DNA of 64,000 nt. Source: Natrinema sp. DC36 (GTDB lineage Archaea > Halobacteriota > Halobacteria > Halobacteriales > Natrialbaceae). Positions 1 through 64,000 of the stretch are shown here, one piece after another (positions within the stretch are counted from its first letter, which is position 1; every line of letters starts with the position of its first letter). A program made the translations under genes and the position numbers. Under the pieces are notes generated by a model. The model was not told where the DNA came from. It made no database searches and saw only the letters and a list, made by a program, of their open reading frames with translations. Where the stretch lies: assembly GCF_020405225.1 (NCBI RefSeq), contig NZ_CP084472.1:1178001-1242000 (forward strand), in the 5' to 3' direction.

Positions 1-292
1 TCTGTTTCGGTGCCCAAGCTATTCCCGTGCGGGAACTGCTGCCATCTCGGACTATCGAGAGAAGTACAGCACTGGACTTGGTACTTATAAACGGCCACGA
101 CTGAAATAGGTGTGGTCCGCACAGTTCCGCTCGCCAATAAGTCCCGACTACGAACGGGAACGCGATCGCATCGAGCAGTCGATCGCTCGCCGAAGCGGTC
201 TCGAGAGGACGAGACGGTACTGATCGGCCCGCGGAAACGCCCGCTCGTCGTTTCGGGAACGCATTTACAACCGCGGGCTCTACCCTGCCGTA
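1..292. other. Intergenic lead region before nop5
   Basis: I see no convincing gene here. A TATA-like TTATAA lies at 85-90 and a GTG 25 bases later (112) opens a 62-codon frame, but its arginine-rich product looks like a random high-GC frame. A second TATA-like element (TTTACAA, 264-270) sits about 25 bases before the nop5 ATG at 293 and would give a leaderless nop5 transcript. The first TATA could start a non-coding transcript or a long leader; nothing in the sequence decides this. Confidence 0.4.
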
Positions 293-1201
293 ATGACTGA
301 CGAGACCGATACCGCGACCGCGGGCTGGTTTTCGGATCTGCAGCCGGGGGATCTCGAGGCTGCCGGCGACGCCATTACCGAAGGCGAGGCCGATGCGCCG
401 CGGGAGTGGCCCGCCGTCGCCGTCGAAGCCGGCTACACCCACTCGAGAGAGGACTACTACGACCGGCTTCACGAGGCGACGATGGCCGCGACTCGAGCGG
501 AGGTGCGCGAGCGCGAGCGAGCCGACGATCAGCAGTTGGTCCACGCGATCAGAGCGATGGACGACTGCAGTCGGACGGCGAACGAACTCGCCGAGCGCCT
601 GGCGGAGTGGGCGGGCACCGTCGACCCCGACGCCGGAACCGGCACCGAGTACGCACGTACGTTGGCTCGCGGCGAGAGCGAGGACGGACTCGAGGACCCT
701 GCAATCCGCTCGCTCGCCGAACGGGTGGCCGGCCTCGCGGACGAGGCCGACGAGCTACGCGAGTTCGTCGAGCGCCAGACGCCGGCCGTTGCGCCGAACC
801 TCTCGGCGCTCGCCGAGCCCGTGCTGGCGGCTCGCCTGATCTCCCTCGCGGGCGGGCTCGAGGCGCTCGCGAAGAAACCGAGCGGAACGGTGCAGGTACT
901 CGGCGCGGAGGACGCGCTGTTCGCCCACCTGCGGGGGCACGCACCCTCACCCAAGCACGGGATCATTTACACGCACGACGCGGTTCGGGGCACCCACCCC
1001 GAAAACAGGGGCTCCGCGGCGCGTGCGGTCGCGGGCAAACTCGCCATCGCGGCCCGCGTCGATCACTACTCGGGCGAGTCGAAACCCGAACTCGAGGCCG
1101 AACTCGCCGAACGGATCGAGACGATTCAGTCGCGGACGGTGGACGACGATACGGACTCCGACGATGGCAGTGCCGATACCGGAGGTGCCGACGATGAGTG
1201 A
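293..1201 (+). CDS. nop5: NOP5/NOP56-family C/D box RNP protein
   Basis: 302 aa. Archaeal Nop5 is the scaffold of the box C/D small-RNA ribonucleoprotein: it holds L7Ae, the guide RNA and fibrillarin for 2'-O-methylation of rRNA and tRNA. The middle is a long helical/coiled-coil segment (about residues 85-170), followed by the Nop domain with the diagnostic stretch around GAEDALFAHL and PKHGIIYTH, and an acidic C-terminal tail. The haloarchaeal form is shorter than in other archaea. The start at 293 is supported by a TATA-like box at 264-270. Its last bases overlap the start of flpA by 8 nt, so the two partner proteins are translationally coupled. Confidence 0.93.
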   Translation: MTDETDTATAGWFSDLQPGDLEAAGDAITEGEADAPREWPAVAVEAGYTHSREDYYDRLHEATMAATRAEVRERERADDQQLVHAIRAMDDCSRTANELAERLAEWAGTVDPDAGTGTEYARTLARGESEDGLEDPAIRSLAERVAGLADEADELREFVERQTPAVAPNLSALAEPVLAARLISLAGGLEALAKKPSGTVQVLGAEDALFAHLRGHAPSPKHGIIYTHDAVRGTHPENRGSAARAVAGKLAIAARVDHYSGESKPELEAELAERIETIQSRTVDDDTDSDDGSADTGGADDE

Positions 1202-1826
1202 GCTTCCGGCGGGCGTCGAGCGACGCGCGTTCGACGGGGTCGAACGGCTGGCGACTCGAGGGGAGCCCGTCTACGGCGAACCCACCGATGGTGAGTGGCG
1301 CGCGTGGAACCCGAATCGGTCGAAACTGGGTGCGATGCTCGAGCTGGGAATGGAGACCGACCTCGCAGGCGGTGAGACCGTACTCTATCTGGGTGCCGCG
1401 AGCGGGACGACCGTGAGCCACGTAGCCGATTTCGCCGGGCCGACCTACGCCGTCGAGTTCGCCGCGCGGCCGGTTCGAGACCTGCTCGAGGCCGCCGAGA
1501 GCCGCGATCGGCTGTTTCCGCTGCTGAAAGACGCCCGGAAACCCGAGACCTACGCCCACGTCGTCGAGTCGGACGCGGACGTGATCGTCCAGGACGTCGC
1601 GACGCGCGGGCAGGCGCGGGTGGCGCTCGAGAACCGGCGCTTCTTGGCCGACGACGGCCGGCTACTGTTGGCTGTCAAGGCTCGGAGTGAAGACGTGACT
1701 CGAGAGCCGTCGGCCGTATTCGAGGACGTTCGCGAGGAACTTTCAGCGGGGTACGAGATTGTGGAGACGCGGGGGCTCGAGGAGTATCACGCGGATCATC
1801 TCGGGATCGTCGCGCGGCCGCGATAA
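1194..1826 (+). CDS. flpA: Fibrillarin-like rRNA/tRNA 2'-O-methyltransferase
   Basis: 210 aa, the catalytic subunit of the box C/D RNP. It transfers methyl from S-adenosylmethionine to ribose 2'-OH at guide-directed sites. The SAM-binding Rossmann segment VLYLGAASGTTVSHVAD is followed by conserved strands (TYAVEF, PLLKDARKPE, DVIVQDVA) and by LLLAVKARSEDVT, all characteristic of fibrillarin. The ATG at 1194 is chosen because it overlaps the nop5 stop and begins at MSELP, the usual position; the frame is open further upstream but only inside nop5. Confidence 0.95.
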   Translation: MSELPAGVERRAFDGVERLATRGEPVYGEPTDGEWRAWNPNRSKLGAMLELGMETDLAGGETVLYLGAASGTTVSHVADFAGPTYAVEFAARPVRDLLEAAESRDRLFPLLKDARKPETYAHVVESDADVIVQDVATRGQARVALENRRFLADDGRLLLAVKARSEDVTREPSAVFEDVREELSAGYEIVETRGLEEYHADHLGIVARPR

Positions 1827-1829
1827 ATT

Positions 1830-2096
1830 CTAACTCGAGCGATTTTCCAATTCTCTCGCATCGAGATTGCCCTTCAGGTACCTCTCTCCGGCTTCAGTAA
1901 TCGTGTAAACGCCGTTCCCGATATTTTGAGTCAGACCGTAGCCCTCGAGTTTCATGCAACGGTTGTTAATATGTTGTCGCGAGAAAGGAATGGGGCCTTC
2001 TTCTTTGATTTTCGTCGGGGATCGAGGACCGTTCTCATCTAAGAACTCGAGAATCCTATCATCAGCGAGAACCATCCAGTCGGCAGAAATCCGCAT
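1830..2096 (-). CDS. PhiH1-repressor-like winged-helix regulator
   Basis: 88 aa. It has the layout of the small haloarchaeal PhiH1-repressor-like proteins: a short N-terminus (ADWM...DDRILEFLDENGP), a helix-turn-helix (SPTKIKEEGPIPFSRQHINN), then a wing and the closing motif YTITEAGERYLKGNLDA. Such proteins are DNA-binding, often prophage-derived or genomic orphans; the target is unknown. It is convergent with flpA and its upstream side faces an AT-rich stretch (2100-2215) unlike the flanking DNA. Confidence 0.8.
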   Translation of the reverse strand: MRISADWMVLADDRILEFLDENGPRSPTKIKEEGPIPFSRQHINNRCMKLEGYGLTQNIGNGVYTITEAGERYLKGNLDARELENRSS

Positions 2097-2227
2097 AGTA
2101 CTCTAATACCCTCACGCCATCAAATTATCGTCGGAAAGCAACTTTAACAGTTAGAATGATTATATCGGATCTATCGTTAATTATACAATCTCTAAGAAAA
2201 CATAGTTGCTCAAGGGGGATAGACAGA

Positions 2228-2240
2228 CCTGACGGTCAGG
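2228..2240. promoter_or_regulatory. 13-bp palindrome, operator-like
   Basis: CCTGAC-G-GTCAGG is a perfect inverted repeat 73 bases before the start of the wHTH/zinc-ribbon pair at 2313, at the edge of an AT-rich tract (2100-2215) that also serves the divergent PhiH1-like repressor. Position suggests a regulator site; binding is inferred only. Confidence 0.35.
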
Positions 2241-2312
2241 GTCCGAGCAAAAGCGAGCCGGCGCTAGTGACCCGATCCCGGAAGCAACTCCAGAAATCAC
2301 CCACCTGAAGCC

Positions 2313-2741
2313 ATGAACGACGATCTCCCGTGGGGCCGTGAACGCCTCGATCGAGCAAACGAATCACCAACAAATTACCCCGCAACCGACGGAAGATCTG
2401 CGTGGATCGAACTCACCGCCTTCCAGCGCGATTGTCTCGAGGCGATCGCCCGCCTCGAGCGCGACGACGTGCCGTGCGACGAACGCGCGATCACACAGAC
2501 GCTCGAGCGCGCCTATCCCAGCGTCGACCGATTGAGACTCGATCCGAACCTGCGTACCCTCGTCGGACGCGGCCTCCTCGAAAAGCGGCGACTCGAGGCC
2601 CGCGTCGAGTACCTCCTCACCGATGATGGCCGCGCGCTCCTGTTGCAACGCGCCGAGCGCTTCGCGGACGCCTGCGGGATCGGCGCGACCGAGTTCGGAG
2701 CGGACGAGGTGACCGCTCGAGAGGCGGGTGAGCAGGGATGA
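2313..2741 (+). CDS. Winged-helix (PadR-like) regulator
   Basis: 142 aa. After a polar N-terminus, residues about 33-115 form a winged helix: ELTAFQRDCLEAIARLE (helix 1), DERAITQTLERAYPSVDRLRLDPNLRTLVGRGLLEKRR (recognition and wing helices), VEYLLTDDGRALL (wing). This is the haloarchaeal PadR-like layout in which a long hydrophilic helix pair reads a signal and controls DNA binding. No ligand can be named. Its stop overlaps the start of the next small gene (ATGA), so the two form a unit. Confidence 0.7.
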   Translation: MNDDLPWGRERLDRANESPTNYPATDGRSAWIELTAFQRDCLEAIARLERDDVPCDERAITQTLERAYPSVDRLRLDPNLRTLVGRGLLEKRRLEARVEYLLTDDGRALLLQRAERFADACGIGATEFGADEVTAREAGEQG

Positions 2742-2878
2742 CCGGAGCTCGAGACTCGGAGCCGGTTCGGTGCCCCGACTGCGACGGGGCGCTCCCCGAA
2801 CGCGATCCGCTGATCGGGTGGTGGCTCTGCGACGACTGCGAACTCGCGGTCGACGGCGATGGAAATCTGATCGGGTGA
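2738..2878 (+). CDS. Zinc-ribbon microprotein (46 aa)
   Basis: 46 aa. It has two CxxC knuckles (RCPDCDG near residue 12 and WLCDDCEL near 35), the signature of the small CPxCG-related zinc-finger proteins common in haloarchaea. The start ATG overlaps the stop of the preceding wHTH gene, which supports real translation. The function is unknown; such proteins may bind nucleic acid or partner proteins. A decayed relative of the C-terminal half lies at about 3220-3337. Confidence 0.7.
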   Translation: MTGARDSEPVRCPDCDGALPERDPLIGWWLCDDCELAVDGDGNLIG

Positions 2879-3063
2879 CCGGTCAATCGGGACGCCTCGA
2901 GCGTGCAGCGTTGTCGGTGACATCGTCGCGCGGTTATCTCATTCGGTCACGTGATGACCGCATTCTCCGCATCGTCTCCGTCGTCATAACCTGAGAATCA
3001 GCCATTACAGAACGTGAGTCCACCGAAATACCCATATCTATCTGGCTCTCAGACAGATACTGT

Positions 3064-3183
3064 ATGGTCCGCTATGCCGAAGAGCCCTGCGCCGACTGTA
3101 GTGGGAAGAAGATTCGACGGACGGATGGATCGGTGTGGTGTCCGAACTGCGCGTTATTCGATCCGCGTCAGCAGGCCACATGA
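3064..3183 (+). CDS. Zinc-ribbon microprotein (39 aa)
   Basis: 39 aa. It carries two CxxC pairs (PCADCSG near residue 9 and WCPNCAL near residue 26) with a basic stretch KKIRRTDGS between them, so it should fold as a single zinc ribbon. An AT-rich stretch with ATATCTATC lies about 30 bases upstream. It is distinct in sequence from the 46-aa neighbour. Function unknown. Confidence 0.6.
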   Translation: MVRYAEEPCADCSGKKIRRTDGSVWCPNCALFDPRQQAT

Positions 3184-3219
3184 GACGGTCGGCTGCGAGG
3201 GGCACCAATACGGTAGAGC

Positions 3220-3337
3220 CGTGCGACTCGATGTCGGACTCGATCCGCTGCGGTGCTGGTGGCTCTGCGATGACTGGAAGCGTACAGTCGACGGCGGCGG
3301 TCTGCGGATCACGGAATCGGCCGGTCGTGATCGGTGA
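3220..3337 (+). pseudogene. Degenerate copy of a zinc-ribbon microprotein
   Basis: One frame reads ...LDPLRCWWLCDDWKRTVDGGGLRIT..., which aligns with PLIGWWLCDDCELAVDGDGNLI of the intact 46-aa protein 400 bases upstream. The second knuckle has lost a cysteine (CDDC to CDDW), the first knuckle is not recognisable and no start codon precedes it closely. I read this as the remnant of a tandem duplicate. Confidence 0.45.
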
Positions 3338-3444
3338 TCACGGCGCGAAACGACTGTCCGATCACGTCTGAATCGCTATCGCTTCCGCTCACTACACGAC
3401 GAGAGATCGTGAACGACGGCGGAGTCGCAACTCTGTCCGCTCGT

Positions 3445-3978
3445 TCACCCGGTCGTCTCGTTCTGTTCCTCCTCGAGCGTGATCAGCGCGTCGTCGGTCA
3501 CTGGCTCTCCGTCACTGACGTAGGGGTCGTCGGCCTCGGGGAAGTCGTACGTCTCGTTACCGTTCGTGTCCTGGTGAGCCATCGCGATCAGGACCTGGCT
3601 CTCCTCGAGGGACTCGTTGAGCTCGACGGTCACGTTCTCGTGGTCGCCGGACTCGAGGTAGGTGGAGTTACCCAGGACTTCGCCTGGCTCGTACTCCTCG
3701 GACATGTTGGTCACGGTCTCGTTCTCCGTCGCGTTCTCGTCGGCGGGCGCGGCCGCGTGGATGACGGCGAAGCCGCCCTCGGGTAGCGTCGTGTTATTGA
3801 CCACGACTGCCGTCCCGTTCGACGTCTGGTTTTCAAACGTCACTGTGGCCGTTTCGTTCTCCGTCTCGTTGTCTTGGATTGCTATGCCGGCGTCAGTCGC
3901 GGCGAACGCGATGCTCGCCCCCGAGAGGAGGACGAGTGTCGCGATGACTGCGACGCCGACGGTTCTTGCACGGGGCAT
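3445..3978 (-). CDS. Secreted DUF7282-domain protein
   Basis: 177 aa from the ATG at 3978. An N-terminal signal segment (PRARTVGVAVIATLVLLSGASIAFAA) is followed by a very acidic, N-glycosylation-rich body (many N-x-S/T). The core TVTFENQTSNGTAVVVNNTTLPEGGFAVIHAA and the later HQDTNGNETYDFPEADDPYV are typical of the haloarchaeal DUF7282 extracellular domain. An in-frame ATG 32 codons further upstream is less likely because it would put a polar stretch before the signal peptide. The role is unknown; cell-surface or secreted. Confidence 0.8.
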   Translation of the reverse strand: MPRARTVGVAVIATLVLLSGASIAFAATDAGIAIQDNETENETATVTFENQTSNGTAVVVNNTTLPEGGFAVIHAAAPADENATENETVTNMSEEYEPGEVLGNSTYLESGDHENVTVELNESLEESQVLIAMAHQDTNGNETYDFPEADDPYVSDGEPVTDDALITLEEEQNETTG

Positions 3979-4447
3979 CGTACCATCGATGACACCGTTA
4001 TAGTCCGACAAAAACCGGAAGTTCTGTTCGAGCGTTTCATGAGTAGAAATATCCGAATTCGCCGGAAGGGACAATCGGGGTAAGAGCGTTATTCCGACCG
4101 TTAGTCTCCCAATCAGTGGCGTAATATCGGGTTCTGCTGAGGGAGGCCGTTGCAGCCGTCGACGAGGAACAACGCATCCACTACTCCACCGAGGACGTGG
4201 TCGCCGTCGAGACCGAGTAACGGTATCTTCATCTCGATATCATACCGATACCCAGGCCTACGGCGATAAGCGCCTCCGGGTGGCCGCGTTCGGATCGGCC
4301 CGAATTCCCGTGTTCTCGTGGGCACGGCCTCTCGACCCGGAGCGACTCGAGGAGAACGTGATCGGCACGATTCGGTGTCCCAGAGACGGTGAACGAGAGA
4401 TTTCCCCGATAAAGAATATAAGCACTTCCGTGATACCTTATCGTGGC
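3979..4447. other. Intergenic region with a possible gene remnant
   Basis: About 470 bases without an intact gene. On the + strand a frame ending with a stop near 4219 reads LLREAVAAVDEEQRIHYST and then EDVVAVETE, which looks like the true C-terminus of some protein with no start. I do not recognise the family. A second coding-like stretch (LDPERLEENVIGTIRCPRDG) is in frame with, but upstream of, the acyl-CoA ligase. The TATA-like TATAAG at 4417-4422 lies about 28 bases before the ligase start. Confidence 0.35.
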
Positions 4448-6046
4448 ATGTCAGATCATCCCACGATAGGTGACACCCTCGAGCAGACGGTCGACCGTTA
4501 CCCGGAGCGAGACGCGATCATTTATCCGCGGAAGGACCAGTACTGGACCTACGCGGCGTTCAACGAGCGGGTAAACCGGTTGGCAAACGCCTTGCTCGAG
4601 GCCGGAATCGAGACGGGAGACAGGGTCGCGACGGTGCTGTACAACGGCTCGGAGATGGCGCTCACCGTCTACGCGTGCGCGAAGATCGGTGCCGTGTTCA
4701 CCCCGCTGAACTTCCGCCTCCCGGCGGGCGAGATCGAGTACATCGTCAACGACGCCGAGGCGAAGATGGTCCTCTTCGAGTCCGAAACGCGGGAGGCCGT
4801 CGAGGGGGCTCGACCGAGCCTCGAGTCCGTCGACGAGTACGTGTTCATCGACGATGACCGCGAGGACGCGGACGTTCCGGAGTACGCGCGCGGGTTCTAT
4901 GACCTCCTCGAGTCCGGATCCGCCGAACGGCCCGACGTCCGCGTCGACGAGGACGACGTCTACGCCTTCATCTACACGTCGGGAACGACGGGCCGGCCGA
5001 AGGGGGTCGTCCACGAGCACCGGAGCATGGTCGAGCACGACCTGCTGTGTATCGCCGAGATGAACCTCACCCGCGACGACGTGGGCCTGTCGATGATGCC
5101 GCTGTATCACTGCGCCGAACTCCACTGTAACCTGTTCGCGCGGGTCCACCGCGGCGCGGCGAACGTCATCCATCACGAGTTCGAACCGCAGGCGGTTCTC
5201 GAGGCGATCGAGGACCGCGACGTGACGGTTCTCTTCGCCGCACCGACCGCCTGGAACGCGCTCTCGATGACCGCCGCCGAGATGGACGTCGATCTCTCGT
5301 CGCTCCGGCTCGGACTGTACGGGGCGGCTCCGATGCCCGAACAGGTGCTCGAGAACTGCATGGAACACCTCTGCGAGGACTACGTCCAGGCCTACGGAAT
5401 GACGGAGATCGGGCCCGCCGGGGTCTTCCAGTCGGCGGATGAGCAGATCCCGAAACAGGGCTCGGCCGGATTGCCCGGACTCAATCACGAACTGCGCATC
5501 GTCGAACCCGACGCGGACCCGGACCAGGTGGTCGAGCGGGGCGAGATCGGCGAGATACTGATCGCCAGCCCGTGTACGATGCGGGAGTACTGGAACCGCC
5601 CCGAGGCGACCGCGCAGTCGCTGCGCGAGGCCGACGGAACGACGTGGTATTACACCGGCGATCTCGGGTACCGCGACGACGACGGCTACCTCTACGTCGT
5701 CGACCGGAAGGACGACATGATCGTCTCCGGCGGCGAGAACGTCTATCCCGCCGAGGTCGAGGACGTGCTGTTCGCCCACGACGCCGTCGAAGAGGCAGCC
5801 GTCGTCGGCAAACCCGACGACGAGTGGGGCGAGGCGGTCGTCGCCTACGTCGTCGCTGCGGGCGTCGACGCGGCCGCCCTCGACGAGTTCGTCCTCGAGA
5901 GCGATCGACTCGCCGACTTCAAGCGACCGCGAACGTACTACTTCGTCGACGAACTGCCGAAAAATCCCAGCGGCAAGATTCAGAAGTTCAAGCTTCGCGA
6001 GGACGAAGCGGGCCTCGAGCCCGAGGTCGAAACCGTCGCGTCCTGA
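4448..6046 (+). CDS. Acyl-CoA synthetase / AMP-dependent ligase
   Basis: 532 aa. It activates a carboxylic acid to its acyl-CoA through an acyl-adenylate. The phosphate-binding loop [11 protein letters not shown] is at about 177-187, the A5 motif AYGMTEIGP near 315, the [23 protein letters not shown] hinge region near 400-425, and the catalytic lysine in NPSGKIQKF close to the C-terminus. The ATG at 4448 was chosen over the upstream 4280 because a TATA element sits 26-31 bases before it and the protein then begins at the family's usual position. Chain length and substrate cannot be told from sequence; medium/long-chain fatty acids are plausible. Confidence 0.9.
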
Positions 6047-6135
6047 TTCTCGCGCGAGAACCCCCCGGCTCGGGAATTCGGTCGGCCGCACCGACTCCAA
6101 ATCGTATTTACTATCGGGGCCAAAAGCACGATACG

Positions 6136-7218
6136 ATGGAACGCGGGTCGCGAGAATCGTTTACGCGCATGGGGACGCTGGGGGTCGAAGAGGAGTGTTT
6201 CGTCGTCGACGCCGACGGCCGCCCGACCAGCGGGACCGACGAACTCGTCTACGAACACGATCCGCCCGAAATCCTCGAGGGCCGACTCGATCACGAACTG
6301 TTCAAGTTCGTCATCGAGACCCAGACGCCGCTGATAGAGGACCCCGATGACGCCCGCGACTCGCTGCTCGCGATCCGCGAGGCGCTGGTCGAACACGCCG
6401 AGAACCACGGCTATCGCATCGCGGCCGCCGGCCTCCACCCGCTCGCGAAGTGGCAGGAACTCGAGCACGCGGAGAAACCCCGCTATCGCTCGCAGCTCGA
6501 CCGTATTCAGTTCCCACAACACCGGAACACGACCGCCGGGGTCCACGTCCACGTCGGCGTCGACGACGCCGACAAGGCGGTCTGGATCGCCAACGAACTG
6601 CGGTGGTACGTGCCGATCATGCTCGCGCTCTCCGCGAACTCGCCGTACTGGAACGGGTACGACACCGGGCTCCAGTCGGCCCGCGCGAAGATCTTCGAGG
6701 CGCTGCCCAACACCGGCATGCCGACCCACTTCGAGGACTTCGAGGCGTTCGACCGGTTCGAGCGGCTGATGCTCGAGACCGAGTCGATCAACGACCGCGG
6801 CGAACTCTGGTACGACGTCCGGCCCCACACCGCCCACGGGACGGTCGAACTCCGCACCCCGGACGGACAGGCCGACCCCGACATCGTGCTGGCGTTCGTC
6901 GAGTACGCCCACGCGCTCGTCGAGGCCCTCGCCGAGGACTACGAAGACGGCGCGAGCGGGCACCGGCATCGCCGGGAACTGCTCGACGAGAACAAGTGGC
7001 GGGCGATCCGCCACGGGCAGGAAGCCTCTTTCATCGACCGCGACCTCGAGGGCACCGTCGATCTGGGCGAACTCGTCGACCGCGAGTGCGAGCGTCTCGG
7101 TATCGACGGTATCAGAAACGTGTACGAACGGGAAAGCGGCGCGGATCGGCAACGCCGTCTGCTCGAGGAAGAGGGGCCCGACGCGCTGTGTGAGTCGCTG
7201 TTTCTACAGACGGAGTGA
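6136..7218 (+). CDS. gshA: Glutamate-cysteine ligase (GCS2 family)
   Basis: 360 aa. It joins L-glutamate and L-cysteine to gamma-glutamylcysteine, the main low-molecular-weight thiol of haloarchaea. The GCS2 hallmarks are [12 protein letters not shown] at the N-terminus, [13 protein letters not shown], the metal/ATP region [20 protein letters not shown], and the C-terminal [15 protein letters not shown]. The start ATG (6136) follows the ligase gene by 89 bases. A second, divergent member of this fold is encoded at 42306-43823. Confidence 0.92.
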
Positions 7219-7272
7219 CCACCCCGCAAAGGTTTAACTCCGCTCGAGGCCTCGTCCTGTACGAGAACCCAC

Positions 7273-8007
7273 ATGAGTTCCGACGACACGGACGAGCATC
7301 CGGTCGGTACCGACGACGGAGACGAATCGCTCGAGGGACCGGACGACTTCGTCGAGCGCGAGGCCGGCCGAAGCCCGGCCGTCGAGGAGCTCGACCAGCG
7401 GATCGTCGACCTGCTCTCGTGGATCTTGGACACCGAAACTCGCGCGAAGATCTACGTGTATCTGCTGGCGAACCCCGGAAGCACCTCCGAGGAGGTCGCA
7501 AAGGGAACCGGGCTCTATCCCAGCACGGTCCGCGAAGCGCTCGCGGAACTACACGAGGAAGACCGCGTCACCCGCGAAAAGCGCGCCAGCGAGGGGGCCG
7601 GAAACAACCCCTACGAGTACACGGCGATCCAGCCCAGCGACCTCGTCGGCGGCGTCGTTGACCAGGTTCAACAGGAGCTGAACACCATCTTCACGCTCGA
7701 CCGCGTCCTCGACCGCGAGGCCGATCGCGACGCTCGAGCCGAACTCGAGGAGGAGGTCGAACCGGTGAAGATCACCGTCGACGACACGGCGCCGACGATC
7801 GATGGCGACTCCGGGACGGATGCAAATCCCGAAATCGACCCCGACGCCGATGTCATCGAGTTCGAGGACGACATGAAGATCGACACCGTCGATGCTGAAT
7901 CCGACGGGTCCGAGAGACCCGACGAGCCTGACGAATCCGACGACGACGTCGCGGGCGATACAGCCGACGAGACTGACGAGATCGACGCACGATCGGGCGA
8001 CGAATAG
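7273..8007 (+). CDS. Winged-helix transcriptional regulator with acidic tail
   Basis: 244 aa. Residues about 45-115 form a TrmB/ArsR-like winged helix (LLSWILDTETRAKIYVYLLANPG, then STSEEVAKGTGLYPSTVREALAELHEEDRVTREK). A short coiled segment (DLVGGVVDQVQQELNTIFTLDRVL) may dimerise. The last 90 residues are almost pure Asp/Glu/Ser/Thr and probably disordered. It is a haloarchaeal conserved regulator whose target is not evident; the flanking genes (gshA and the M24 peptidase) do not form an obvious regulon. Confidence 0.8.
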   Translation: MSSDDTDEHPVGTDDGDESLEGPDDFVEREAGRSPAVEELDQRIVDLLSWILDTETRAKIYVYLLANPGSTSEEVAKGTGLYPSTVREALAELHEEDRVTREKRASEGAGNNPYEYTAIQPSDLVGGVVDQVQQELNTIFTLDRVLDREADRDARAELEEEVEPVKITVDDTAPTIDGDSGTDANPEIDPDADVIEFEDDMKIDTVDAESDGSERPDEPDESDDDVAGDTADETDEIDARSGDE

Positions 8008-8038
8008 GGTTCCGACGGGTCTGCGTCCTCCCTCGTCG

Positions 8039-9163
8039 TTAGTCCTCGAGTTCGAGTACGTCCGGCCGCTCGAGTTCGACGTCCCGGTCGACCGCGGAGA
8101 CGGTCGTCGTCGGCCAGCGATCCGTCGTCGTCAGCGTCTCGATTTCTTCGTCGGTGACCAGTGCGGTATCCTCACTTTTCGCGCCCTGCACCGTCGGGTT
8201 CCACGCGTAGGCCATCGGCGCTTCGACCGGCACGTCGTGGTTCGGCGTGGCGATCCACTCGCGACCGGCGAAGCCGGCGGCCCCGCCCTGATGGTGGTGC
8301 TCCCACTCGCCGTCGTGGCCGACCGCGTCGTAAGCATCCTGAATGGCGGCGAAGACATCGCCGGCGGTTCCGCCGTTATCGCCCGCGCGACTGTCACTCG
8401 CTGCTGCCGTCTGCGTTGCCGCCAGCGCCGTCGTTTCCACGCGAGCGGCGGCTTCGTGACGCTCCTCGAGCCACGACGGCGGATCGAAGGCGACGGTCCG
8501 GGTGCAACTCGCGTGAAGGCCGGCCCGCTGGGCGGTCACGGAGACGAGCGCGTAGTCGCCAAGGTTGGCCCCGGTCGGCGTGTAGTGGCGGTACCGCTGT
8601 GCCCGTTCCGAGCCACCGACGAGGACGACCGGCGCTTCGATGTCTCGGGCCGAGAGAGCGATTCGCAGCGCGGATGCGACCTCGTGTTCCGTGTCGTCGG
8701 ACTGCAGTTCGCGACAGACCGACTCGACGGCGGATGCCGTCTGGCCGCCGAGGTCGCGATAGCGCTCACGATCGCGCTCGGTCAGCGGTTGACGTAGCGA
8801 TGTCGGCTCGACGCGCTCGAACCCCGGCAGTTCGATGTCGATCGCGGCCCGCTCGTCGCTCCCGACGCGGTCAGTGATTGCTTCGGCCAGCGACGACGCG
8901 TACCAGGGGAACTGCTCGATCGAGACTTCGCTCGCATCGAGATCCGGCAATTCCTCGGCCGCGATGCGGTCGGCTTCGATGTTGTTCGTCACGATCACGA
9001 GTTCGTCACCGTCGTAGCCGACGGCCGCGACGCCGGTATCGCCCTCGCGATCGATGACGTTGTTTCCGCCGGTGAGCCACGCAAACGAGTTCGGCCGGGC
9101 GAACCAAATCGAATCGAGCCCGTCGGACTCGAGGTAGTCCTCGAGTCGCTCGCGTTTGTCCAT
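8039..9163 (-). CDS. M24 family aminopeptidase / Xaa-Pro peptidase
   Basis: 374 aa. The N-terminal creatinase-like domain (DSIWFARPNSFAWLTGGNNVIDREGDTGVAAVGYDG) precedes a pita-bread domain with HYTPTGANLGDYALVSVTAQRAGLHASCTRTVAF and the late EHHHQGGAAGFAGREW. Family members cleave N-terminal residues before proline or act as creatinase-like hydrolases with two metal ions. The canonical metal-binding aspartates are not all obvious, so the enzyme may have altered chemistry. Start at MDKRERLEDYL (9163) rather than the longer frame, since the extra residues look non-coding. Confidence 0.8.
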   Translation of the reverse strand: MDKRERLEDYLESDGLDSIWFARPNSFAWLTGGNNVIDREGDTGVAAVGYDGDELVIVTNNIEADRIAAEELPDLDASEVSIEQFPWYASSLAEAITDRVGSDERAAIDIELPGFERVEPTSLRQPLTERDRERYRDLGGQTASAVESVCRELQSDDTEHEVASALRIALSARDIEAPVVLVGGSERAQRYRHYTPTGANLGDYALVSVTAQRAGLHASCTRTVAFDPPSWLEERHEAAARVETTALAATQTAAASDSRAGDNGGTAGDVFAAIQDAYDAVGHDGEWEHHHQGGAAGFAGREWIATPNHDVPVEAPMAYAWNPTVQGAKSEDTALVTDEEIETLTTTDRWPTTTVSAVDRDVELERPDVLELED

Positions 9164-9356
9164 GTCGGGTGCTGGCAGGGACGGTTCTTGAATCCGGCGA
9201 ACACCGGGCCGTCGGTCGCCGTGAGCGTTCGAAGCGAGCGGGCACATGTCGAGTCGAAGCCGGTCGTTCAGCCGTCGACAACGAACCCGATTCCCGCCGA
9301 ATCGGACGACTCGGTCAACCTAAGTACGGGCCGTCCTAACCCTCGACAGAACGCCC

Positions 9357-10235
9357 GTGTCGTACGACAATCACGCGCCCGACTCGAGACTTCGGTCGTT
9401 GATCGATCGGTTCAGCTATCCGCACCTGCTGACCGCAACGCTCGCGCTGGTCGCGGCGACGATTCTGCTGGGCGTCGCGGCGAAGGCGACCGGTTCGGGG
9501 CTGGCCTGCGAGGCCAACTGGCCCCGGTGTGACGCCGGACCGTACAACCTGCTCCCGGGGAGCATGCCGAGTTTCTACGAGTGGTTCCACCGCTTCGTCT
9601 CGATGTTCGCCGGGTTCGCCATCGTCGGCTCCGCGCTCGCTGCGTGGCGGCTCCCCGACGTCGACCGACGGGTTACCGGACTGGTCGTGGCCGGAATGGT
9701 CCTCACGCCGGTCCAGGTCGCGCTCGGCCGTGAAACCGTCCAGCAGTACACGATGAATATCCTTTCCTTACACTTCTGGACGGCCGTCACCATCTTCACG
9801 CTCTTCCTGATCGCCACCGTCCTGGTCTGGGCACCGAGACTGACGGGAACGCACGTCACCGGCGCGCTCGCACTCGGCATCGTTGCGCTGCCGGCACACG
9901 TCGCCCTCAGCCCGGTTATCGGTTCCGAGATTTCGAGCTACTCGCCGACCATGCAACTGATTCAGTACGCCGTGGCTCTCACGCTGCTCGGTGCGGCCGT
10001 CGTCGCCGCATTGATCGGTCACCGGCGGTTTACGGGACGGGTCGTTACCCCGCTGCTCGCGGCCCCGCCGCTCGTGGTCGTCGTTCTCTTCTTCGGTCGG
10101 CAGGCGGCGAACCCGACCATCGAAATTCCGTACCTCGTCGCTGCCGTCGCGCTTCTCGCGACGTTCGTCGCTGGACTCGTTCTCACTCGACGGGGGACGA
10201 CCTCGAGCGAGCCGTCAGACACACTCTCACCGTAG
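9357..10235 (+). CDS. ctaA: Heme A synthase (CtaA/COX15 family)
   Basis: 292 aa, GTG start. It is a polytopic membrane protein with about eight transmembrane helices that converts heme O to heme A for cytochrome oxidase. Visible marks are the first helix LLTATLALVAATILLGVAAKATGSGLACEANWPRCD with the conserved cysteine pair, EWFHRFVSMFAGF with a heme-binding histidine, GMVLTPVQVALG, and LSLHFWTAVTIFTLF with the matching histidine. A TATA-like CCTAAGTAC lies about 30-38 bases upstream. It is divergent from the peptidase gene. Confidence 0.9.
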   Translation: MSYDNHAPDSRLRSLIDRFSYPHLLTATLALVAATILLGVAAKATGSGLACEANWPRCDAGPYNLLPGSMPSFYEWFHRFVSMFAGFAIVGSALAAWRLPDVDRRVTGLVVAGMVLTPVQVALGRETVQQYTMNILSLHFWTAVTIFTLFLIATVLVWAPRLTGTHVTGALALGIVALPAHVALSPVIGSEISSYSPTMQLIQYAVALTLLGAAVVAALIGHRRFTGRVVTPLLAAPPLVVVVLFFGRQAANPTIEIPYLVAAVALLATFVAGLVLTRRGTTSSEPSDTLSP

Positions 10236-10261
10236 CAGTGGGGTTCCGTTGTGAGAGCGAA

Positions 10262-10753
10262 TCAGCCGAAGACGACGACGATCCCTATTCCTGCGAGAAC
10301 GGCGCCGACGCCCAGTCCGAGCAGTCCGTAGTTGGCGATCGGATTTGCGGCCGTCGTCACCGAGAGGGAGTATCGACGGCGCGAGACCGGCCAGAGCGGA
10401 CGGATTCCCATCGGCGTCAGCGCGTCCGCGAGGAGGTGCGAGCCGATCGAGACGAAACCGACGAGGAACGCGAAACTGACGACGCCGGCGTCGACGAACG
10501 CGGAGGAGGCGTCGACGAGGACGGCGGTCAGCGCCGCGAGCCCGGCCCCGACGAGTAGCGCGAAGAGGATCGTGTGGGTCGGGCCGCGGTGGTCGATCAG
10601 CGGCAGCCGGTGGTCGTAGTCCGGGACCGTCGACAGGGCGACGCAGACGAGACCGCCGACGATGGCGATTTCGCCGTATCCACCCAGGGTGACGATGGTG
10701 CCGAGCGGCGCGTACGCTGCGAGCGCACCACCGTAGTGCCCCACCTGATACAT
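10262..10753 (-). CDS. Membrane metal-dependent hydrolase (DUF457/YdjM-like)
   Basis: 163 aa. It has four or five transmembrane helices and the family motifs HRGPTHT and GSHLLADALTPMGIRPLWP, whose histidines and aspartates would bind a metal at the membrane surface. The annotation 'inner-membrane hydrolase' is by family; no substrate is established. I chose the ATG at 10753 (MYQVGHYGG) over the GTG three codons earlier because a minus-strand TATA (TTTATAC, near 10777-10783) lies 25-30 bases upstream. A second YdjM-like gene is at 47657-48301. Confidence 0.8.
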   Translation of the reverse strand: MYQVGHYGGALAAYAPLGTIVTLGGYGEIAIVGGLVCVALSTVPDYDHRLPLIDHRGPTHTILFALLVGAGLAALTAVLVDASSAFVDAGVVSFAFLVGFVSIGSHLLADALTPMGIRPLWPVSRRRYSLSVTTAANPIANYGLLGLGVGAVLAGIGIVVVFG

Positions 10754-10901
10754 GTACGACACGAGACACGCGAACGGAGTATAAACCCACCGTCATCCGA
10801 CCGAACGATACGACGAACTCGACAGGGACGAGGTCACGTCGGTTCCGGATCGGCCCGCCGCGATCGCTGGGGTTTTGACCGCTGACGGCATTCTCCCGGC
10901 C

Positions 10902-11534
10902 GTGCGAAACGTGACCGACAGGACGAGCAACCCGTTCGGACTCCGACCGCCGTTCGACCGTTCCGACCCCGGTGACCGAGCGGCCGTCTTCGGCTACGGA
11001 GACGCTAACGCCGATTTCCACGTGATCGGCGACTACCCCGGCATCCACGGCGGCGAATCCACCGGCGTCCCGTTCACCGAGACCGAGAGCGGACTCGCGC
11101 TCCAGGACGTTCTTCGCGAGACGGGCTTCGCGAGCGGCCCGCGGGACGAACCCGTCCTCGAGAACTGCTTCCTGAGCTACATCCACATGTGCAGCCTCCC
11201 GGACGGGGAGCCACCGACCGCCGAGGCGTACGCCGACCTCGAGCGCTTCTTCGACGCCGAACTTCGCGCGATCAACGCTCACATCCTCCTGCCGGTCGGA
11301 GCCCAGGCGACCGACCGTGTCCTCCGAGAGTACACGACGCAGCGACGGCGATTCGACCTCGAGATGGGAGCGCTCCACGCCGCCGAGATCCGCGGCCGCG
11401 GCTTCATGGTCGTCCCGATCAAGGATCCTGCAGAGTGGGTCGACGGTGATCGCGAGGCGATCGTCGCGCGACTCGAGGCGCTGCTCGCGAGCGATTACCG
11501 GCAGACGAAAGGTGTCGCGACGACGGTCGGCTGA
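10902..11534 (+). CDS. Uracil-DNA glycosylase-superfamily protein
   Basis: 210 aa. The motif-1-like stretch DFHVIGDYPGIHGGESTGVPF, the middle ENCFLSYIHMCSLP, the strand AHILLPVGAQATDRVL and the late GFMVVPIKDPAEW fit the haloarchaeal branch of the UDG fold. It probably recognises a damaged base, although key catalytic residues cannot be verified by eye. A GTG start at 10902 is preferred to an upstream TTG because a TATA-like TTTTGAC lies about 27 bases before it. Confidence 0.65.
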   Translation: MRNVTDRTSNPFGLRPPFDRSDPGDRAAVFGYGDANADFHVIGDYPGIHGGESTGVPFTETESGLALQDVLRETGFASGPRDEPVLENCFLSYIHMCSLPDGEPPTAEAYADLERFFDAELRAINAHILLPVGAQATDRVLREYTTQRRRFDLEMGALHAAEIRGRGFMVVPIKDPAEWVDGDREAIVARLEALLASDYRQTKGVATTVG

Positions 11535-11585
11535 GCGATGGTCTCGTCGCTCACTCGCTCGACCGAGCGGGAACTGGGGCGCTCG

Positions 11586-11891
11586 TTACGAGTCCGTTTT
11601 CGGCGCAAAAACGAGCAGCGCCGTACTGTCATCGACCGCGTGCGGGGAGATCTCCTGATCGCCGTCGAATCGGACGACATCCCCCGACTCGAGGGTGTAG
11701 ACGTCGTCGCTGAGCGTGAGGTCGACGGTTCCCTCGAGCAGGTGGAGGACGACGTTCGACTCCGGATGGCGATGCGCGGGCACGCGATCGTCCGCCTCGA
11801 GGCGTAATCGTACCGTTCGGGGGATCCGTTTGTCGAAAACCTCGGCGTGTGGCGTCTCCTCGAGCGCGTCTACCGACGAAAGTTCCGGCAT
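11586..11891 (-). CDS. Cupin-domain protein
   Basis: 101 aa, a single small beta-barrel. Cupin motif 1 is VPAHRHPESNVVLHLLEGTVDLTL and motif 2 is LESGDVVRFDGDQEISPHAV, with histidines H-x-H and a late H that would hold a metal ion. It could be a metal-binding sensor, isomerase or dioxygenase-like enzyme; the sequence does not say which. It is divergent from the multicopper oxidase gene, with about 240 bases between them. Confidence 0.82.
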   Translation of the reverse strand: MPELSSVDALEETPHAEVFDKRIPRTVRLRLEADDRVPAHRHPESNVVLHLLEGTVDLTLSDDVYTLESGDVVRFDGDQEISPHAVDDSTALLVFAPKTDS

Positions 11892-12053
11892 GGATGAACC
11901 GTGTCGGCTCTCGTACGTGAATCTACAGACGAACTCGTTCGGAACGACGACGCTGGACGAGGCGGCTCCCGGGAGCGGCCGGCATCACGACCGATTCGAT
12001 GGCTGCGTGTTGCTCGGAAGTGGGGAGCCCAGCCGGTCGTTTATATACTATCG

Positions 12054-12067
12054 GAGAACATGTTCTC
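12054..12067. promoter_or_regulatory. 14-bp palindrome matching the NarO-type site
   Basis: GAGAACATGTTCTC is a perfect palindrome 35 bases upstream of a TATA-like box (TTATAC, 12103-12108), which itself lies about 27 bases before the multicopper oxidase ATG (12135). The core GAACATGTTC matches the inverted repeat CGAACATGTTCG that I recall for NarO-controlled denitrification genes in Haloferax. The spacing suits an activator. A second TATA-like TTATATAC at 12041-12048 lies before the palindrome. Confidence 0.6.
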
Positions 12068-12134
12068 GAGACTTCCCGATCCGTAAGAACTGGCTCGACC
12101 CGTTATACGCCGGTACTTCGTAGGATCAGTTGTT

Positions 12135-13292
12135 ATGAGTGATCGTATTGGCGCACCCGGACTGGGGCTATCGCGACGCGAATTCGTTGCTGCGACTGGC
12201 GGTGTGGCGGCACTGACCGGCTTGGCGGGCTGTATGAGCCAGGAGGCCACGCAGGACTCCGAGCCGGCGGATTCGTCCGAGGGTTCCGCCAACACCTCCG
12301 GATCCGATCTCCCGTGGACGAGTTCCCCGGAGGTCGTGCAGGTCGATGAGCAGGGCGGCAGCGTCACGCTCCGGTCGGTGACGTCCCGCCACGCCGCCCA
12401 TCCGATGGACTCGATGGGCGGCCCGGTGGAACTACCGAAGGTCTGGGCGTTTCAGGCCGACGACGGAAAGCCGAGCGTTCCGGGGCCGATCCTCCGAACG
12501 ACCGAAGGCAACGACATCGAAGTGACGCTGGATAACACGGACGCCGGCATGCCCCACACGCTGCACTTCCACGGGTCGCAGAAGACCTGGAAGAACGACG
12601 GCGTCCCGACCACGACGGGTATTACGGTTAACGGCGGCGAGAAACACACGTACACCATCCCCGCGAACGTTCCGGGGACGCACCTCTATCACTGTCACTA
12701 CCAGACCCATCGTCACATCGACATGGGGATGTACGGCATCTTCCGCGTCGATCCGAAGGGGTACGAGCCCGCGGACAAGGAATACTTCTTCACGCTGAAG
12801 GACTGGGACTCCCGCGTAAACCGACAGATGGCCGGCGAGGACGTCGACTACAGTCCCCGCGACCGCAATCCGGATGTGTTCACGATGAACGGAAAGAGCC
12901 TCCCGCGGACCCTTCACCCGGAAGACGGCTCACCGATCATCGTCGACCACGGCGACACCGTCCGCCTCCACATGGTCAACGCTGGCTACATGTCCCACCC
13001 GATGCACACGCACAACCACCGGTTCCGTCTCGTGGAGAAAGACGGCGGGCAGGTCCCCGAAGCGGCCCAGTACGAACAGGACGTCACCAATATCGCACCC
13101 GCGGAACGACACACCATCGAGTTCGAGGCCAACGCCGACCCCGGAATCTACCTCATGCACTGCCACAAGGTCAACCACGCGATGAACGGGAACTCCTACC
13201 CCGGCGGAATGGTCAACGGTATCGTCTACCGGGACGCGATGGATACCGATATCTTCGCAAATCTCATGGAGCACGCGGGCTACGAGGGATAA
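12135..13292 (+). CDS. Two-domain multicopper oxidase, Tat lipoprotein
   Basis: 385 aa. An N-terminal Tat motif (SRREF) and a hydrophobic stretch end in a lipobox (LAGC, Cys33), so the protein should be exported folded and lipid-anchored. Domain 1 has HTLHFHG (141-147) and HCHYQTHRHIDM with Cys187, His192 (+5) and Met197 (+10), a full type 1 copper site. Domain 2 has SHPMHTHNH (287-295) and HCHKVNH with Cys343 and His348, then Met359. The protein oxidises an unknown substrate with O2 or another acceptor outside the cell. It is not a NirK, which has HCAPPG at this point. The palindrome upstream suggests low-oxygen control. Confidence 0.85.
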   Translation: MSDRIGAPGLGLSRREFVAATGGVAALTGLAGCMSQEATQDSEPADSSEGSANTSGSDLPWTSSPEVVQVDEQGGSVTLRSVTSRHAAHPMDSMGGPVELPKVWAFQADDGKPSVPGPILRTTEGNDIEVTLDNTDAGMPHTLHFHGSQKTWKNDGVPTTTGITVNGGEKHTYTIPANVPGTHLYHCHYQTHRHIDMGMYGIFRVDPKGYEPADKEYFFTLKDWDSRVNRQMAGEDVDYSPRDRNPDVFTMNGKSLPRTLHPEDGSPIIVDHGDTVRLHMVNAGYMSHPMHTHNHRFRLVEKDGGQVPEAAQYEQDVTNIAPAERHTIEFEANADPGIYLMHCHKVNHAMNGNSYPGGMVNGIVYRDAMDTDIFANLMEHAGYEG

Positions 13293-13331
13293 GCGAGTAG
13301 AGAACGGACTCGAACGGTGTTTCAACTAATT

Positions 13332-13595
13332 TTACGTTCGCCCTTCCGTCTCTGTCGGAGTCTCCGAGTCGACGGGTAGCGGGTTCGCACCGGCGAGTTG
13401 GTGACGACCCGACGCGGTGATCGCGTACCGCTGGCAGCCGATCGACCGAACCGCTCCGTCCTCGTGGAGGCGATCGCAGGCGTGCTCGACCGCGACCGGA
13501 TGCTCGTCTATCGTCGCGGCGAGGTCGACGACGTAGCTCGGCGTTCCGTCGGTGAGCGCATCGAGAATCTCGTTCTCGAGTCGGTGTCCGAACAT
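13332..13595 (-). CDS. Small winged-helix protein in the TFB operon
   Basis: 87 aa. A compact winged helix: ENEILDALTDGTPSYVVDLAATIDEHPVAVEHACDRLHEDGAVRSIGCQRYAITASGRHQL. Its ATG follows immediately after the TFB stop codon (zero gap), so the two are almost certainly co-transcribed. It may act with or on that TFB; this is inferred from position only. Confidence 0.7.
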   Translation of the reverse strand: MFGHRLENEILDALTDGTPSYVVDLAATIDEHPVAVEHACDRLHEDGAVRSIGCQRYAITASGRHQLAGANPLPVDSETPTETEGRT

Positions 13596-14567
13596 CTATC
13601 GATCACGGGCCTCCCCGTACGCGTCCAGTAGTTCCTGATAGCGGTTTCGGACCGTGACCTTGCTCACGCCGGTTTCGGCGCCGACGGTCTCCTGGGTGAT
13701 CCGTTCGTTCGTCAGCCGCGCCGCACCGTAGATCGCCGCGGCCGCCAGCCCGGCCGGATTTCGGCCGCTGTGGAGATCCCGCTCCGTGGCCGCCTCGAGG
13801 ATCTCGCGAGCGAGCCGTTCGGCGTCGTCGCTGATCTCGAGTTCGGAAGCGTACTGCGGAAGGTAGTGGATCGGATCGGCGGGTTCGATCTGCAGATCGA
13901 GTTCGTCCGAGAGATAGCGATACGCTCGCTGGACGGGGAGCTTTTCGACGCGACTCACCGAGGCGAACGCGACCAGCGTCCGCGGCGTGCCGTGTTGCCG
14001 AGCGGCGGCGTACAGACACGCGGTCGACATCGCCTCGATCGAGCGGCCGGGAAGCAGTCCGTCCTCGACGGCGCGGCGATACAGGACGCCGGCCGTTTCG
14101 CGACAGGGCTTCGGTAAGCCGAGCGCCGACGCCATGCGCTCGATCTCGCCGAACGCGTGTTTGAGGTTCCGTTCCGCGGCGTTTTTCGAGGTGAAGCGTT
14201 CGTTCCACGTTCGCAGTCGCCGGAGCTGTTCGCGCTTTCGCCCCGAGAGCTGGTTGCCGTAGGCGTCCTGATCCTCCCAGCCGATGGTCGTACTCAGGCC
14301 CTTGTCGTGTCGAAGCGTCGTCACCGGCGCGCCGACCCGTCGCCTGTCCTCCTCGTCGTCGAACGATCGCCACTCGGGGCCGTAATCGATCTCGTCCGTC
14401 TCGATAACCAGGCCACACTCCGTACACGCCCGTTCGCCGCGTTCCTCGTCGTGGTGGATCGAGCCTGCGCATTCCGGACACTCGGATCCCCGACGCTCAG
14501 GAGCGGTCTCGCGCTCTCCGTTCCGGGTCGATCTTCCGTCAGCCGTATCGACGATCGTTTGACTCAT
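13596..14567 (-). CDS. tfb: Transcription initiation factor TFB
   Basis: 323 aa. TFB recruits RNA polymerase to TBP-bound promoters through the BRE. The N-terminal zinc ribbon is CPECAGSIHHDEERGERACTECG (about 30-52), followed by the B-reader/linker (YGPEWRSFDDEEDRRRVG...TTLRHDKGLSTTIGW) and two cyclin repeats ending in a helix-turn-helix (VGAETGVSKVTVRNRYQELL). Haloarchaea carry several TFBs for different promoter sets. ATG at 14567 (MSQTIVDT) was chosen over an ATG 8 codons upstream. The repeats are complete, so the gene looks functional. Confidence 0.95.
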   Translation of the reverse strand: MSQTIVDTADGRSTRNGERETAPERRGSECPECAGSIHHDEERGERACTECGLVIETDEIDYGPEWRSFDDEEDRRRVGAPVTTLRHDKGLSTTIGWEDQDAYGNQLSGRKREQLRRLRTWNERFTSKNAAERNLKHAFGEIERMASALGLPKPCRETAGVLYRRAVEDGLLPGRSIEAMSTACLYAAARQHGTPRTLVAFASVSRVEKLPVQRAYRYLSDELDLQIEPADPIHYLPQYASELEISDDAERLAREILEAATERDLHSGRNPAGLAAAAIYGAARLTNERITQETVGAETGVSKVTVRNRYQELLDAYGEARDR

Positions 14568-14962
14568 TGATCTGTGTCCGCCGGAGTGCATTCCGGCCGT
14601 GTGATTGCCTCTCTTGGATTGCGGTGGAGCAACAGTATCAACGACCGGCGGATTCCCAGGCCGTGGGAACGGTCGGAGACGCGCTTCTCTCTCGGAGCGG
14701 TCTCCGGTCGATTCGAAAACCCTCGAATCGAGAGTACAACGTGTACCGGTACCTTCTATCCGGTTGCTCCCGAATTCGTTCGCCCACCGGTACTATTGGA
14801 GCCACTGAAACGGATCATACGCTGATTGCATCGCTCTCATGCGATCCGGTTTGGAGTACTGGTAGTGGCTACTACTGGCTTCAATCACGCTTCGTGGAAC
14901 GATCGACGACCACGCGCAGGCCGATGTAATAGCGTATCTCCTCCGAGTAACGGGAGCAGTCC
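14568..14962. other. Intergenic region between tfb and padR gene
   Basis: About 395 bases between the start of tfb and the end of the padR-like gene. It should hold the tfb promoter on the minus strand. Short frames on both strands lack coding character. No repeat or RNA gene is recognisable. Confidence 0.4.
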
Positions 14963-15256
14963 TTACTCCGATTCGGAAAGCAACTCGCCGACGTACTGGT
15001 CTTCCCACTCTCGGCGAGCCTCGAGTTCGCGTCGACCGCGAGCCGTGATCGTGTAGTAATTCGTTCGCTGGTCGAGTTCGCCTTTCTCGACGAGACCCTT
15101 GTCGACGACCTCGTCGAGGTTCGGATAGAGCCGGCCGTGATGGATCTCCTTCTCGTAGTAGTCCTCGAGTTCCTCTTTGATCGCGAGTCCGTGCGGGTCG
15201 TCCTGCCCGGCGATCGTATACAGCAGGTCGCGCTGGAAGCCGGTAAGATCGTACAT
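14963..15256 (-). CDS. PadR-family transcriptional regulator
   Basis: 97 aa. MYDLTGFQRDLLYTIAGQDDPHGLAIKEELEDYYEKEIHHGRLYPNLDEVVDKGLVEKGELDQRTNYYTITARGRRELEARREW is the standard haloarchaeal PadR winged helix with the GRLYPNLDELV recognition segment and a wing ending in ITARGRREL. Such repressors often respond to small molecules or act as genomic orphans. ATG 15256 is chosen because the family begins at MYDLTGFQRDLL; the longer frame adds unrelated residues. Confidence 0.88.
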   Translation of the reverse strand: MYDLTGFQRDLLYTIAGQDDPHGLAIKEELEDYYEKEIHHGRLYPNLDEVVDKGLVEKGELDQRTNYYTITARGRRELEARREWEDQYVGELLSESE

Positions 15257-15868
15257 ATCGGAATTTCCGCGTGTCGTCAGATAAGGTTTCCGAGAACAAA
15301 CGAGTGGAGATAGCATCGGGAATACGCGTTCACTCACTTGCTCACGCTTTCACGTACCGTTTAGGAGGCCATCAGGGGTTCCGGTGGCAGGTCGAATATA
15401 CTGCTGACCGTATTCTGCACCACGTGACGCTTCGCAGCACGGGCACGGCCATCTCGAGTACCCACGAGGAAAGCACCGCGAGACCGCCGAAAATGGCCGG
15501 TTAGCCCCTAACGGCCGTTCCAGAATTCTACTTTCACTCCGGTTGGCTTACGTATATACGGGGACCAACACAATACAGGGCCTGAAGAGCATGGGCGCGG
15601 GGGCGGGTTCACGCGCTCACGGACCACCTGTCACCAACCGTGCTTCCGATTCCCGGACGAATCCGGTTGAACGACGCCGTATCGCCGGCATCAATAGCAA
15701 CCCTATGAGGCAAGACCGCTCCGTATCCGGTTCGTACTCCGGTACAGCGATGACCGTTCTCGGCGATAGCTGCTGGTTACGGTCGAACGCTGTCCCCGCG
15801 AGAATTGGAGCCGGTCCGACTGTTCAACCGACGACTCCATCGAATCCGAATACCGTGACGGACTCTCT
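15257..15868. other. Long intergenic region, no recognised gene
   Basis: About 610 bases. A promoter-like GTATATAC lies near 15550-15557 on the + strand. The frame at 15543-15872 starts just before this box, and its product has no recognisable domain; a minus-strand frame overlaps its end. I see no tRNA, repeat or att-like element. It could hold an RNA gene or a decayed gene. Confidence 0.35.
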
Positions 15869-16009
15869 ATGATCAAATTAAAACGCATTTTCAATCGAAA
15901 CCGGGAGCAAACCCTGTTCGAATGCCGGCGCTGCGGGAAAAATGTGAGTGCAGATGCCGAAGTCTGCCCTGAATGCGATTCGGACGATATTATTCGATAC
16001 GAGCTATAG
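15869..16009 (+). CDS. Zinc-ribbon microprotein (46 aa)
   Basis: 46 aa: a basic, hydrophobic start (MIKLKRIFNRNRE) followed by one zinc ribbon, FECRRCGKNVSADAEVCPECDS, with two CxxC knuckles. It resembles the small haloarchaeal zinc-finger domain proteins; function unknown. It has lower GC than its neighbours and stands alone in its intergenic region. Confidence 0.65.
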   Translation: MIKLKRIFNRNREQTLFECRRCGKNVSADAEVCPECDSDDIIRYEL

Positions 16010-16156
16010 TACCAACTGAAACGAGGGACATACTGATCGGACAACAGCCATACGATCAGCGTGTCAATCGTGTCAGTGGCTGCTATCGCTACTGCAGATC
16101 ACGCTTCGATTTGAGAGGAACAACGTTTATTCGTTCCGAGACGACACCACAGATAG

Positions 16157-16576
16157 ATGGCTCGAGACGGGGATCGAACCGAACGCAGCGGGTCCGATGT
16201 CGACGCGGACCTCGAGGCGGACGATCACCGCGTCGAACTCGGACTGGCGTTGCTCGCCCGACTCGAACACGAATCGCTTCCGCTAGCCGCAGTGATCGAC
16301 CGCCTCGAGACGGTGACGAGCGATCCGACGGTAACCCGAACGATCCTCGATCGAGCCGAACTCCGCGGTCTCATCGAACGCGACGACGGGATCGTCCGCC
16401 CGAAGAGCCGTCAGTACGTCCGCTTCGAACAGGATGTCAGTACGAAAGAGGGTGAGTTTACCTGTCGGCGCTGTGGCTCCGGGTTGTCGACCGGCTACTT
16501 CATCGATCTCGAGGCGGGCGAACTCGGTCCCTTCGGCTCTTCGTGTATTCGAAAAGTAACTGGACGTGAGGACTAA
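16157..16576 (+). CDS. DUF5830-family protein
   Basis: 139 aa. A wHTH-like helical body (VELGLALLARLEHESLPLAAVIDRLETVTSDPTVTRTILDRAELRGLIERDDGIVRPK) is followed by a C-terminal zinc ribbon (FTCRRCGSGLSTGYFIDLEAGELGPFGSSCIRKVTG). This matches the haloarchaeal family DUF5830, whose role is unknown; nucleic-acid binding is plausible. ATTCGTTCC precedes it by about 25 bases. Confidence 0.8.
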   Translation: MARDGDRTERSGSDVDADLEADDHRVELGLALLARLEHESLPLAAVIDRLETVTSDPTVTRTILDRAELRGLIERDDGIVRPKSRQYVRFEQDVSTKEGEFTCRRCGSGLSTGYFIDLEAGELGPFGSSCIRKVTGRED

Positions 16577-16653
16577 CCGGGTTTCATCGGCGACTGAGAG
16601 CGGATCACTTCACAGCTCCCGTATCAACCGTTCAGTGGAGCGCGGAAGCGACG

Positions 16654-17808
16654 CTACCGGCCCTGCCGGAGTTCCGCGATCAATTTCTCGATCGTCTCTC
16701 CCTGTTGCTCGATGATCTCGCTCTGGCGCTCGACCGCCACCTCGAGCGCGTCGAGGCGCTCGAGGAGTTCGGGATCGGTTCCGGCCGTGGCCTCGGGAGT
16801 GTCAACGTCGGCATGCTCCGCGGGATCGGCGGCACTGGCCGACGCATCGCTGTCGTCGCCCGCTTCGAAGAGGGTGCTGGTCTCCGCGGTTCCCACCGGG
16901 CCGTCACGCTCGCGATCCGCGGTCGCCGATGCCTGTGACGACGTGGACTGTCCGCCGTCGCTCTCGTTCGACTGCCGTCCCGGTTCGGCGGTCGCGACGT
17001 CGTCCGTTTCGCCGCCGGCGAGCGGATCCGTGCTCCCCGACCCGGCAGCATCGCGTGCCGCCTCGACGGTCGCGTCGTGATCGTCCGGTTCGGGCGGATC
17101 GGCGTCGAGGGGGTCGACGCCGCCGCCGAAGTCGACCGATCCCCCACGACTGGTATCATCCTCGTCGTCCCCGCCGACCGCCTCGTTGAGCTCCTCGAGC
17201 GAGCCGACGTCGTGATAGTCGAACAGGGCCCGTTGCAGCCGTTCCCGGAGATCGTTCGCTTGCTCGTTAGGGGCTTTGATCCGCTGGGGTCGCCCGTCGA
17301 CGGTGAGGACGATCTGGGTGGCGACGCTACCGTCTTCGAAGGCGAGTTGCGTCACGTCCTCGAAGTGGTACTCCTCGAAGTCCCCGTCCCAGACCGCCCC
17401 GCCGATGTGTTTGACCAGTCGATCGCTCGTGATGATCAGCGTCAGTTCACTGAACCGATACGTCTTGACGACAGTTTCGCCTGGATCGGTGATCCCGTTG
17501 CCGTTTAGCACGCCGGCGAGGACGGGATGCAGCACGTCGTCGGTGGCGCTCGAGGGAATCGAAAACGTCCGCTCCCCGTCGAGGGCGTACTCGAGCGTGA
17601 ACTTCGTCTTGCGACGACCCTCGGAGAGCGTCAGTCGGTCCGCGTCGTGGGGGTATTCGTCGGCCGATTCGTCGCTCAGAAGACCGTCTGCACGGTAGAC
17701 GATGGTCCGTGTGGGCGTGATGAAGAGCTCGTCGTCGCTGCCGAGAGAGACGCGCGCCGCGATCTCTTCGCCATCGAGAGTAGAGTTGACGATGCCGGGA
17801 ACGCTCAT
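16654..17808 (-). CDS. DUF7115-like protein with C-terminal coiled coil
   Basis: 384 aa. The N-terminal half holds two PH-like beta-rich repeats (DDELFITPTRTIVYRADGLLSDE... and ...SELTLIITSDRLVKHIGG...FEDVTQLAFEDGSVATQIVLTVDG), followed by a long disordered acidic Ser/Thr linker (about 225-340) and a short coiled coil (LLERLDALEVAVERQSEI, then QQGETIEKLIAELRQG) that probably oligomerises. Conserved in haloarchaea; function unknown. ATG 17808 (MSVPGIVNSTL) was chosen over a longer frame that runs into the tRNA promoter region. Confidence 0.72.
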   Translation of the reverse strand: MSVPGIVNSTLDGEEIAARVSLGSDDELFITPTRTIVYRADGLLSDESADEYPHDADRLTLSEGRRKTKFTLEYALDGERTFSIPSSATDDVLHPVLAGVLNGNGITDPGETVVKTYRFSELTLIITSDRLVKHIGGAVWDGDFEEYHFEDVTQLAFEDGSVATQIVLTVDGRPQRIKAPNEQANDLRERLQRALFDYHDVGSLEELNEAVGGDDEDDTSRGGSVDFGGGVDPLDADPPEPDDHDATVEAARDAAGSGSTDPLAGGETDDVATAEPGRQSNESDGGQSTSSQASATADRERDGPVGTAETSTLFEAGDDSDASASAADPAEHADVDTPEATAGTDPELLERLDALEVAVERQSEIIEQQGETIEKLIAELRQGR

Positions 17809-17877
17809 GCACTGGCGTTCGTAACACCGTATGATAAATCCGTGGGTCGACGTTGCACGGCGGCCTCGAATACAAAG

Positions 17878-17883
17878 CTTAAA
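17878..17883 (+). promoter_or_regulatory. TATA-like box for tRNA-Met
   Basis: CTTAAA centred about 30 bases before the first base of the tRNA, at the position of the archaeal TATA element. Confidence 0.55.
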
Positions 17884-17910
17884 GAAATGCACCCCACTAC
17901 TCGTAACCGA

Positions 17911-18061
17911 GCCCGGGTGGCTTAGCTGGACATAGCGCCGCACTCATAGGGTTCAGAGATTCGGTGCGGTTTCGCCTTGGAAGCCTCCGTGTCCCTCGAG
18001 GACTGCCGAGCCTCGGACCTGGGACATGCGGAGATCGAGGGTTCGGAGCCCTCCCCGGGCA
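17911..18061 (+). tRNA. tRNA-Met(CAT), elongator, with intron
   Basis: Acceptor stem GCCCGGG (17911-17917) pairs with CCCGGGC (18054-18060), with discriminator A at 18061 and no encoded CCA. The D-arm, the anticodon stem CCGCA/TGCGG (17938-17942 with 18027-18031), anticodon CAT at 17945-17947, and the T-arm GAGGG-TTCGGAG-CCCTC are all present. An intron of about 77 bases (17949-18025) interrupts the anticodon loop at the canonical position 37/38. Haloarchaeal elongator tRNA-Met genes are known to carry introns. Removal needs the archaeal bulge-helix-bulge endonuclease. Its 3' end is repeated at 18205-18227. Confidence 0.92.
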
Positions 18062-18062
18062 C
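18040..18062 (+). repeat. Direct repeat A1: 3' end of tRNA-Met
   Basis: A 23-base stretch covering part of the T-arm and the 3' acceptor of tRNA-Met (key part GGTTCGGAGCC, then CTCCCCGGGCAC) that recurs exactly at 18205-18227 in the same orientation. This is the pattern left when an element integrates in a tRNA 3' end. Confidence 0.85.
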
Positions 18063-18113
18063 TGGCTTTCTACGCGACGTCACGAACGGAGTGAGTGACA
18101 ACGCCGTGAAAAT

Positions 18114-18124
18114 GCCCGGGGAGG
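18114..18124 (-). repeat. Inverted copy of the tRNA-Met 3' acceptor
   Basis: GCCCGGGGAGG is the exact reverse complement of CCTCCCCGGGC, present in both 18050-18060 and 18216-18226. Either copy could pair with it to form a stem. It adds to the impression of a rearranged att region. Confidence 0.6.
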
Positions 18125-18204
18125 CGGAGAACCCGGTGGTCTTGCGTGAGCGACGTGAGGAGCGAACGCAAGGCAGGAAAGTCGAATGAAATGAGTCTTT
18201 CCGT

Positions 18205-18227
18205 GGTTCGGAGCCCTCCCCGGGCAC
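18205..18227 (+). repeat. Direct repeat A2: att-like copy of tRNA-Met 3' end
   Basis: Exact second copy of 18040-18062, 142 bases downstream of it, without the 5' part of a tRNA. It looks like the distal attachment site of an element once integrated in the tRNA, now lost or reduced. Confidence 0.8.
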
Positions 18228-18390
18228 CCATCTACTGCTTCACATGCCCGCCTGAGAACTCCCTCTCACGGGCGTGGGAGACTGAACGGGTCGGCCCTCG
18301 AGTCGGGTGTACCGATACTCGACGAACGGGTAACAGTGCTGTTGACATGTGGCCGTAAAGCGTAATGGACTCTTGTCGAAAACCGGAGGT

Positions 18391-18621
18391 ATGCGAAATA
18401 GCTATATTGTGATTTTCGCTATTGAAGGCGTTGCAATTGGGCTTCTCCTGTATTTAGGACTCCGTCATACTATCCGTCACTTCGTCGATGTTTCTGCAGT
18501 GATACCGCAGTTTCCATACGTCGGCATCGTTGCGAACGGTATCGGCCTCGGGATCGTGCTTCCGTTGGTCGTTCTCGTCGTAATTTCGGTGGTGAGGAAT
18601 CTCGGACTGGACAAAGTGTAG
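18391..18621 (+). CDS. Small two-helix membrane protein
   Basis: 76 aa. Helix 1 is YIVIFAIEGVAIGLLLYLGL (about 5-24) and helix 2 is IVANGIGLGIVLPLVVLVVISVV (about 46-68), separated by RHTIRHFVDVSAVIPQFP. A clear GGAGGT directly before the ATG (18391) gives a leadered start, unusual here. It sits alone between the att-like copies of the two tRNA genes and is more AT-rich than its neighbours, so it may be cargo left by an integrated element. Function unknown. Confidence 0.6.
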   Translation: MRNSYIVIFAIEGVAIGLLLYLGLRHTIRHFVDVSAVIPQFPYVGIVANGIGLGIVLPLVVLVVISVVRNLGLDKV

Positions 18622-18985
18622 CAGGAGTCGAAGGGCCGTCTGTGATTCGATAACCGAGTGTCTCTTTCTGCTCTCTACTGTCGATCACCAACCGCGAAGG
18701 TACGCTACATTGAAGGCGCCATTAAGGCAGGTGAATTGGGGGGAACCAGTAGAGAGTATCGTTTTCGACATGGTGCATACGCGTTCTGCCAGAGTCCGGT
18801 GTGTCGCTCTCGAGAGAGTCGATCGTCATCGGAATCGCTGTGGGAGATCTACGGGTCCATCGATTGGGCCCCGTCCATGACTCTGGGTGGCGAACAACTG
18901 CCGAATCGCTACCCACGGGTGTGACCTGTATATAACGTCGAATTTCCGGTTTCACGTTCCGCCCACGAAGTTGCTCGCGCAGAAG
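18622..18985. other. Intergenic region within the tRNA-flanked segment
   Basis: About 360 bases with no gene that I can support. The minus-strand frame across it (18722-19240) runs antisense through tRNA-Glu and its copy and is a shadow. No integrase fragment is recognisable here. Confidence 0.4.
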
Positions 18986-19010
18986 AGTGCTCCGACTGGG
19001 ATTCGAACCC
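18986..19010 (-). repeat. Direct repeat B2: att-like copy of tRNA-Glu 3' end
   Basis: 25 bases identical to 19089-19113, the acceptor/T-arm end of the minus-strand tRNA-Glu (key part TGCTCCGACTGG). It lies 78 bases downstream of the tRNA's own 3' end with no 5' half, as expected for the second attachment site of a tRNA-targeting element. Confidence 0.82.
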
Positions 19011-19088
19011 GATGCAAATCCTCGCTCCGCTCGGATTTCCGTGCTTCGAATCCCACCTGTGCGCGCTTCGCTCACTACGTTCGCTACA

Positions 19089-19113
19089 GTGCTCCGACTG
19101 GGATTCGAACCCA
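19089..19113 (-). repeat. Direct repeat B1: tRNA-Glu 3' end
   Basis: The 3' portion of tRNA-Glu plus two flanking bases, exactly repeated at 18986-19010 in the same orientation. Confidence 0.85.
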
Positions 19114-19164
19114 GGTCATTGCCGTGAGAGGGCAATATGATTGGCCGGACTACACCATCGGAGC
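19091..19164 (-). tRNA. tRNA-Glu(CTC)
   Basis: Read on the minus strand: acceptor GCTCCGA (from 19164) pairs with TCGGAGC, with discriminator A at 19091 and no encoded CCA. The anticodon stem is TTGCC/GGCAA with loop CTCTCAC, giving anticodon CTC. The T-arm is CTGGG-TTCGAAT-CCCAG. No intron. It is convergent with tRNA-Met 1 kb away. Its 3' end is duplicated at 18986-19010. Confidence 0.95.
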
Positions 19165-19340
19165 GCGACGCGCCGTCTCGCTCCGGGCCCTGCGTCGCGG
19201 TGGTACACAGGACATCGGAGCGGGCGTCGTCTCTATTCAATCGTTGCGCAGTACGATGTTTAAGGATTCCGTTTCGTTTCGGGGCTGTCGACCCCTGTCA
19301 CGCGAGAGCGGCTCAGTGGCCGGCGTTTCGTCGGTGGCCG

Positions 19341-20594
19341 TTACTCGTCGAACGGCGACTTGGTCGCTTCGGGTTCGAAGCCCTCGAGGCTAATGATGTT
19401 CTCGCGGCCGACTCGGAGCTTGCTGATGGTGCCGTCGTCTTCCATATCGGAGAGCAGCATGCTGACCTTGGACTTCGACCAGCCGGTTTCCTCGACGATG
19501 TTGACCTGTTTCATCCGGCCGCCGTTTTCCTGGATGAGCGTGACGACGCGGTCCTCGTCCGTCATGAGTTCCTCGTCGGAGAGTGGTTCGGGCTCTCCGT
19601 TGGACTCACCGTTCGTGTCGGCCGCTGCTGCCGGCGGCGACGAATCGTCGGTCGAATCGGACGCCGTAGCGGCGACGTCCTCGCTTCCGGGCCCGCGTCG
19701 TCGGTACCAGACCACGGCTGCGACGCCGATGCCTGCACAGAGGAGGGCACCGACGAAATACCAGCCCAGACCGAGATTACTCATCGTCGCGAGGAGTCCG
19801 GCTTCGGTACTCGCGGCGCCGGGCCGATCGAACACCGCCCGTGGCCGGCCGTCGATGAACTCTCGCTGGCCGCTCCACCGAACCGACGTCGCGTCCTCGA
19901 GCGAGGTGCCGGCGTACTGTCCGTCGTCGGGTTCGATGGATCGGAAGGTGAGATCGCCGCCCGCCTCAATCACGATCGCCTGATTAGATGCGAGCGGGAG
20001 ACGTTCGAAGATGTCGCCGACGACGATCCGGTCCGCTTCGACGACGCCAAATTCCGTCCAGGTAAAGGACATTTCGACGACGCCCGTCGCGGTAGACTCG
20101 TTCCCGGCAGCGCCCGTGGCAGTGAATTGTTCTTCGACCTGCGCTGAGCGGCGGAAGTTCGTCGCGTCCATCTCTCGACCGGTCGTCTGTGTACCGATTT
20201 CGGTCAGGGTGCGCGATTGATTGGTAAACCCGTCGTACAGATCCGTCTCGTTGGCTTCGAACTCCTCGGCGAAGGTTTCGAAGTTCTCTCTGGCAGCGGT
20301 CGCGTTGTCGTCGTTCGCGAACACCCGTTCGTATCTGAACGTCCACGTCGCGCTGCCGTTCTCGTGGACGGTGATCTCGAACGTCGTCTCGTCGAAGTCC
20401 TGCGTTTCCTGAGTGACGAGCGGGTTTCCGTCCGCTTGGGCGACCATCGTCGCGGATCGCGTCTCGATCGGAGCCGGCTCCGTCGCTGATTGCGAAGCGG
20501 ACCCAGTGTCGGCCACCGCGATCGGTCCGCAGACCCCGATCACGAGCGCGAGGATGACGAGACCGACGAATCCGACGGTGCCCGGCCGGTTCAT
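19341..20594 (-). CDS. Membrane-anchored winged-helix protein
   Basis: 417 aa. An N-terminal signal segment (VGFVGLVILALVIGVCGPIAVA), a large extracellular beta-rich domain with N-glycosylation sites (about 50-270, FEITVHENGSATWTFRYERVF...), one transmembrane helix (LGWYFVGALLCAGIGVAAVVWYRRR, about 275-299), a Ser/Asp-rich linker and a cytoplasmic C-terminal winged helix (TDEDRVVTLIQENGGRMKQVNIVEETGWSKSKVSMLLSDMEDDGTISKLRVGREN). This is the haloarchaeal layout of DUF7345-type sensors joined to a DUF7343-type wHTH. It could pass an outside signal directly to DNA, as a one-component system, or be released by proteolysis. Confidence 0.78.
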   Translation of the reverse strand: MNRPGTVGFVGLVILALVIGVCGPIAVADTGSASQSATEPAPIETRSATMVAQADGNPLVTQETQDFDETTFEITVHENGSATWTFRYERVFANDDNATAARENFETFAEEFEANETDLYDGFTNQSRTLTEIGTQTTGREMDATNFRRSAQVEEQFTATGAAGNESTATGVVEMSFTWTEFGVVEADRIVVGDIFERLPLASNQAIVIEAGGDLTFRSIEPDDGQYAGTSLEDATSVRWSGQREFIDGRPRAVFDRPGAASTEAGLLATMSNLGLGWYFVGALLCAGIGVAAVVWYRRRGPGSEDVAATASDSTDDSSPPAAAADTNGESNGEPEPLSDEELMTDEDRVVTLIQENGGRMKQVNIVEETGWSKSKVSMLLSDMEDDGTISKLRVGRENIISLEGFEPEATKSPFDE

Positions 20595-20802
20595 TCGTCT
20601 ATTCAGTACGTGTCGGAGCTAAAAGTCCTTGTGAATAGCGGGATCGACGCAAACCGGAACACAGGCCGGGTAGTCGGTGGAGCGTTCTCGAGAGCCATAC
20701 GCTCGGGACTTTCGAGACATTGGACTGGATCGTGGTGTCTTTGCTATCGCTGCTCCGGCTCGTGTCGATAGCCACAAATCACTCGACCGAGTAGCGCCGA
20801 AC

Positions 20803-21381
20803 ATGATCACGAACCTCGCGGAAGGCGTACGGGCGTTTACCAGTAACGTCTTTCTCGTCCCCGGCGATCGGCCCGTGCTCGTCGATACGGGTGCGAACTT
20901 TGACCTCGCCGGCGCCGTCCGCGATCGAATCGACGATATCGACGCCGTCATCCTGACGCATACGCACCGCGACCACGTCGGAAACCTCCCGGCGGTGAAA
21001 GACGCCTTCGACGTCGACGCGTGGGGGTACGACACCTCGATCGACGGCGTCGACCACGCGATCGCGGACGAGGAGACGGTCCAGTTGGGTGACCACGAGT
21101 ACGTCGCGCTCCACACGCCCGGCCACAAGAACGATCACCTCTGTTTTCACTCGAGCGACGCGAGCGTGCTGTTCGCGGGAGACCTCGTCTTCCAGAACGG
21201 GAGCTTCGGCCGAACCGATCTCGAGGAGGGCGACCGAGACGCCCTGATCGAGAGCATCGATCGGGTGCTCGAGCGGATCGATCCGGGACTCGAGGCGATG
21301 CACACCGGTCACGGGCCCAGCGTGACGAGCGACCCCTACGACCACGTCGAACTGTCGGCGCAGATGGCGCGACAGATGTGA
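20803..21381 (+). CDS. MBL-fold metallo-hydrolase
   Basis: 192 aa. The metallo-beta-lactamase signature HTHRDHVG (about residues 48-55) follows RPVLVDTGANFDL; HTPGHKNDHLCFH and LFAGDLVFQNG supply the further metal ligands, and a late HTGHGP closes the site. Such proteins are thioesterases, glyoxalase II-like or nucleases; the small size and lack of a second domain fit a generic hydrolase. ATG 20803 was chosen because MITNLAEGVRAFTSNVFLV is the normal N-terminus; the longer frame has no conserved residues. Confidence 0.88.
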   Translation: MITNLAEGVRAFTSNVFLVPGDRPVLVDTGANFDLAGAVRDRIDDIDAVILTHTHRDHVGNLPAVKDAFDVDAWGYDTSIDGVDHAIADEETVQLGDHEYVALHTPGHKNDHLCFHSSDASVLFAGDLVFQNGSFGRTDLEEGDRDALIESIDRVLERIDPGLEAMHTGHGPSVTSDPYDHVELSAQMARQM

Positions 21382-21506
21382 ACTCTCCCCGGCGTCTCGA
21401 ACCACTCGATCCCGAACCACTCGCCTCGAACCACCTGTAGAGAAGTCACCGGAAGTTCGTGATCGGAAACCCGATCAGCGGGCCGTTTGATCCGTCTGAA
21501 GAGCGG

Positions 21507-22343
21507 TTAGACCGGTACTCGACCGACGGCGTCGAGCAACGCGTCGTAGGCGTGATCGTACGCGCGGGCGACCCGTGTGGGATCGTCCCGTGCGTCGTTG
21601 TCGAGCGGTGGCAGCCGGACGCGCTCGAGCGGATCGAGATAGTCGAGCACGTCGGGGACGCGCTTCTCGAGCGTTCCGTCTCTCGGACTCGAGCTCGCGA
21701 TCTCGCAGGCCCGACGGTAGCGATCGCCGTCGTAGATCCGAACGCGACCGGGTTCGACGGCCGCGACGGCGGCGATCGATGCAGGATCCAGCGACGCGAG
21801 CGGGAGCGCGATGTCGCTGTAGGATTCGACGACGGCGACCTCGGTTGCCTCGATTTCGTCGGCCAGTCGTTCGAACGCGGGGACGTACTCCCGTTCGGCG
21901 AGATCGTTGTACTCCTCGACGGTCTCCACGGGGATCGCGTCCGCCAGCGGCAGCGCCTCGGTGACAGCGTCCGGAATCTCTGCGGTCGCGTTGCGGACGA
22001 ACAGCGACTCGTCGACCCCGCGACCGATCCGGTCGACGACGAACTCCCGATCGGTCCGCCCGAGTAAGCCGCTTCCGCCGCCGGGGGTGGGCCGCCAGAG
22101 CCGGTGGACGGGATTGAGTCGTTCGGGCGGTCGATCCCGACCGTTTGCTGCCGAGAGCCGCATCGCATCTTTGCCGTAGAGTCGCCCGCCGTCGAGGGCG
22201 CGACGGCAGTCGTCGTGGTCGAACCAAAAGTCGTTGCCGGCGCGGGGCTTGTAGCCGACCGCACCGGTTCGCTCGAGCAGGCCGGCCGAGAACGTGGTCT
22301 TGCCGGCGTCGACCCGATCGGCACCGACCACGAGGAGGATCAT
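21507..22343 (-). CDS. P-loop ATPase-like protein
   Basis: 278 aa. The N-terminus MILLVVGADRVDAGKTTFSAGLLERTGAVGYKPRAGND carries a Walker A variant of the dethiobiotin synthetase/cobyrinate synthase type (GxxxxxGKT). The rest is helical and acidic with few conserved marks (GKDAMRLSAANG, VAVVESYSDIALPL). I do not know its substrate. Its start overlaps the stop of the DUF5827 gene by ATGA, so the two are coupled and may share a role. Confidence 0.65.
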   Translation of the reverse strand: MILLVVGADRVDAGKTTFSAGLLERTGAVGYKPRAGNDFWFDHDDCRRALDGGRLYGKDAMRLSAANGRDRPPERLNPVHRLWRPTPGGGSGLLGRTDREFVVDRIGRGVDESLFVRNATAEIPDAVTEALPLADAIPVETVEEYNDLAEREYVPAFERLADEIEATEVAVVESYSDIALPLASLDPASIAAVAAVEPGRVRIYDGDRYRRACEIASSSPRDGTLEKRVPDVLDYLDPLERVRLPPLDNDARDDPTRVARAYDHAYDALLDAVGRVPV

Positions 22344-22606
22344 TCTCTCAGGCCGTAGTAGCCGGGCTCGTCCTCGTCGCGGGGCTCGGCGACTACGAGG
22401 TCGTCGGCGTTGGTCATGACCCACGGGATCGCCCAATCGAGCAGAATGTCCTCGGTCTCGGGCTCGAGTTCGGCGTCGGGTTCGACGCCCTGCAACAATC
22501 GAGCGATCTCGTAGACGGTGTACATCTGGTCGTCCTCGAGCAGCTCCGCCGGCGTATAGAAGTCACACGGTGGGAGATTCTCGAACTCCGATTTGGGGAC
22601 GGGCAT
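22340..22606 (-). CDS. DUF5827-family protein
   Basis: 88 aa, acidic: MPVPKSEFENLPPCDFYTPAE, then ARLLQGVEPDAELEPETEDI, then DWAIPWVMTNADDLVVAEP. It matches the haloarchaeal DUF5827 family, of unknown function. The ATG at 22606 is chosen since the longer frame has basic, random-looking residues. It precedes the P-loop protein gene with a 4-base overlap. Confidence 0.75.
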   Translation of the reverse strand: MPVPKSEFENLPPCDFYTPAELLEDDQMYTVYEIARLLQGVEPDAELEPETEDILLDWAIPWVMTNADDLVVAEPRDEDEPGYYGLRE

Positions 22607-22785
22607 ACACCACCGTATCGTCGGCCGGTGCCTAAATGGTTCGTTCCCGATCGATCGAGACGAGAGCGGACGGCCGACCGCGATCTCACGCGTTTGCGAT
22701 GAGCGCCGCTTCCGGACCGGCGCAAGCATTGTGATCTTGCGAAATGGCCGTTGCACTTTACATACTCGGTGCTCGACTACGAACG

Positions 22786-24597
22786 ATGATACAGGGATCT
22801 GACCCCATCTTCTTGATTTACATACTTTCGGCGCTGGTGAGCGGTGCACTCGCGGTGATTCTCTGGCAGCACCGCGGGAAGACCGGCGTGATCCCGCTTC
22901 TCGGGACCGTCCTCGCGGTGGGGGTGTGGGACGTGTCGCTGGTGTTACTGTACGGTGTCGATCATCCCCTTGCAATCACCGTCCTGACCGGAACGTTATT
23001 CCTGGGCGTCGGATTCGCGACGATGACGTTTCTCGTCTTCACCCTCGTGTACACCGGACGGGAGCAATTCCTCACGACTCCGATACTCGCCGTCCTGTCG
23101 GCTGAACCGATACTGTTGGCCGTCCTCGCCGTCGTCAATCCGTCTAATCTTCTCTTCGAGTCGTTCAACGGCGCCTTTAATCCCGGCCCGCTACTCTGGA
23201 TACACCTCGGCTACGCGTACCTCGTTTTGGGACTGGTGACGGTCCTCATATTCGGATTTCTCTACCGGTCTCGGTCGCTGTACAAGGGCCAGAGTGCAGC
23301 GCTCCTCGCCGGAACCCTCGCGACCTGGATCGCAAACGGCGTCTACGTCGCCGGTTTCGTCGAGTTCGATACGTCACCGATCGGATTCGTCGTGGCCGGA
23401 TCGTTGTACGCGGTCGCCATTGTTCGCTACCGACTGGCCGACGTCGTCCCGATCGCTCGCGATCGCGTCATCGATACCGTCACAGACGCCGTCTTCGTCG
23501 TCGATACGGGTGACCGGATCATCGATATCAATCCCGCCGCGCGGGACCTGTTCGAGGACGCCGACAGAGCCGTGATCGGAACCGATGTCCACTCGTTGGT
23601 CGACGGCTATCCCGTCTTGGAAGAACAGTACGACGAGATCACGACCGCCCTGGTCGAATCGGAGCGGGAGTTTTCGCTCGATACCGTCGCCTTCCACGTT
23701 CGGTCGACGCCGATCGAGGACAGCCGGGATCGCCACGTCGGCTGGCTGCTCATCATCCGTGACATTACCGAACGGATACGCCACGAAGAACGCCTCGAGC
23801 AACAGAACGAGCGTCTGGAACAGTTCGCGAACATCGTTTCCCACGATCTTCGAAACCCGCTGAACGTCGCGGACGGCTACCTCGATCTTGCTCGCGAGGC
23901 CGACGATCCGGTCCAGTATTTCGACGAGATCGAGCGATCACACGACCGAATGGAGACGATCATCGAAGACGTGCTCGCGCTCGCCCGGGAGGGATCGGCG
24001 GTCACCGATCCCGAACCGGTCTCACTCGCCGATCTCTCCGAGCGAGCCTGGGAGAACGTCGACACCGGCGATTCCACCCTCTCCGTCGCGTCGGAGTTGA
24101 CCTTCTTCGGCGACTCCGACCGAGTGGTGCGCCTGTTCGAGAACTTGTTTCGCAACGCCGTCGAACACGGTTCGACGAGCCCTGACTCGCAGGCTCGTCA
24201 GGACGCCGTGGAGCACGGCTCCACGAGCCGTTCAGAACCTGACGGTTCTGAAGACGCGATCGAACACGGCATCCCGGACGAGCGCAACGAGGATGACGTG
24301 ACGGCCGCGTCGCTTGCGGTCGACGTGGGGGCGGTCACGTCCGACAGTGGCGATCCGGTGGGTTTCTACGTCGCTGACGACGGTCGGGGTTTGCCTGAGG
24401 GGGGCGAACGCGTCTTCGAGGACGGGTATTCCACCGCACAGGACGGCACCGGGTTCGGGCTGAGTATCGTCCGGGGTATCGCGACCGCTCACGGCTGGTC
24501 CGTCGAGGCCGGCGAGAGCGACACTGGCGGTGCCAAGTTCGAATTCCTCGGCATCGAGGTCGCCGTTCCGGACGAACCCGAACGGACGGTTCGGTAA
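22786..24597 (+). CDS. Membrane histidine kinase 1, with in-frame insertions
   Basis: 603 aa. An N-terminal seven-helix sensor (about 8-215, HisKA_7TM type) is followed by a PAS-like domain (VTDAVFVVDTGDRIIDINPAARDLF, about 230-330), a HisKA domain with the phosphoacceptor His353 in VSHDLRNPLNVADGYLDL, and a HATPase domain (N box ENLFRNAVEHG 452-462, G1 DDGRG 531-535, G2 GTGFGLS 554-560). After the N box the motif AVEHGSTS is repeated twice more (474-481, then AIEHG 491-495), the product of palindromic DNA. Start 22786 is preferred to 22744 because a TATA-like TTTACATAC (22757-22765) lies between the two. No response regulator is adjacent. Confidence 0.9.
   Translation: MIQGSDPIFLIYILSALVSGALAVILWQHRGKTGVIPLLGTVLAVGVWDVSLVLLYGVDHPLAITVLTGTLFLGVGFATMTFLVFTLVYTGREQFLTTPILAVLSAEPILLAVLAVVNPSNLLFESFNGAFNPGPLLWIHLGYAYLVLGLVTVLIFGFLYRSRSLYKGQSAALLAGTLATWIANGVYVAGFVEFDTSPIGFVVAGSLYAVAIVRYRLADVVPIARDRVIDTVTDAVFVVDTGDRIIDINPAARDLFEDADRAVIGTDVHSLVDGYPVLEEQYDEITTALVESEREFSLDTVAFHVRSTPIEDSRDRHVGWLLIIRDITERIRHEERLEQQNERLEQFANIVSHDLRNPLNVADGYLDLAREADDPVQYFDEIERSHDRMETIIEDVLALAREGSAVTDPEPVSLADLSERAWENVDTGDSTLSVASELTFFGDSDRVVRLFENLFRNAVEHGSTSPDSQARQDAVEHGSTSRSEPDGSEDAIEHGIPDERNEDDVTAASLAVDVGAVTSDSGDPVGFYVADDGRGLPEGGERVFEDGYSTAQDGTGFGLSIVRGIATAHGWSVEAGESDTGGAKFEFLGIEVAVPDEPERTVR
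24174..24252 (+). repeat. Pair of in-frame palindromic insertions in histidine kinase 1
   Basis: Two inverted repeats lie inside the coding region just after the N box. The first is GACGAGCC (24174-24181) with GGCTCGTC (24192-24199), overlapping CCTGAC/GTCAGG. The second is TTCAGAACC (24231-24239) with GGTTCTGAA (24244-24252), a perfect 9-bp stem with a 4-base loop. Each is followed by a codon-diverged copy of the (D/N)A(V/I)EHG motif. The two sister kinases lack them. Confidence 0.75.
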
Positions 24598-24699
24598 CCG
24601 ACTGCGTCGGCCGATTCGGTCGACCACTGACCGGACCCCGCTCGCCGTGTCAGTCGAACGGCCAGTGTACTTTATGTGTTCGCTACTCGAGTACGCACA

Positions 24700-26472
24700 A
24701 TGATCCCCGGCGCAGAGATCGGTTATGTACAGCCGATCTACGCGATCGTGACGCTCAACAGCGTGATACTCGCCGGGGTGTTGTGGCGCTATCGCGGCCA
24801 CACGGGGGTGACCCCGCTACTTGGGAACGTCCTCTGTGCGGGGATGTGGGCTGGGTCGTTGCTCGCACTGACGGTCATCGACAGCGGTCCGCTTGCCCTC
24901 GCGTTTCTGGGATTGCTGTTTCTCGGCGTCGGGTTCTCGTCGATGACGCTGCTGGTCTTCACGCTCGAGTACACTGGCCGAGAACGGTTCGTCCGACCGT
25001 CGGTCCTCGCCGCGCTTTCCATCGAGCCGGTCCTCGTCGTTCTCTTCGCGGTCGTCAACCCCGGGAACCTCTTTTTCACGCTGTCGGGGGACGCTGTCGA
25101 ATGGGGGATCGCGTTTTGGATCCACGTTGTCTACGCCTACGCGATCCTGGCCATCACTACGGCACTGATCTTCGACCTGCTCTACCGCTCGCGATCGCTC
25201 TACCGCGGGCAGAGCGCCGCACTGCTCGTCGGGACGATCGCCGCCTGGATCGCCAACGTCGTCTATATCGCCGGTCCGATCGAGTTCGATACGTCGCCGA
25301 TCGGCTTCCTCGTGGCTGGAATTTTGTACGGTGTCGCGATCGTTCGCTACCGGCTGACCGACATCGTCCCGATCGCGCGCGACCGCGTCCTCGAGACCGT
25401 TTCCGACGGCATTTTCGTCGTTAACGACGAGGATCGACTTATCGACATCAATCCGGAGGGACGCGGGATCCTGCGGATCGTCGGTGTCGACGAGGGGGAG
25501 CAGCTCATCGGACGCCCGTTCCCGTCACTGGTCGACGGGACGGCGTTTCTGGATCAGTACGGAGAGATAACGAGTCGGGACGAGGAGACCACCGTCGAGG
25601 TTTCGACCGCGGCGAATCACTTTCAGGTGATCGCGACCCCGATCGACGACGGTCGCGATCGCCACGTCGGCTGGCTGTTGATCGCCCACGACGTCACCCA
25701 ACGAAAACGTCACGAGGAGCGCCTCGAGCAGCAAAACGAACGACTCAAGCGGTTCGCGGATATCGTCTCACACGACCTGCGAAACCCGCTGAACGTCGCC
25801 GACGGCTACCTCGGTCTCGCTCGCGAGGCCGACGATCCGGCCCCGTATTTCGACGAGATCGAGCGATCACACGACCGAATGGAGACGATCATCGAGGACG
25901 TGCTCGCGCTGGCCCGCAACGGAGCGGACGTCACCGATCCGAAACCGGTCTCACTCGCCGATCTCGCCGAGCAAGCCTGGGAGAGCGTCGACACCGGCGA
26001 TGCCTCCCTCTCCGTGACGTCCGATACGACGATTCTCGCCGATGCGAAGCGGGTGACACGCCTGCTCGAGAATCTGTTTCGGAACAGCGTCGAGCACGGG
26101 ACACCGGACGGAACGGACGACGGCGCGGACCCGATCGGTTCGTCGCTCGAGGTCGAGGTGGCCCCCATCGCCGCGGACGATGGCGGAGGATCGATGGGGT
26201 TCTCCGTTGCCGACGACGGTCGGGGACTGCCCGATGGGGGCGAAGACGTCTTCGAGGACGGCTACACGACCGATGCGGAGGGAACCGGATTCGGCCTGAG
26301 CATCGTTCGGGGAATCGCGGCCGCTCACGGCTGGACCGTCACTGCCGGTGAGAGCGAGCGCGGTGGTGCCAGGTTCGAGTTCACCGGTGTCGATTCCGAC
26401 GGTGCCAGCGAGTCCGGCGCGGACGATTCGCTCGGGACACCCGGGTCTCCCGCGCGAGCGTCCGACGGATAG
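24700..26472 (+). CDS. Membrane histidine kinase 2
   Basis: 590 aa, a close paralog of its neighbour: seven-helix sensor (about 8-215), PAS-like domain (VSDGIFVVNDEDRLIDINPEGRGIL), HisKA with His358 in VSHDLRNPLNVADGYLGL, and HATPase (ENLFRNSVEHG, DDGRGLPDGGE, GTGFGLSIV). It has no repeat insertion after the N box. ATG 24700 is placed by a TATA-like TTTATG (24671-24676) in a leader that aligns with that of kinase 1, so the two share promoter sequence as well as coding sequence. The C-terminus is Ser/Asp-rich. Signal and partner regulator are unknown. Confidence 0.9.
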   Translation: MIPGAEIGYVQPIYAIVTLNSVILAGVLWRYRGHTGVTPLLGNVLCAGMWAGSLLALTVIDSGPLALAFLGLLFLGVGFSSMTLLVFTLEYTGRERFVRPSVLAALSIEPVLVVLFAVVNPGNLFFTLSGDAVEWGIAFWIHVVYAYAILAITTALIFDLLYRSRSLYRGQSAALLVGTIAAWIANVVYIAGPIEFDTSPIGFLVAGILYGVAIVRYRLTDIVPIARDRVLETVSDGIFVVNDEDRLIDINPEGRGILRIVGVDEGEQLIGRPFPSLVDGTAFLDQYGEITSRDEETTVEVSTAANHFQVIATPIDDGRDRHVGWLLIAHDVTQRKRHEERLEQQNERLKRFADIVSHDLRNPLNVADGYLGLAREADDPAPYFDEIERSHDRMETIIEDVLALARNGADVTDPKPVSLADLAEQAWESVDTGDASLSVTSDTTILADAKRVTRLLENLFRNSVEHGTPDGTDDGADPIGSSLEVEVAPIAADDGGGSMGFSVADDGRGLPDGGEDVFEDGYTTDAEGTGFGLSIVRGIAAAHGWTVTAGESERGGARFEFTGVDSDGASESGADDSLGTPGSPARASDG

Positions 26473-26597
26473 CTGTCGGATACGACGCCGTCCTGAACCG
26501 AGGCCGTCCTGAACCGACGCTGTCGGGCAGTCGACCGGTCGTTCGAGCGACATCATCGGCCGGTGCCTATTACTTGATTCGGACTTCGTATCAGGCG

Positions 26598-28361
26598 ATG
26601 GCGGATCTCCTGTCGATCACTCAGATGATCTACGTGCTCGCCACGCTCACGGCCGTCGTGGCGAGCGCCTTCCTCTGGCAGTATCGGAACCGAACCGGCG
26701 CGCTGACGCTCCTGTCGCTGCTGGGCGGGCTTGCGATCTGGAACGGGTCGGTTTCGATCGTTCTCTTCACCGAAAGCGTCACAGTCGCTTCGCTCTCGCT
26801 CCGAACGGTGTCGGTCGGTATCGCGCTCGTCTCGCTAATGAAACTCGTGTTCGTCCTCGAGTACACCGGGCGGGAACGCTTGCTTCGGCCGCGAATCGTC
26901 GGCGCGCTCGCGATTCCGTCGGTGGCTCTCGTGGTCTTCGCGTACACTAACCCAGGCAATCTCCTGTATACGACGCTGGAGCCGGCCACGGCGGGACCGA
27001 TAGCGATCACTTACGAGTTCGGCCCCGCAGTCGTGCTCTACCTCGGGTACGCGTACGCAGTGAACGCCGTCACTACCGCGATGATCCTCGGGTTTCTGTA
27101 TCGATCGCGGGCGGTATATCGCGGCCAGAGTCTCGTCCTGCTCGGTGCGGCGGTGGCACCATGGCTTGCACACGTGACCTACGCACTCGACCTCGTCCCG
27201 ATCGATCCGACGCCGATCGGTGGTATCACGTCGGGCATCCTGTTTACGGTCGCCGTCGTTCGGTACCGACTGTTGGACCTCATGCCCGTCGCCCGAGATC
27301 GAGTGTTCGACAGCGTCACCGACGCTATCTTCGTCATCGACGATACCGATCGCCTCATCGATATCAACCCCGAAGGCCGCCGGCTGCTCGATCGCGTCGG
27401 TGACGATACCGCTTCTCCCATCGGTCGACCGTTTCCATCGGTGTTCGCCGGAACGGACTTCAGTGACCGGTACGAGACCCTCACCGACGGCGGGGAAGGG
27501 ACGGCCGCACGGGCGACGATCGACTCGTCCCATTTCCTGTTGACGGTGACGCCGATCGACGACGACCGAAATCGACACGTCGGCTGGCTGCTGATCGCCC
27601 GCGACATCACCGACCGTACCAACCGCGAATCGAAACTCGAGGAATCGAACGCGCGTCTCGAGCAGTTCGCCAACGTCGTCTCGCACGATCTCCGGAACCC
27701 GCTAACCGTCGCCAGGGGCTATCTCGAACTCGCGTCCGAAACGGACGACAACGATGGGTATTTCGACGAAATCGAACGCTCTCACGAGCGGATGGAAACG
27801 ATTATCGAGGACGTCCTCACGCTCGCCCGTGAGGGGGCGGCCGTCACCGACCCGGAGCCCGTTGCGCTCAACACGATCGCCGAAACGGCCTGGGACGGCG
27901 TCGATACCGGATCGGCATCGCTCGCCATCGACGCGGACGTCTCGATCTTCGCGGACCGGACGCGGTTGACGCGGTTGCTCGAGAACCTGTTTCGCAATTC
28001 GATCGACCACGGGACGGAGAGCGCGGACGGTCCCGGCCTCGAGATTCGAGTGGGAACGATCGACGACTCCGCGGACGGCTCTTTCGACGGGTTTTACGTC
28101 GAGGATGACGGCATCGGTATTCCGGCCTGCCGACGGGAGAGAGTCTTCGAAGGCGGGTACACGACGGACGAGGAGGGGACGGGGTTCGGGCTTTCGATCG
28201 TCGACCGAATTTCGACGGCCCACGGCTGGACGAGCGGTAGTACCGAAAGCGAGACCGGCGGTGCCAGATTCGAATTCCGTGGGGTCGATTCGGTCCCCGA
28301 TTCGAGCCCGGGGGATTCCGCTTCCGTGGCCGATATCGAGGCCGAATCTCGACGGGACTGA
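26598..28361 (+). CDS. Membrane histidine kinase 3
   Basis: 587 aa, a more distant paralog in the same tandem set. Seven-helix sensor (about 10-225), PAS-like domain (VTDAIFVIDDTDRLIDINPEGRRLL), HisKA with His363 in VSHDLRNPLTVARGYLEL, HATPase (ENLFRNSIDHGTE, DDGIGIPACRRERVFEGGYTT, GTGFGLSIV). ATG 26598 (MADLLSITQM) follows CTATTAC at 26567-26573 by about 27 bases; the TTG-started extension is not needed. All three kinases have complete catalytic boxes, so redundancy or divergence of input signals is more likely than decay. Confidence 0.9.
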   Translation: MADLLSITQMIYVLATLTAVVASAFLWQYRNRTGALTLLSLLGGLAIWNGSVSIVLFTESVTVASLSLRTVSVGIALVSLMKLVFVLEYTGRERLLRPRIVGALAIPSVALVVFAYTNPGNLLYTTLEPATAGPIAITYEFGPAVVLYLGYAYAVNAVTTAMILGFLYRSRAVYRGQSLVLLGAAVAPWLAHVTYALDLVPIDPTPIGGITSGILFTVAVVRYRLLDLMPVARDRVFDSVTDAIFVIDDTDRLIDINPEGRRLLDRVGDDTASPIGRPFPSVFAGTDFSDRYETLTDGGEGTAARATIDSSHFLLTVTPIDDDRNRHVGWLLIARDITDRTNRESKLEESNARLEQFANVVSHDLRNPLTVARGYLELASETDDNDGYFDEIERSHERMETIIEDVLTLAREGAAVTDPEPVALNTIAETAWDGVDTGSASLAIDADVSIFADRTRLTRLLENLFRNSIDHGTESADGPGLEIRVGTIDDSADGSFDGFYVEDDGIGIPACRRERVFEGGYTTDEEGTGFGLSIVDRISTAHGWTSGSTESETGGARFEFRGVDSVPDSSPGDSASVADIEAESRRD

Positions 28362-28473
28362 TCGGGTCCCGACGCTGCTCGAGGAAGATCGGGGGGTCCC
28401 TGCGAGCGACTGGCGACACGGGCGACTGAGGGCGATTCCGCGTCACCAGAAGACTGAGAACGGGTACGAGTCA

Positions 28474-29343
28474 TCAGATCAGCCACTCGAGCGCGCACAC
28501 GACGGCGGCCAGAAAGACGTGTTCGCCGTCGACGACGAGCCCGTAGTAGAGCGGGCCGCGGTCGGGGGTCGCGAAGGGCACGTACGCGCAGACGTAGGCG
28601 TTCATCGCGAGGACGACGAGGAACTCGCGCGGTATCGTGCCCGTCGCCGCGAGGGCGACGACCGCGGCGGCGACGGCGACCGTCGCCACCAGTGACCCCG
28701 CTCGCGTCGCTCGCGGGCCGAACAGGTTCGGAACCGTCGGGATGTCTTCCTCGCGGTCGCCCTCGATATCCTTCACGTCGAAGATCACCGCGGCGATGGT
28801 GATCATGACCGTCACGTACGCGAACAGGAACAGGATCTCGAGCGAGCCGAGCTGATCGTAGTAGTAGCCGACGCCGAGCGGGATCGCGCCCCACGCGAGG
28901 CCGACGACGAGGTTCTTCACGAGGAAGGTCCGTTTGACGCCGCCGAGGGAGTAGATCAGTGCGACCGCGAGCGGGAGGAACAGATACGCGGCCCCCGAGA
29001 GACCGAGCGCGACGGCGATCCCGATCGCGGCGACGTAGAGGGCGATTCCCGCCGTCAGCCAGAGGCGGCCGTACCGCTTCGTAAACGCCGCGCGTTGTGG
29101 GACGTTCTGCTCGTCTTCCTCGAGATCGGTGAACCGATTGACGGTGTAGACGAACATCGTCGCCGCGAAGACGATGAACAGCGGCAGGGGCTCGAGGGGG
29201 AGGTCAGCGAGGAGTAGCGTCGTGACGGCCACGCTGACCGTCGCCAGCGAGATAAAGAGGTTGCTGTGAACCAGAAACCGCAGTACGGCCGTTATCGACG
29301 ACAGCCACCCCGACTGTCGACGAGTTGCGGTAGGGTTGGTCAC
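28474..29343 (-). CDS. UbiA-family prenyltransferase
   Basis: 289 aa from a GTG at 29343. It has eight or nine transmembrane helices with the two aspartate-rich motifs of the family: NRFTDLEEDEQN (69-80) and FDVKDIEGDREED (188-200), which bind the prenyl diphosphate through magnesium. Haloarchaeal members transfer prenyl groups in menaquinone, heme O, carotenoid (C50) or archaeal lipid synthesis; sequence alone does not choose between them. No other carotenoid or quinone gene is adjacent. The upstream ATG frame adds non-conserved residues. Confidence 0.85.
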   Translation of the reverse strand: MTNPTATRRQSGWLSSITAVLRFLVHSNLFISLATVSVAVTTLLLADLPLEPLPLFIVFAATMFVYTVNRFTDLEEDEQNVPQRAAFTKRYGRLWLTAGIALYVAAIGIAVALGLSGAAYLFLPLAVALIYSLGGVKRTFLVKNLVVGLAWGAIPLGVGYYYDQLGSLEILFLFAYVTVMITIAAVIFDVKDIEGDREEDIPTVPNLFGPRATRAGSLVATVAVAAAVVALAATGTIPREFLVVLAMNAYVCAYVPFATPDRGPLYYGLVVDGEHVFLAAVVCALEWLI

Positions 29344-29758
29344 AGGGCGGCCTCTACGCGTCGGTAGGGAGAGGCGAGCATTGAATGCTCTGCTGGAGGT
29401 CGGCGCTCGAGTCGATGTCGACCTGCTCGGTTCCCAGCGCTCGCGGCCAGCGTATGGCATCCTATACCGTGTGGAGTGTTTACAGCCTACACGTCAGAGT
29501 CCAAGGCGTTCCGCAGTCTCTCTCGAACGGACGGTGATGAGGTATTGAAGATCGACCACTCGTGACGCCGTTGCGGGCTCGAGTTCGGACGTGTGATTGT
29601 CTCTCTCCCCGCTTCAATTGAAAATCTACACAAACGAGGGAAACGAGAACACGCTATGGGAGTAACATCGGTCGTGTCGTTGATACACGTCGATGGATAC
29701 CGGTGGCGAGTGGAAACTGGCAGGATTTAAGCAAGGTCGGAACGCCCGTTCGAATGGT
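29344..29758. other. Intergenic region upstream of sucC
   Basis: About 415 bases. The + strand carries the sucC promoter: TTTAAG at 29726-29731 lies about 30 bases before the ATG at 29759. The frame at 29336-29548 has no recognisable domain and I do not support it. Confidence 0.45.
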
Positions 29759-30910
29759 ATGAAATTACACGAGTACCAGGCGAAGCAGGTCTTCGCCGAT
29801 GCCGGGATACCGACGCCGGACTCGCAGCTCGCGTCCGACGTCGACGGCGTCGTCGCCGCGGCCGAGGAGATCGGCTATCCAGTCGCGGTCAAGGCGCAGG
29901 TACAGGTCGGCGGTCGGGGGAAAGCCGGCGGGATCAAACTCGTCGATGACGCGGACGAGGCCCGCGAGGCGGCCGAGTCCATCCTCGGAATGGATCTGAA
30001 GGGGTATCACGTGGATCGCGTCCTCGTCGAGGAAGCGGTCGACTTTACGAACGAACTCTACGTGGGGATCACGATGGACCGCGGCGAGGGCAAACCCGTC
30101 GCGATGGTCTCGACCAAGGGCGGGGTCAACATCGAGGAGGTCGCCGAGGAGGATCCCGAGGCGATCGCCCGGGAGCACATCGATCCCTCCTTCGGGATGC
30201 ACCCCTATCAGGCCCGCAAGGCCGTCTACGACGCCGGCGTCGATCAGTCCGTCGCGCGCGACGTCTCGAGCGTTCTCACGACCCTCTATCAGCTCTGGGA
30301 CGACAAGGACGGCGCTGACGCCGAGATCAACCCGCTGATGGTCACCAGCGACGACGAGGTCATCGCGGCCGACGCCGTGATGAACATCGACGAGGACGCG
30401 CTGTTCCGTCAGCCCGAACTCGCCGAGATGGAGGAGGCGGCCGCCGGCGGCGACGAACTCGAGCAGAAGGCCGACGAGTACGGCTTCGACTACGTCCGCC
30501 TCGACGGCAACGTCGGCATCATCGGCAACGGTGCCGGACTCGTGATGACGACGCTGGATCTGGTCGACCACTACGGCGGCGAGCCCGCGAACTTCCTGGA
30601 CGTCGGCGGCGGCGCGAAGGCCGCCCGCATTGCGAACGCGCTCGACATGGTGTTCTCCGACGACAACGTCGATTCGGTCGTCTTCAACATCTTCGGCGGG
30701 ATCACGCGCGGCGACGAGGTCGCCCGCGGAATCAACGAGGCGCTCGAGCAGTTCGACGAGATTCCCAAGCCGGTCGTCGTTCGACTGGCCGGGACGAACT
30801 GGGAGGAAGGCATGGAGATTCTGAACGAGGACCTCGTGACGGTCGAACAGACCCTCGAGTCCGCGGTCCAGCGTGCTGTCGAGTACGCTGGGGAGGTGAA
30901 CGACCAATGA
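29759..30910 (+). CDS. sucC: Succinyl-CoA synthetase (ADP-forming) beta subunit
   Basis: 383 aa. It forms the heterotetramer with SucD that makes ATP from succinyl-CoA in the TCA cycle. The N-terminus [23 protein letters not shown] is canonical, with the ATP-grasp segment [30 protein letters not shown], and the C-terminal LDVGGGAKA and [20 protein letters not shown] 29759 is the family's usual start, with a TATA-like box about 30 bases before it. Its stop overlaps the sucD start. Confidence 0.97.
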
Positions 30911-31779
30911 GTGTACTAGTCGACGACGACACGCGCGTCGTGGTACAGGGCATCACCGGCGGGGAAGGCAAGTTCCACGCCGAACAGATGATGGAGTACG
31001 GCACCAACGTCGTCGCCGGCGCGGTCCCCGGCAAGGGCGGCCAGGAGGCCGCAGGCGTGCCGGTCTACGACACGGTCCACGAAGCGGTCGACGAGGAGAA
31101 CGCGGACACGTCCGTCATCTTCGTCCCGCCGGCGTTCGCCGGCGACGCCGTCTTCGAATCGCTCGATTCGGGTCTCGACCTCGCGGTCGCGATCACGGAG
31201 GGCATCCCGACCCAGGACATGGCGCGAGTCAACAAGCGCCTCTCCGAGACCGACACGCGACTCATCGGCCCGAACTGTCCCGGCCTCATTACGCCCGGCG
31301 AGGCCAAACTCGGCATTCTCCCCGGGAACATCTTCTCCGAGGGGAACGTCGGGCTGGTCTCCCGTTCCGGGACGCTGACCTATCAGGTCGTCGACAGCCT
31401 GACTAACCGCGGCATCGGCCAGACGACGGCCATCGGTATCGGCGGCGACCCGATCATCGGCACCGACTTCGTCGACGCCCTCGAGCTGTTCGAGGACGAC
31501 CCCGAGACCGACGCCATCGTCATGTGCGGCGAGATCGGCGGCGAGGACGAGGAGGAAGCTGCCGCGTTCATCGACGACTACGTCGACACGCCGGTCGCCG
31601 GCTTCATCGCCGGCCGCACCGCGCCGCCGGGCAAGCGGATGGGCCACGCCGGCGCGATCGTCTCCGGCTCCGGAACGGGGACCGCGGAAAGCAAGATCTC
31701 GGCGCTCAACGACGCCGGCGTTCCCGTCGGCGATACGCCCGAGGAAGTCGCCGACCACATCGAAGGCTTCCTCGACTAA
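30907..31779 (+). CDS. sucD: Succinyl-CoA synthetase alpha subunit
   Basis: 290 aa. The CoA-binding Rossmann start ([30 protein letters not shown]), [18 protein letters not shown], the segment [11 protein letters not shown], and the phosphohistidine region [19 protein letters not shown] identify it. It overlaps sucC by ATGA and is translated with it. A T-rich tract (about 31836-31853) follows at the end and may terminate the transcript. Confidence 0.97.
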
Positions 31780-31835
31780 CGTCGCGGTCTCGCTCTCGAG
31801 ACGGCCCGTGACCGACGCAGCGGGCTATCTCTCCG

Positions 31836-31853
31836 TCTTTTCTTTCTCTCGTT
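31836..31853 (+). terminator. T-rich tract after sucCD
   Basis: A pyrimidine-rich stretch (CGTCTTTTCTTTCTCTCG) about 60 bases after the sucD stop. Archaeal RNA polymerase often terminates at T-tracts; no hairpin is needed. Confidence 0.35.
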
Positions 31854-31974
31854 TCGACGATTCGAGCGATCTCGCTTCTCGAGTCACAACTCCTATCGCC
31901 GTTCCGGCTCGGTACGGTCGCCCCGTCGCTCTCCCGCAGCACGATCATGGGTGCGTCACCCGTCAGTATCTCGT

Positions 31975-32127
31975 ATGCCAGTCTGGCTCGAGTGCGACGA
32001 CTGCGGGGACGAGCACACGATTCCGGAGCGGGCCGACGATCCCGGCGACGGGACGCGCTGTCCTGAGTGCGGCGAGCGCCCGTACACGGTTCGGCGGGCA
32101 GACATCGCGTGGCATCCCGACCTGTAA
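31975..32127 (+). CDS. Zinc-ribbon microprotein (50 aa)
   Basis: 50 aa: MPVWLECDDCGDEHTIPE, then a short loop, then TRCPECGERPYTVRRADIAWHPDL. It has two CxxC knuckles 22 residues apart, a clean zinc ribbon. It has its own start and stop and no overlap with neighbours. Function unknown; it is one of four intact small ribbon proteins in the window. Confidence 0.65.
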   Translation: MPVWLECDDCGDEHTIPERADDPGDGTRCPECGERPYTVRRADIAWHPDL

Positions 32128-32209
32128 CGCCCTGCGTACGAAACAGTCGAGAGCGTAGAACGAACGCGTACCGATTATCCGGGAGTTGCCGCGACCGATT
32201 TCACGGCGG

Positions 32210-33037
32210 TTAAAAGAGTCCGCCCAGCGTCGCACGAACTTTGGAGAGGGGACCGGAGGGTTCATCGTCCGCGTCCACACGGCCCGACTCCTCCTCGGCG
32301 TCGTCTCCGTCGGCGGCGGGTTCTGGCGCAGTTTCGTCGGCCTCGTCGATTTCGTCCGTGTCGTCGCTCGAGTCCGCTATCGTCTCGGAACCGTCGTCGG
32401 AGATGATCTCGGGCGTCGACGACGTGGCGGGCTCGGGTTTGGCCTCGATATCGTTCGGGGTGGGAGATTCGTCGACGTCGCCGTCAGTATCGTCCGTGAT
32501 CGACTCGTCCGCGTCGGGTTGCTCGACGTCGGCCGTATCGTCGGTTGCGTCGTCGGATTCCCCGGCAGGTGTCGCGTCTGCGCTCTCCTCGAGTCGACCT
32601 TCGTCACCCGTCTCGACGCCGTCCGTCCCCGCGTCGTCTGCGGGATCGATCCAGAGGAACTCCCCGTCGGTCTCCTTCGACCGGCCGGTGAGCAGGAGAT
32701 CCGCGAGCTCGTCGTCGTCGGCCAGCAGGTCCGCATCGACCGTCGCGTCGGGCTCGGGGTCCGGCTCGTCCGCGCTCGCGATGATGTCGTCCGGGCTCTC
32801 GTCCGCGAGAATGTCGTCGGCACCGCTCTCGTCGCCGGCGTCCGTCCGAAGCTGGTCGAAGACGTCGGCGGCCGTCTGATCTTCGACGGCGTCGGACCCG
32901 TCCCCGTCTTCGGTTTCGGCCCACTGGTCGCCCCCCGAATCAGCGTCCGACTCGATCTCCCCGAAGAGATCGTCGACGCTCGAGCCCACGTCGAACCCGT
33001 CGTCGGCCGACTGCGTGTCTGTCGTACTATCTGTCAT
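32210..33037 (-). CDS. Highly acidic, probably disordered protein
   Basis: 275 aa, dominated by Asp, Glu, Ser and Thr. Only short stretches look ordered: GFDVGSSVDDLFGEI near the start, DELADLLLTGRSKETDGEFLWIDP around 112-135, and SGPLSKVRATLGGLF at the end. The last may be an amphipathic helix that docks to a partner or membrane. I do not recognise a family beyond conserved haloarchaeal acidic proteins. It is followed downstream by RNA-poor spacer and faces the RuBisCO remnant upstream. Confidence 0.6.
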   Translation of the reverse strand: MTDSTTDTQSADDGFDVGSSVDDLFGEIESDADSGGDQWAETEDGDGSDAVEDQTAADVFDQLRTDAGDESGADDILADESPDDIIASADEPDPEPDATVDADLLADDDELADLLLTGRSKETDGEFLWIDPADDAGTDGVETGDEGRLEESADATPAGESDDATDDTADVEQPDADESITDDTDGDVDESPTPNDIEAKPEPATSSTPEIISDDGSETIADSSDDTDEIDEADETAPEPAADGDDAEEESGRVDADDEPSGPLSKVRATLGGLF

Positions 33038-33200
33038 GAAATTCTTCTCTGCTAGTCGATTATCACGCGCCTTTAACTTTTGGAATTTTTTCAGTCACGT
33101 GAGATGAGATCGATGACGTATTAGTGTGCTGGCCATCAGCGGGGATCGACGGTCGTGGAGGTTGACAATCGACCAGTGGAACGTCATCGTAGTTGTTGAT

Positions 33201-33491
33201 TCGGAAAACTGTCGCTCGACCGCGTCGACCTCGTCGCGGAACACGGCGGCGGGTTCGTCATGGTCGACGTGATCACCTACGGCTGGGCTGCTGTCCAGTC
33301 GGTACAGGAGCGATGCGACGATCACGGGCTGACGATCCACGCCCAATCCCGATGACGCCCGCGCGGGCGAGAAAGCGTCCCGCCAGTCCGTCGAGGCGTC
33401 GATGGCGGGCGACAGTCTCGAGGCCGACGCCGACGACCACGCGGAATTGGCGACGGCGCTCGAGAAGTGGGGTGCTGAGACGCCGCGGTGA
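33201..33491 (+). pseudogene. Decayed form III RuBisCO large subunit gene
   Basis: Three fragments are seen. 33201-33240 reads FGKLSLDRVDLVA. After a one-base loss, 33242-33352 reads HGGGFVMVDVITYGWAAVQS and then VQERCDDHGLTIHA, which fits the RuBisCO segment before the HAHRAMHA loop. Then, in a third frame, 33351-33491 reads DDARAGEKASRQSVEA...DDHAELATALEKWGAETPR and stops, fitting the RuBisCO C-terminus. The section between, including the rest of the active site, is missing. No start codon or N-terminal half is seen, so the gene is dead. Form III RuBisCO works in the archaeal AMP (nucleotide salvage) pathway. Confidence 0.78.
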
Positions 33492-33551
33492 CGTCGGTTT
33501 CATCGCCGGTCACCCGTTCCCCGACCGATTACTTCTTATAATCTCGAAAAA

Positions 33552-33567
33552 CTAGACATTCGTCTAG
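33552..33567. promoter_or_regulatory. Inverted repeat upstream of a membrane protein gene
   Basis: CTAGAC-ATTC-GTCTAG is a perfect 6-bp inverted repeat, 15 bases before the TATA-like TTTATAAA (33582-33589) of the gene starting at 33610. It sits in the position where haloarchaeal activators or repressors bind near the BRE. The regulator is unknown. Confidence 0.5.
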
Positions 33568-33609
33568 AAGTAAGATAGATATTTATAAATGTGATTGAGA
33601 TATCCGTCA

Positions 33610-34107
33610 ATGACATATAGACAATCACGCCGAAGTGATCGTCCGTCGCCGGTGACCGTCCTCACCACGGTGGCGGCCGCCCTGATCGCCGGGGCTGCCC
33701 TCGGCGGCGCGTTACACGCGACCGGAAACCTCCGAACGGTGGCCGGCGTGTACGGGCTCGAGGGCGTCGTCAACGAGTGGACGCTCGTCTTCTGTCACAG
33801 CCTCGTCGCGGGTGGGCCGTTCGTCGCGATCATCACGCGGCTTTCGAGGGGTCGACGCGTCCCGAGCCCCCTCGCGGAGAGCTACCGAAGCCCGTTTCTC
33901 TGTGCCTGCGTGGGACTCTCGTACGGTGTCGTACTATGGGCCGCCATCGTCGCCTATACGGCCCCGTTCGTGCTCGGTTTCATCACCGGGGACACCTATC
34001 CCGTTCCCTTCCACCACTGGGGGAGTTTCTACGCCTTGTTGCTGTTCGGGGCCGTCTTCGGGGCGTGGTACCCGCTGCTCCGGTCGTTCTTCGACGAGCG
34101 ACGCTGA
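33610..34107 (+). CDS. Membrane protein, four helices, unknown role
   Basis: 165 aa. Predicted helices: VTVLTTVAAALIAGAALGGAL (about 15-35), WTLVFCHSLVAGGPFVAIIT (about 57-76), FLCACVGLSYGVVLWAAIVAYTAPFVLGFI (about 96-125) and WGSFYALLLFGAVFGAWYPLL (about 137-157). Several histidines lie near helix ends (TYPVPFHHWGSF). ATG 33610 is chosen over a TTG five codons earlier: TTTATAAA is 21-28 bases before it, giving a leaderless start. The inverted repeat just upstream suggests specific regulation. Conserved haloarchaeal membrane protein; function unknown. Confidence 0.7.
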   Translation: MTYRQSRRSDRPSPVTVLTTVAAALIAGAALGGALHATGNLRTVAGVYGLEGVVNEWTLVFCHSLVAGGPFVAIITRLSRGRRVPSPLAESYRSPFLCACVGLSYGVVLWAAIVAYTAPFVLGFITGDTYPVPFHHWGSFYALLLFGAVFGAWYPLLRSFFDERR

Positions 34108-34152
34108 GCGTACTCTACGAATGAATACGATCTCCTCGGGTCGGAGTCCGCG

Positions 34153-35064
34153 TCACTCGGATAGCGGTGTCCGGTCGACGAAGTCGACGATATGCTCGGC
34201 GATTTCCTCGCCGGCGTCCTCTTGCAGGAAGTGGGCCGCCTCGTCGATCCAGACATCGGGCTGTTCGGTCGCAGTCGGAATGTGGTGTCGAAGCGGATCG
34301 CGGTCGTGGGACGTGATCGGATCCTCCTTTGCGAACAGCACGAACGCCGGTTTCTCCCACTCGCCGAGACGCTCTCTGGTTTCGTCGAACAGTTCCGCGC
34401 CTGGGTCGTCGGGCGACGTGGGAACGAGGCCGGGGAACGTCCGCGCGGCGGCCATGTACCGCTCGTCGGGGAACGGCGCGCGGTAGGCGTCGACCACGTC
34501 CTCGGAGAGGTCGCGGTAACAGCCGTTCCGGACGAGCCTCCCGATATCGAGGTCCTCTGCGGTCGCCACCATCTCGGCGAACTCGTGCCACCTGTCGCTC
34601 ATCTCCTGTGACCCGTTCGGGACGCCGGTGTTCATCGGCACCAGACGCGCGAACCGTTCGGGCTCGTGGGTCGCGAGCGGGAGACCGAGGACGCCACCCC
34701 AGTCCTGACAGACGAGCGTGATGTTCGTCAGGTCGAGTTCCTCGACGAACGTCTTCAGCGCGTCGTAATGCATCTCGACGGAGTACTCGTCGCGGTCCTC
34801 GTACCGATCGGAGCGTCCACAACCGATCAGATCGGGGACGACCACGCGCCCGCGCTCGGCCAGCGTGGGCATCATCTTCCGGTACAGGAACGACCACGTG
34901 GGCTCGCCGTGCAGACAGAGGAAGGTTTCCTCGGCTTCGTCTCCGTCTGCACTGCCGCCGGTTTCCACGTACGCCATCCGTAACTCGCCGACGTCGACGT
35001 ACTGCGGTTCGTAGTCGAAATTCGGCACGTCCTCGAATCGCTCCGCTGGTACACGAACGACCAT
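34153..35064 (-). CDS. Haloalkane dehalogenase-like alpha/beta hydrolase
   Basis: 303 aa. It closely follows DhlA-type haloalkane dehalogenases: oxyanion segment LHGEPTWSFLYRKM (about 51-64), the nucleophile elbow CQDWGG with Asp121 flanked by the halide-binding Trp122, and the catalytic His278 in AAHFLQEDAG. The acid is probably Asp248 in KEDPIT. The HGEPTW motif is the branch-I (DhlA) form. Such enzymes hydrolyse carbon-halogen bonds, although an epoxide or ester hydrolase cannot be excluded. Start ATG 35064 (MVVRVPAERFEDV) matches the family. Confidence 0.85.
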   Translation of the reverse strand: MVVRVPAERFEDVPNFDYEPQYVDVGELRMAYVETGGSADGDEAEETFLCLHGEPTWSFLYRKMMPTLAERGRVVVPDLIGCGRSDRYEDRDEYSVEMHYDALKTFVEELDLTNITLVCQDWGGVLGLPLATHEPERFARLVPMNTGVPNGSQEMSDRWHEFAEMVATAEDLDIGRLVRNGCYRDLSEDVVDAYRAPFPDERYMAAARTFPGLVPTSPDDPGAELFDETRERLGEWEKPAFVLFAKEDPITSHDRDPLRHHIPTATEQPDVWIDEAAHFLQEDAGEEIAEHIVDFVDRTPLSE

Positions 35065-35235
35065 ACGATGTGATATTACATACCACTATTCAAAGGTTGG
35101 GGAACCGATGTGAACGCTGTAAGCATTGTTCGGACCGACAGTTTCGGCCGTAAACCCCACTCGGCGACGCGCCGGGTTCACCCGAAGCGGACCGATCGAG
35201 GAGTACCCGACAACAGCCACGACTATCCAAAACCA

Positions 35236-35241
35236 TTATAA
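35236..35241 (+). promoter_or_regulatory. TATA box of bioB
   Basis: TTATAA lies 27 bases (centre) before the GTG at 35265, the spacing of a leaderless haloarchaeal transcript. This decides the bioB start: the in-frame ATG at 35241 overlaps the TATA box and so would not be in the mRNA. Confidence 0.65.
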
Positions 35242-35264
35242 TGTCGTCAACCAAGTTTAGAATT

Positions 35265-36371
35265 GTGGTTTACGAGACTGGAAACGAGACGGTCGACGAC
35301 GCACTCGAGCGGGTGCTAGCCGGTGAACACCTCGACCGGACCGACGGGCTTGCGCTGATCGCCCAGCCGGTCGACGCGCTCGCGGAGGCCGGCGCGGCCG
35401 TGCGCGATCACTTCGGCGACGGCACGGTCGACGCCTGCTCGATCGTCAACGCGAAGGCGGGCAACTGCGCCGAGGATTGTGGCTTCTGCGCGCAGTCGGT
35501 CCACTTCGACACCGGCATCGACACCTACGGCTTCCTCGGCCCCGAGAAGATCCTCGAGGCGGCCAAACGAGCCGAACGCGACGGTGCTCAGCGCTTCGGA
35601 ATCGTCGTCGCCGAGAAGGGCGTCTCGAAGAAACACCGCCCCGAAGAGTGGGCGGAGGTCCTCGAGTCGATCCGACTCGTCCGCGACGAGTGCGACCTCG
35701 AGGTCGACGCCTCGTTGGGCATTCTAACCGAGGAGGAGGCCGCGATTCTCGCCGAGGAAGGGATCAACCACTACAATCACAACATCGAGACCTCTCCGAA
35801 CTACTTCCCCGAAATCGTTGGCTCCCACAGCTTCGATGATCGAGTCGAGACGCTCGAGGTCGCCAAGGCGGCCGGGATGGATCTCTGTGCCGGCGTCATC
35901 CTCGGGATGGGCGAGACGCCGACCGACCGGGTCGAAGCGGCTATCGCATTGCAGGACATCGGCGTCTCCTCGCTTCCGGTGAACGTATTGAACCCGGTCG
36001 AGGGGACGCCGATGGCCGAGCAGGGCGGCGAGATCACGACCGAGGAGATCGTCAAGACGGTCGCGGTCTACAAACTGCTCCACCCCGAGTCACGAGTCCG
36101 ACTGACCGGCGGCCGCGAGGTCAACCTCGAGCCGGACGAACAGCACCTGCCCCTCGAGGCCGGCGCTGATGGCATCCTCACGGGCGACTACCTCACGACC
36201 GAGGGCCAATCGCCCGGCGACGACTTAGAGATCATCGAGCGCGCGGGCCTCGAGCCCAACCGGGACACGAACGACTTCGATCCGGAGGCGGTCAAGGCCC
36301 GACGGAGCGACTCCGCAGAGTCGTCGACCGATACGACGGCGAGTACGGGCGCGGAACCGAGCGACGACTGA
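35265..36371 (+). CDS. bioB: Biotin synthase
   Basis: 368 aa from GTG. A radical SAM enzyme that inserts sulfur into dethiobiotin. The cluster motif AGNCAEDCGFCAQS carries the CxxxCxxC triad; further marks are GINHYNHNIETSPNYFPEI, VILGMGET and LNPVEGTPMAEQ. The start MVYETGNETVDDALERVLAG is the usual haloarchaeal N-terminus and fits the TATA box 27 bases upstream, so I prefer 35265 to the ATG at 35241. The C-terminus adds a short acidic, Ser/Thr-rich tail. It leads the cluster bioB, bioU-like, bioF, bioD. Confidence 0.95.
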   Translation: MVYETGNETVDDALERVLAGEHLDRTDGLALIAQPVDALAEAGAAVRDHFGDGTVDACSIVNAKAGNCAEDCGFCAQSVHFDTGIDTYGFLGPEKILEAAKRAERDGAQRFGIVVAEKGVSKKHRPEEWAEVLESIRLVRDECDLEVDASLGILTEEEAAILAEEGINHYNHNIETSPNYFPEIVGSHSFDDRVETLEVAKAAGMDLCAGVILGMGETPTDRVEAAIALQDIGVSSLPVNVLNPVEGTPMAEQGGEITTEEIVKTVAVYKLLHPESRVRLTGGREVNLEPDEQHLPLEAGADGILTGDYLTTEGQSPGDDLEIIERAGLEPNRDTNDFDPEAVKARRSDSAESSTDTTASTGAEPSDD

Positions 36372-36399
36372 CGCGAAACGATAACAGCAGACGATATCC

Positions 36400-37452
36400 A
36401 TGAACGAAATCACGTTTGCGGTACTCGGAACGGGTGGCATCGGCCGACGAGCACTCGAAGTGAGCCAGCACAAAGACGCGCTTACGCCCGTCGCGGCGTG
36501 TGACCGCCACGGCGTCGCATTCGACTTCGACGGCCTCGACGTCGACGAACTGCTGGCGGCGACGGAGGGCAATATTGACAACGAAGTCGCAACCGACGGT
36601 GGCGCAGCCACTGCCGAAGGCGGCGTCAAACAACACGGCGAGGACAGGGGTGTCGTCGCCTCGAGTCAGGCCCGGCCCAGCGAGGATCCGATTCAGGAGA
36701 TCATCGATCACGGCGACCGGATCGACGCGGTCCTGCTCGCGCTACCGAACTACGAGCACGACTTCATCCCGCGGACGGCCGACCGCTTCGCCGAGGGCGG
36801 CTACTCCGGAGTCATGATCGACGTACTCAAGCGCTCGCGCGTGATCGATATGCTCGACGACCGCAGCGATGAGTTCGCCGAGGCCAGCATCACGTTCATC
36901 TGCGGTGCGGGCGCGACGCCCGGCCTCCTGACGGGTGCGGCCGCGCTCGCAGCCCAGTCGTTCGTCGAGGTCACGGATGTCGACATCCACTGGGGCGTCG
37001 GCCTCAAATCGGGCTACGAGGACAACCGCGGCACCGTCCGGGAAGACATCGCCCACCTCCCCGAGTACGATATCGAGACCGCACGGAACCTCTCCGACGA
37101 GGAGATCGAGGCGATCATCGACGACCACGACGGCGTCATCGAGTTCGAAGACATGGAACACGCCGACGACGTCCTGCTCGAGCGCGCCGGCGTCTGCGAC
37201 GCCGCGGACGTCACCGTCGGCGGGATCCTCGACGTGCGAAACGACGAAAAGCCGACGACGACGACGGTCCGCGTGACCGGCCGAACTTTCGACGGCGAGA
37301 CGGCGACCAACACGTTCCAGCTCGGCGATGAGACGAGCATGGAGGCCAACGTCAACGGACCCGCGCTGGGCTACCTCAAAGCCGGCGTCCGGCGGAACCG
37401 CGCCGGCGAGTACGGCGTCTTCGGTCCCGCCGACCTGATGCCGGGCTTCTGA
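36400..37452 (+). CDS. bioU: BioU-like NAD(P)-dependent DAPA synthase (candidate)
   Basis: 350 aa. Rossmann N-terminus FAVLGTGGIGRRALEV, then NYEHDFIPRTADRFAEGGYSGVMIDVLKRSR (Lys144) and CGAGATPGLLTGAAALAA, a saccharopine-/aspartate-dehydrogenase-like fold. It lies 28 bases after bioB and before bioF-bioD, in a cluster that lacks bioA. From memory, BioU replaces BioA in cyanobacteria and a variant occurs in haloarchaea, where KAPA is aminated to DAPA. I infer that role here from context and fold. An ordinary amino-acid dehydrogenase is the alternative. Residues about 60-95 form an acidic insertion. Confidence 0.65.
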   Translation: MNEITFAVLGTGGIGRRALEVSQHKDALTPVAACDRHGVAFDFDGLDVDELLAATEGNIDNEVATDGGAATAEGGVKQHGEDRGVVASSQARPSEDPIQEIIDHGDRIDAVLLALPNYEHDFIPRTADRFAEGGYSGVMIDVLKRSRVIDMLDDRSDEFAEASITFICGAGATPGLLTGAAALAAQSFVEVTDVDIHWGVGLKSGYEDNRGTVREDIAHLPEYDIETARNLSDEEIEAIIDDHDGVIEFEDMEHADDVLLERAGVCDAADVTVGGILDVRNDEKPTTTTVRVTGRTFDGETATNTFQLGDETSMEANVNGPALGYLKAGVRRNRAGEYGVFGPADLMPGF

Positions 37453-37615
37453 TCGCGAGTGAGATGTCACCCTTTCCCTCGTCGGTTTCGCTCGCGCGGG
37501 ACCGACGCGAATCCGCAATTTCCGAAACCTGGCGGCTCGAGGCTCGAGCGAGCCCAGCTGCCGCGGAGCGCCGAACCGTGAGAGTGAAACCGTGGCGCTG
37601 AGTTCGTTTAGCCGA

Positions 37616-38839
37616 ATGGCCGACCGCGGGTTCGACCTCGAGGACCGACTCGAGACGCTCGAGGCAAACGATTTGAAACGCGCCCTCTCGCCCGTCGATC
37701 GGGTCGCCGAGCGAGGCTACTTCGCCGAGCCCTCCGGCGGCGAGTTGCCCGTGCTCGAGGCGGATGAGGCGCTGGTCTTCGCCTCCAACAACTACCTCGG
37801 ACTGACCGACGACCAGCGCGTCCAGGACGCGGCCCGACAGGCCGCCGCGACCGTCGGCACGGGTGCCGGCGCGAGCCGGCTCGTTACCGGCGACACGATG
37901 GTCCATCGCGATCTCGAGCGGTTGCTCGCCGAGACCAAAGGTACTGACCGCGCGCTCGCCTTTTCCTCGGGCTACGCCGCGAACGTCGGGACGATCACCG
38001 CGCTCGAGCCGGATGTCGTCTTCTCGGACGAGTTAAACCACGCGAGCATCATCGATGCCTGTCGGCTCGCGGACGCCGAGACGGTCGTCTACGACCACTG
38101 CGACGCCGAGAGCCTGCGATCCATGCTCGAGGAGCGAGCCGACCGAGCGACCCGTGACGGTCGCGAGCCGGCCGACGAATCGTGGCTGATCCTCACCGAT
38201 TCCGTGTTCAGCATGGACGGCACCGTCGCACCGCTGCGGGCGATCTGTGACGCCGCCGAGGCGTTCGGCGCGTGGGTGATGGTCGACGAGGCCCACGCGA
38301 CCGGGCTGTACGCGGACGGCGGTGGCGTCGTGCAGGCCGAAGGACTCGAGGACAGGGTCCAGATTCAGATGGGGACGCTCTCCAAGGCGCTGGCCAGCCA
38401 GGGCGGGTACGTCGCCGGTAGCGCGGAACTGATCGAGTGCCTGTGCAACGACGCGCGCTCGTTCGTTTTCTCGACCGGTCTCGCGCCGCCGGCCGCCGCG
38501 GCCGCGAGCGAGGCGCTGCACGTCGCTCGACACGGCGACGCGCGCGAGCGACTCTGGGCGAACGTCGCCCACCTTCGCGACGGCCTCGAGTCGATGGGGT
38601 TCGCAGTCCGAGGGGACTCCCAGATCCTCCCGGTGGCCGTCGGCGACCGCGCGGACGCGATGGCTCTCGCCGAGGGGATCCGCGAACGTGACGTCGTCGC
38701 GCCGGCCATCCGGCCGCCCACGGTCCCGGAGGGGACCAGTCGGATCCGCGTCGCCCCGATGGCGACCCACGACCGTGACGATATCATCGACTGCCTCGAG
38801 GCGTTCCGCGCGGCGGGCGAGGAGGCGGGGCTGCTGTGA
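37616..38839 (+). CDS. bioF: 8-amino-7-oxononanoate (KAPA) synthase
   Basis: 407 aa, a PLP-dependent alpha-oxoamine synthase that condenses pimeloyl thioester and alanine. Motifs: ASNNYLGLTDD near the start, GTGAGASRLVTGDTMVHRDLE, DELNHASIIDACRL, VDEAHATG and the PLP lysine in MGTLSKALASQGGYVAG. ATG 37616 (MADRGFDLEDRLE) was chosen over an upstream GTG. Its last four bases overlap the bioD start, so the two are coupled. The 163-base gap before it could hold an internal promoter. Confidence 0.92.
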   Translation: MADRGFDLEDRLETLEANDLKRALSPVDRVAERGYFAEPSGGELPVLEADEALVFASNNYLGLTDDQRVQDAARQAAATVGTGAGASRLVTGDTMVHRDLERLLAETKGTDRALAFSSGYAANVGTITALEPDVVFSDELNHASIIDACRLADAETVVYDHCDAESLRSMLEERADRATRDGREPADESWLILTDSVFSMDGTVAPLRAICDAAEAFGAWVMVDEAHATGLYADGGGVVQAEGLEDRVQIQMGTLSKALASQGGYVAGSAELIECLCNDARSFVFSTGLAPPAAAAASEALHVARHGDARERLWANVAHLRDGLESMGFAVRGDSQILPVAVGDRADAMALAEGIRERDVVAPAIRPPTVPEGTSRIRVAPMATHDRDDIIDCLEAFRAAGEEAGLL

Positions 38840-39543
38840 CCGCGACGAAGCCGATCGCGGTCGTCGGAACCGGGACGGACGTCGGGAAGACGGTTATTAC
38901 GGCCGGACTCACGCGCCTGCTCCGTGAGGCGGGACACGATGCGCGGGCCATCAAACCCGCCCAGACCGGCCACCCGCCGGACGACGACGCGAGGTTCGTC
39001 GCCGCGGCCTGTGGGGATTCCGAGGCCGCAACCTGTCCGCGCTATCTCGAACCGGCGTTGGCACCCAGCGTCGCCGCCGATGTCGCCGACGAGCAACTCG
39101 AGTACGAGTCGATCCGGGCGGCGTGCGAGCGCGAGATCGAGGCGACATCGGTCCCGATTGTCGAAGGAATCGGCGGCCTGCGGGTTCCGCTGGCCGGCGA
39201 TCGTGAGGTGATCGATCTGGTCGCCGACCTCGAGGCCGCGGCGGTCGTCGTCACGCGCTCGGGTCTCGGGACCCTGAACCACACCGCGCTCTCGGTCGAC
39301 GCCCTCGAGTCTCGCGGAATCGACGTCTGCGGCGTTATCGTCAACGAATACGCCGGCGAGACGATGGCGGAGCGGACGAATCCCGCCGAACTCGAGCGGA
39401 TGACCGGCTCTCCGGTGGAGACGGTCCCGTCGCTCGACGCGGCTGCGAGCGACGGCGATACTGAACCAGGTACCCTCGCTGCCGGCGTCAGCGATGCACT
39501 GTCACCGGCGTTCCGCGATCGGCTCCCGGTAGAAGACTGCTGA
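38836..39543 (+). CDS. bioD: Dethiobiotin synthetase
   Basis: 235 aa, GTG start overlapping the bioF stop. It closes the ureido ring of DAPA with CO2 and ATP. The Walker A motif VVGTGTDVGKTVITAGL is at the N-terminus; AIKPAQTG, IVEGIGGLRVPLA and VVTRSGLGTLNHTALSV follow the family. It ends the bio cluster; no pimeloyl-synthesis genes (bioC, bioH, bioW, bioI) are nearby. Confidence 0.93.
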   Translation: MTATKPIAVVGTGTDVGKTVITAGLTRLLREAGHDARAIKPAQTGHPPDDDARFVAAACGDSEAATCPRYLEPALAPSVAADVADEQLEYESIRAACEREIEATSVPIVEGIGGLRVPLAGDREVIDLVADLEAAAVVVTRSGLGTLNHTALSVDALESRGIDVCGVIVNEYAGETMAERTNPAELERMTGSPVETVPSLDAAASDGDTEPGTLAAGVSDALSPAFRDRLPVEDC

Positions 39544-39556
39544 TCGAACCGTGCGA

Positions 39557-39754
39557 TCAGGCCGACGGTGCCGGTCGCTCCTCGTTGGCCGTCGTGGACT
39601 CGTAGTCGGACGAAATATCGGTGCTCGCCCCGTCGAGCTCGACCAGGTAGGAGACCACTTCGGATTTCCGGTGCTCCACCTCGAGGTGGACCCGGAGACC
39701 GGTTTTGTCGTCGTACGCTTCCGCACAGAGCGGGCAGCTGTGTGGTTTTGTCAC
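39557..39754 (-). CDS. C2H2 zinc-finger protein
   Basis: 65 aa with one classical C2H2 finger near the N-terminus: CPLCAEAYDDKTGLRVHLEVEH, then a hydrophobic strand (EVVSYLVEL) and an acidic tail. Single-finger proteins of this size are frequent in haloarchaea, e.g. as small regulators. It is convergent with bioD, 13 bases away. Target unknown. Confidence 0.75.
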   Translation of the reverse strand: MTKPHSCPLCAEAYDDKTGLRVHLEVEHRKSEVVSYLVELDGASTDISSDYESTTANEERPAPSA

Positions 39755-39940
39755 TCGTGGATCACCGTGAGGAACCCTCGTCGCTCACCACCGTAATAGT
39801 GTCGATCAATCTATGTATAGATATATTCTCGGCGAATAAAACCGGTTCATCACCATCCGCCACGCTGTCTTTCGTGCTACAGTACTACGTTCGGGCGTCA
39901 GAATCGATCTCGCCGGTGGGTGTCGAGAGATGAGCGCTGC

Positions 39941-41446
39941 TCAGAAGAAGTCATTCAATCCCGACTGATCGTCGTCCGGTTCGTCGTCCGCTGACGCGGG
40001 ATCCGATGCCGGCTCGGTGTCGGTCCCGTCGTCCGACTCCGTCGCTGCGAGCGCCCGTTGCTCGTTCGACTCGTCGCCGTCGTCTCCGGCCTCGGTATCG
40101 GCAGTGGCTGCAGTACTCTCGTCACTCGAGCGCTCGGCCTCGAAGAAGGCGTTACCCGAGTGTTCGACCGCCGCGTCGGCTTTCAGCTCCGCGGCGTCCT
40201 CGACGATCGATTGGACCTTGTTGGTGTCCTTCCCGCTGCCGGTGACGAACGAGACCTCCGATTCGTCGAGATCGTAGGCCGCCGCCATCCGAACGGTCAG
40301 GTCGCGGTTCTTGCAGTGGTGGGTCATCGCCGAGAGGAAAGGGAGGATGTCCCGGCGGACCGTCGCGACGCTCGCGCCCTCCCGTTCGGCGATACGTTCG
40401 GCGATCGAATCGCGGGTGTTCCGCGTTCCTTTGGTGCGGCCGAGTTTCGACCAGTAGCTCGGCGGACCGTATCGGGTCCACCCGCCCTTGTCGCCGCGGC
40501 GCGAGGCGGCGACGCCCGCGGTCATGTTGTCGGTCGCGTAGCGCCAGTAGGAGTAGTTCTGCGTGGCGCGCACCCGACCGAGCCACCGGTCGGCGTTCGA
40601 GAGGAATCCGTAGGCGTCAGCCAACTCCGCTCCCTCGTAATCCTTTGGAACGTTGTCCTCGATCCAGTTGAGCAGTTCGTCGGGCGTCTCGTCGACGTCG
40701 TAGGATGCCCGCAGCGCACCCTCGGCGTCTTTCTCCTTGATGAGTTCGTCGAGGAAGTCGAAGATGCCCTCGGTGGTGTCGCGCTCGCTCGTGACCACGT
40801 CGTCGACGGTCAATCGCTCGGCCTCCTCGGCGACCGCCTGCAAGTCGTTGACCGCCGAGCGCAGGTCGCCGCTCGTCGATTCGGCGATCTTTTCGAGCGC
40901 CTCCTCCTCGAACTCGACTCCTTCGCGCCGGCAGATGTCCCGCAGGACGGGGACGATCGAGCGCTTCGAAACGTCCCGGAACTCGATCGTCTCGCAGGCG
41001 TTGCGCAGCGACTGGCTCATGTCGTAGAACTCGTTGGCCACGAGGACGATCGGCTGGTTCGCGTTTTTGACGACGCGCGTGACCTCTCGAGAGCCGCCGT
41101 AGTCGGCGTTGCCGTGAAAGTTGTCCGCCTCGTCGAGGATCACGAGCCGCCGACCCGCCCCGCCGGCGGTGAGCGTCCCGCTCTTGGCGGCCTCGCCGGC
41201 GATTTTTTCGATGACGTCGGCCCCCCGGCTGTCGCTGGCGTTGAGCTCCATGACGGGCCAGCCCATATCGTTGGCCAGCGCGTGGGCGGCCGAGGTCTTC
41301 CCGACGCCCGGGCTGCCGTGGACGATCACCGACTTGCGGTGGTCGTCCCAGCTCTGGGCCCACTCCTCGAGTTTGTCGCGGGCCTTGTTGTTGCCGCGTA
41401 CCTCCGACAGCGTCGTCGGGCGGTACGTTTCCGTCCAGTCGGTCAT
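39941..41446 (-). CDS. rfcL: Replication factor C large subunit
   Basis: 501 aa, the large subunit of the clamp loader that opens PCNA on DNA. Walker A HGSPGVGKTS (44-51 core), Walker B LVILDEADN (101-109), and a long helical collar domain with SYWRYATDNMTAGV follow the AAA+ core. The C-terminus is acidic and ends in QSGLNDFF (494-501), a perfect PCNA-interacting (PIP) box. The partner rfcS gene is not in this window. Confidence 0.95.
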   Translation of the reverse strand: MTDWTETYRPTTLSEVRGNNKARDKLEEWAQSWDDHRKSVIVHGSPGVGKTSAAHALANDMGWPVMELNASDSRGADVIEKIAGEAAKSGTLTAGGAGRRLVILDEADNFHGNADYGGSREVTRVVKNANQPIVLVANEFYDMSQSLRNACETIEFRDVSKRSIVPVLRDICRREGVEFEEEALEKIAESTSGDLRSAVNDLQAVAEEAERLTVDDVVTSERDTTEGIFDFLDELIKEKDAEGALRASYDVDETPDELLNWIEDNVPKDYEGAELADAYGFLSNADRWLGRVRATQNYSYWRYATDNMTAGVAASRRGDKGGWTRYGPPSYWSKLGRTKGTRNTRDSIAERIAEREGASVATVRRDILPFLSAMTHHCKNRDLTVRMAAAYDLDESEVSFVTGSGKDTNKVQSIVEDAAELKADAAVEHSGNAFFEAERSSDESTAATADTEAGDDGDESNEQRALAATESDDGTDTEPASDPASADDEPDDDQSGLNDFF

Positions 41447-41489
41447 TGGATACCGGTTGGTGCGAGTCGCGTTTAGTGGTTGCGGAGCG

Positions 41490-41864
41490 TCACTCCTCGC
41501 CGACTATTTTCAGGTCAAGACGAGGGGTGACGTCCTCGTACGTGTCGTCGCTCGAGACGATGGAATCTCCATTCGATTCGACGAGGTGAAGTGCGTCGAA
41601 CGGTGTGAACTCGTGGTCTTCCACGTATGTCGCCGCCGTAATGACCGTCTCCATGTCACCGCGTACCTCGACGAGGTTGGCGGCGTTCGAGACGACGCGC
41701 TCGGTATCACGTTCCTCGCGGTAGGCGACCATCAGGAGTTCGATAAGCGTGAACTGTGACGTCCACAACTCATCTCGGTGTTCTTGGTACATCGACTCGG
41801 CGGCCTCTCCGAGCCAGTCGTCGTCTTTGATGAGTGCGAGGAGGAAATCCGTTTCCGCGTACAT
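41490..41864 (-). CDS. PIN-domain toxin (VapC-like)
   Basis: 124 aa. A PIN-fold RNase: first acidic residue in MYAETDFLLALI, a central TLIELLMVAYREE, and the later DALHLVESNGDSIVSSDD. The start codon abuts the stop of the AbrB-type gene with no gap, the usual toxin-after-antitoxin arrangement. VapC toxins cut tRNA or rRNA when the antitoxin is lost. The substrate here is unknown. Confidence 0.82.
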   Translation of the reverse strand: MYAETDFLLALIKDDDWLGEAAESMYQEHRDELWTSQFTLIELLMVAYREERDTERVVSNAANLVEVRGDMETVITAATYVEDHEFTPFDALHLVESNGDSIVSSDDTYEDVTPRLDLKIVGEE

Positions 41865-42095
41865 TCAGCGTCCCGCCTCGTCCAGCGCCGCGTCGCGTGC
41901 CTCCTTCCGAAGCTCGTCAGCCGTCTTTTCGACATCTTCGAACTCGTCACGGAGCGCCTCGAGCGGGTTCTCTGCGATCGGAATCAACTTGATTCCGTCC
42001 TGAAGCTCGACGATATGGTAGTGGTCGCCGTATCGCTCTCGCAGCCCTTTCGGGAGTGTTAGACGACCCCGGTCGTCCAGTGTCGCATCGGACAT
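41865..42095 (-). CDS. AbrB/MazE-type antitoxin
   Basis: 76 aa. The swapped-hairpin DNA-binding domain is at the start (MSDATLDDRGRLTLPKGLRERYGDHYHIVELQDGIKLIPI), followed by a helical acidic C-terminal part (EALRDEFEDVEKTADELRKEA) that would cover the PIN toxin. ATG 42095 is the family's usual position. The inverted repeat at 42094-42107 overlaps its start codon and could be the autorepression site. Confidence 0.83.
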   Translation of the reverse strand: MSDATLDDRGRLTLPKGLRERYGDHYHIVELQDGIKLIPIAENPLEALRDEFEDVEKTADELRKEARDAALDEAGR

Positions 42096-42107
42096 ACGCG
42101 AACGTAT
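42094..42107. promoter_or_regulatory. Inverted repeat over the antitoxin start
   Basis: ATACG-CGAA-CGTAT, a 5-bp stem with a 4-base loop, overlaps the ATG (42095) of the AbrB-type antitoxin gene. AbrB/MazE proteins bind such repeats to repress their own operon; this is inferred here. Confidence 0.4.
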
Positions 42108-42305
42108 TGTGGGCAGAAATAAGAATATTCCCCTCACCCAAAGACATACCCATGCATGTCGTCGGACGAACGGCCAATAACGGGTTCATCACATCCGTAG
42201 GGATCCGACTATCAAACGGGACAGTCGGGTTCCGAGAGACGATCTGCGCACTGTACCGATGAGCATTGTACCCCACCTCTAAGCGACTGGCCCCGCTGTG
42301 TTTCG

Positions 42306-43823
42306 ATGATGGCGGCGTTCATCGACCTCGTCACGCGATCGCTCCGCGAGGAGACGCGAATCGAGTTCGACCGGCGCGTCGACGAGCAGGCCGTCCGTCT
42401 CACCGACGCCCTTCGGGCGGGGCGACTCGACAACCCCAGCTTCGGGCTCGGCATCGAACTCGAGGCCTACGTCGTCGACGAGGAAAACCGCCTCGCTCGA
42501 GTGCCGGACTCCCTGTTCGAGAGCCGCTGTGAGAAGGAGCTCGGCCGACACAACGTCGAGCTCCACACCGATCCGAACTCGTTCGACGGCGACGGGATCG
42601 AAACGCAGGCGGCGACGCTCCGGCGGGACTATCGAGCCGTTCAGCGCGCCGCAGAGCGCGAAGGGCTCGAGATCGTCCTGGATGCGATGTGGACGATTCC
42701 GCCGCCGGACGGCAGTGACGACTACCTCACGGCCGTGCGCGAGAGCGAGGGGATGACGATAGCCGACAACATGACGCCGTCGCCGCGATACTGTGCGATC
42801 GACAACGACATTCTGGCGCGAGCCGACGGATCGGTCACCCTCTCGGTTCCGGGCGTCGAGCGTGCGTTTCCGTCGATCCTGTTCGAGTCGCTGGCGACCT
42901 CGATCCAGCCCCACATCCAGATTCCCGACGTCGAGGCGTTTCCGCCCTACTACAACACCGCGATCCGGACGCTCGGTCCGGTGCTCGCGCTCGCGACGAA
43001 CTCGCCGCTGCTGCCCCCGGAGCTGTACGAGATCGACGATCCGTCCCGCTTGCTCGAGGAAACGTCTCACGAACTTCGGATTCCGGTGTTCGAGCAATCC
43101 GTCAACCACGGATGGGAGAAGGTTCGCTTCCCGAACGGAATACAGCGGGCGGTCGACACCGTCGACCGGCTCGTCGCCGACCGGACGTGTGCGCCGTTTC
43201 TCCGCGAGTGGCTCGAAGACGGGGCTCGCGAGACCTTCGCGGACCAGTTCTGGGAACTCGATCACAAGCGGGGAACGTACTGGCGGTGGCTCCGCGCCGT
43301 CATCGGCGGGCAACCGGTCGAGCAGGGGGACCACTGGTCGGTTCGCATCGAATACCGACCGCTTCCCACGCAGCCGACCATCGCGGAGAACATCGGCTTC
43401 CAGGTCCTGGTTGCGGGGCTCGTCCACGGGCTGTGTACGGCCGACCATCCGCTCTCGAGCCTCGATCACGACATCGCCGAACGAAGCTTTTACGCCGCCG
43501 TCGAAGACGGGCTCGACGCCGAGATTGCATGGGTCACTGCGGACGGTGATCGAACGACCGATCTGACTGTAATCTACGACGAGCTCTTCGAGTTCGCTCG
43601 CCGCGGCCTCCGCGAGCAGGGAGTTTCGTCGGAAATCATCGAGGACTATGTCGGGCCGATCGAGGCGCGCTGGACCGATCGGACGACTCCAAGTCGATGG
43701 AAACTGGCCCGCGTCGCGGACTATCTCGACGCTGGCAAACGATTCGACGACGCCGTGCACGAAATGCAAGCCGACTACATCCGTCGAGCCGCGACCGACG
43801 AACCACTCGTCCAGTGGTCATGA
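42306..43823 (+). CDS. Second GCS2-type carboxylate-amine ligase-like protein
   Basis: 505 aa. The N-terminus has GLGIELEAYVVDEENRL and the body shows the fold's marks: VELHTDPNSFDGDGIET, CAIDNDILAR, ALATNSPLLPPELYEI, a long helical C-terminal half, and VRIEYRPLPTQPTIAENI. It is much longer than the gshA product (360 aa) and shares only the fold, so its substrate may not be cysteine. The start is one of two adjacent ATGs (42306, 42309). It may make another gamma-glutamyl or amide compound; context gives no hint. Confidence 0.75.
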   Translation: MMAAFIDLVTRSLREETRIEFDRRVDEQAVRLTDALRAGRLDNPSFGLGIELEAYVVDEENRLARVPDSLFESRCEKELGRHNVELHTDPNSFDGDGIETQAATLRRDYRAVQRAAEREGLEIVLDAMWTIPPPDGSDDYLTAVRESEGMTIADNMTPSPRYCAIDNDILARADGSVTLSVPGVERAFPSILFESLATSIQPHIQIPDVEAFPPYYNTAIRTLGPVLALATNSPLLPPELYEIDDPSRLLEETSHELRIPVFEQSVNHGWEKVRFPNGIQRAVDTVDRLVADRTCAPFLREWLEDGARETFADQFWELDHKRGTYWRWLRAVIGGQPVEQGDHWSVRIEYRPLPTQPTIAENIGFQVLVAGLVHGLCTADHPLSSLDHDIAERSFYAAVEDGLDAEIAWVTADGDRTTDLTVIYDELFEFARRGLREQGVSSEIIEDYVGPIEARWTDRTTPSRWKLARVADYLDAGKRFDDAVHEMQADYIRRAATDEPLVQWS

Positions 43824-43923
43824 ACTGGGAGACGACCAGCGCTTCGACCTGGCAAATTGCTTCGGTGCGTGCTGCAAGCGAACACGTCGCAACCGGGTGA
43901 CGTCTCACTCTCCCTCCGCCCTG

Positions 43924-44922
43924 TCACTCCCTCCCGTAGACGAGAACGGACCGCTCAGCCGCATCGTCCGCCGATTCGACCCGAACGGGAAACTCGTGAT
44001 CGTTCGCGATGACGGGCGTTTCGTACCCCGTCGAGAGGACCGTCCGCTCGCCGGCATCGAGCGACACCGAACGCCGTTCGACCAGTTCCGCGCTGGTACC
44101 GACGAGGAGTTCGAGGTCCTGCGTGCCGGCGGCCCCACCGGTGTTCTCGACCGTCACGCTCACCTCGAGGAACTCGCCGGAGTCGACGGGCGTGTTCGTC
44201 TCGAGCGGGCCGACTTCGAACGTCGCGTCACCGCTGTCGCTGTCATCGCTGCTGCTATCGTCGCCGCCGTCTGGATCGATTTCGCTGAGACACTCGCTGG
44301 CACGCGGGTTCTCGTGGGTCGCGGACACTCGCTGGTAGTCCGCCTTCCGTGTCGTCAGCGACGAGAGGACGGTGCCGGTACTGCCGTAGTTCGGTACCTC
44401 GACGGCGATCTCGTCGGAACCCGCGCGTACGTTCGACCCGTCCCCGATCTCGAAAACGACCGTTCCCGAGAACGGGGCGTCGACGTCCTCGCCGAAGGTG
44501 ACGCCGTCCTCGAGGATGGTGTCGCCATACAGGTCATCGTCGGCGTAGAATCCCGTGCTTGCGTAGGCGACGTCGCCGGCCTCGAACGTGCCGGTAACCG
44601 TTGCTCGAGAACAGGAGTCGAACGCCACCGTCCGTTCCGTCTCGCCGCTCGAGTCGTCGGTCTCCGTCTCGGAATCGTCGTCCGAACTCTCGTCTCCCGT
44701 TTCCGTCTCGCCGTCCGAACTATCGTTCTCCGCGCCGCTGTCAGCTGCCGAACCGTCGGCTCCTCCTTCGGTCCCGTTCGTTTCCGAGCCAGTCCCGGAA
44801 TCCAGACGGTCGGAGCCGTCGTTCGTTCCGTTCTCTCCGTCCGTTTCGTTGCCGTTCACGTTGAGACAACCCGTTAGTCCAACTCCGAGTCCCGCGGAGG
44901 CGATGAGTGTTCGGCGGTCCAT
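43924..44922 (-). CDS. Lipoprotein with CARDB-like domain
   Basis: 332 aa. MDRRTLIASAGLGVGLTGC gives a Tat-like start and lipobox (LTGC), followed by a long Glu/Asp/Ser/Thr-rich linker (about 20-110). A middle beta domain (AFDSCSRATVTGTFEAGDVAYASTGFYADDDLY...) and a C-terminal CARDB/Ig-like domain (SGEFLEVSVTVENTGGAAGTQDLELLVGTSAELVERRSVSLDAGERTVL) complete it. It is probably a cell-surface protein. ATG 44922 is chosen over a much longer frame with no signal. Confidence 0.78.
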   Translation of the reverse strand: MDRRTLIASAGLGVGLTGCLNVNGNETDGENGTNDGSDRLDSGTGSETNGTEGGADGSAADSGAENDSSDGETETGDESSDDDSETETDDSSGETERTVAFDSCSRATVTGTFEAGDVAYASTGFYADDDLYGDTILEDGVTFGEDVDAPFSGTVVFEIGDGSNVRAGSDEIAVEVPNYGSTGTVLSSLTTRKADYQRVSATHENPRASECLSEIDPDGGDDSSSDDSDSGDATFEVGPLETNTPVDSGEFLEVSVTVENTGGAAGTQDLELLVGTSAELVERRSVSLDAGERTVLSTGYETPVIANDHEFPVRVESADDAAERSVLVYGRE

Positions 44923-45132
44923 AACTGGACCAGTCCGCCCCGCACCATAAAATGTATGAAATATGTTATGTCCGATTACAGTCATCGATCCGGACGTGAT
45001 GGGGCGGATCGACATCGAGTCTGTTCGGCGCGAAAACCGTGGCCGAGTGGTCAGACGAATCGTTGTAACGGTTCCCCGACGCGACTGCGACCGTCCTGCG
45101 GGTGCGCCGAAACCGACTGACAGTAGTCCGTA

Positions 45133-46515
<1,383 letters not shown>

Positions 46516-46857
46516 CCCAGTGGCTGCGAGCGACGCCGTGCCGTCACCGTCGCGTCGGGTCCGTTCTGTGCTCGAGTACCGATTCGATGGGGTCCCACCG
46601 TCGACCCGACGGGACGGCGAACGTCGCTCGGCGGCGAGGACGAGACGGTAGTCCCGCCGCCGGTGATTACGACCATACAGTCAGTTGGCACACGAGTCAC
46701 AAAACCGTGGCGCTGGCGAGCGGCGAGAGCGCGCGATCCACAGCCCACTCGAGCGGTTTTCGGTAATCGCTCGACCGTCCCGACGCTGGCCAGCAGTCGG
46801 ATCCGTTCGCCGGTCGGGTCCCGGAGCCGATAACTACCCGGAACTCGAAAACGGCCC
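46516..46857. other. Intergenic region with divergent promoters
   Basis: About 340 bases between the CNNM-like gene and the divergent cinA-like gene. It should hold both promoters; the only TATA-like stretch I see for the + strand is GATAAC near 46829. No repeat or RNA gene is recognisable. Confidence 0.4.
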
Positions 46858-47619
46858 ATGAACGTCGCGATCGTCACCGTCGGCGACGAAATTCTCGCGG
46901 GGTCGACCACCAACACCAACGCGTCGTGGCTGGCCGAGCGAATCACCGACCGCGGCAGCAGCGTCGAGCGGATCCTGACGATTCCCGACGACCGCGAACT
47001 CATCGCAGAGTACGTCGACCGATGGAGCGACGCGTTCGACGCCGTGATCGTCACCGGCGGCATCGGCGGGACGCCCGACGACGTGACCGTCGAAGCCGTC
47101 GCCGACGGCCTCGAGCGGGAGTTCGTCGTCCACGGCGAGATCCGAGAGCGGCTGGTCGAGAAAGCGGCCGCGTTTCGGGATGAGAATCCCGAGATGGTCG
47201 AGGAGTACGACCTCCAGCTCGACATCGACGCTGCAGCGTCGATCCCCGAGGGCGCGACGCCGATCGTCGTCGACGAGGGGTGGGCTCCCGGCTGTATCGT
47301 CGAGAACGTCTACGTCCTCGCCGGCATCCCCGACGAGATGAAAGCCATGTTCGAATCGGTCGCCGACGAGTTCCAGGGTAATGCAGTGGCCCGCACAATC
47401 TACACGCCGGCACCCGAGGGATCGCTCCACGAGGCCCTCGAGGGCGTCACCGAGCGGTTCGACGTCGCGGTCGGGAGCTATCCGCGAAGCGAAAACCGGC
47501 CCGGCCGGATCCGCGTCTCGAGTACCGACCTCGAGACGGTCGAGGCGGCGATCGGGTGGCTTCGGGAACACGTCGAGACGACCGAGCCGCCGTCCTCGAG
47601 CGAAGGGACGGCGGAGTAG
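46858..47619 (+). CDS. Molybdopterin-binding/CinA-type protein
   Basis: 253 aa. MNVAIVTVGDEILAGSTTNTNASWLAERITDRG...VIVTGGIGGTPDDVTVEAVADGLERE matches the MoCF/CinA N-terminal domain (COG1058). The C-terminal amidase part of bacterial CinA is absent. The family covers pyrophosphatases acting on FAD or ADP-ribose, and molybdenum cofactor enzymes; the haloarchaeal form has no proven role. Confidence 0.82.
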   Translation: MNVAIVTVGDEILAGSTTNTNASWLAERITDRGSSVERILTIPDDRELIAEYVDRWSDAFDAVIVTGGIGGTPDDVTVEAVADGLEREFVVHGEIRERLVEKAAAFRDENPEMVEEYDLQLDIDAAASIPEGATPIVVDEGWAPGCIVENVYVLAGIPDEMKAMFESVADEFQGNAVARTIYTPAPEGSLHEALEGVTERFDVAVGSYPRSENRPGRIRVSSTDLETVEAAIGWLREHVETTEPPSSSEGTAE

Positions 47620-47656
47620 CCGCCTCGAGCGAGGTCTCGGATCGCGATTCGTCGTC

Positions 47657-48301
47657 TCAGTCCGACCGCCGATCTTCGACGACCCGAACGAGAACGGCGG
47701 TCAGTCCGGCGACGGTGAGGACGAACCGCTCGCCGGTCGCCGCGATGGGGAAGATTCGCTCGACGCCCGTCGCCGGCTCGTCGCGGGTCGGATCGAATCC
47801 CGTCCTGTAGTGGGTGTTTTCGGTCGTCCCGCGGGCCGTCGACTCGGCGACCGCACTGCCCTCGAGTTCGACGAACGTCTGGACGAGTCCGCGCTGGTCG
47901 GTGATGAGCAGCGATCCCGAGAGGTCGTAAAATCGGTCGTGGACCGGCCAGAAGAGGTTGACGCCGTTGAAGAAGGCGTCGAACAGGACGTGCGCGAACA
48001 GTAACGCGGCCAGCGTCGTCCACGCGACGCGGTGGCCGCACGTCCCCCACCGGTCCCGGACGGCCGATTCCTCGCGGAGCGTGCCGTCCCACAGCAACAG
48101 GGCGGCGGGGACGAGAACGATCCAGACGTTGTGCAACGCCGCGCGATGGGTTCCGGGGGCGACGATGCCGATCAGCGTATCGAGATCGAGGAGGGCACTA
48201 CACCCCATCACGAACAGGATCACTCGAGTGTCGAACTCGTCGCCGAGCAAGGCGACACCGAGCAATCCCGCGAACGCGACGTGGACGACGGTCGATGGCA
48301 T
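47657..48301 (-). CDS. YdjM/DUF457-type membrane hydrolase
   Basis: 214 aa with four or five transmembrane helices: MPSTVVHVAFAGLLGVALLGDEFD, CSALLDLDTLIGIV, HRAALHNVWIVLVPAALLLW, AALLFAHVLFDAFFNGVNLFWP. The conserved His and Asp residues (STVVHVAF, DLDTLIG, HRAALHN, HVLFD) would bind metal. A paralog-like family member lies at 10262-10753. The C-terminal third is a soluble beta-rich segment. Substrate unknown. Confidence 0.78.
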   Translation of the reverse strand: MPSTVVHVAFAGLLGVALLGDEFDTRVILFVMGCSALLDLDTLIGIVAPGTHRAALHNVWIVLVPAALLLWDGTLREESAVRDRWGTCGHRVAWTTLAALLFAHVLFDAFFNGVNLFWPVHDRFYDLSGSLLITDQRGLVQTFVELEGSAVAESTARGTTENTHYRTGFDPTRDEPATGVERIFPIAATGERFVLTVAGLTAVLVRVVEDRRSD

Positions 48302-48492
48302 ATCCCGGCGACTCGAACCGCGGGGGCTTGACTGTTGGGGCGCTCGAGCCGCTATCGTCGTCGGCCGATTGCTGCTATCGCTCGCCGGTCCAGCTGATCG
48401 ATCGGCGACGCGGGCACTCCTTGCCGACTCCGCTGGCCGAGCGATCGACCCGTCTCCGGTAGCTACTTGGATCGACCGCGTGACCGTCGCAT

Positions 48493-49203
48493 ATGAGCGG
48501 ACGCGGACCGAAACGGGAACTCGCGGAGAAAATCGCCGGGGAGATCACGTTGAGCGAGGATCCCGGGGCCACGCTACGGAAGTGGCGCACCGACTTCAGC
48601 GTCTCACAGACAGATCTCGCGGCCGAACTCGACGTCTCGTCGTCGGTCATCTCCGACTACGAGAGCGGCCGCCGGGAGAGTCCCGGCATCGGCGTCGTCG
48701 GCCGACTCGTCGAGGGATTGCTCGAGATCGACGAGCAACGCGGCGGCGAGCGTATCAGACAGTACGGTCGGGTCCTCTCAGCGGGCTTCGACAGCGATAT
48801 CGTCTACGACCTCCGGGAGTACGCCACCTCGCTTCCCCTCACGCGGCTGTACGACGACCTCGAGGCGACCGAAGTGGCCTCGAGCGGCACCGATCAGGTC
48901 AGCGGCCACACGGTCATCGACAGCATCGAGGCCATCACCCGCCTCTCGAGCGAGGAGTTCTTTCGGCTCTACGGGCAGAGCACGAGCCGCGTGCTCGTGT
49001 TCACCAACGTCACGCGCGGGGAGGGCGTCGGCATCGCCCTCCGGATGATCAACCCGACGCCGAACGCCGTGATCCTCCACGGACTCGAGGAGGAGGACCT
49101 CTGGGACCACGCGCGGGAACTCGCGCGAATCGACGGCTACTCGCTGGCCGTCACGTCGGCGCCGCTCGACGACGTGCTCGAGCACCTCGTGACGCTCGAA
49201 TAG
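48493..49203 (+). CDS. XRE-family transcriptional regulator
   Basis: 236 aa. The Cro/CI helix-turn-helix is at about 30-75 (GATLRKWRTDFSVSQTDLAAELDVSSSVISDYESGRRESPGIGVVGRLV). The C-terminal domain (about 100-236: VSGHTVIDSIEAITRLSSEEFFRLYG, TSRVLVFTNVTRGEGVGIALRMI, HARELARIDGYSLAVTSAPLDD) is a conserved haloarchaeal ligand-binding or dimer domain. Target unknown; it stands alone upstream of the convergent gcv genes. Confidence 0.82.
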   Translation: MSGRGPKRELAEKIAGEITLSEDPGATLRKWRTDFSVSQTDLAAELDVSSSVISDYESGRRESPGIGVVGRLVEGLLEIDEQRGGERIRQYGRVLSAGFDSDIVYDLREYATSLPLTRLYDDLEATEVASSGTDQVSGHTVIDSIEAITRLSSEEFFRLYGQSTSRVLVFTNVTRGEGVGIALRMINPTPNAVILHGLEEEDLWDHARELARIDGYSLAVTSAPLDDVLEHLVTLE

Positions 49204-49315
49204 CACCCCTATTCCGTCGTGTGAGCGACTGCTCAGTCGACGATTTCGGGGCGGTCGTCTGGTGTTCTCGAAAGATTGGATAGTCGCTAAAACGGATCCG
49301 TTATCGAAGCTTCGT

Positions 49316-49699
49316 TCAGGCGATCTGATTCTCGTATTCGTCAGCGGCGAGGAGGGCCCCGAGTTCGTCGGGATCGTCGGCCTCGATCTCGAGCATCCAG
49401 CCCTCGCCGAAGGGGTCCTCGTTGACGAGTTCGGGGGCGTCGAACAGCTCGTCGTTGATCGCGACGACTTCGCCGCCGACGGGCGCGTAGAGGTCTGAGA
49501 CCGCTTTGATCGATTCGACGACGCCGAACTCGCTCCCCTGCTCGAGCTCGTCGCCCTCGTCTGGGAGTTCGACGAAGACCACGTCGCCGAGTTCGTCCTG
49601 TGCGAAGTCGGAGATGCCCACGCGGACGACGCCGTCGGTCTCGAGCGCCCACTCGTGCGATTCCAGGTACCGTCTATCGTCGGGAACGTCGAAGCTCAT
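49316..49699 (-). CDS. gcvH: Glycine cleavage system H protein
   Basis: 127 aa. It carries the lipoyl arm that shuttles aminomethyl groups between the P, T and L proteins. The lipoylation site is Lys65 in [37 protein letters not shown] and [10 protein letters not shown] are conserved. It overlaps the gcvT stop (TAATG), so gcvT-gcvH form one unit. Confidence 0.95.
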
Positions 49700-50796
49700 T
49701 ATACTGTGTCGATGAAGGGTGTGGTTTCAACTCTTGCTTTCTTCGATTGGCCGCGGACGACCACCTGCAGCGTCGTCCCCGGTTCGGCGTACTCGACCGG
49801 CACGTAGCCGAGGCCGATCGGCCGCTCGAGGGTCGGACTCATCGTCCCGCTGGTGACGGTCCCGATGACGCGACTCTCCGTCGTGGTGATGTCGTAGCCG
49901 TGGCGAGGAACGCCGCGATCGATCAACTGGAAGCCGACGAGTCGCTCCTCGACGCCCGCCGCCTCGATCTCCGCCAGGGCGTCTCGGCCGACGAAATCGG
50001 TCTCGAGGGCGACGGTAAAGCCGATGCCGGCCTCGTACGGCGTCCGCGGATCGGTGTCCGCGTCGAATTCCTGGCCGGCGAGGAGAAAGCCGGCCTCGAT
50101 ACGGAGCGTGTCGCGCGCGCCGAGCCCGCAGGGTTGGCAGTCCAGCGCCGTCCAGATCTCCTCTGCCGCCGCCCAGGGGACGATCACCTCGAACCCGTCC
50201 TCGCCGGTGTAGCCCGTCCGGGCGGTCCAGCAGTCGATCCCGGCGATCGTCGCGTACCGGGCTTCGAACCGCTCGAGGTCGCTCACGGACTCCTCGGTGA
50301 CGCCCTCGACCAGATCGACGGCGTCCGGGCCCTGTACGGCGAACATCGCGTACTCGTCGGTCCGGTTGTCGACGGTCGCCTCGAGGTCCCACTCGTTGCG
50401 GTAGCTACGCCACCGTTCGTGGGTCGTCTCGTCGGTGCCGGCGTTGGGGACGAACAGGTACGTCGCCTGCCCGCCCTCATCGGGGAGTCGATAGACGACG
50501 GTGTCGTCGATGATGATCCCGTCCTCGTCGGTGATCGCGGCGTACTGGGAGTCGCCGACCGCGAGTCGGGAGACGTCGTTCGACGTCAGGCGTCGCATCA
50601 ACTCCGTCGCGTCCGGACCGGTGACGTGGATCTGGCCCATGTGCGAGACGTCGAAGACCCCGACGTCTTCCCGAACGGCGGCGTGCTCGGTCCGAATCGA
50701 ATCGAACTCGACCGGCATATCCCAGCCGCCAAACTCCGTGAACTTCGCTCCGCGCTCGTCGTGTAACCCACGTAACGGCGGCGTCTGAAGCGGCAT
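49699..50796 (-). CDS. gcvT: Glycine cleavage aminomethyltransferase (T protein)
   Basis: 365 aa. It transfers the methylene group from the H protein to tetrahydrofolate. Motifs: [92 protein letters not shown] 50796 ([17 protein letters not shown]) is the family's start; the longer frame runs into the upstream intergenic DNA. gcvPA lies 12.5 kb away at 63255. Confidence 0.95.
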
Positions 50797-51095
50797 ACTC
50801 GGAATATCTGCCGCGGAGTAGTAATGTCTTTTCGTCGGTCGGACTCGCTGGCGATACCGGTATCGTAGCCACTGACAGTTACTGCACAGCTGATCGCATG
50901 ACGTCCGCGTGATCTTCGCGCAAATCGTTTCAGCGTCCACTTTCGGTACCAAACGTCCGGTTTGCGAACGCGGGTCACCGCTCGTCGAGGCCGGTCACCC
51001 ACCTCGTTTTCGTAACCGTTTGTCGTTACAACAGCACGGACTATCGTCTCCGGTTGCCGAAGGTATATGCCTAAAACTAACGTAGATATCGCCGT
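50797..51095. other. Divergent promoter region of gcvT and ALDH gene
   Basis: About 300 bases between two divergent starts. On the + strand GGTATATGCC and CCTAAAAC (about 51060-51078) lie within 40 bases of the ALDH ATG (51096). On the minus strand ACTACTCCGC precedes gcvT. No gene is visible. Confidence 0.4.
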
Positions 51096-52577
51096 ATGAG
51101 TTCTCCGAAACTCGAGCCACGGGCCGATTGGAACCAACTGTACATCGACGGCGAGTGGCGTGACGCCACCGGCGGCGAGACGATTCCCGTGGAGAACCCG
51201 GCAAAACAGGAAGTGTTTACGGAAGTACCGGCGGGAACCGAAGACGACGTCGACGCCGCCTACGAGGCGGCCGAGGCCGCCCAGTCCGACTGGGCGGCGA
51301 CCCCTCGAGAGGAGCGCAACGAGATCGTCCAGAACCTGCTGGACGAACTCAACGCGCGCTTCGAGGAGATCGCCGGCCTACTCGCGACGGAGGCCGGCAC
51401 CCCGGGCTACCGCGCGATGGGCGAGTTCGCGACCGCGACCGGCGACGTGGAGATGGCGCTGGAGCTCGAGCCGCCAGCGGAGGAGGTCCGGCCGTCCTCG
51501 TCGATCGAGGACAAGGACAATCACATCGTCCACGAACCCGTCGGCGTCGTCGGTATCATCTCGCCGTGGAACTTCCCGCTGCACCTCTCGCTTCGGGCCC
51601 TCGCACCCGCGATCGCGCTGGGTAACACCGTCGTCCTGAAGCCGGCGACGGACACCCCGATTACCGGCGGGCTGCTCATCGCGAAGCTCTGCGAGGCCGC
51701 CGGCGTTCCCGACGGCGTCGTCAACGTCGTCACCGGCCGCGGCTCGGCGATCGGCGATCGGATGACCGGCCACCCGACGCCGCGCGTCATCTCCTTTACC
51801 GGCTCGACGGCCGTCGGCAAAGGCGTCGCCGAAAACGCCGGCGAGAGCCTCGCGCTGCCCGCCCTCGAGCTCGGCGGTAACGCGCCGTTCGTCGTCACCG
51901 ACGAGGCCGACCTCGAGCGGGCCGCACGCGCCGGCGCGTTCGGCTCGTTCTTCCATCAGGGACAGGTCTGTATCTCGATCAACCGCCACCTCGTTCACGA
52001 GTCGCTGTACGACGAGTACGTCGACCTGCTCGCCGACCACGCGGAGTCGCTCGTGATCGGTGATCCCTCCGAGAACGAAGACGTGACGTTCGGCCCGGTC
52101 CAGAACGAGACCCAGCGCGACGAGCTGGTCGAGTTCATCGACGGGACGCTCGAGGCGGGTGCCACCCTCGAGACGGGCGGCGAGGCCGACGGCCTGTTCG
52201 TCGAGCCGACCGTCCTCTCGGACTGTACGAACGACATGCCGACGGCGTGCAACGAGCACTTCGGTCCCGTCGCACCCGTGATTCCGTTCTCGGACGACGA
52301 GGAGGCCATCGAACTGGCCAACGACACCGAGTACGGCCTCTCGGCCTCGGTCTTCTGCGAGGACGTGGATCGCGCCCGCGATCTCGCCGATCGAATCGAG
52401 GCGGGCATGGTCCACATCAACGATCAGCCGATCAACGAGGACCACAACGCCCCCTTCGGCGGAGTCAAGCAATCGGGTCTCGGCCGGTACCACGGCGAGT
52501 GGATCGTCCGGGAACTCACCGAGCCGAAGTGGATCTCGGTCCAGGGCGAGGAACGGGACTACTTCGTCTTCGAGTGA
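51096..52577 (+). CDS. Aldehyde dehydrogenase (NAD(P)-dependent)
   Basis: 493 aa. It oxidises an aldehyde to its acid. The fold is complete: IISPWNFPLHLSLRALAPAIALGNTVVLKPA (cofactor entry), FTGSTAVGKGVAENAG, the general base Glu in LPALELGGNAPFVV, the catalytic Cys in FHQGQVCISINRHLVHE, and NEHFGPVAPVIPF and PFGGVKQSGLGRYHG at the end. Substrate is not deducible; benzaldehyde- or succinate semialdehyde-type enzymes are all possible. Neighbours do not indicate a pathway. Confidence 0.9.
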   Translation: MSSPKLEPRADWNQLYIDGEWRDATGGETIPVENPAKQEVFTEVPAGTEDDVDAAYEAAEAAQSDWAATPREERNEIVQNLLDELNARFEEIAGLLATEAGTPGYRAMGEFATATGDVEMALELEPPAEEVRPSSSIEDKDNHIVHEPVGVVGIISPWNFPLHLSLRALAPAIALGNTVVLKPATDTPITGGLLIAKLCEAAGVPDGVVNVVTGRGSAIGDRMTGHPTPRVISFTGSTAVGKGVAENAGESLALPALELGGNAPFVVTDEADLERAARAGAFGSFFHQGQVCISINRHLVHESLYDEYVDLLADHAESLVIGDPSENEDVTFGPVQNETQRDELVEFIDGTLEAGATLETGGEADGLFVEPTVLSDCTNDMPTACNEHFGPVAPVIPFSDDEEAIELANDTEYGLSASVFCEDVDRARDLADRIEAGMVHINDQPINEDHNAPFGGVKQSGLGRYHGEWIVRELTEPKWISVQGEERDYFVFE

Positions 52578-52803
52578 TCGAACGATAGCGAGCGGTGCAA
52601 GGCCGAACAGAGTGAGGCCTCGAAAGCGAACGGTGACCAACGGGAACCGTGAGGAGTGATTGAATCGGCTGGGGAGGATGTAGTCCTCACCGGTAACGCG
52701 ATAGCAGAACGCTTCGTTCCCATCCCCTTTCCGTCAGAGATTCCGTTCGAAGATCCACACGGCGTTTCGTCACATCTATCTCACGGCCGCGGAAAACACG
52801 GGT

Positions 52804-53274
52804 ATGTTCGACCGCGTTCGCGCCCGATTCGCCCGTTCCGGCGACCGACAGCCCCCTACCGAGCCGTCGGTGGGCCTCTTCGTCGACGGGCCGAACGTCT
52901 TCCGCGACGAGTTCGACGTCGATCTCGACGACCTGCGGGACGCGGCCCGCGAACTCGGCCGCGTCGGCGTCATCCGACTCTATCTCGACGAGCACGCTAC
53001 TCCTGGCCTCATTCAGGCCGCCGAAGCCCGCGGCTTCGAAGTGATCGTCACCAGCGGCGACGTCGACGTCAAACTCGCCGTCGACGCGACCGCGCTCGCG
53101 GGCGACGGCACCATCGATCGGCTCGCCATCGCCTCGAGAGATACCGACTTCAAACCCGTCCTCGAGTACGCGGGCACCGTCGGCGTAGAGACGATCGCGA
53201 TCGCGCCGGGGACGCACGGCCGCTCCGACGCGCTTCGGAACGCGGCCGACGAAGCGGTCACGCTCGAGCCGTGA
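52804..53274 (+). CDS. NYN-domain protein (TIGR00288-like)
   Basis: 156 aa. A PIN-like NYN fold: PSVGLFVDGPNVFRDEFDVDLDDLRDAARELG, LYLDEHATPGLIQAAEARGFEVIVTSGDVDVKLAVDATALAGDG, IDRLAIASRDTDFKPVLEYAGTVGVETIAIAPG. The conserved aspartates could hold metal in an RNase site. Archaeal members are of unknown role, possibly RNA processing. It is followed by the convergent TRAM-like protein gene at 53326. Confidence 0.85.
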   Translation: MFDRVRARFARSGDRQPPTEPSVGLFVDGPNVFRDEFDVDLDDLRDAARELGRVGVIRLYLDEHATPGLIQAAEARGFEVIVTSGDVDVKLAVDATALAGDGTIDRLAIASRDTDFKPVLEYAGTVGVETIAIAPGTHGRSDALRNAADEAVTLEP

Positions 53275-53325
53275 GACGACTCTCGAATCGCTGAAAACGA
53301 AGTCTCCCGCGGATTTTGCGATGAG

Positions 53326-53598
53326 CTACCCGTCGTAGGAGCTCTCGCCGACGACCTCGACGAACTCGCCGCGACCGCTCGCGGCAGCCTCGTCGAACTC
53401 CGTGACGCGGACCCGCACTTGCTTCTCGACGCAGTCCGGCCCGGCACCCTCGACGATCAGTTCGGTGTCGCCGATGTAGGCGCGGCCCGACGTGCCGTTC
53501 GACTCCGCGATGAAGACATCGATTTCGCTTCCCTGCTCGAGGGCGGGCCGCGACGTGCGGAACCGCCAGCCTTTGAAGTACTTTCCGAGGAGGCTCAT
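53326..53598 (-). CDS. TRAM-like small protein
   Basis: 90 aa. After a short basic start (MSLLGKYFKGWRFRTSRP) it has a beta-barrel TRAM-like pattern: GSEIDVFIAESNGTSGRAYIGDTELIVEGAGPDCVEKQVRVRVTEFDEAAASGRGEFVEVV. TRAM domains bind RNA. Its ATG at 53598 overlaps the stop of the NhaC gene, so it is co-transcribed with the antiporter. It is also convergent with a NYN protein, though not in an operon with it. Confidence 0.72.
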   Translation of the reverse strand: MSLLGKYFKGWRFRTSRPALEQGSEIDVFIAESNGTSGRAYIGDTELIVEGAGPDCVEKQVRVRVTEFDEAAASGRGEFVEVVGESSYDG

Positions 53599-55166
53599 AC
53601 GCGAGCCACCTCCTCGGTCTCGCGGTCGGTCACGTACTCGCGGCCGAAGCCGGTCAGCGCGGCGACGACGAAGACGGCGACCAACAGCCATCCTTGAAAG
53701 ACGTACGGGACGACGTCGATCGGCGTAACGATCATCGACTGCTCGAACCACTCGTAGTCACCGGGCAGTTGTTGCATCGCACCGTAGGCGGCGAGGACGC
53801 CGCCGGACCACGGGAAGATGTAGCCCATGGCGGCGGTCTGGCCGTCCAAGATGTTCGCCCGGCGGTAGCCGTTCAGGTTGAACCGCTCGCCGATCTTCGA
53901 AATGTAAGGTCCGATCGCGACCTCGGCGGCGGTGTTGATCGTGATGATCGCGTTGATCAGCGCCGCGGTGCCGACCATCGTGAGTTCGGCGTTACGGACG
54001 TTCGTCGCGAGGTTTTCGATGGACCACTCGAGAAGCACCTCGAACGCGCCGCCGCGGATCATGATCTGGGCCGCGCCGATGATCAGGAGGACGAGGATCG
54101 ATAGCTCGAGGAATCCCGCCACGCCGTCCATCAGGCTCCCGCCGACGCCGACCGCGTCGGGATCCTCGACGATCGTGAGGATCGGCAGGGACTCGAGCGG
54201 CTGGGCCAGCGGCGCGTCCTCGGGCGCGTTGAACATGACGATCTCGCCGAGGCCCGCCAGACCGAAGACGAGGTTGAAGGCGATCGCGATGACGATCCCC
54301 CACGAGATCGCCTCGACGATGTGGCGGCCGGCGACGGCCGCACCGATCACGGCCAGCATCGAGATCACGTGGACGAGGCCGAGGGCCTCGCTGCTCTCGA
54401 GGAAGATCTCTTGGGCCTCCGCGCCGATCTCGAGGCCCCCCATCATCCCGCCGGCGACGACGTAGCCGACGAAGGCGATGACGGCGGCGACGATGACGTA
54501 CTTGAACCGCGAGGCGACGACGCCGCCGATGTCGGCGTCCTGCGTGACGGCACTGACGATCGTCGTGTCGCTGACGGGCGCGAGGTTGTCGCCGAAGATC
54601 GCCCCCGAGAGGATCGCGCCGAACAGCAAGATGGGGTTCGCACCGAGCAAGACGCCGGCCGGGAAGAAGAGGCCGACGAAGGCGACGCTCGAGCCGTACC
54701 CCGTCCCGATCCCCGTCGTGAAGACGGCGGCGAGGACGAACGTGATCGCCGGGAACAGCGCCGCGCCGACGCCGGCGGAGTCGGCCAGCCAGACCAGCCC
54801 GCCGACGAAGCCGCCGTCCTGCAGGAGTTGGGCGAACATGCCGGCCCAGATCCACGCCACGATCGCCGTCACCGCGACGGGCTGGGTCATCCCCTCGAAG
54901 ATCGTGTTGGCGTAGGACTGCCAGTTCCCCCGAACGAAGAACATCCCGAGGATCAGTCCGACCAGGATGCCGACGATGAGACCGCCGGTATCGCCGATTC
55001 GCCAGAGTGCGGTCTGAACGATGGCCCAGAGGATGAAAAACGCGATCGGGAACGCGCTCATCCCGCGGCCGCCGTAGAACTCGACCGTCGGACCGCTCTC
55101 GGTCTCGCCGCCGATGAACTGGTCGGCCGGACCCTCGTCGGACGGCGACTCTCCGTTCGCACTCAT
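53595..55166 (-). CDS. NhaC-type Na+/H+ antiporter
   Basis: 523 aa with about eleven or twelve transmembrane helices (AFPIAFFILWAIVQTALWRIG, GGLIVGILVGLILGMFF, AVTAIVAWIWAGMFAQLL, ...). Features of the NhaC family include TTGIGTGYGSSVAFVGLFFPAGVLLGANPILLFGAILSGAIFGDNLAPVSDTTIVSA, the central ion-binding region. It would export sodium in exchange for protons, which suits a haloarchaeon. A small TRAM-like gene overlaps its stop by ATGA. Confidence 0.9.
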   Translation of the reverse strand: MSANGESPSDEGPADQFIGGETESGPTVEFYGGRGMSAFPIAFFILWAIVQTALWRIGDTGGLIVGILVGLILGMFFVRGNWQSYANTIFEGMTQPVAVTAIVAWIWAGMFAQLLQDGGFVGGLVWLADSAGVGAALFPAITFVLAAVFTTGIGTGYGSSVAFVGLFFPAGVLLGANPILLFGAILSGAIFGDNLAPVSDTTIVSAVTQDADIGGVVASRFKYVIVAAVIAFVGYVVAGGMMGGLEIGAEAQEIFLESSEALGLVHVISMLAVIGAAVAGRHIVEAISWGIVIAIAFNLVFGLAGLGEIVMFNAPEDAPLAQPLESLPILTIVEDPDAVGVGGSLMDGVAGFLELSILVLLIIGAAQIMIRGGAFEVLLEWSIENLATNVRNAELTMVGTAALINAIITINTAAEVAIGPYISKIGERFNLNGYRRANILDGQTAAMGYIFPWSGGVLAAYGAMQQLPGDYEWFEQSMIVTPIDVVPYVFQGWLLVAVFVVAALTGFGREYVTDRETEEVARV

Positions 55167-55432
55167 ACTCGATCACTCATACTGTGACACATTCTCATTA
55201 TTTGGATGGGTCATAATAACTATTGTTGACAGAATCGTCCAATTCGACGGTCGATCAGTATCAATCCTTTACTCAGTACGGCCGAAGGTTGTGATTTACC
55301 TGTCGAATTTCGATCGAATTCCACTCGGATCTCGATGGGTCATCGATCGATCTTTCAGTGGCCGTCGCGCGACCACCGCTACACTCCGCGGAAGTCGGAG
55401 ATTTTTCCAGCGCGGACCGCCCAGTAGCGTCT

Positions 55433-56284
55433 ATGATCGACGAGACGCCGGTCCTGGACGACCACCTCCATCTCGATCCGGACAACCACCGCGGTATCGA
55501 CGCCGTTCGCGACTTCGCCCGCCTCGGCGGCACCCACCTGCTCGTGGTGAACAAACCCTCCTGGCATCTCGGCGTCGAGGCCGAGACCGGCGAGGACTTC
55601 CGCGAGGTCTTCGAGCGCACCGTCGAAATCGTCGACGAGGCCTCGAGCGAACTCGCGGGCCGAGCGTGGCCCGTCCTCGGCGTTCACCCCGGCCTCGTTT
55701 CGCGGCTGGTCGATGAGCGCGGGTTCGCGCCCGAGGACGCTCGCGACCTCATGCAGGCCGGGATCGACGTCGCGGCCGAGTACGTCGAGTCGGGTGAGGC
55801 GCTGGCGCTGAAATCCGGCCGGCCACACTACGAGGTCGACGACGACGTCTGGGACGCCTCGAACGAGGTCATGCGCCGCGCGTTCGAGCACGGAGCCGAC
55901 CTCGAGTGTGCCGTCCAGCTCCACGCCGAGGCCAGCGAGGACATGACCGCGGTCGCGGAGTGGGCCGAAGCCGCCGGCATGCCGGCCCACCGCGTCGTCA
56001 AACACTACGCGGGCGGCCGCCTCGAGGGGCCGACGCCGAGCGTGATGAGCGAGAAGGATCGCCTCGAGACCGCGGCCGAGCGCGGCGAGCCGTTCCTGAT
56101 GGAAACCGACTACATCGACGACCCGGACCGGCCGGGAGCGGTGCTCGGACCCAAGACGGTCCCGCGGCGGGTTCGGTGGTTGCTCGAGAACGGTCACGAT
56201 ACCGCGGTTCGGATCGCCCACGTCGAGACGCCGAAGCGAGTCTACGGGATCGACACGGAAGCGACGCTCGAGCGAACGGAGTAA
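55433..56284 (+). CDS. TatD-related amidohydrolase
   Basis: 283 aa. A TIM-barrel metal-dependent hydrolase: DDHLHLDPDN (first metal pair), GVHPGLVSRL, ECAVQLHAEASED, HRVVKHYAGG, METDYIDDPDRPGAVLGPKTVPRRVRWLLE. Related TatD proteins are nucleases; the haloarchaeal branch may differ. ATG 55433 (MIDETPVLDDHLHL) was chosen over a longer frame with no conserved residues. Confidence 0.85.
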   Translation: MIDETPVLDDHLHLDPDNHRGIDAVRDFARLGGTHLLVVNKPSWHLGVEAETGEDFREVFERTVEIVDEASSELAGRAWPVLGVHPGLVSRLVDERGFAPEDARDLMQAGIDVAAEYVESGEALALKSGRPHYEVDDDVWDASNEVMRRAFEHGADLECAVQLHAEASEDMTAVAEWAEAAGMPAHRVVKHYAGGRLEGPTPSVMSEKDRLETAAERGEPFLMETDYIDDPDRPGAVLGPKTVPRRVRWLLENGHDTAVRIAHVETPKRVYGIDTEATLERTE

Positions 56285-56453
56285 TCGCTGATTACGTTTC
56301 GATCGTTCGGGGAACTAACAGCAGTAAACGTCGTATCTGGACCACTAAAGCGGCTGTAGGCGGGTATTGCGCGTTCGTTCGGTCCCACTAAACATTCACT
56401 CGCGGCGGCTAGTGTAGAGAAAGGCATTTCAAGCGGCCGGTGTAGGTGTCTGT

Positions 56454-57032
56454 ATGAGCAATCCCCCGACCGAGTTCTACTCGGAGGAACGCTGGCAGAA
56501 CTGGATCGGTCGAATCAAAGACGAAGACATCGATCCGGAGGACGAATCGTCGGCGCGGCTCCTGCTCAATCTGCAGGACGACACGGCGATCGCGATCGCG
56601 AAGATCGTCGCCGCCTACGACGACGACGAACTCGATCAGGAGGATGCGCTCGGAGAGATCGCGGACGTCCGCGAAATCGTTCTTAGCGAGGTCGATATCG
56701 AAGACGAGGAGAAGCTGATCCTCGTCGACGGCGTCCAGACGAGTCTGGTCTGCGTCTTCTTCGCGGCCGAGGAGTACGTCGCCAACGGACCTGCCGACGA
56801 AGGCAGCGTCGGCGACTACCTCGGTGCCGCGGCCGACGCCGAGGCCGAAGAGGATCTCGATGCCGCACTCGGCTACGCGGCCCAGGCGGGGACGCTCATC
56901 ATCGACGGCAACGAGCTCGACATGACCGTCGCCGAGGACCTCGAGTACGGACTGGTCACGGAGTGGATCAACGGCCTCGACAGCCTCCAGAGCGCGATGA
57001 GCGATCCCGAAGTCGTCGAAGAAGACGAGTAA
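56454..57032 (+). CDS. DUF2150-family protein
   Basis: 192 aa, helical and acidic: EFYSEERWQNWIGRIKDEDIDPEDESSARLLLNLQDDTAIAIAKIVAAYDDDELDQEDALGEIADVREIV fits the haloarchaeal DUF2150 family. The function is unknown. No signal peptide or membrane helix; the protein is predicted to be soluble and cytoplasmic. Confidence 0.8.
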   Translation: MSNPPTEFYSEERWQNWIGRIKDEDIDPEDESSARLLLNLQDDTAIAIAKIVAAYDDDELDQEDALGEIADVREIVLSEVDIEDEEKLILVDGVQTSLVCVFFAAEEYVANGPADEGSVGDYLGAAADAEAEEDLDAALGYAAQAGTLIIDGNELDMTVAEDLEYGLVTEWINGLDSLQSAMSDPEVVEEDE

Positions 57033-57131
57033 CGAGCACGCGCAGCCGCTCGAGCGGCAGGTTTGTTTTGACCGACAGATTCGCCGTTCCGTAGCCACCA
57101 GACGTTTACGTTATCACGACTATCCTCGGCT

Positions 57132-59225
57132 ATGTCATTGCGGAGAGACGAGCGCGCAGTGACCGTCCAGATCGGGGCGGTGCTGATGCTCGCGATCGTC
57201 TTCGCCGCACTCGTGCTCTATCAGGTCAATGTCGTCCCCGCTGAGAACGGGGCGATCGAGAGCGAGCACAACCAGAACGTTCACGACGAGATGCAGGAGT
57301 TGCGGAACGCGATCCGAAACGCAGGCACAACAGGGAACTCACAGTCTGTATCGGTCACACTCGGGACGCAGTATCCGACTCGAACGTTCTCAATGAATCC
57401 GCCTGACCCGAGTGGGACAATCGAAACTATCCGACCGGAATCCAACGTAACGATCGTTTCGGGGAACGAAACGGACGAGTACGAAACTCGGTTTCTCGTC
57501 TACGAGCCCAACTACAACGAGTACCGCAACGCACCCCGAACTATACTCGAACACTCGCTACTGTACAATCAGTTCGAGCGGGCGAACGTTTCAGTCGGGA
57601 GCCAACAACTGATCGGGAGTGAACGGATCACGCTTACGCTTCTCGATGGCAGTCTACAGGAACGGAGTTCGGGAACTGTGTCGGTTCCCGTCGAATCCCT
57701 CGATCCGGTTCGAACAACGACACTCGAAGCCGGCTCCAGAATCACGGTACCGACCGAAAGTCCGGAGCGATGGAAGGTCGAACTTGAGTCGACCGAGGGA
57801 GCTAGATACGACGAAGCAGGCAGCGGAAACGGAACCGCATCGATCGTCCTAGAAGAAAAATTCGAACTCGATATCGCTCGAGTCGGCGTCGGGAACGGGG
57901 GAAGTTCAGACAAAAATTTCGCTATTGGTACCGAACGTACTGGCAACGATTACCGGACGGGTGGCAGTTACGACGTTTCGTTCGATGAACCCTCTGAGAA
58001 CGTGGAGCAGTGTGACGACGCTGAGAGCTGTGATTATTTCTTCGTGGCTGGAACGACAGCAACGTTCTCGGCCACGGCAACCGCGCAAGCAGCTGCGTTC
58101 GATTTCGCTTATACGACGAGCGACGGCGTGACGGTCGACACCTTCAGTGAATCTAGCGAGGACGGTATCGTAGACGTTATCGCCGACGGGAACGGCACGA
58201 TTGATCTATTCGTTTCGAGCGGTGGTGTCAGTGATACGATTGTCATTGACGTGAGGCCGCCGGACGAAGGTCCCGGTTCCGAAACGGACGGAATCTCGTG
58301 GGCGATCACGGACGACACGACCAACAACGTCGCTCAGTACGCCGTTTCGTACAACGTAAGTGCGGAGTCGTTCGATCACGTCCAGATCGAGTTCGACAAT
58401 ATCGATGGCGGAACGACGACGGTCGAGAATCGATCCGACCCTCGTGGGACCGTCGAGTACAGCGAGGGTGGATCCGGCGGAGACTCGTATACGATCACGA
58501 TAACGGCGTTCGACACCAATGGGAACGTAATCGACACGAGGAACGAGACGGACACGGCGGATGGCGCGAATCCGGACGCAGACGACGACTTATCGTCATC
58601 GACGAGTCCGCGACTGAACGGAAGTCGCGTCGACGACTGGAGTCAGCCGAACGACAACTCCGCGCGTTACTTCGTCTCCTACGATGTCGGAAACCGAGAC
58701 GAGTTCGACCGAGTCGAGGTCAGCTTCAAGAACCGCGATAGCGGTGCGATCACGACCGAGACTGCGACCGACCCCCGCGGTCGACTCGAGTTCTCCGGGA
58801 ATTCGATCGACGACGAGTTCGGAATCGAACTTCGCGTGTACGATACCGACGGGGTGCTGGTCGACAGCCGGTCGTTCGGTGATACGGCCGACGGAACCAA
58901 TCCGACTGCCAACGACGATCTGGGCGCGTCAACGAGCCCGCAGTTCCAGTCGGTGTCCGTTACGGACAACGGAAACAACGGTCAATCGAGGTACACCGCT
59001 GACTACACCGTCGACAGTTCGTCAACTCTTGGAACCGTCTGGGCGGAGTTCCGAAATCTCGACAACGCGTGGGCGACCGAAATCGCAGAGCAACCGGACG
59101 CAGACGGCCAGTTCGTACACGAACCCGGCGGCGGGACCGGTGGCGACGCGTACGAAATCACGCTCCTCGTCTTCGATTCGGACGGTGCCGTCGTCGATCG
59201 GTGGTACGACGACAATCCGGGCTAA
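57132..59225 (+). CDS. Pilin-like secreted protein with three Ig-like repeats
   Basis: 697 aa. The N-terminus RRDERAVTVQIGAVLMLAIVFAALVLYQVNVVP has the short basic leader and hydrophobic helix of archaeal type IV pilin-like or DUF7289-type proteins. The middle (about 60-375) is beta-rich, with two cysteines (294, 300). Residues about 388-472, 498-583 and 606-692 are three copies of one domain (for example VSYNVSAESFDHVQIEFDN, VSYDVGNRDEFDRVEVSFKN, ADYTVDSSSTLGTVWAEFRN), separated by linkers such as DTADGANPDADDDLSSSTSP. It is probably an extracellular adhesin-like or stalk protein. Codon use is more AT-rich in the first half than the neighbours. Confidence 0.72.
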   Translation: MSLRRDERAVTVQIGAVLMLAIVFAALVLYQVNVVPAENGAIESEHNQNVHDEMQELRNAIRNAGTTGNSQSVSVTLGTQYPTRTFSMNPPDPSGTIETIRPESNVTIVSGNETDEYETRFLVYEPNYNEYRNAPRTILEHSLLYNQFERANVSVGSQQLIGSERITLTLLDGSLQERSSGTVSVPVESLDPVRTTTLEAGSRITVPTESPERWKVELESTEGARYDEAGSGNGTASIVLEEKFELDIARVGVGNGGSSDKNFAIGTERTGNDYRTGGSYDVSFDEPSENVEQCDDAESCDYFFVAGTTATFSATATAQAAAFDFAYTTSDGVTVDTFSESSEDGIVDVIADGNGTIDLFVSSGGVSDTIVIDVRPPDEGPGSETDGISWAITDDTTNNVAQYAVSYNVSAESFDHVQIEFDNIDGGTTTVENRSDPRGTVEYSEGGSGGDSYTITITAFDTNGNVIDTRNETDTADGANPDADDDLSSSTSPRLNGSRVDDWSQPNDNSARYFVSYDVGNRDEFDRVEVSFKNRDSGAITTETATDPRGRLEFSGNSIDDEFGIELRVYDTDGVLVDSRSFGDTADGTNPTANDDLGASTSPQFQSVSVTDNGNNGQSRYTADYTVDSSSTLGTVWAEFRNLDNAWATEIAEQPDADGQFVHEPGGGTGGDAYEITLLVFDSDGAVVDRWYDDNPG

Positions 59226-59340
59226 TCTCGACCGACTTGGTTACTCGCGATGGGACTGCGGGATCCGGTGGAGCAGGAGTTCGACAGGTGACGAAATGCC
59301 GAACGACAATACCTTGTATCATCACCTGTATTGACGAGAC

Positions 59341-60678
59341 ATGACTGCAGTCGGTATCGACGCCGTCGAGATCTGGACCGGGAACCTCAAGCTGGACCTT
59401 CCCGGCACGTTTGCCCCGGAGAAGGGCGAAGACCCGGAAAAATACACGAAAGGGCTCGGGCTCAACGCGAGTTCGTTCCCCGATAGCTACGAGGACATCG
59501 TCACGATGGGGGCGAACGCTGCCCACCGACTGATGGAACGGAAAGGACTCGAGCCGGCCGATATCGGTCGAATCGATGTCGCAACCGAGAGCGCCTTCGA
59601 CAACTCGAAGCCGGTTTCGACGTACGTCGCTGGCTGCCTCGAGCAGGTGTACGACGACGACTTCCATCACGCGAACAAGGGCGAGCGGAAGTTCGCCTGT
59701 ATCGCGGGGACGCAGAGTCTAGACGACGCCTACAACTGGATCCGCGCGGGCCGCAATCGCGGCCGCTCGGCGCTGGTCATCGCGACCGACACCGCACTCT
59801 ACGCGCGCGGTGACGACGGCGAGGCAACCCAGGGGGCCGGGGCCGTCGCGATGCTTATCAGCGAGGATCCGAACCTCGTCGAACTCTCCGCCGAGCAGGG
59901 CTATGGCTCGGCCGACGAGACGGACTTCCTCAAGCCCAACCAGCAGTTCCCGTCCGTCGACGGCAAACGCTCCGTGCAGGTCTACCTCGCACGGATGCGC
60001 GAGGCCCTCGAGGACTACGAGAGCGTCGCGGGCGAGGTCCACGAGGAAGACTTCGTCTACGCGCCGTTCCACACGCCGTTCCCGGGCATGGTCCGGAAGG
60101 CGGCGTTACTCGCGTTCCGCCACATCACCCGGAACACGGAAATCGAGGACGAACTGGCCGAGGAAATCGGTCGGCAACCCCGACCCGAGGCGTTCGACTC
60201 CGACGAGGAGTACCGTGACGCGCTCCGGGAGTACATGGACCTTCTCAAGGACACCGACCGCTACGCGGAGTGGTACGACACGACGATCGATCCGACCCTG
60301 ACCATCGCCCGCGAGGTCGGCAACTGGTACACGGGCTCCGTCCACGTCGCCCGCGCGAGCGCCCTCAAACACGCTCGAGAGCAGGGCCGGGAGATGACCG
60401 GCGAAAAGATGCTCATCGGTTCCTACGGCAGCGGCGCACAGGCGGAGATCCATTCCGAGACGATTCGGGAGGGGTGGGCCGAGGAGATCGACGCCCTGAA
60501 CGTCGACGAACAGCTCGCGGATCGCTACGAGATGTCGTGGGAGGACTACGAGGAGATCCACGACGCTCACAACCACGAGATGGACGTCGATGTCGAGGAG
60601 TTCACGACGCCCACCGAGGAGTTCGTCTTCGACGGCTGGGGCCGTATGGGCGAGCGGAAGTATCGGTACGTGGAGTAG
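59341..60678 (+). CDS. hmgB: Hydroxymethylglutaryl-CoA synthase
   Basis: 445 aa. It condenses acetyl-CoA and acetoacetyl-CoA to HMG-CoA, the entry to the mevalonate pathway for archaeal lipids. VGIDAVEIWTGNLKLDL starts the thiolase-like fold; Glu83 in ATESAFD, the catalytic Cys120 in KFACIAGTQSL, YAPFHTPFPGM with the active-site His, and LLIGSYGSGAQAE near the end are all present. The partner acetyl-CoA acetyltransferase and HMG-CoA reductase genes are not in the window. Confidence 0.92.
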   Translation: MTAVGIDAVEIWTGNLKLDLPGTFAPEKGEDPEKYTKGLGLNASSFPDSYEDIVTMGANAAHRLMERKGLEPADIGRIDVATESAFDNSKPVSTYVAGCLEQVYDDDFHHANKGERKFACIAGTQSLDDAYNWIRAGRNRGRSALVIATDTALYARGDDGEATQGAGAVAMLISEDPNLVELSAEQGYGSADETDFLKPNQQFPSVDGKRSVQVYLARMREALEDYESVAGEVHEEDFVYAPFHTPFPGMVRKAALLAFRHITRNTEIEDELAEEIGRQPRPEAFDSDEEYRDALREYMDLLKDTDRYAEWYDTTIDPTLTIAREVGNWYTGSVHVARASALKHAREQGREMTGEKMLIGSYGSGAQAEIHSETIREGWAEEIDALNVDEQLADRYEMSWEDYEEIHDAHNHEMDVDVEEFTTPTEEFVFDGWGRMGERKYRYVE

Positions 60679-61076
60679 CCTACGTACCTTTTTCCGCCTC
60701 GGGATTCCTCGTGGTTCGAGAAACCGTAGGTTTCTCGTCATCACGAAAGACGCTTCGCGCCGTTCGAACGACTTCGCTCGGAACCGCTCTCTGCTCGCGG
60801 GCCTTCGGCCCGCTCGCACGGCTCGAGGGACGCCTCGCGTCCCTCGTTGGGCGCAAAAATCTACGCTAAAAAGGCCGCCTCTGCGGACTTCGTCCGCTTC
60901 GGCGGTGAACCGCTCGCTTCGCTCGCGGATGCTCGAGGCGTTCACTCCTTCCCCTGAACTGAGCTTTCGTTAAGGGGCATAAAGATGGTCTGTGAGTTGT
61001 TCCAGAGTTCTTGGAAATCAAACGGGTTGCATATCGTATCAGTGGACTAATTTATAGGGGTATTGCATACCCGGAC
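60679..61076. other. Hairpin-rich intergenic region
   Basis: About 400 bases. Four perfect inverted repeats with 3-base loops are packed into 180 bases: CGAGAAACC/GGTTTCTCG (60717-60737), GCGGGCC/GGCCCGC (60797-60813), a 10-bp stem CGAGGGACGC/GCGTCCCTCG (60824-60846) and GCGGAC/GTCCGC (60883-60897), plus weaker ones to about 60930. They follow the hmgB stop. The AI-2E promoter (TTTATA, 61051-61056) lies at the far end. No gene is supported. Confidence 0.6.
60717..60897. repeat. Array of four short hairpins
   Basis: Each of the four stems (9, 7, 10 and 6 bp) is a perfect palindrome with a 3-base loop (GTA, TTC, CTC, TTC). The spacing is about 50-80 bases between the first three. The dense array is not explained by a single terminator. 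Confidence 0.6.
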
Positions 61077-62252
61077 ATGCCAGACAGTCCCGATCCTCCG
61101 GACTGGATCGTCGAGCGACCCGGCTTGACCGCGCTCGCGCTGCTCAGTGGTTTCCTCGCACTGTTCGTCCTCCTCCCGTATCTCCAGTACGTCCTGTTCG
61201 GCGTCGTTCTCGCGTACATTCTGCTGCCCGTCCAGCGACGGCTCGAGCAGTACATCAGACCGACGTTCGCAGCGATTGCGGTGGTGATCGGGACGTTACT
61301 CGTCGTCCTGATCCCGCTCATCTACGTCATCTCGGTCGCGGTTCGACAGTCGCTTCGGCTGGTCCGCTCGATCAGGCAGGGCGAAATCGACGTCGAGACG
61401 GTCGAGGGAATACTCGAGACCAACGGCTACGCGGTCGATCTCGTCGATCTGTACGAATCGAATCAGGGTCGAATCGCGGCCGGCATCCAGGAAGTCACGT
61501 CGGGAGCGATCGGTCTTGTCGGTAGTTTGCCGAGTATGTTCATCGGACTGACGGTAACGCTGTTCGTCCTCTTCGCCCTCTTGCGGGATGGGGACCGACT
61601 CGTCGCGTGGTTCCAGTGGGTGTTGCCGATCGACGACGAGATTACGGACGAACTTCGCACGGGACTGGATCAGCTCATGTGGGCCTCTGTCGTCGGAAAC
61701 GTCGCTGTCGCGGCCATTCAGGCGGTGATGCTCGGGGTCGGGCTGGCGATCGCCGGCGTCCCCGCAGTCGTTTTCCTCACCGTCGCGACGTTCGTCCTGA
61801 CGCTGCTCCCGCTCGTCGGCGCGTTCGGGATCTGGATCCCCGCGGCGGCCTACCTGGTCGCGATAGGGCGGCCGACAGCCGGCGCGGCGATGGCCGTCTA
61901 CGGACTGCTCGTCACCTTCTCGGATTCGTACCTGCGTCCCGCGCTGATCGGTCGGACCAGCGCCTTCAACTCCGCTATCGTCGTCGTGGGGATCTTCGGC
62001 GGCCTCATCGTCTTCGGTGCCGTCGGGCTGTTCATCGGGCCGGTCGTCCTCGGCGGCGCGAAACTCACCCTCGATTGCTTCGCTCGAGCGCGTACCGATC
62101 AACCGATAGCCGGGGCCGTCACCGAAGGCGAGGGAAGAGGGGATGGCCCCGGGGAGCCGGCCAGCGAACCGGAATCCGCGACCGAGTCGGACGAGGGCGC
62201 GGGTGTTGAATCAGCGACTGATCCGGGCGATAACTCGCGTTCCGACTCGTAA
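61077..62252 (+). CDS. AI-2E family transporter
   Basis: 391 aa with about eight transmembrane helices (LTALALLSGFLALFVLLPYLQYVLFGVVLAYILLPVQRRL at the N-terminus) and the family's conserved block TVATFVLTLLPLVGAFGIWIPAAAYLVAIGRPTAGA. AI-2E proteins include signal exporters and Na+/H+ antiporter-like transporters; in haloarchaea the substrate is unknown. ATG 61077 (MPDSPDPPDWIVERPG) follows TTTATA at 61051-61056, so it is leaderless; the upstream frame is not needed. The C-terminus is a polar, acidic tail. Confidence 0.88.
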   Translation: MPDSPDPPDWIVERPGLTALALLSGFLALFVLLPYLQYVLFGVVLAYILLPVQRRLEQYIRPTFAAIAVVIGTLLVVLIPLIYVISVAVRQSLRLVRSIRQGEIDVETVEGILETNGYAVDLVDLYESNQGRIAAGIQEVTSGAIGLVGSLPSMFIGLTVTLFVLFALLRDGDRLVAWFQWVLPIDDEITDELRTGLDQLMWASVVGNVAVAAIQAVMLGVGLAIAGVPAVVFLTVATFVLTLLPLVGAFGIWIPAAAYLVAIGRPTAGAAMAVYGLLVTFSDSYLRPALIGRTSAFNSAIVVVGIFGGLIVFGAVGLFIGPVVLGGAKLTLDCFARARTDQPIAGAVTEGEGRGDGPGEPASEPESATESDEGAGVESATDPGDNSRSDS

Positions 62253-62269
62253 TCGAACTACCGACATCG

Positions 62270-63049
62270 CTACTCGTTCTTCCACTCGCCGGATTTTACG
62301 CCGTGAATCTCTCCTTTCGCCTTCCGTCCCCCGGGCCACAGTCCGAGTACGATCACGCTCACGAAGAAGAGGCCGAGAACTGCCGCAACGACCGCACCGT
62401 GAATCCCCGGTAACTCGGCGGCTTCCGTCCACTGCTGCTCCGGGGTAAACATCGTGACTTTGAACGCCCAGCCGACCCCTGCCACCGTGAACAGGAGCCC
62501 GTACACGCGACGAATACGCCGAGAGAGGGCCTCTCGAGTCGATACCTTGAACGTCGGGTTCCGGAGATCATCGCTCAGTTCCTCGCGCCAGGCCGGATGT
62601 TCGACGCCGACGGGCTCGAAGGCGTTCGCGAACACGTTCTCCTGAATGAACCGGACGCGGGCGCGCCAGTGGTCGTAGAACCGGTAGCGGCGGACCTCGT
62701 AAAACAGGAAGATCGAGAGGACGAACATTCCGATCAGGAGCAGGAAGGCAGGCATATTCCGACTCGAGAAGACGATCGAGAGCAACGCGGCGAGGAGCGT
62801 AATCGCCCAGTCGGTCGTCCGATCGATCCGATCCTGCGCGCTGTTGGCCTGACTGACCTCCCCGCGATAGAAGTGAGGGAGCACGCCGAGCAGCGAGTCG
62901 GTGTCGGCCGCGGCCGCCGCCCCGATCTCCTGGTCCCCGGGATCGAGCGGACCGTCTCGAGCGTCCCGTTCCTCCCCGCCGTCTCCCTCGAGTTCCCCGT
63001 CTCGGGTCTCGCTATCGTCCGCACGTGTCTCGTCGCCTGCGTCGACCAT
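62270..63049 (-). CDS. DUF2270 membrane protein
   Basis: 259 aa. An acidic disordered N-terminus (about 1-50) is followed by [90 protein letters not shown], the typical DUF2270 core with two helices, and two more helices near the end ([42 protein letters not shown]). Role unknown. ATG 63049 (MVDAGDE) is supported by a minus-strand TATA (TATACA, 63073-63078) 24-29 bases upstream. Confidence 0.8.
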
Positions 63050-63254
63050 GCGACCCTCCGACACCGGCGTCTTGTATAGTGGTCCGTGTAGCGCCTGCAG
63101 GGTGGCGGAGACGGCGACGACCGGCCCGTCAGTCCGAAACGAGTGCGTTCATAACCCCGTGCCCGCTAGAGACGTGTATCGTGTCTCGGATCGAACGACG
63201 CAATCGACGCGGGTGGGGGCGGACGGGAGCGATCGATCGAGACCACCGCTAATC

Positions 63255-64000
63255 ATGCACGGATCACACGCCACGGGGAGCCCGTACGCTCCCCACACGA
63301 ACGAGGACCGCGCGGCGATGCTCGAGGCGGTCGGTGCGGGAAGTGTCGAAGACCTCTTCGACATTCCGGCCGACGTCGCGTTCGAGGGCCGCTTCGGCAT
63401 CGACGCACGCACGGAACGGGAAACGCGACGACTGGTTCGATCTATCCTGGGTCGCAACGACGACGTGACCGAACTGCTCGGACGCGGCCACTACGGCTAC
63501 TACATTCCGTCGCTGGTCGACCACCTCGCGGATCGCTCGGAGTTTCTCACGTCGTACACGCAGTACCAGCCGGAGATCTCACAGGGGTTCCTGCAGGCCC
63601 TGTTCGAGTACCAGTCGCTGCTGGTCGAACTGACCGGCCTCACGATCGCGAACTGCTCGATCTACGACGCGGCGACGGCGCTCGGCGAGGCCGCGACGCT
63701 GGCCGATCGCGTCCGCGAGACGACGGGCCACCGCGTGCTCGTTCCCGAACTCCTGCGGGAAGAACGGCGGAGCACGCTCGAGAACTACGTGTCCGGTACC
63801 GATCTCGCCGTCGAGGAGTATCCGATCGACGACGGGAACGTCGACCTCGCAGGGCTCAAGGCGACCGTCGACGAGGAGGTCGTGATGCTCTACGCCGAGA
63901 ACCCGACCGTGCGCGGGACGATCGAGGAGCACCTCGCGGCGGTCGGCGACCTCGCTGACGACAACGACGCGCTCTACGCGCTCGGCTCGGATCCGATCGC
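63255..64000 (+). CDS. gcvPA: Glycine dehydrogenase (decarboxylating) subunit 1, partial
   Basis: At least 248 codons; it runs off the window end. [94 protein letters not shown] and [18 protein letters not shown] are diagnostic of the N-terminal half of the split P protein. It decarboxylates glycine with its PLP-carrying partner GcvPB, presumably just beyond the edge, and passes the aminomethyl group to the H protein encoded at 49316. ATG 63255 is the family's start; an in-frame GTG further upstream is not needed. Confidence 0.93.

Follow-up and report, generated by a model that had tools for sequence, protein, structure and literature searches.

Most known palindromes that form part of protein-coding sequence come from intracellular bacteria, and the way in which they move has not been worked out. 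Rickettsia palindromic elements (RPEs; Ogata 2000; reviewed in PMC2229807 and PMC10969869) are palindromic DNA found in frame in many unrelated protein genes and also between genes, and the proteins tolerate the insert. In-frame coding palindromes of Wolbachia (Ogata 2005, via PMC2996958 and PMC2229807) and in-frame palindromic coding repeats of an archaeon, Methanocaldococcus jannaschii (Suyama 2005, via PMC2996958), are mentioned here as the citing papers present them. PARCELs (PMC2996958) are tandem coding repeats with dyad symmetry in the DNA and a 25-residue amphipathic motif, and were reported to be absent from Archaea. GTAG- and CGTC-tagged REPs (Di Nocera 2013, PMC3733652) are short tagged hairpins, often dimers, which are mostly intergenic with some copies in genes; two of the RPE families belong to the CGTC group, and the survey, which covers bacterial phyla, does not mention haloarchaea in its text (PMC3733652). 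Among haloarchaeal repeats, PATEs and the small mobile repeats of Haloquadratum (PMC3119063) are transposase-free, have palindromes near their ends and are tied to IS605-type elements.

The insert in the Natrinema kinase gene

The window (the whole stretch of DNA analysed, 64,000 nt of Natrinema sp. DC36) contains, very probably, a palindromic mobile element of haloarchaea in two tandem copies, which in functional type belongs with RPEs and tagged REPs. The host gene (22744 to 24597, forward strand, as are all features of the insert) is an open reading frame for a HisKA_7TM-PAS-HisKA-HATPase_c histidine kinase of 617 aa (Pfam PF16927, PF00989, PF00512 and PF02518). The insert totals 99 nt, a 48-nt unit and a 51-nt unit in tandem after the N-box, and the protein reads FRNAVEHG, then STSPDSQARQDAVEHG, then STSRSEPDGSEDAIEHG. 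Directly 5' of it is the target hexamer AACGCC (24154 to 24159), the N-box codons for Asn-Ala; the same (N)ACGCC left flank was found where empty orthologues define the site.

Unit 1 (24160 to 24207, encoding VEHGSTSPDSQARQDA) was matched by the model R2 at 24157-24207 with 77.9 bits. Its hairpin A, GTCGAAC-ACG-GTTCGAC (24160 to 24176), has a left arm that coincides with N-box codons; hairpin B, CCTGAC-TCGCAGGCTC-GTCAGG (24181 to 24202), is followed by ACGCC (24203 to 24207), which repeats the target sequence at the 3' end of the unit. Unit 2 (24208 to 24258, encoding VEHGSTSRSEPDGSEDA) is of a type also present in L004, L010 and L281. Its hairpin A, GTGGAGC-ACG-GCTCCAC (24208 to 24224), has two pairs changed on both sides relative to unit 1, while its hairpin B, TTCAGAACC-TGAC-GGTTCTGAA (24231 to 24252), is unrelated in sequence to that of unit 1 and occurs once in the Natrinema sp. 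DC36 genome. The last N-box copy, ATCGAACACGGC, lies 3' of the insert (24259 to 24270). As single-stranded DNA, the 116-nt stretch folded at -36.1 kcal/mol (z = -4.3 against shuffles). With the protein kept fixed and codons sampled from local usage, the B arms were not expected by chance (p = 0.0075 for the 6-bp arms, p = 0.0175 for the 9-bp arms).

The three (N/D)A(V/I)EHG motifs reported in an earlier note on this gene were located, as were the two inverted repeats that it described, GACGAGCC (24174-24181) with GGCTCGTC (24192-24199), and TTCAGAACC (24231-24239) with GGTTCTGAA (24244-24252) around a 4-base loop. The palindromes are real; the pairing of GACGAGCC with GGCTCGTC as a conserved, functional stem was ruled out by covariation, which selected GTCGAAC/GTTCGAC and CCTGAC/GTCAGG instead. 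The statement that the tandem paralogues lack the insert agreed with the sequences of both (24676-26472, FRNSVEHGTPDG..., and 26574-28361, FRNSIDHGTESA...). A period-16 tandem repeat (CGACGCCGTCCTGAAC, 2.6 copies) was observed between the second and third kinase genes, at 26483-26524 of the window.

For the window kinase, no orthologue that is cleanly empty was obtained. The closest orthologue, L326 (G018:C1:3800902-3802287), is 90% identical over the 462 aa of the query, and its ATPase domain resembles that of the second tandem paralogue. It is likely a chimera, which suggests recombination between adjoining kinase genes.

Distribution, hosts and insertion sites

Protein searches gave matches in 42 of 100 relatives and in 150 of the 392 genomes of the order. 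A DNA pattern of the N-box type, with wobble positions left free, was scanned against 84,980 species and matched 97 stretches, all haloarchaeal by title except one, a 5-kb contig binned as Salinivenus. No viral contig matched this N-box-type pattern, and a viral origin was set aside on that account; the only plasmid match was in a kinase on a Natrinema megaplasmid. A second scan, in which hairpin B was specified by its flanks and a portion of its loop alone and which was independent of the N-box, gave 103 matches in 55 of 293 genomes, and the reversed pattern gave none. The broader model R2 had matches in 32 of 41 genomes, with 0-14 copies per genome in most relatives (E<=1e-4). The highest count at this threshold, 38 matches, was observed in G067 (L541, L550-L554), where many were 49-50-nt relatives outside genes. 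A known Rfam family was excluded, as no match above the gathering score was present at the element and only tRNAs were matched in the window and in five loci. No description of a haloarchaeal family or of its peptide was found in the open-access literature searched (subscription papers were outside the search).

The element occurs across the haloarchaeal order, at kinase N-boxes mostly in searches based on the N-box. Matches to the first pattern were in kinases in 145 of 147 cases; most kinase units came from N-box-like queries, so that the apparent kinase preference is partly one of ascertainment. An element confined to kinases was ruled out by the hairpin-B scan. Beyond the window kinase, the element was found in frame at no fewer than 18 other haloarchaeal sites (at least 18), including tRNA-synthetase genes. 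Hosts identified by Pfam were a Rhodanese/Lactamase_B protein (Rhodanese/metallo-hydrolase; three positions, one of them in Natrinema sp. DC36, L500), GluRS (L498, L513), PEBP (L487), CGI-121 (L504), a HAD hydrolase (L470), an alpha/beta hydrolase (L518), a DUF5791 protein (L519), a VLRF1-like release factor (L154) and a tetrapyrrole methylase (L556, L557). Further copies were in unnamed proteins (L011, L505) and in an AI-2E-type transporter (L254) and a receiver-PAS linker (L083), the last two named from sequence appearance only. Antisense copies, also in frame, were found in a beta-helix protein (L474), 8-oxoguanine glycosylase (L563), PheRS-beta (L567), OTC (L568) and Kae1-Bud32 of Natrinema sp. 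DC36 (L555). The last gene had two model matches, one antisense of 57 nt and one sense of 45 nt (L555 602-649 and 1070-1129; C1 about 2,594,700-2,595,230). Compared with solved structures, the OTC copy is a 17-residue insertion (1pvv) and the Kae1-Bud32 copy a 19-residue insertion (3en9). At the place of hairpin A, the kinases from the hairpin-B scan have [VI]EH, and the non-kinase hosts mostly AEL, AEQ, AER or DER. The L083 element lies on the minus strand (about 5900-6000), where the host protein is a hybrid kinase and the segment concerned is its receiver-PAS linker. A shorter second unit there, with the B hairpin CCTGGG-TCG-CCCAGG, causes a frameshift; the genome was assembled from a metagenome, so this may be an assembly error.

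The ends of the insertion were defined by empty and filled orthologues of the metallo-hydrolase. At position 2, the empty L483 reads ACCTACGCC joined directly to GACGACCTG (longer right flank GACGACCTGACGACT), and the filled L481 carries a 48-nt insert at this junction between identical flanks; L502 (empty) and L484 (filled) behave likewise at position 1. The insert begins directly after (N)ACGCC and ends in ACGCC, giving a direct repeat of 5-6 nt. Judged from these empty sites, the whole of hairpin A belongs to the insert, which rules out host sequence to the left of the site as the template for its right arm. In a Natrinema thermotolerans protein, 96 nt of inserted DNA are likewise missing from the orthologues, and one Natrinema kinase had no unit (L349), one unit (L360, L363) or two units (L359, L361) among close relatives. 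Empty orthologues were examined for some sites only, and several non-kinase hosts were left out.

Copies within genes had a length divisible by three in 16 of 16 cases (45, 48, 51 or 57 nt), compared with only 7 of 20 copies outside genes (47 to 58 nt). These numbers are approximate, as the 36 copies were divided by ORF structure, third-position GC and Pfam, and R2 favours 48 nt. The pattern is the one that retention of frame-keeping insertions would give.

Plain tandem duplication, in which the N-box segment slipped in replication and was spread among kinase paralogues by gene conversion with the palindromes incidental, would account for the tandem arrangement, for the copy-number differences between orthologues and for the predominance of kinases in the first scan, and the G-G and C-C mismatches of hairpin A do resemble recombinants of the two main arm types. 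It is very unlikely, and is contradicted as a full account by the single-unit inserts of non-kinase genes, by copies in many unrelated genes and in antisense, and by the covariation of stem positions, including those that change amino acids. Slippage without palindromic DNA, which the earlier note had named as a refuting outcome, was not seen, yet tandem slippage contributes to copy number. The other such outcome, a lack of further occurrences, was excluded by the many matches in haloarchaeal genomes, and the proposed comparison of orthologues with and without the insert yielded the clean 48-nt insert. The note had also suspected a family in other haloarchaeal kinases; that family proved to be order-wide, and neither its non-kinase hosts nor its true stem pairs had been foreseen. 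Its proposal of a mobile palindromic element landing in frame in tolerant loops, similar in idea to RPEs, holds as regards in-frame palindromic DNA in unrelated genes, both orientations and empty and filled orthologues; mobility itself is inferred from presence and absence and was not observed.

Conservation of the DNA structure

The element is about 48 nt long and consists of hairpin A (7-bp arms, 3-nt loop), GAGC, hairpin B (CCTnnn-TCGnnnGCTC-nnnAGG) and ACGCC. Mutual information was calculated for all 1,128 column pairs of 219 aligned 48-nt units, and the top five pairs were all stem pairs. Two are synonymous pairs of hairpin A: 3-15, the wobble positions of Val and Ser (CG 93, GC 83, AT 10, TA 10), and 6-12, the wobble positions of Glu and Gly (AT 104, GC 98). 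In the other three (25-40, 26-39 and 27-38, of hairpin B), covariation alters amino acids. The covariation score was 0.434, against 0.156 when shuffled and 0.048-0.105 with slid partners, and 0.477 against 0.160 shuffled when non-kinase copies were added; these controls do not wholly remove shared ancestry, but neighbouring units within arrays also change both partners of a pair together (counts below). In the independent pattern scan, the free triplets of the B stem were exact reverse complements in 82 of 103 matches, with 12.6 expected from shuffling. In the 45- and 51-nt units the B sequences are unrelated, and most of them form near-perfect palindromes whose arms reach 10 bp. The element also favours codons seldom used by its hosts: GCT accounted for 94% of Ala codons and CCT for 84% of Pro codons, compared with 5.6% and 4.4%, respectively, in the same host genes. 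It is the DNA structure that is conserved, and it dictates the protein sequence.

The units could instead be a protein-level module, a selected flexible loop tuning kinase activity with no role for the DNA; they are always in frame, their peptide STSPxSQARQDAVEHG is conserved, and they are placed between the N-box and the next strand, in a segment unaligned to solved kinases. This explanation is hardly tenable in the face of synonymous covariation at 3-15 and 6-12 and the extreme codon choice; stem complementarity leads and protein sequence follows, and the antisense copies encode a peptide unlike the sense one. Selection of mRNA hairpins for a regulatory role (translation pausing or stability) would be compatible with strong hairpins on the coding strand, and RNA would give equal covariation. 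Among the hairpin-A mismatches of 296 units, however, G.U was not favoured over A.C (10 versus 21), although selection on RNA would prefer G.U, and there is therefore no sign of a coding-strand RNA constraint; this evidence is weak and not decisive, as codon bias can shift the counts. With both orientations occurring and relatives present outside genes, a regulatory role of the mRNA is very improbable.

Adjacent units in arrays showed two-sided, still-pairing differences in 61 cases at 3-15 and 52 at 6-12, against 17 and 14 one-sided differences. These joint changes, the near-perfect palindromes of unrelated make-up in hairpin B and the direct repeats of (G)ACGCC around the inserts would also be explained if, for the same element, the stems were perfected by template-switch (quasi-palindrome) mutation and the units spread by microhomology recombination without a transposase. 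Protein recognition is suggested instead by boundaries that stay constant at 48 nt and by conservation of the loop and end sequence (TCG...GCTC, AGGAC), and the template-switch mechanism is considered possible but doubtful. The data do not separate selection for the hairpin from copying of one arm from the other as the source of stem covariation.

In the arrays L001-L324, neighbours mostly carried different hairpin-A arms (pair 3-15: 61 differ, 24 same). Identical neighbouring units look as if they were lost or avoided, for which there is no established explanation. A further cassette, GRRxASSEPSVADAPED, forms a hairpin of up to 10 bp (GGA AGA CGC ... GCG TCT TCC) followed by another B hairpin (CCTCGG...CCGAGG); this second type was observed within the same arrays in L055, L080, L097, L235, L287 and L293.

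Inferred movement of the element and comparison with known systems

For the preferred reading, a palindromic mobile element, the following course is inferred. One possibility is movement as a hairpin-forming single strand whose structure is recognised by a transposase supplied in trans, of IS200/IS605 type or another; replication template switching at microhomology is the alternative. Most insertions would be lost, survival being limited to in-frame insertions in exposed loops, and the copy number of arrays would then change locally through unequal recombination. Either selection that favours the hairpin or fold-back copying between its arms might maintain stem complementarity. No benefit to the host has to be assumed. 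No transposase has been linked with the element, and no case of transposition was seen. The low copy number, mostly 1-14 per genome (E<=1e-4) against more than 100 in typical REPs, counts against this reading, as does the fact that copy-number change in kinase arrays could largely be simple unequal recombination.

In kinases, the target AACGCC encodes the Asn-Ala of the N-box and hairpin A then encodes VEHG, by which the N-box is rebuilt; the enzyme could presumably stay active after such an insertion. This might indicate a kinase-adapted lineage acting as a self-healing coding insertion, whose hairpin A, spelling V-E-H-G, restores each N-box that is interrupted. We hold this idea tentatively and lean slightly against it. 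If it is true, a selfish palindrome could colonise a whole paralogous gene family at its catalytic motif, like an intein without splicing.

A phenomenon related to the coding palindromes of bacteria is now seen across an order of archaea that are free-living and for which genetic tools exist, and the defined empty sites, the fixed target flank and the strong stem covariation make the mechanism of such elements testable. Selfish hairpins have become coding sequence of kinases, tRNA synthetases and KEOPS subunits, a recurrent conversion of repeat DNA into protein.

Like PARCELs, the element is a tandem coding repeat with dyad symmetry, but its units are mostly 15-17 residues and hydrophilic, and membership of that group was ruled out by the defining 25-residue amphipathic motif, which it does not meet. 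PATEs share the haloarchaeal setting and have palindromes only near their termini. A CGTC-like tag at the foot of the stem would liken the element to tagged REPs, as hairpin B follows GGCGTC on the other strand. At the foot of stem B, most coding units have GACG (CGTC on the other strand), but several of the copies that lie outside genes have GACA, GACC or GACT. In these relatives GTC alone is well conserved, and the element differs further in its loops of 10-13 nt and its low copy number. The CGTC tag is thus only partly conserved, and membership of the REPs is open. With RPEs, the element shares its in-frame presence in unrelated protein genes and its occurrence between genes. RPEs, however, are single palindromes of about 100-150 bp (105-150 bp) in Rickettsia, whereas the haloarchaeal element is 45-57 nt long, has two hairpins, is often in tandem and has a fixed (N)ACGCC left flank. 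By length and by host it is not an RPE; it is functionally nearest to RPEs and tagged REPs, and it is a distinct haloarchaeal family.
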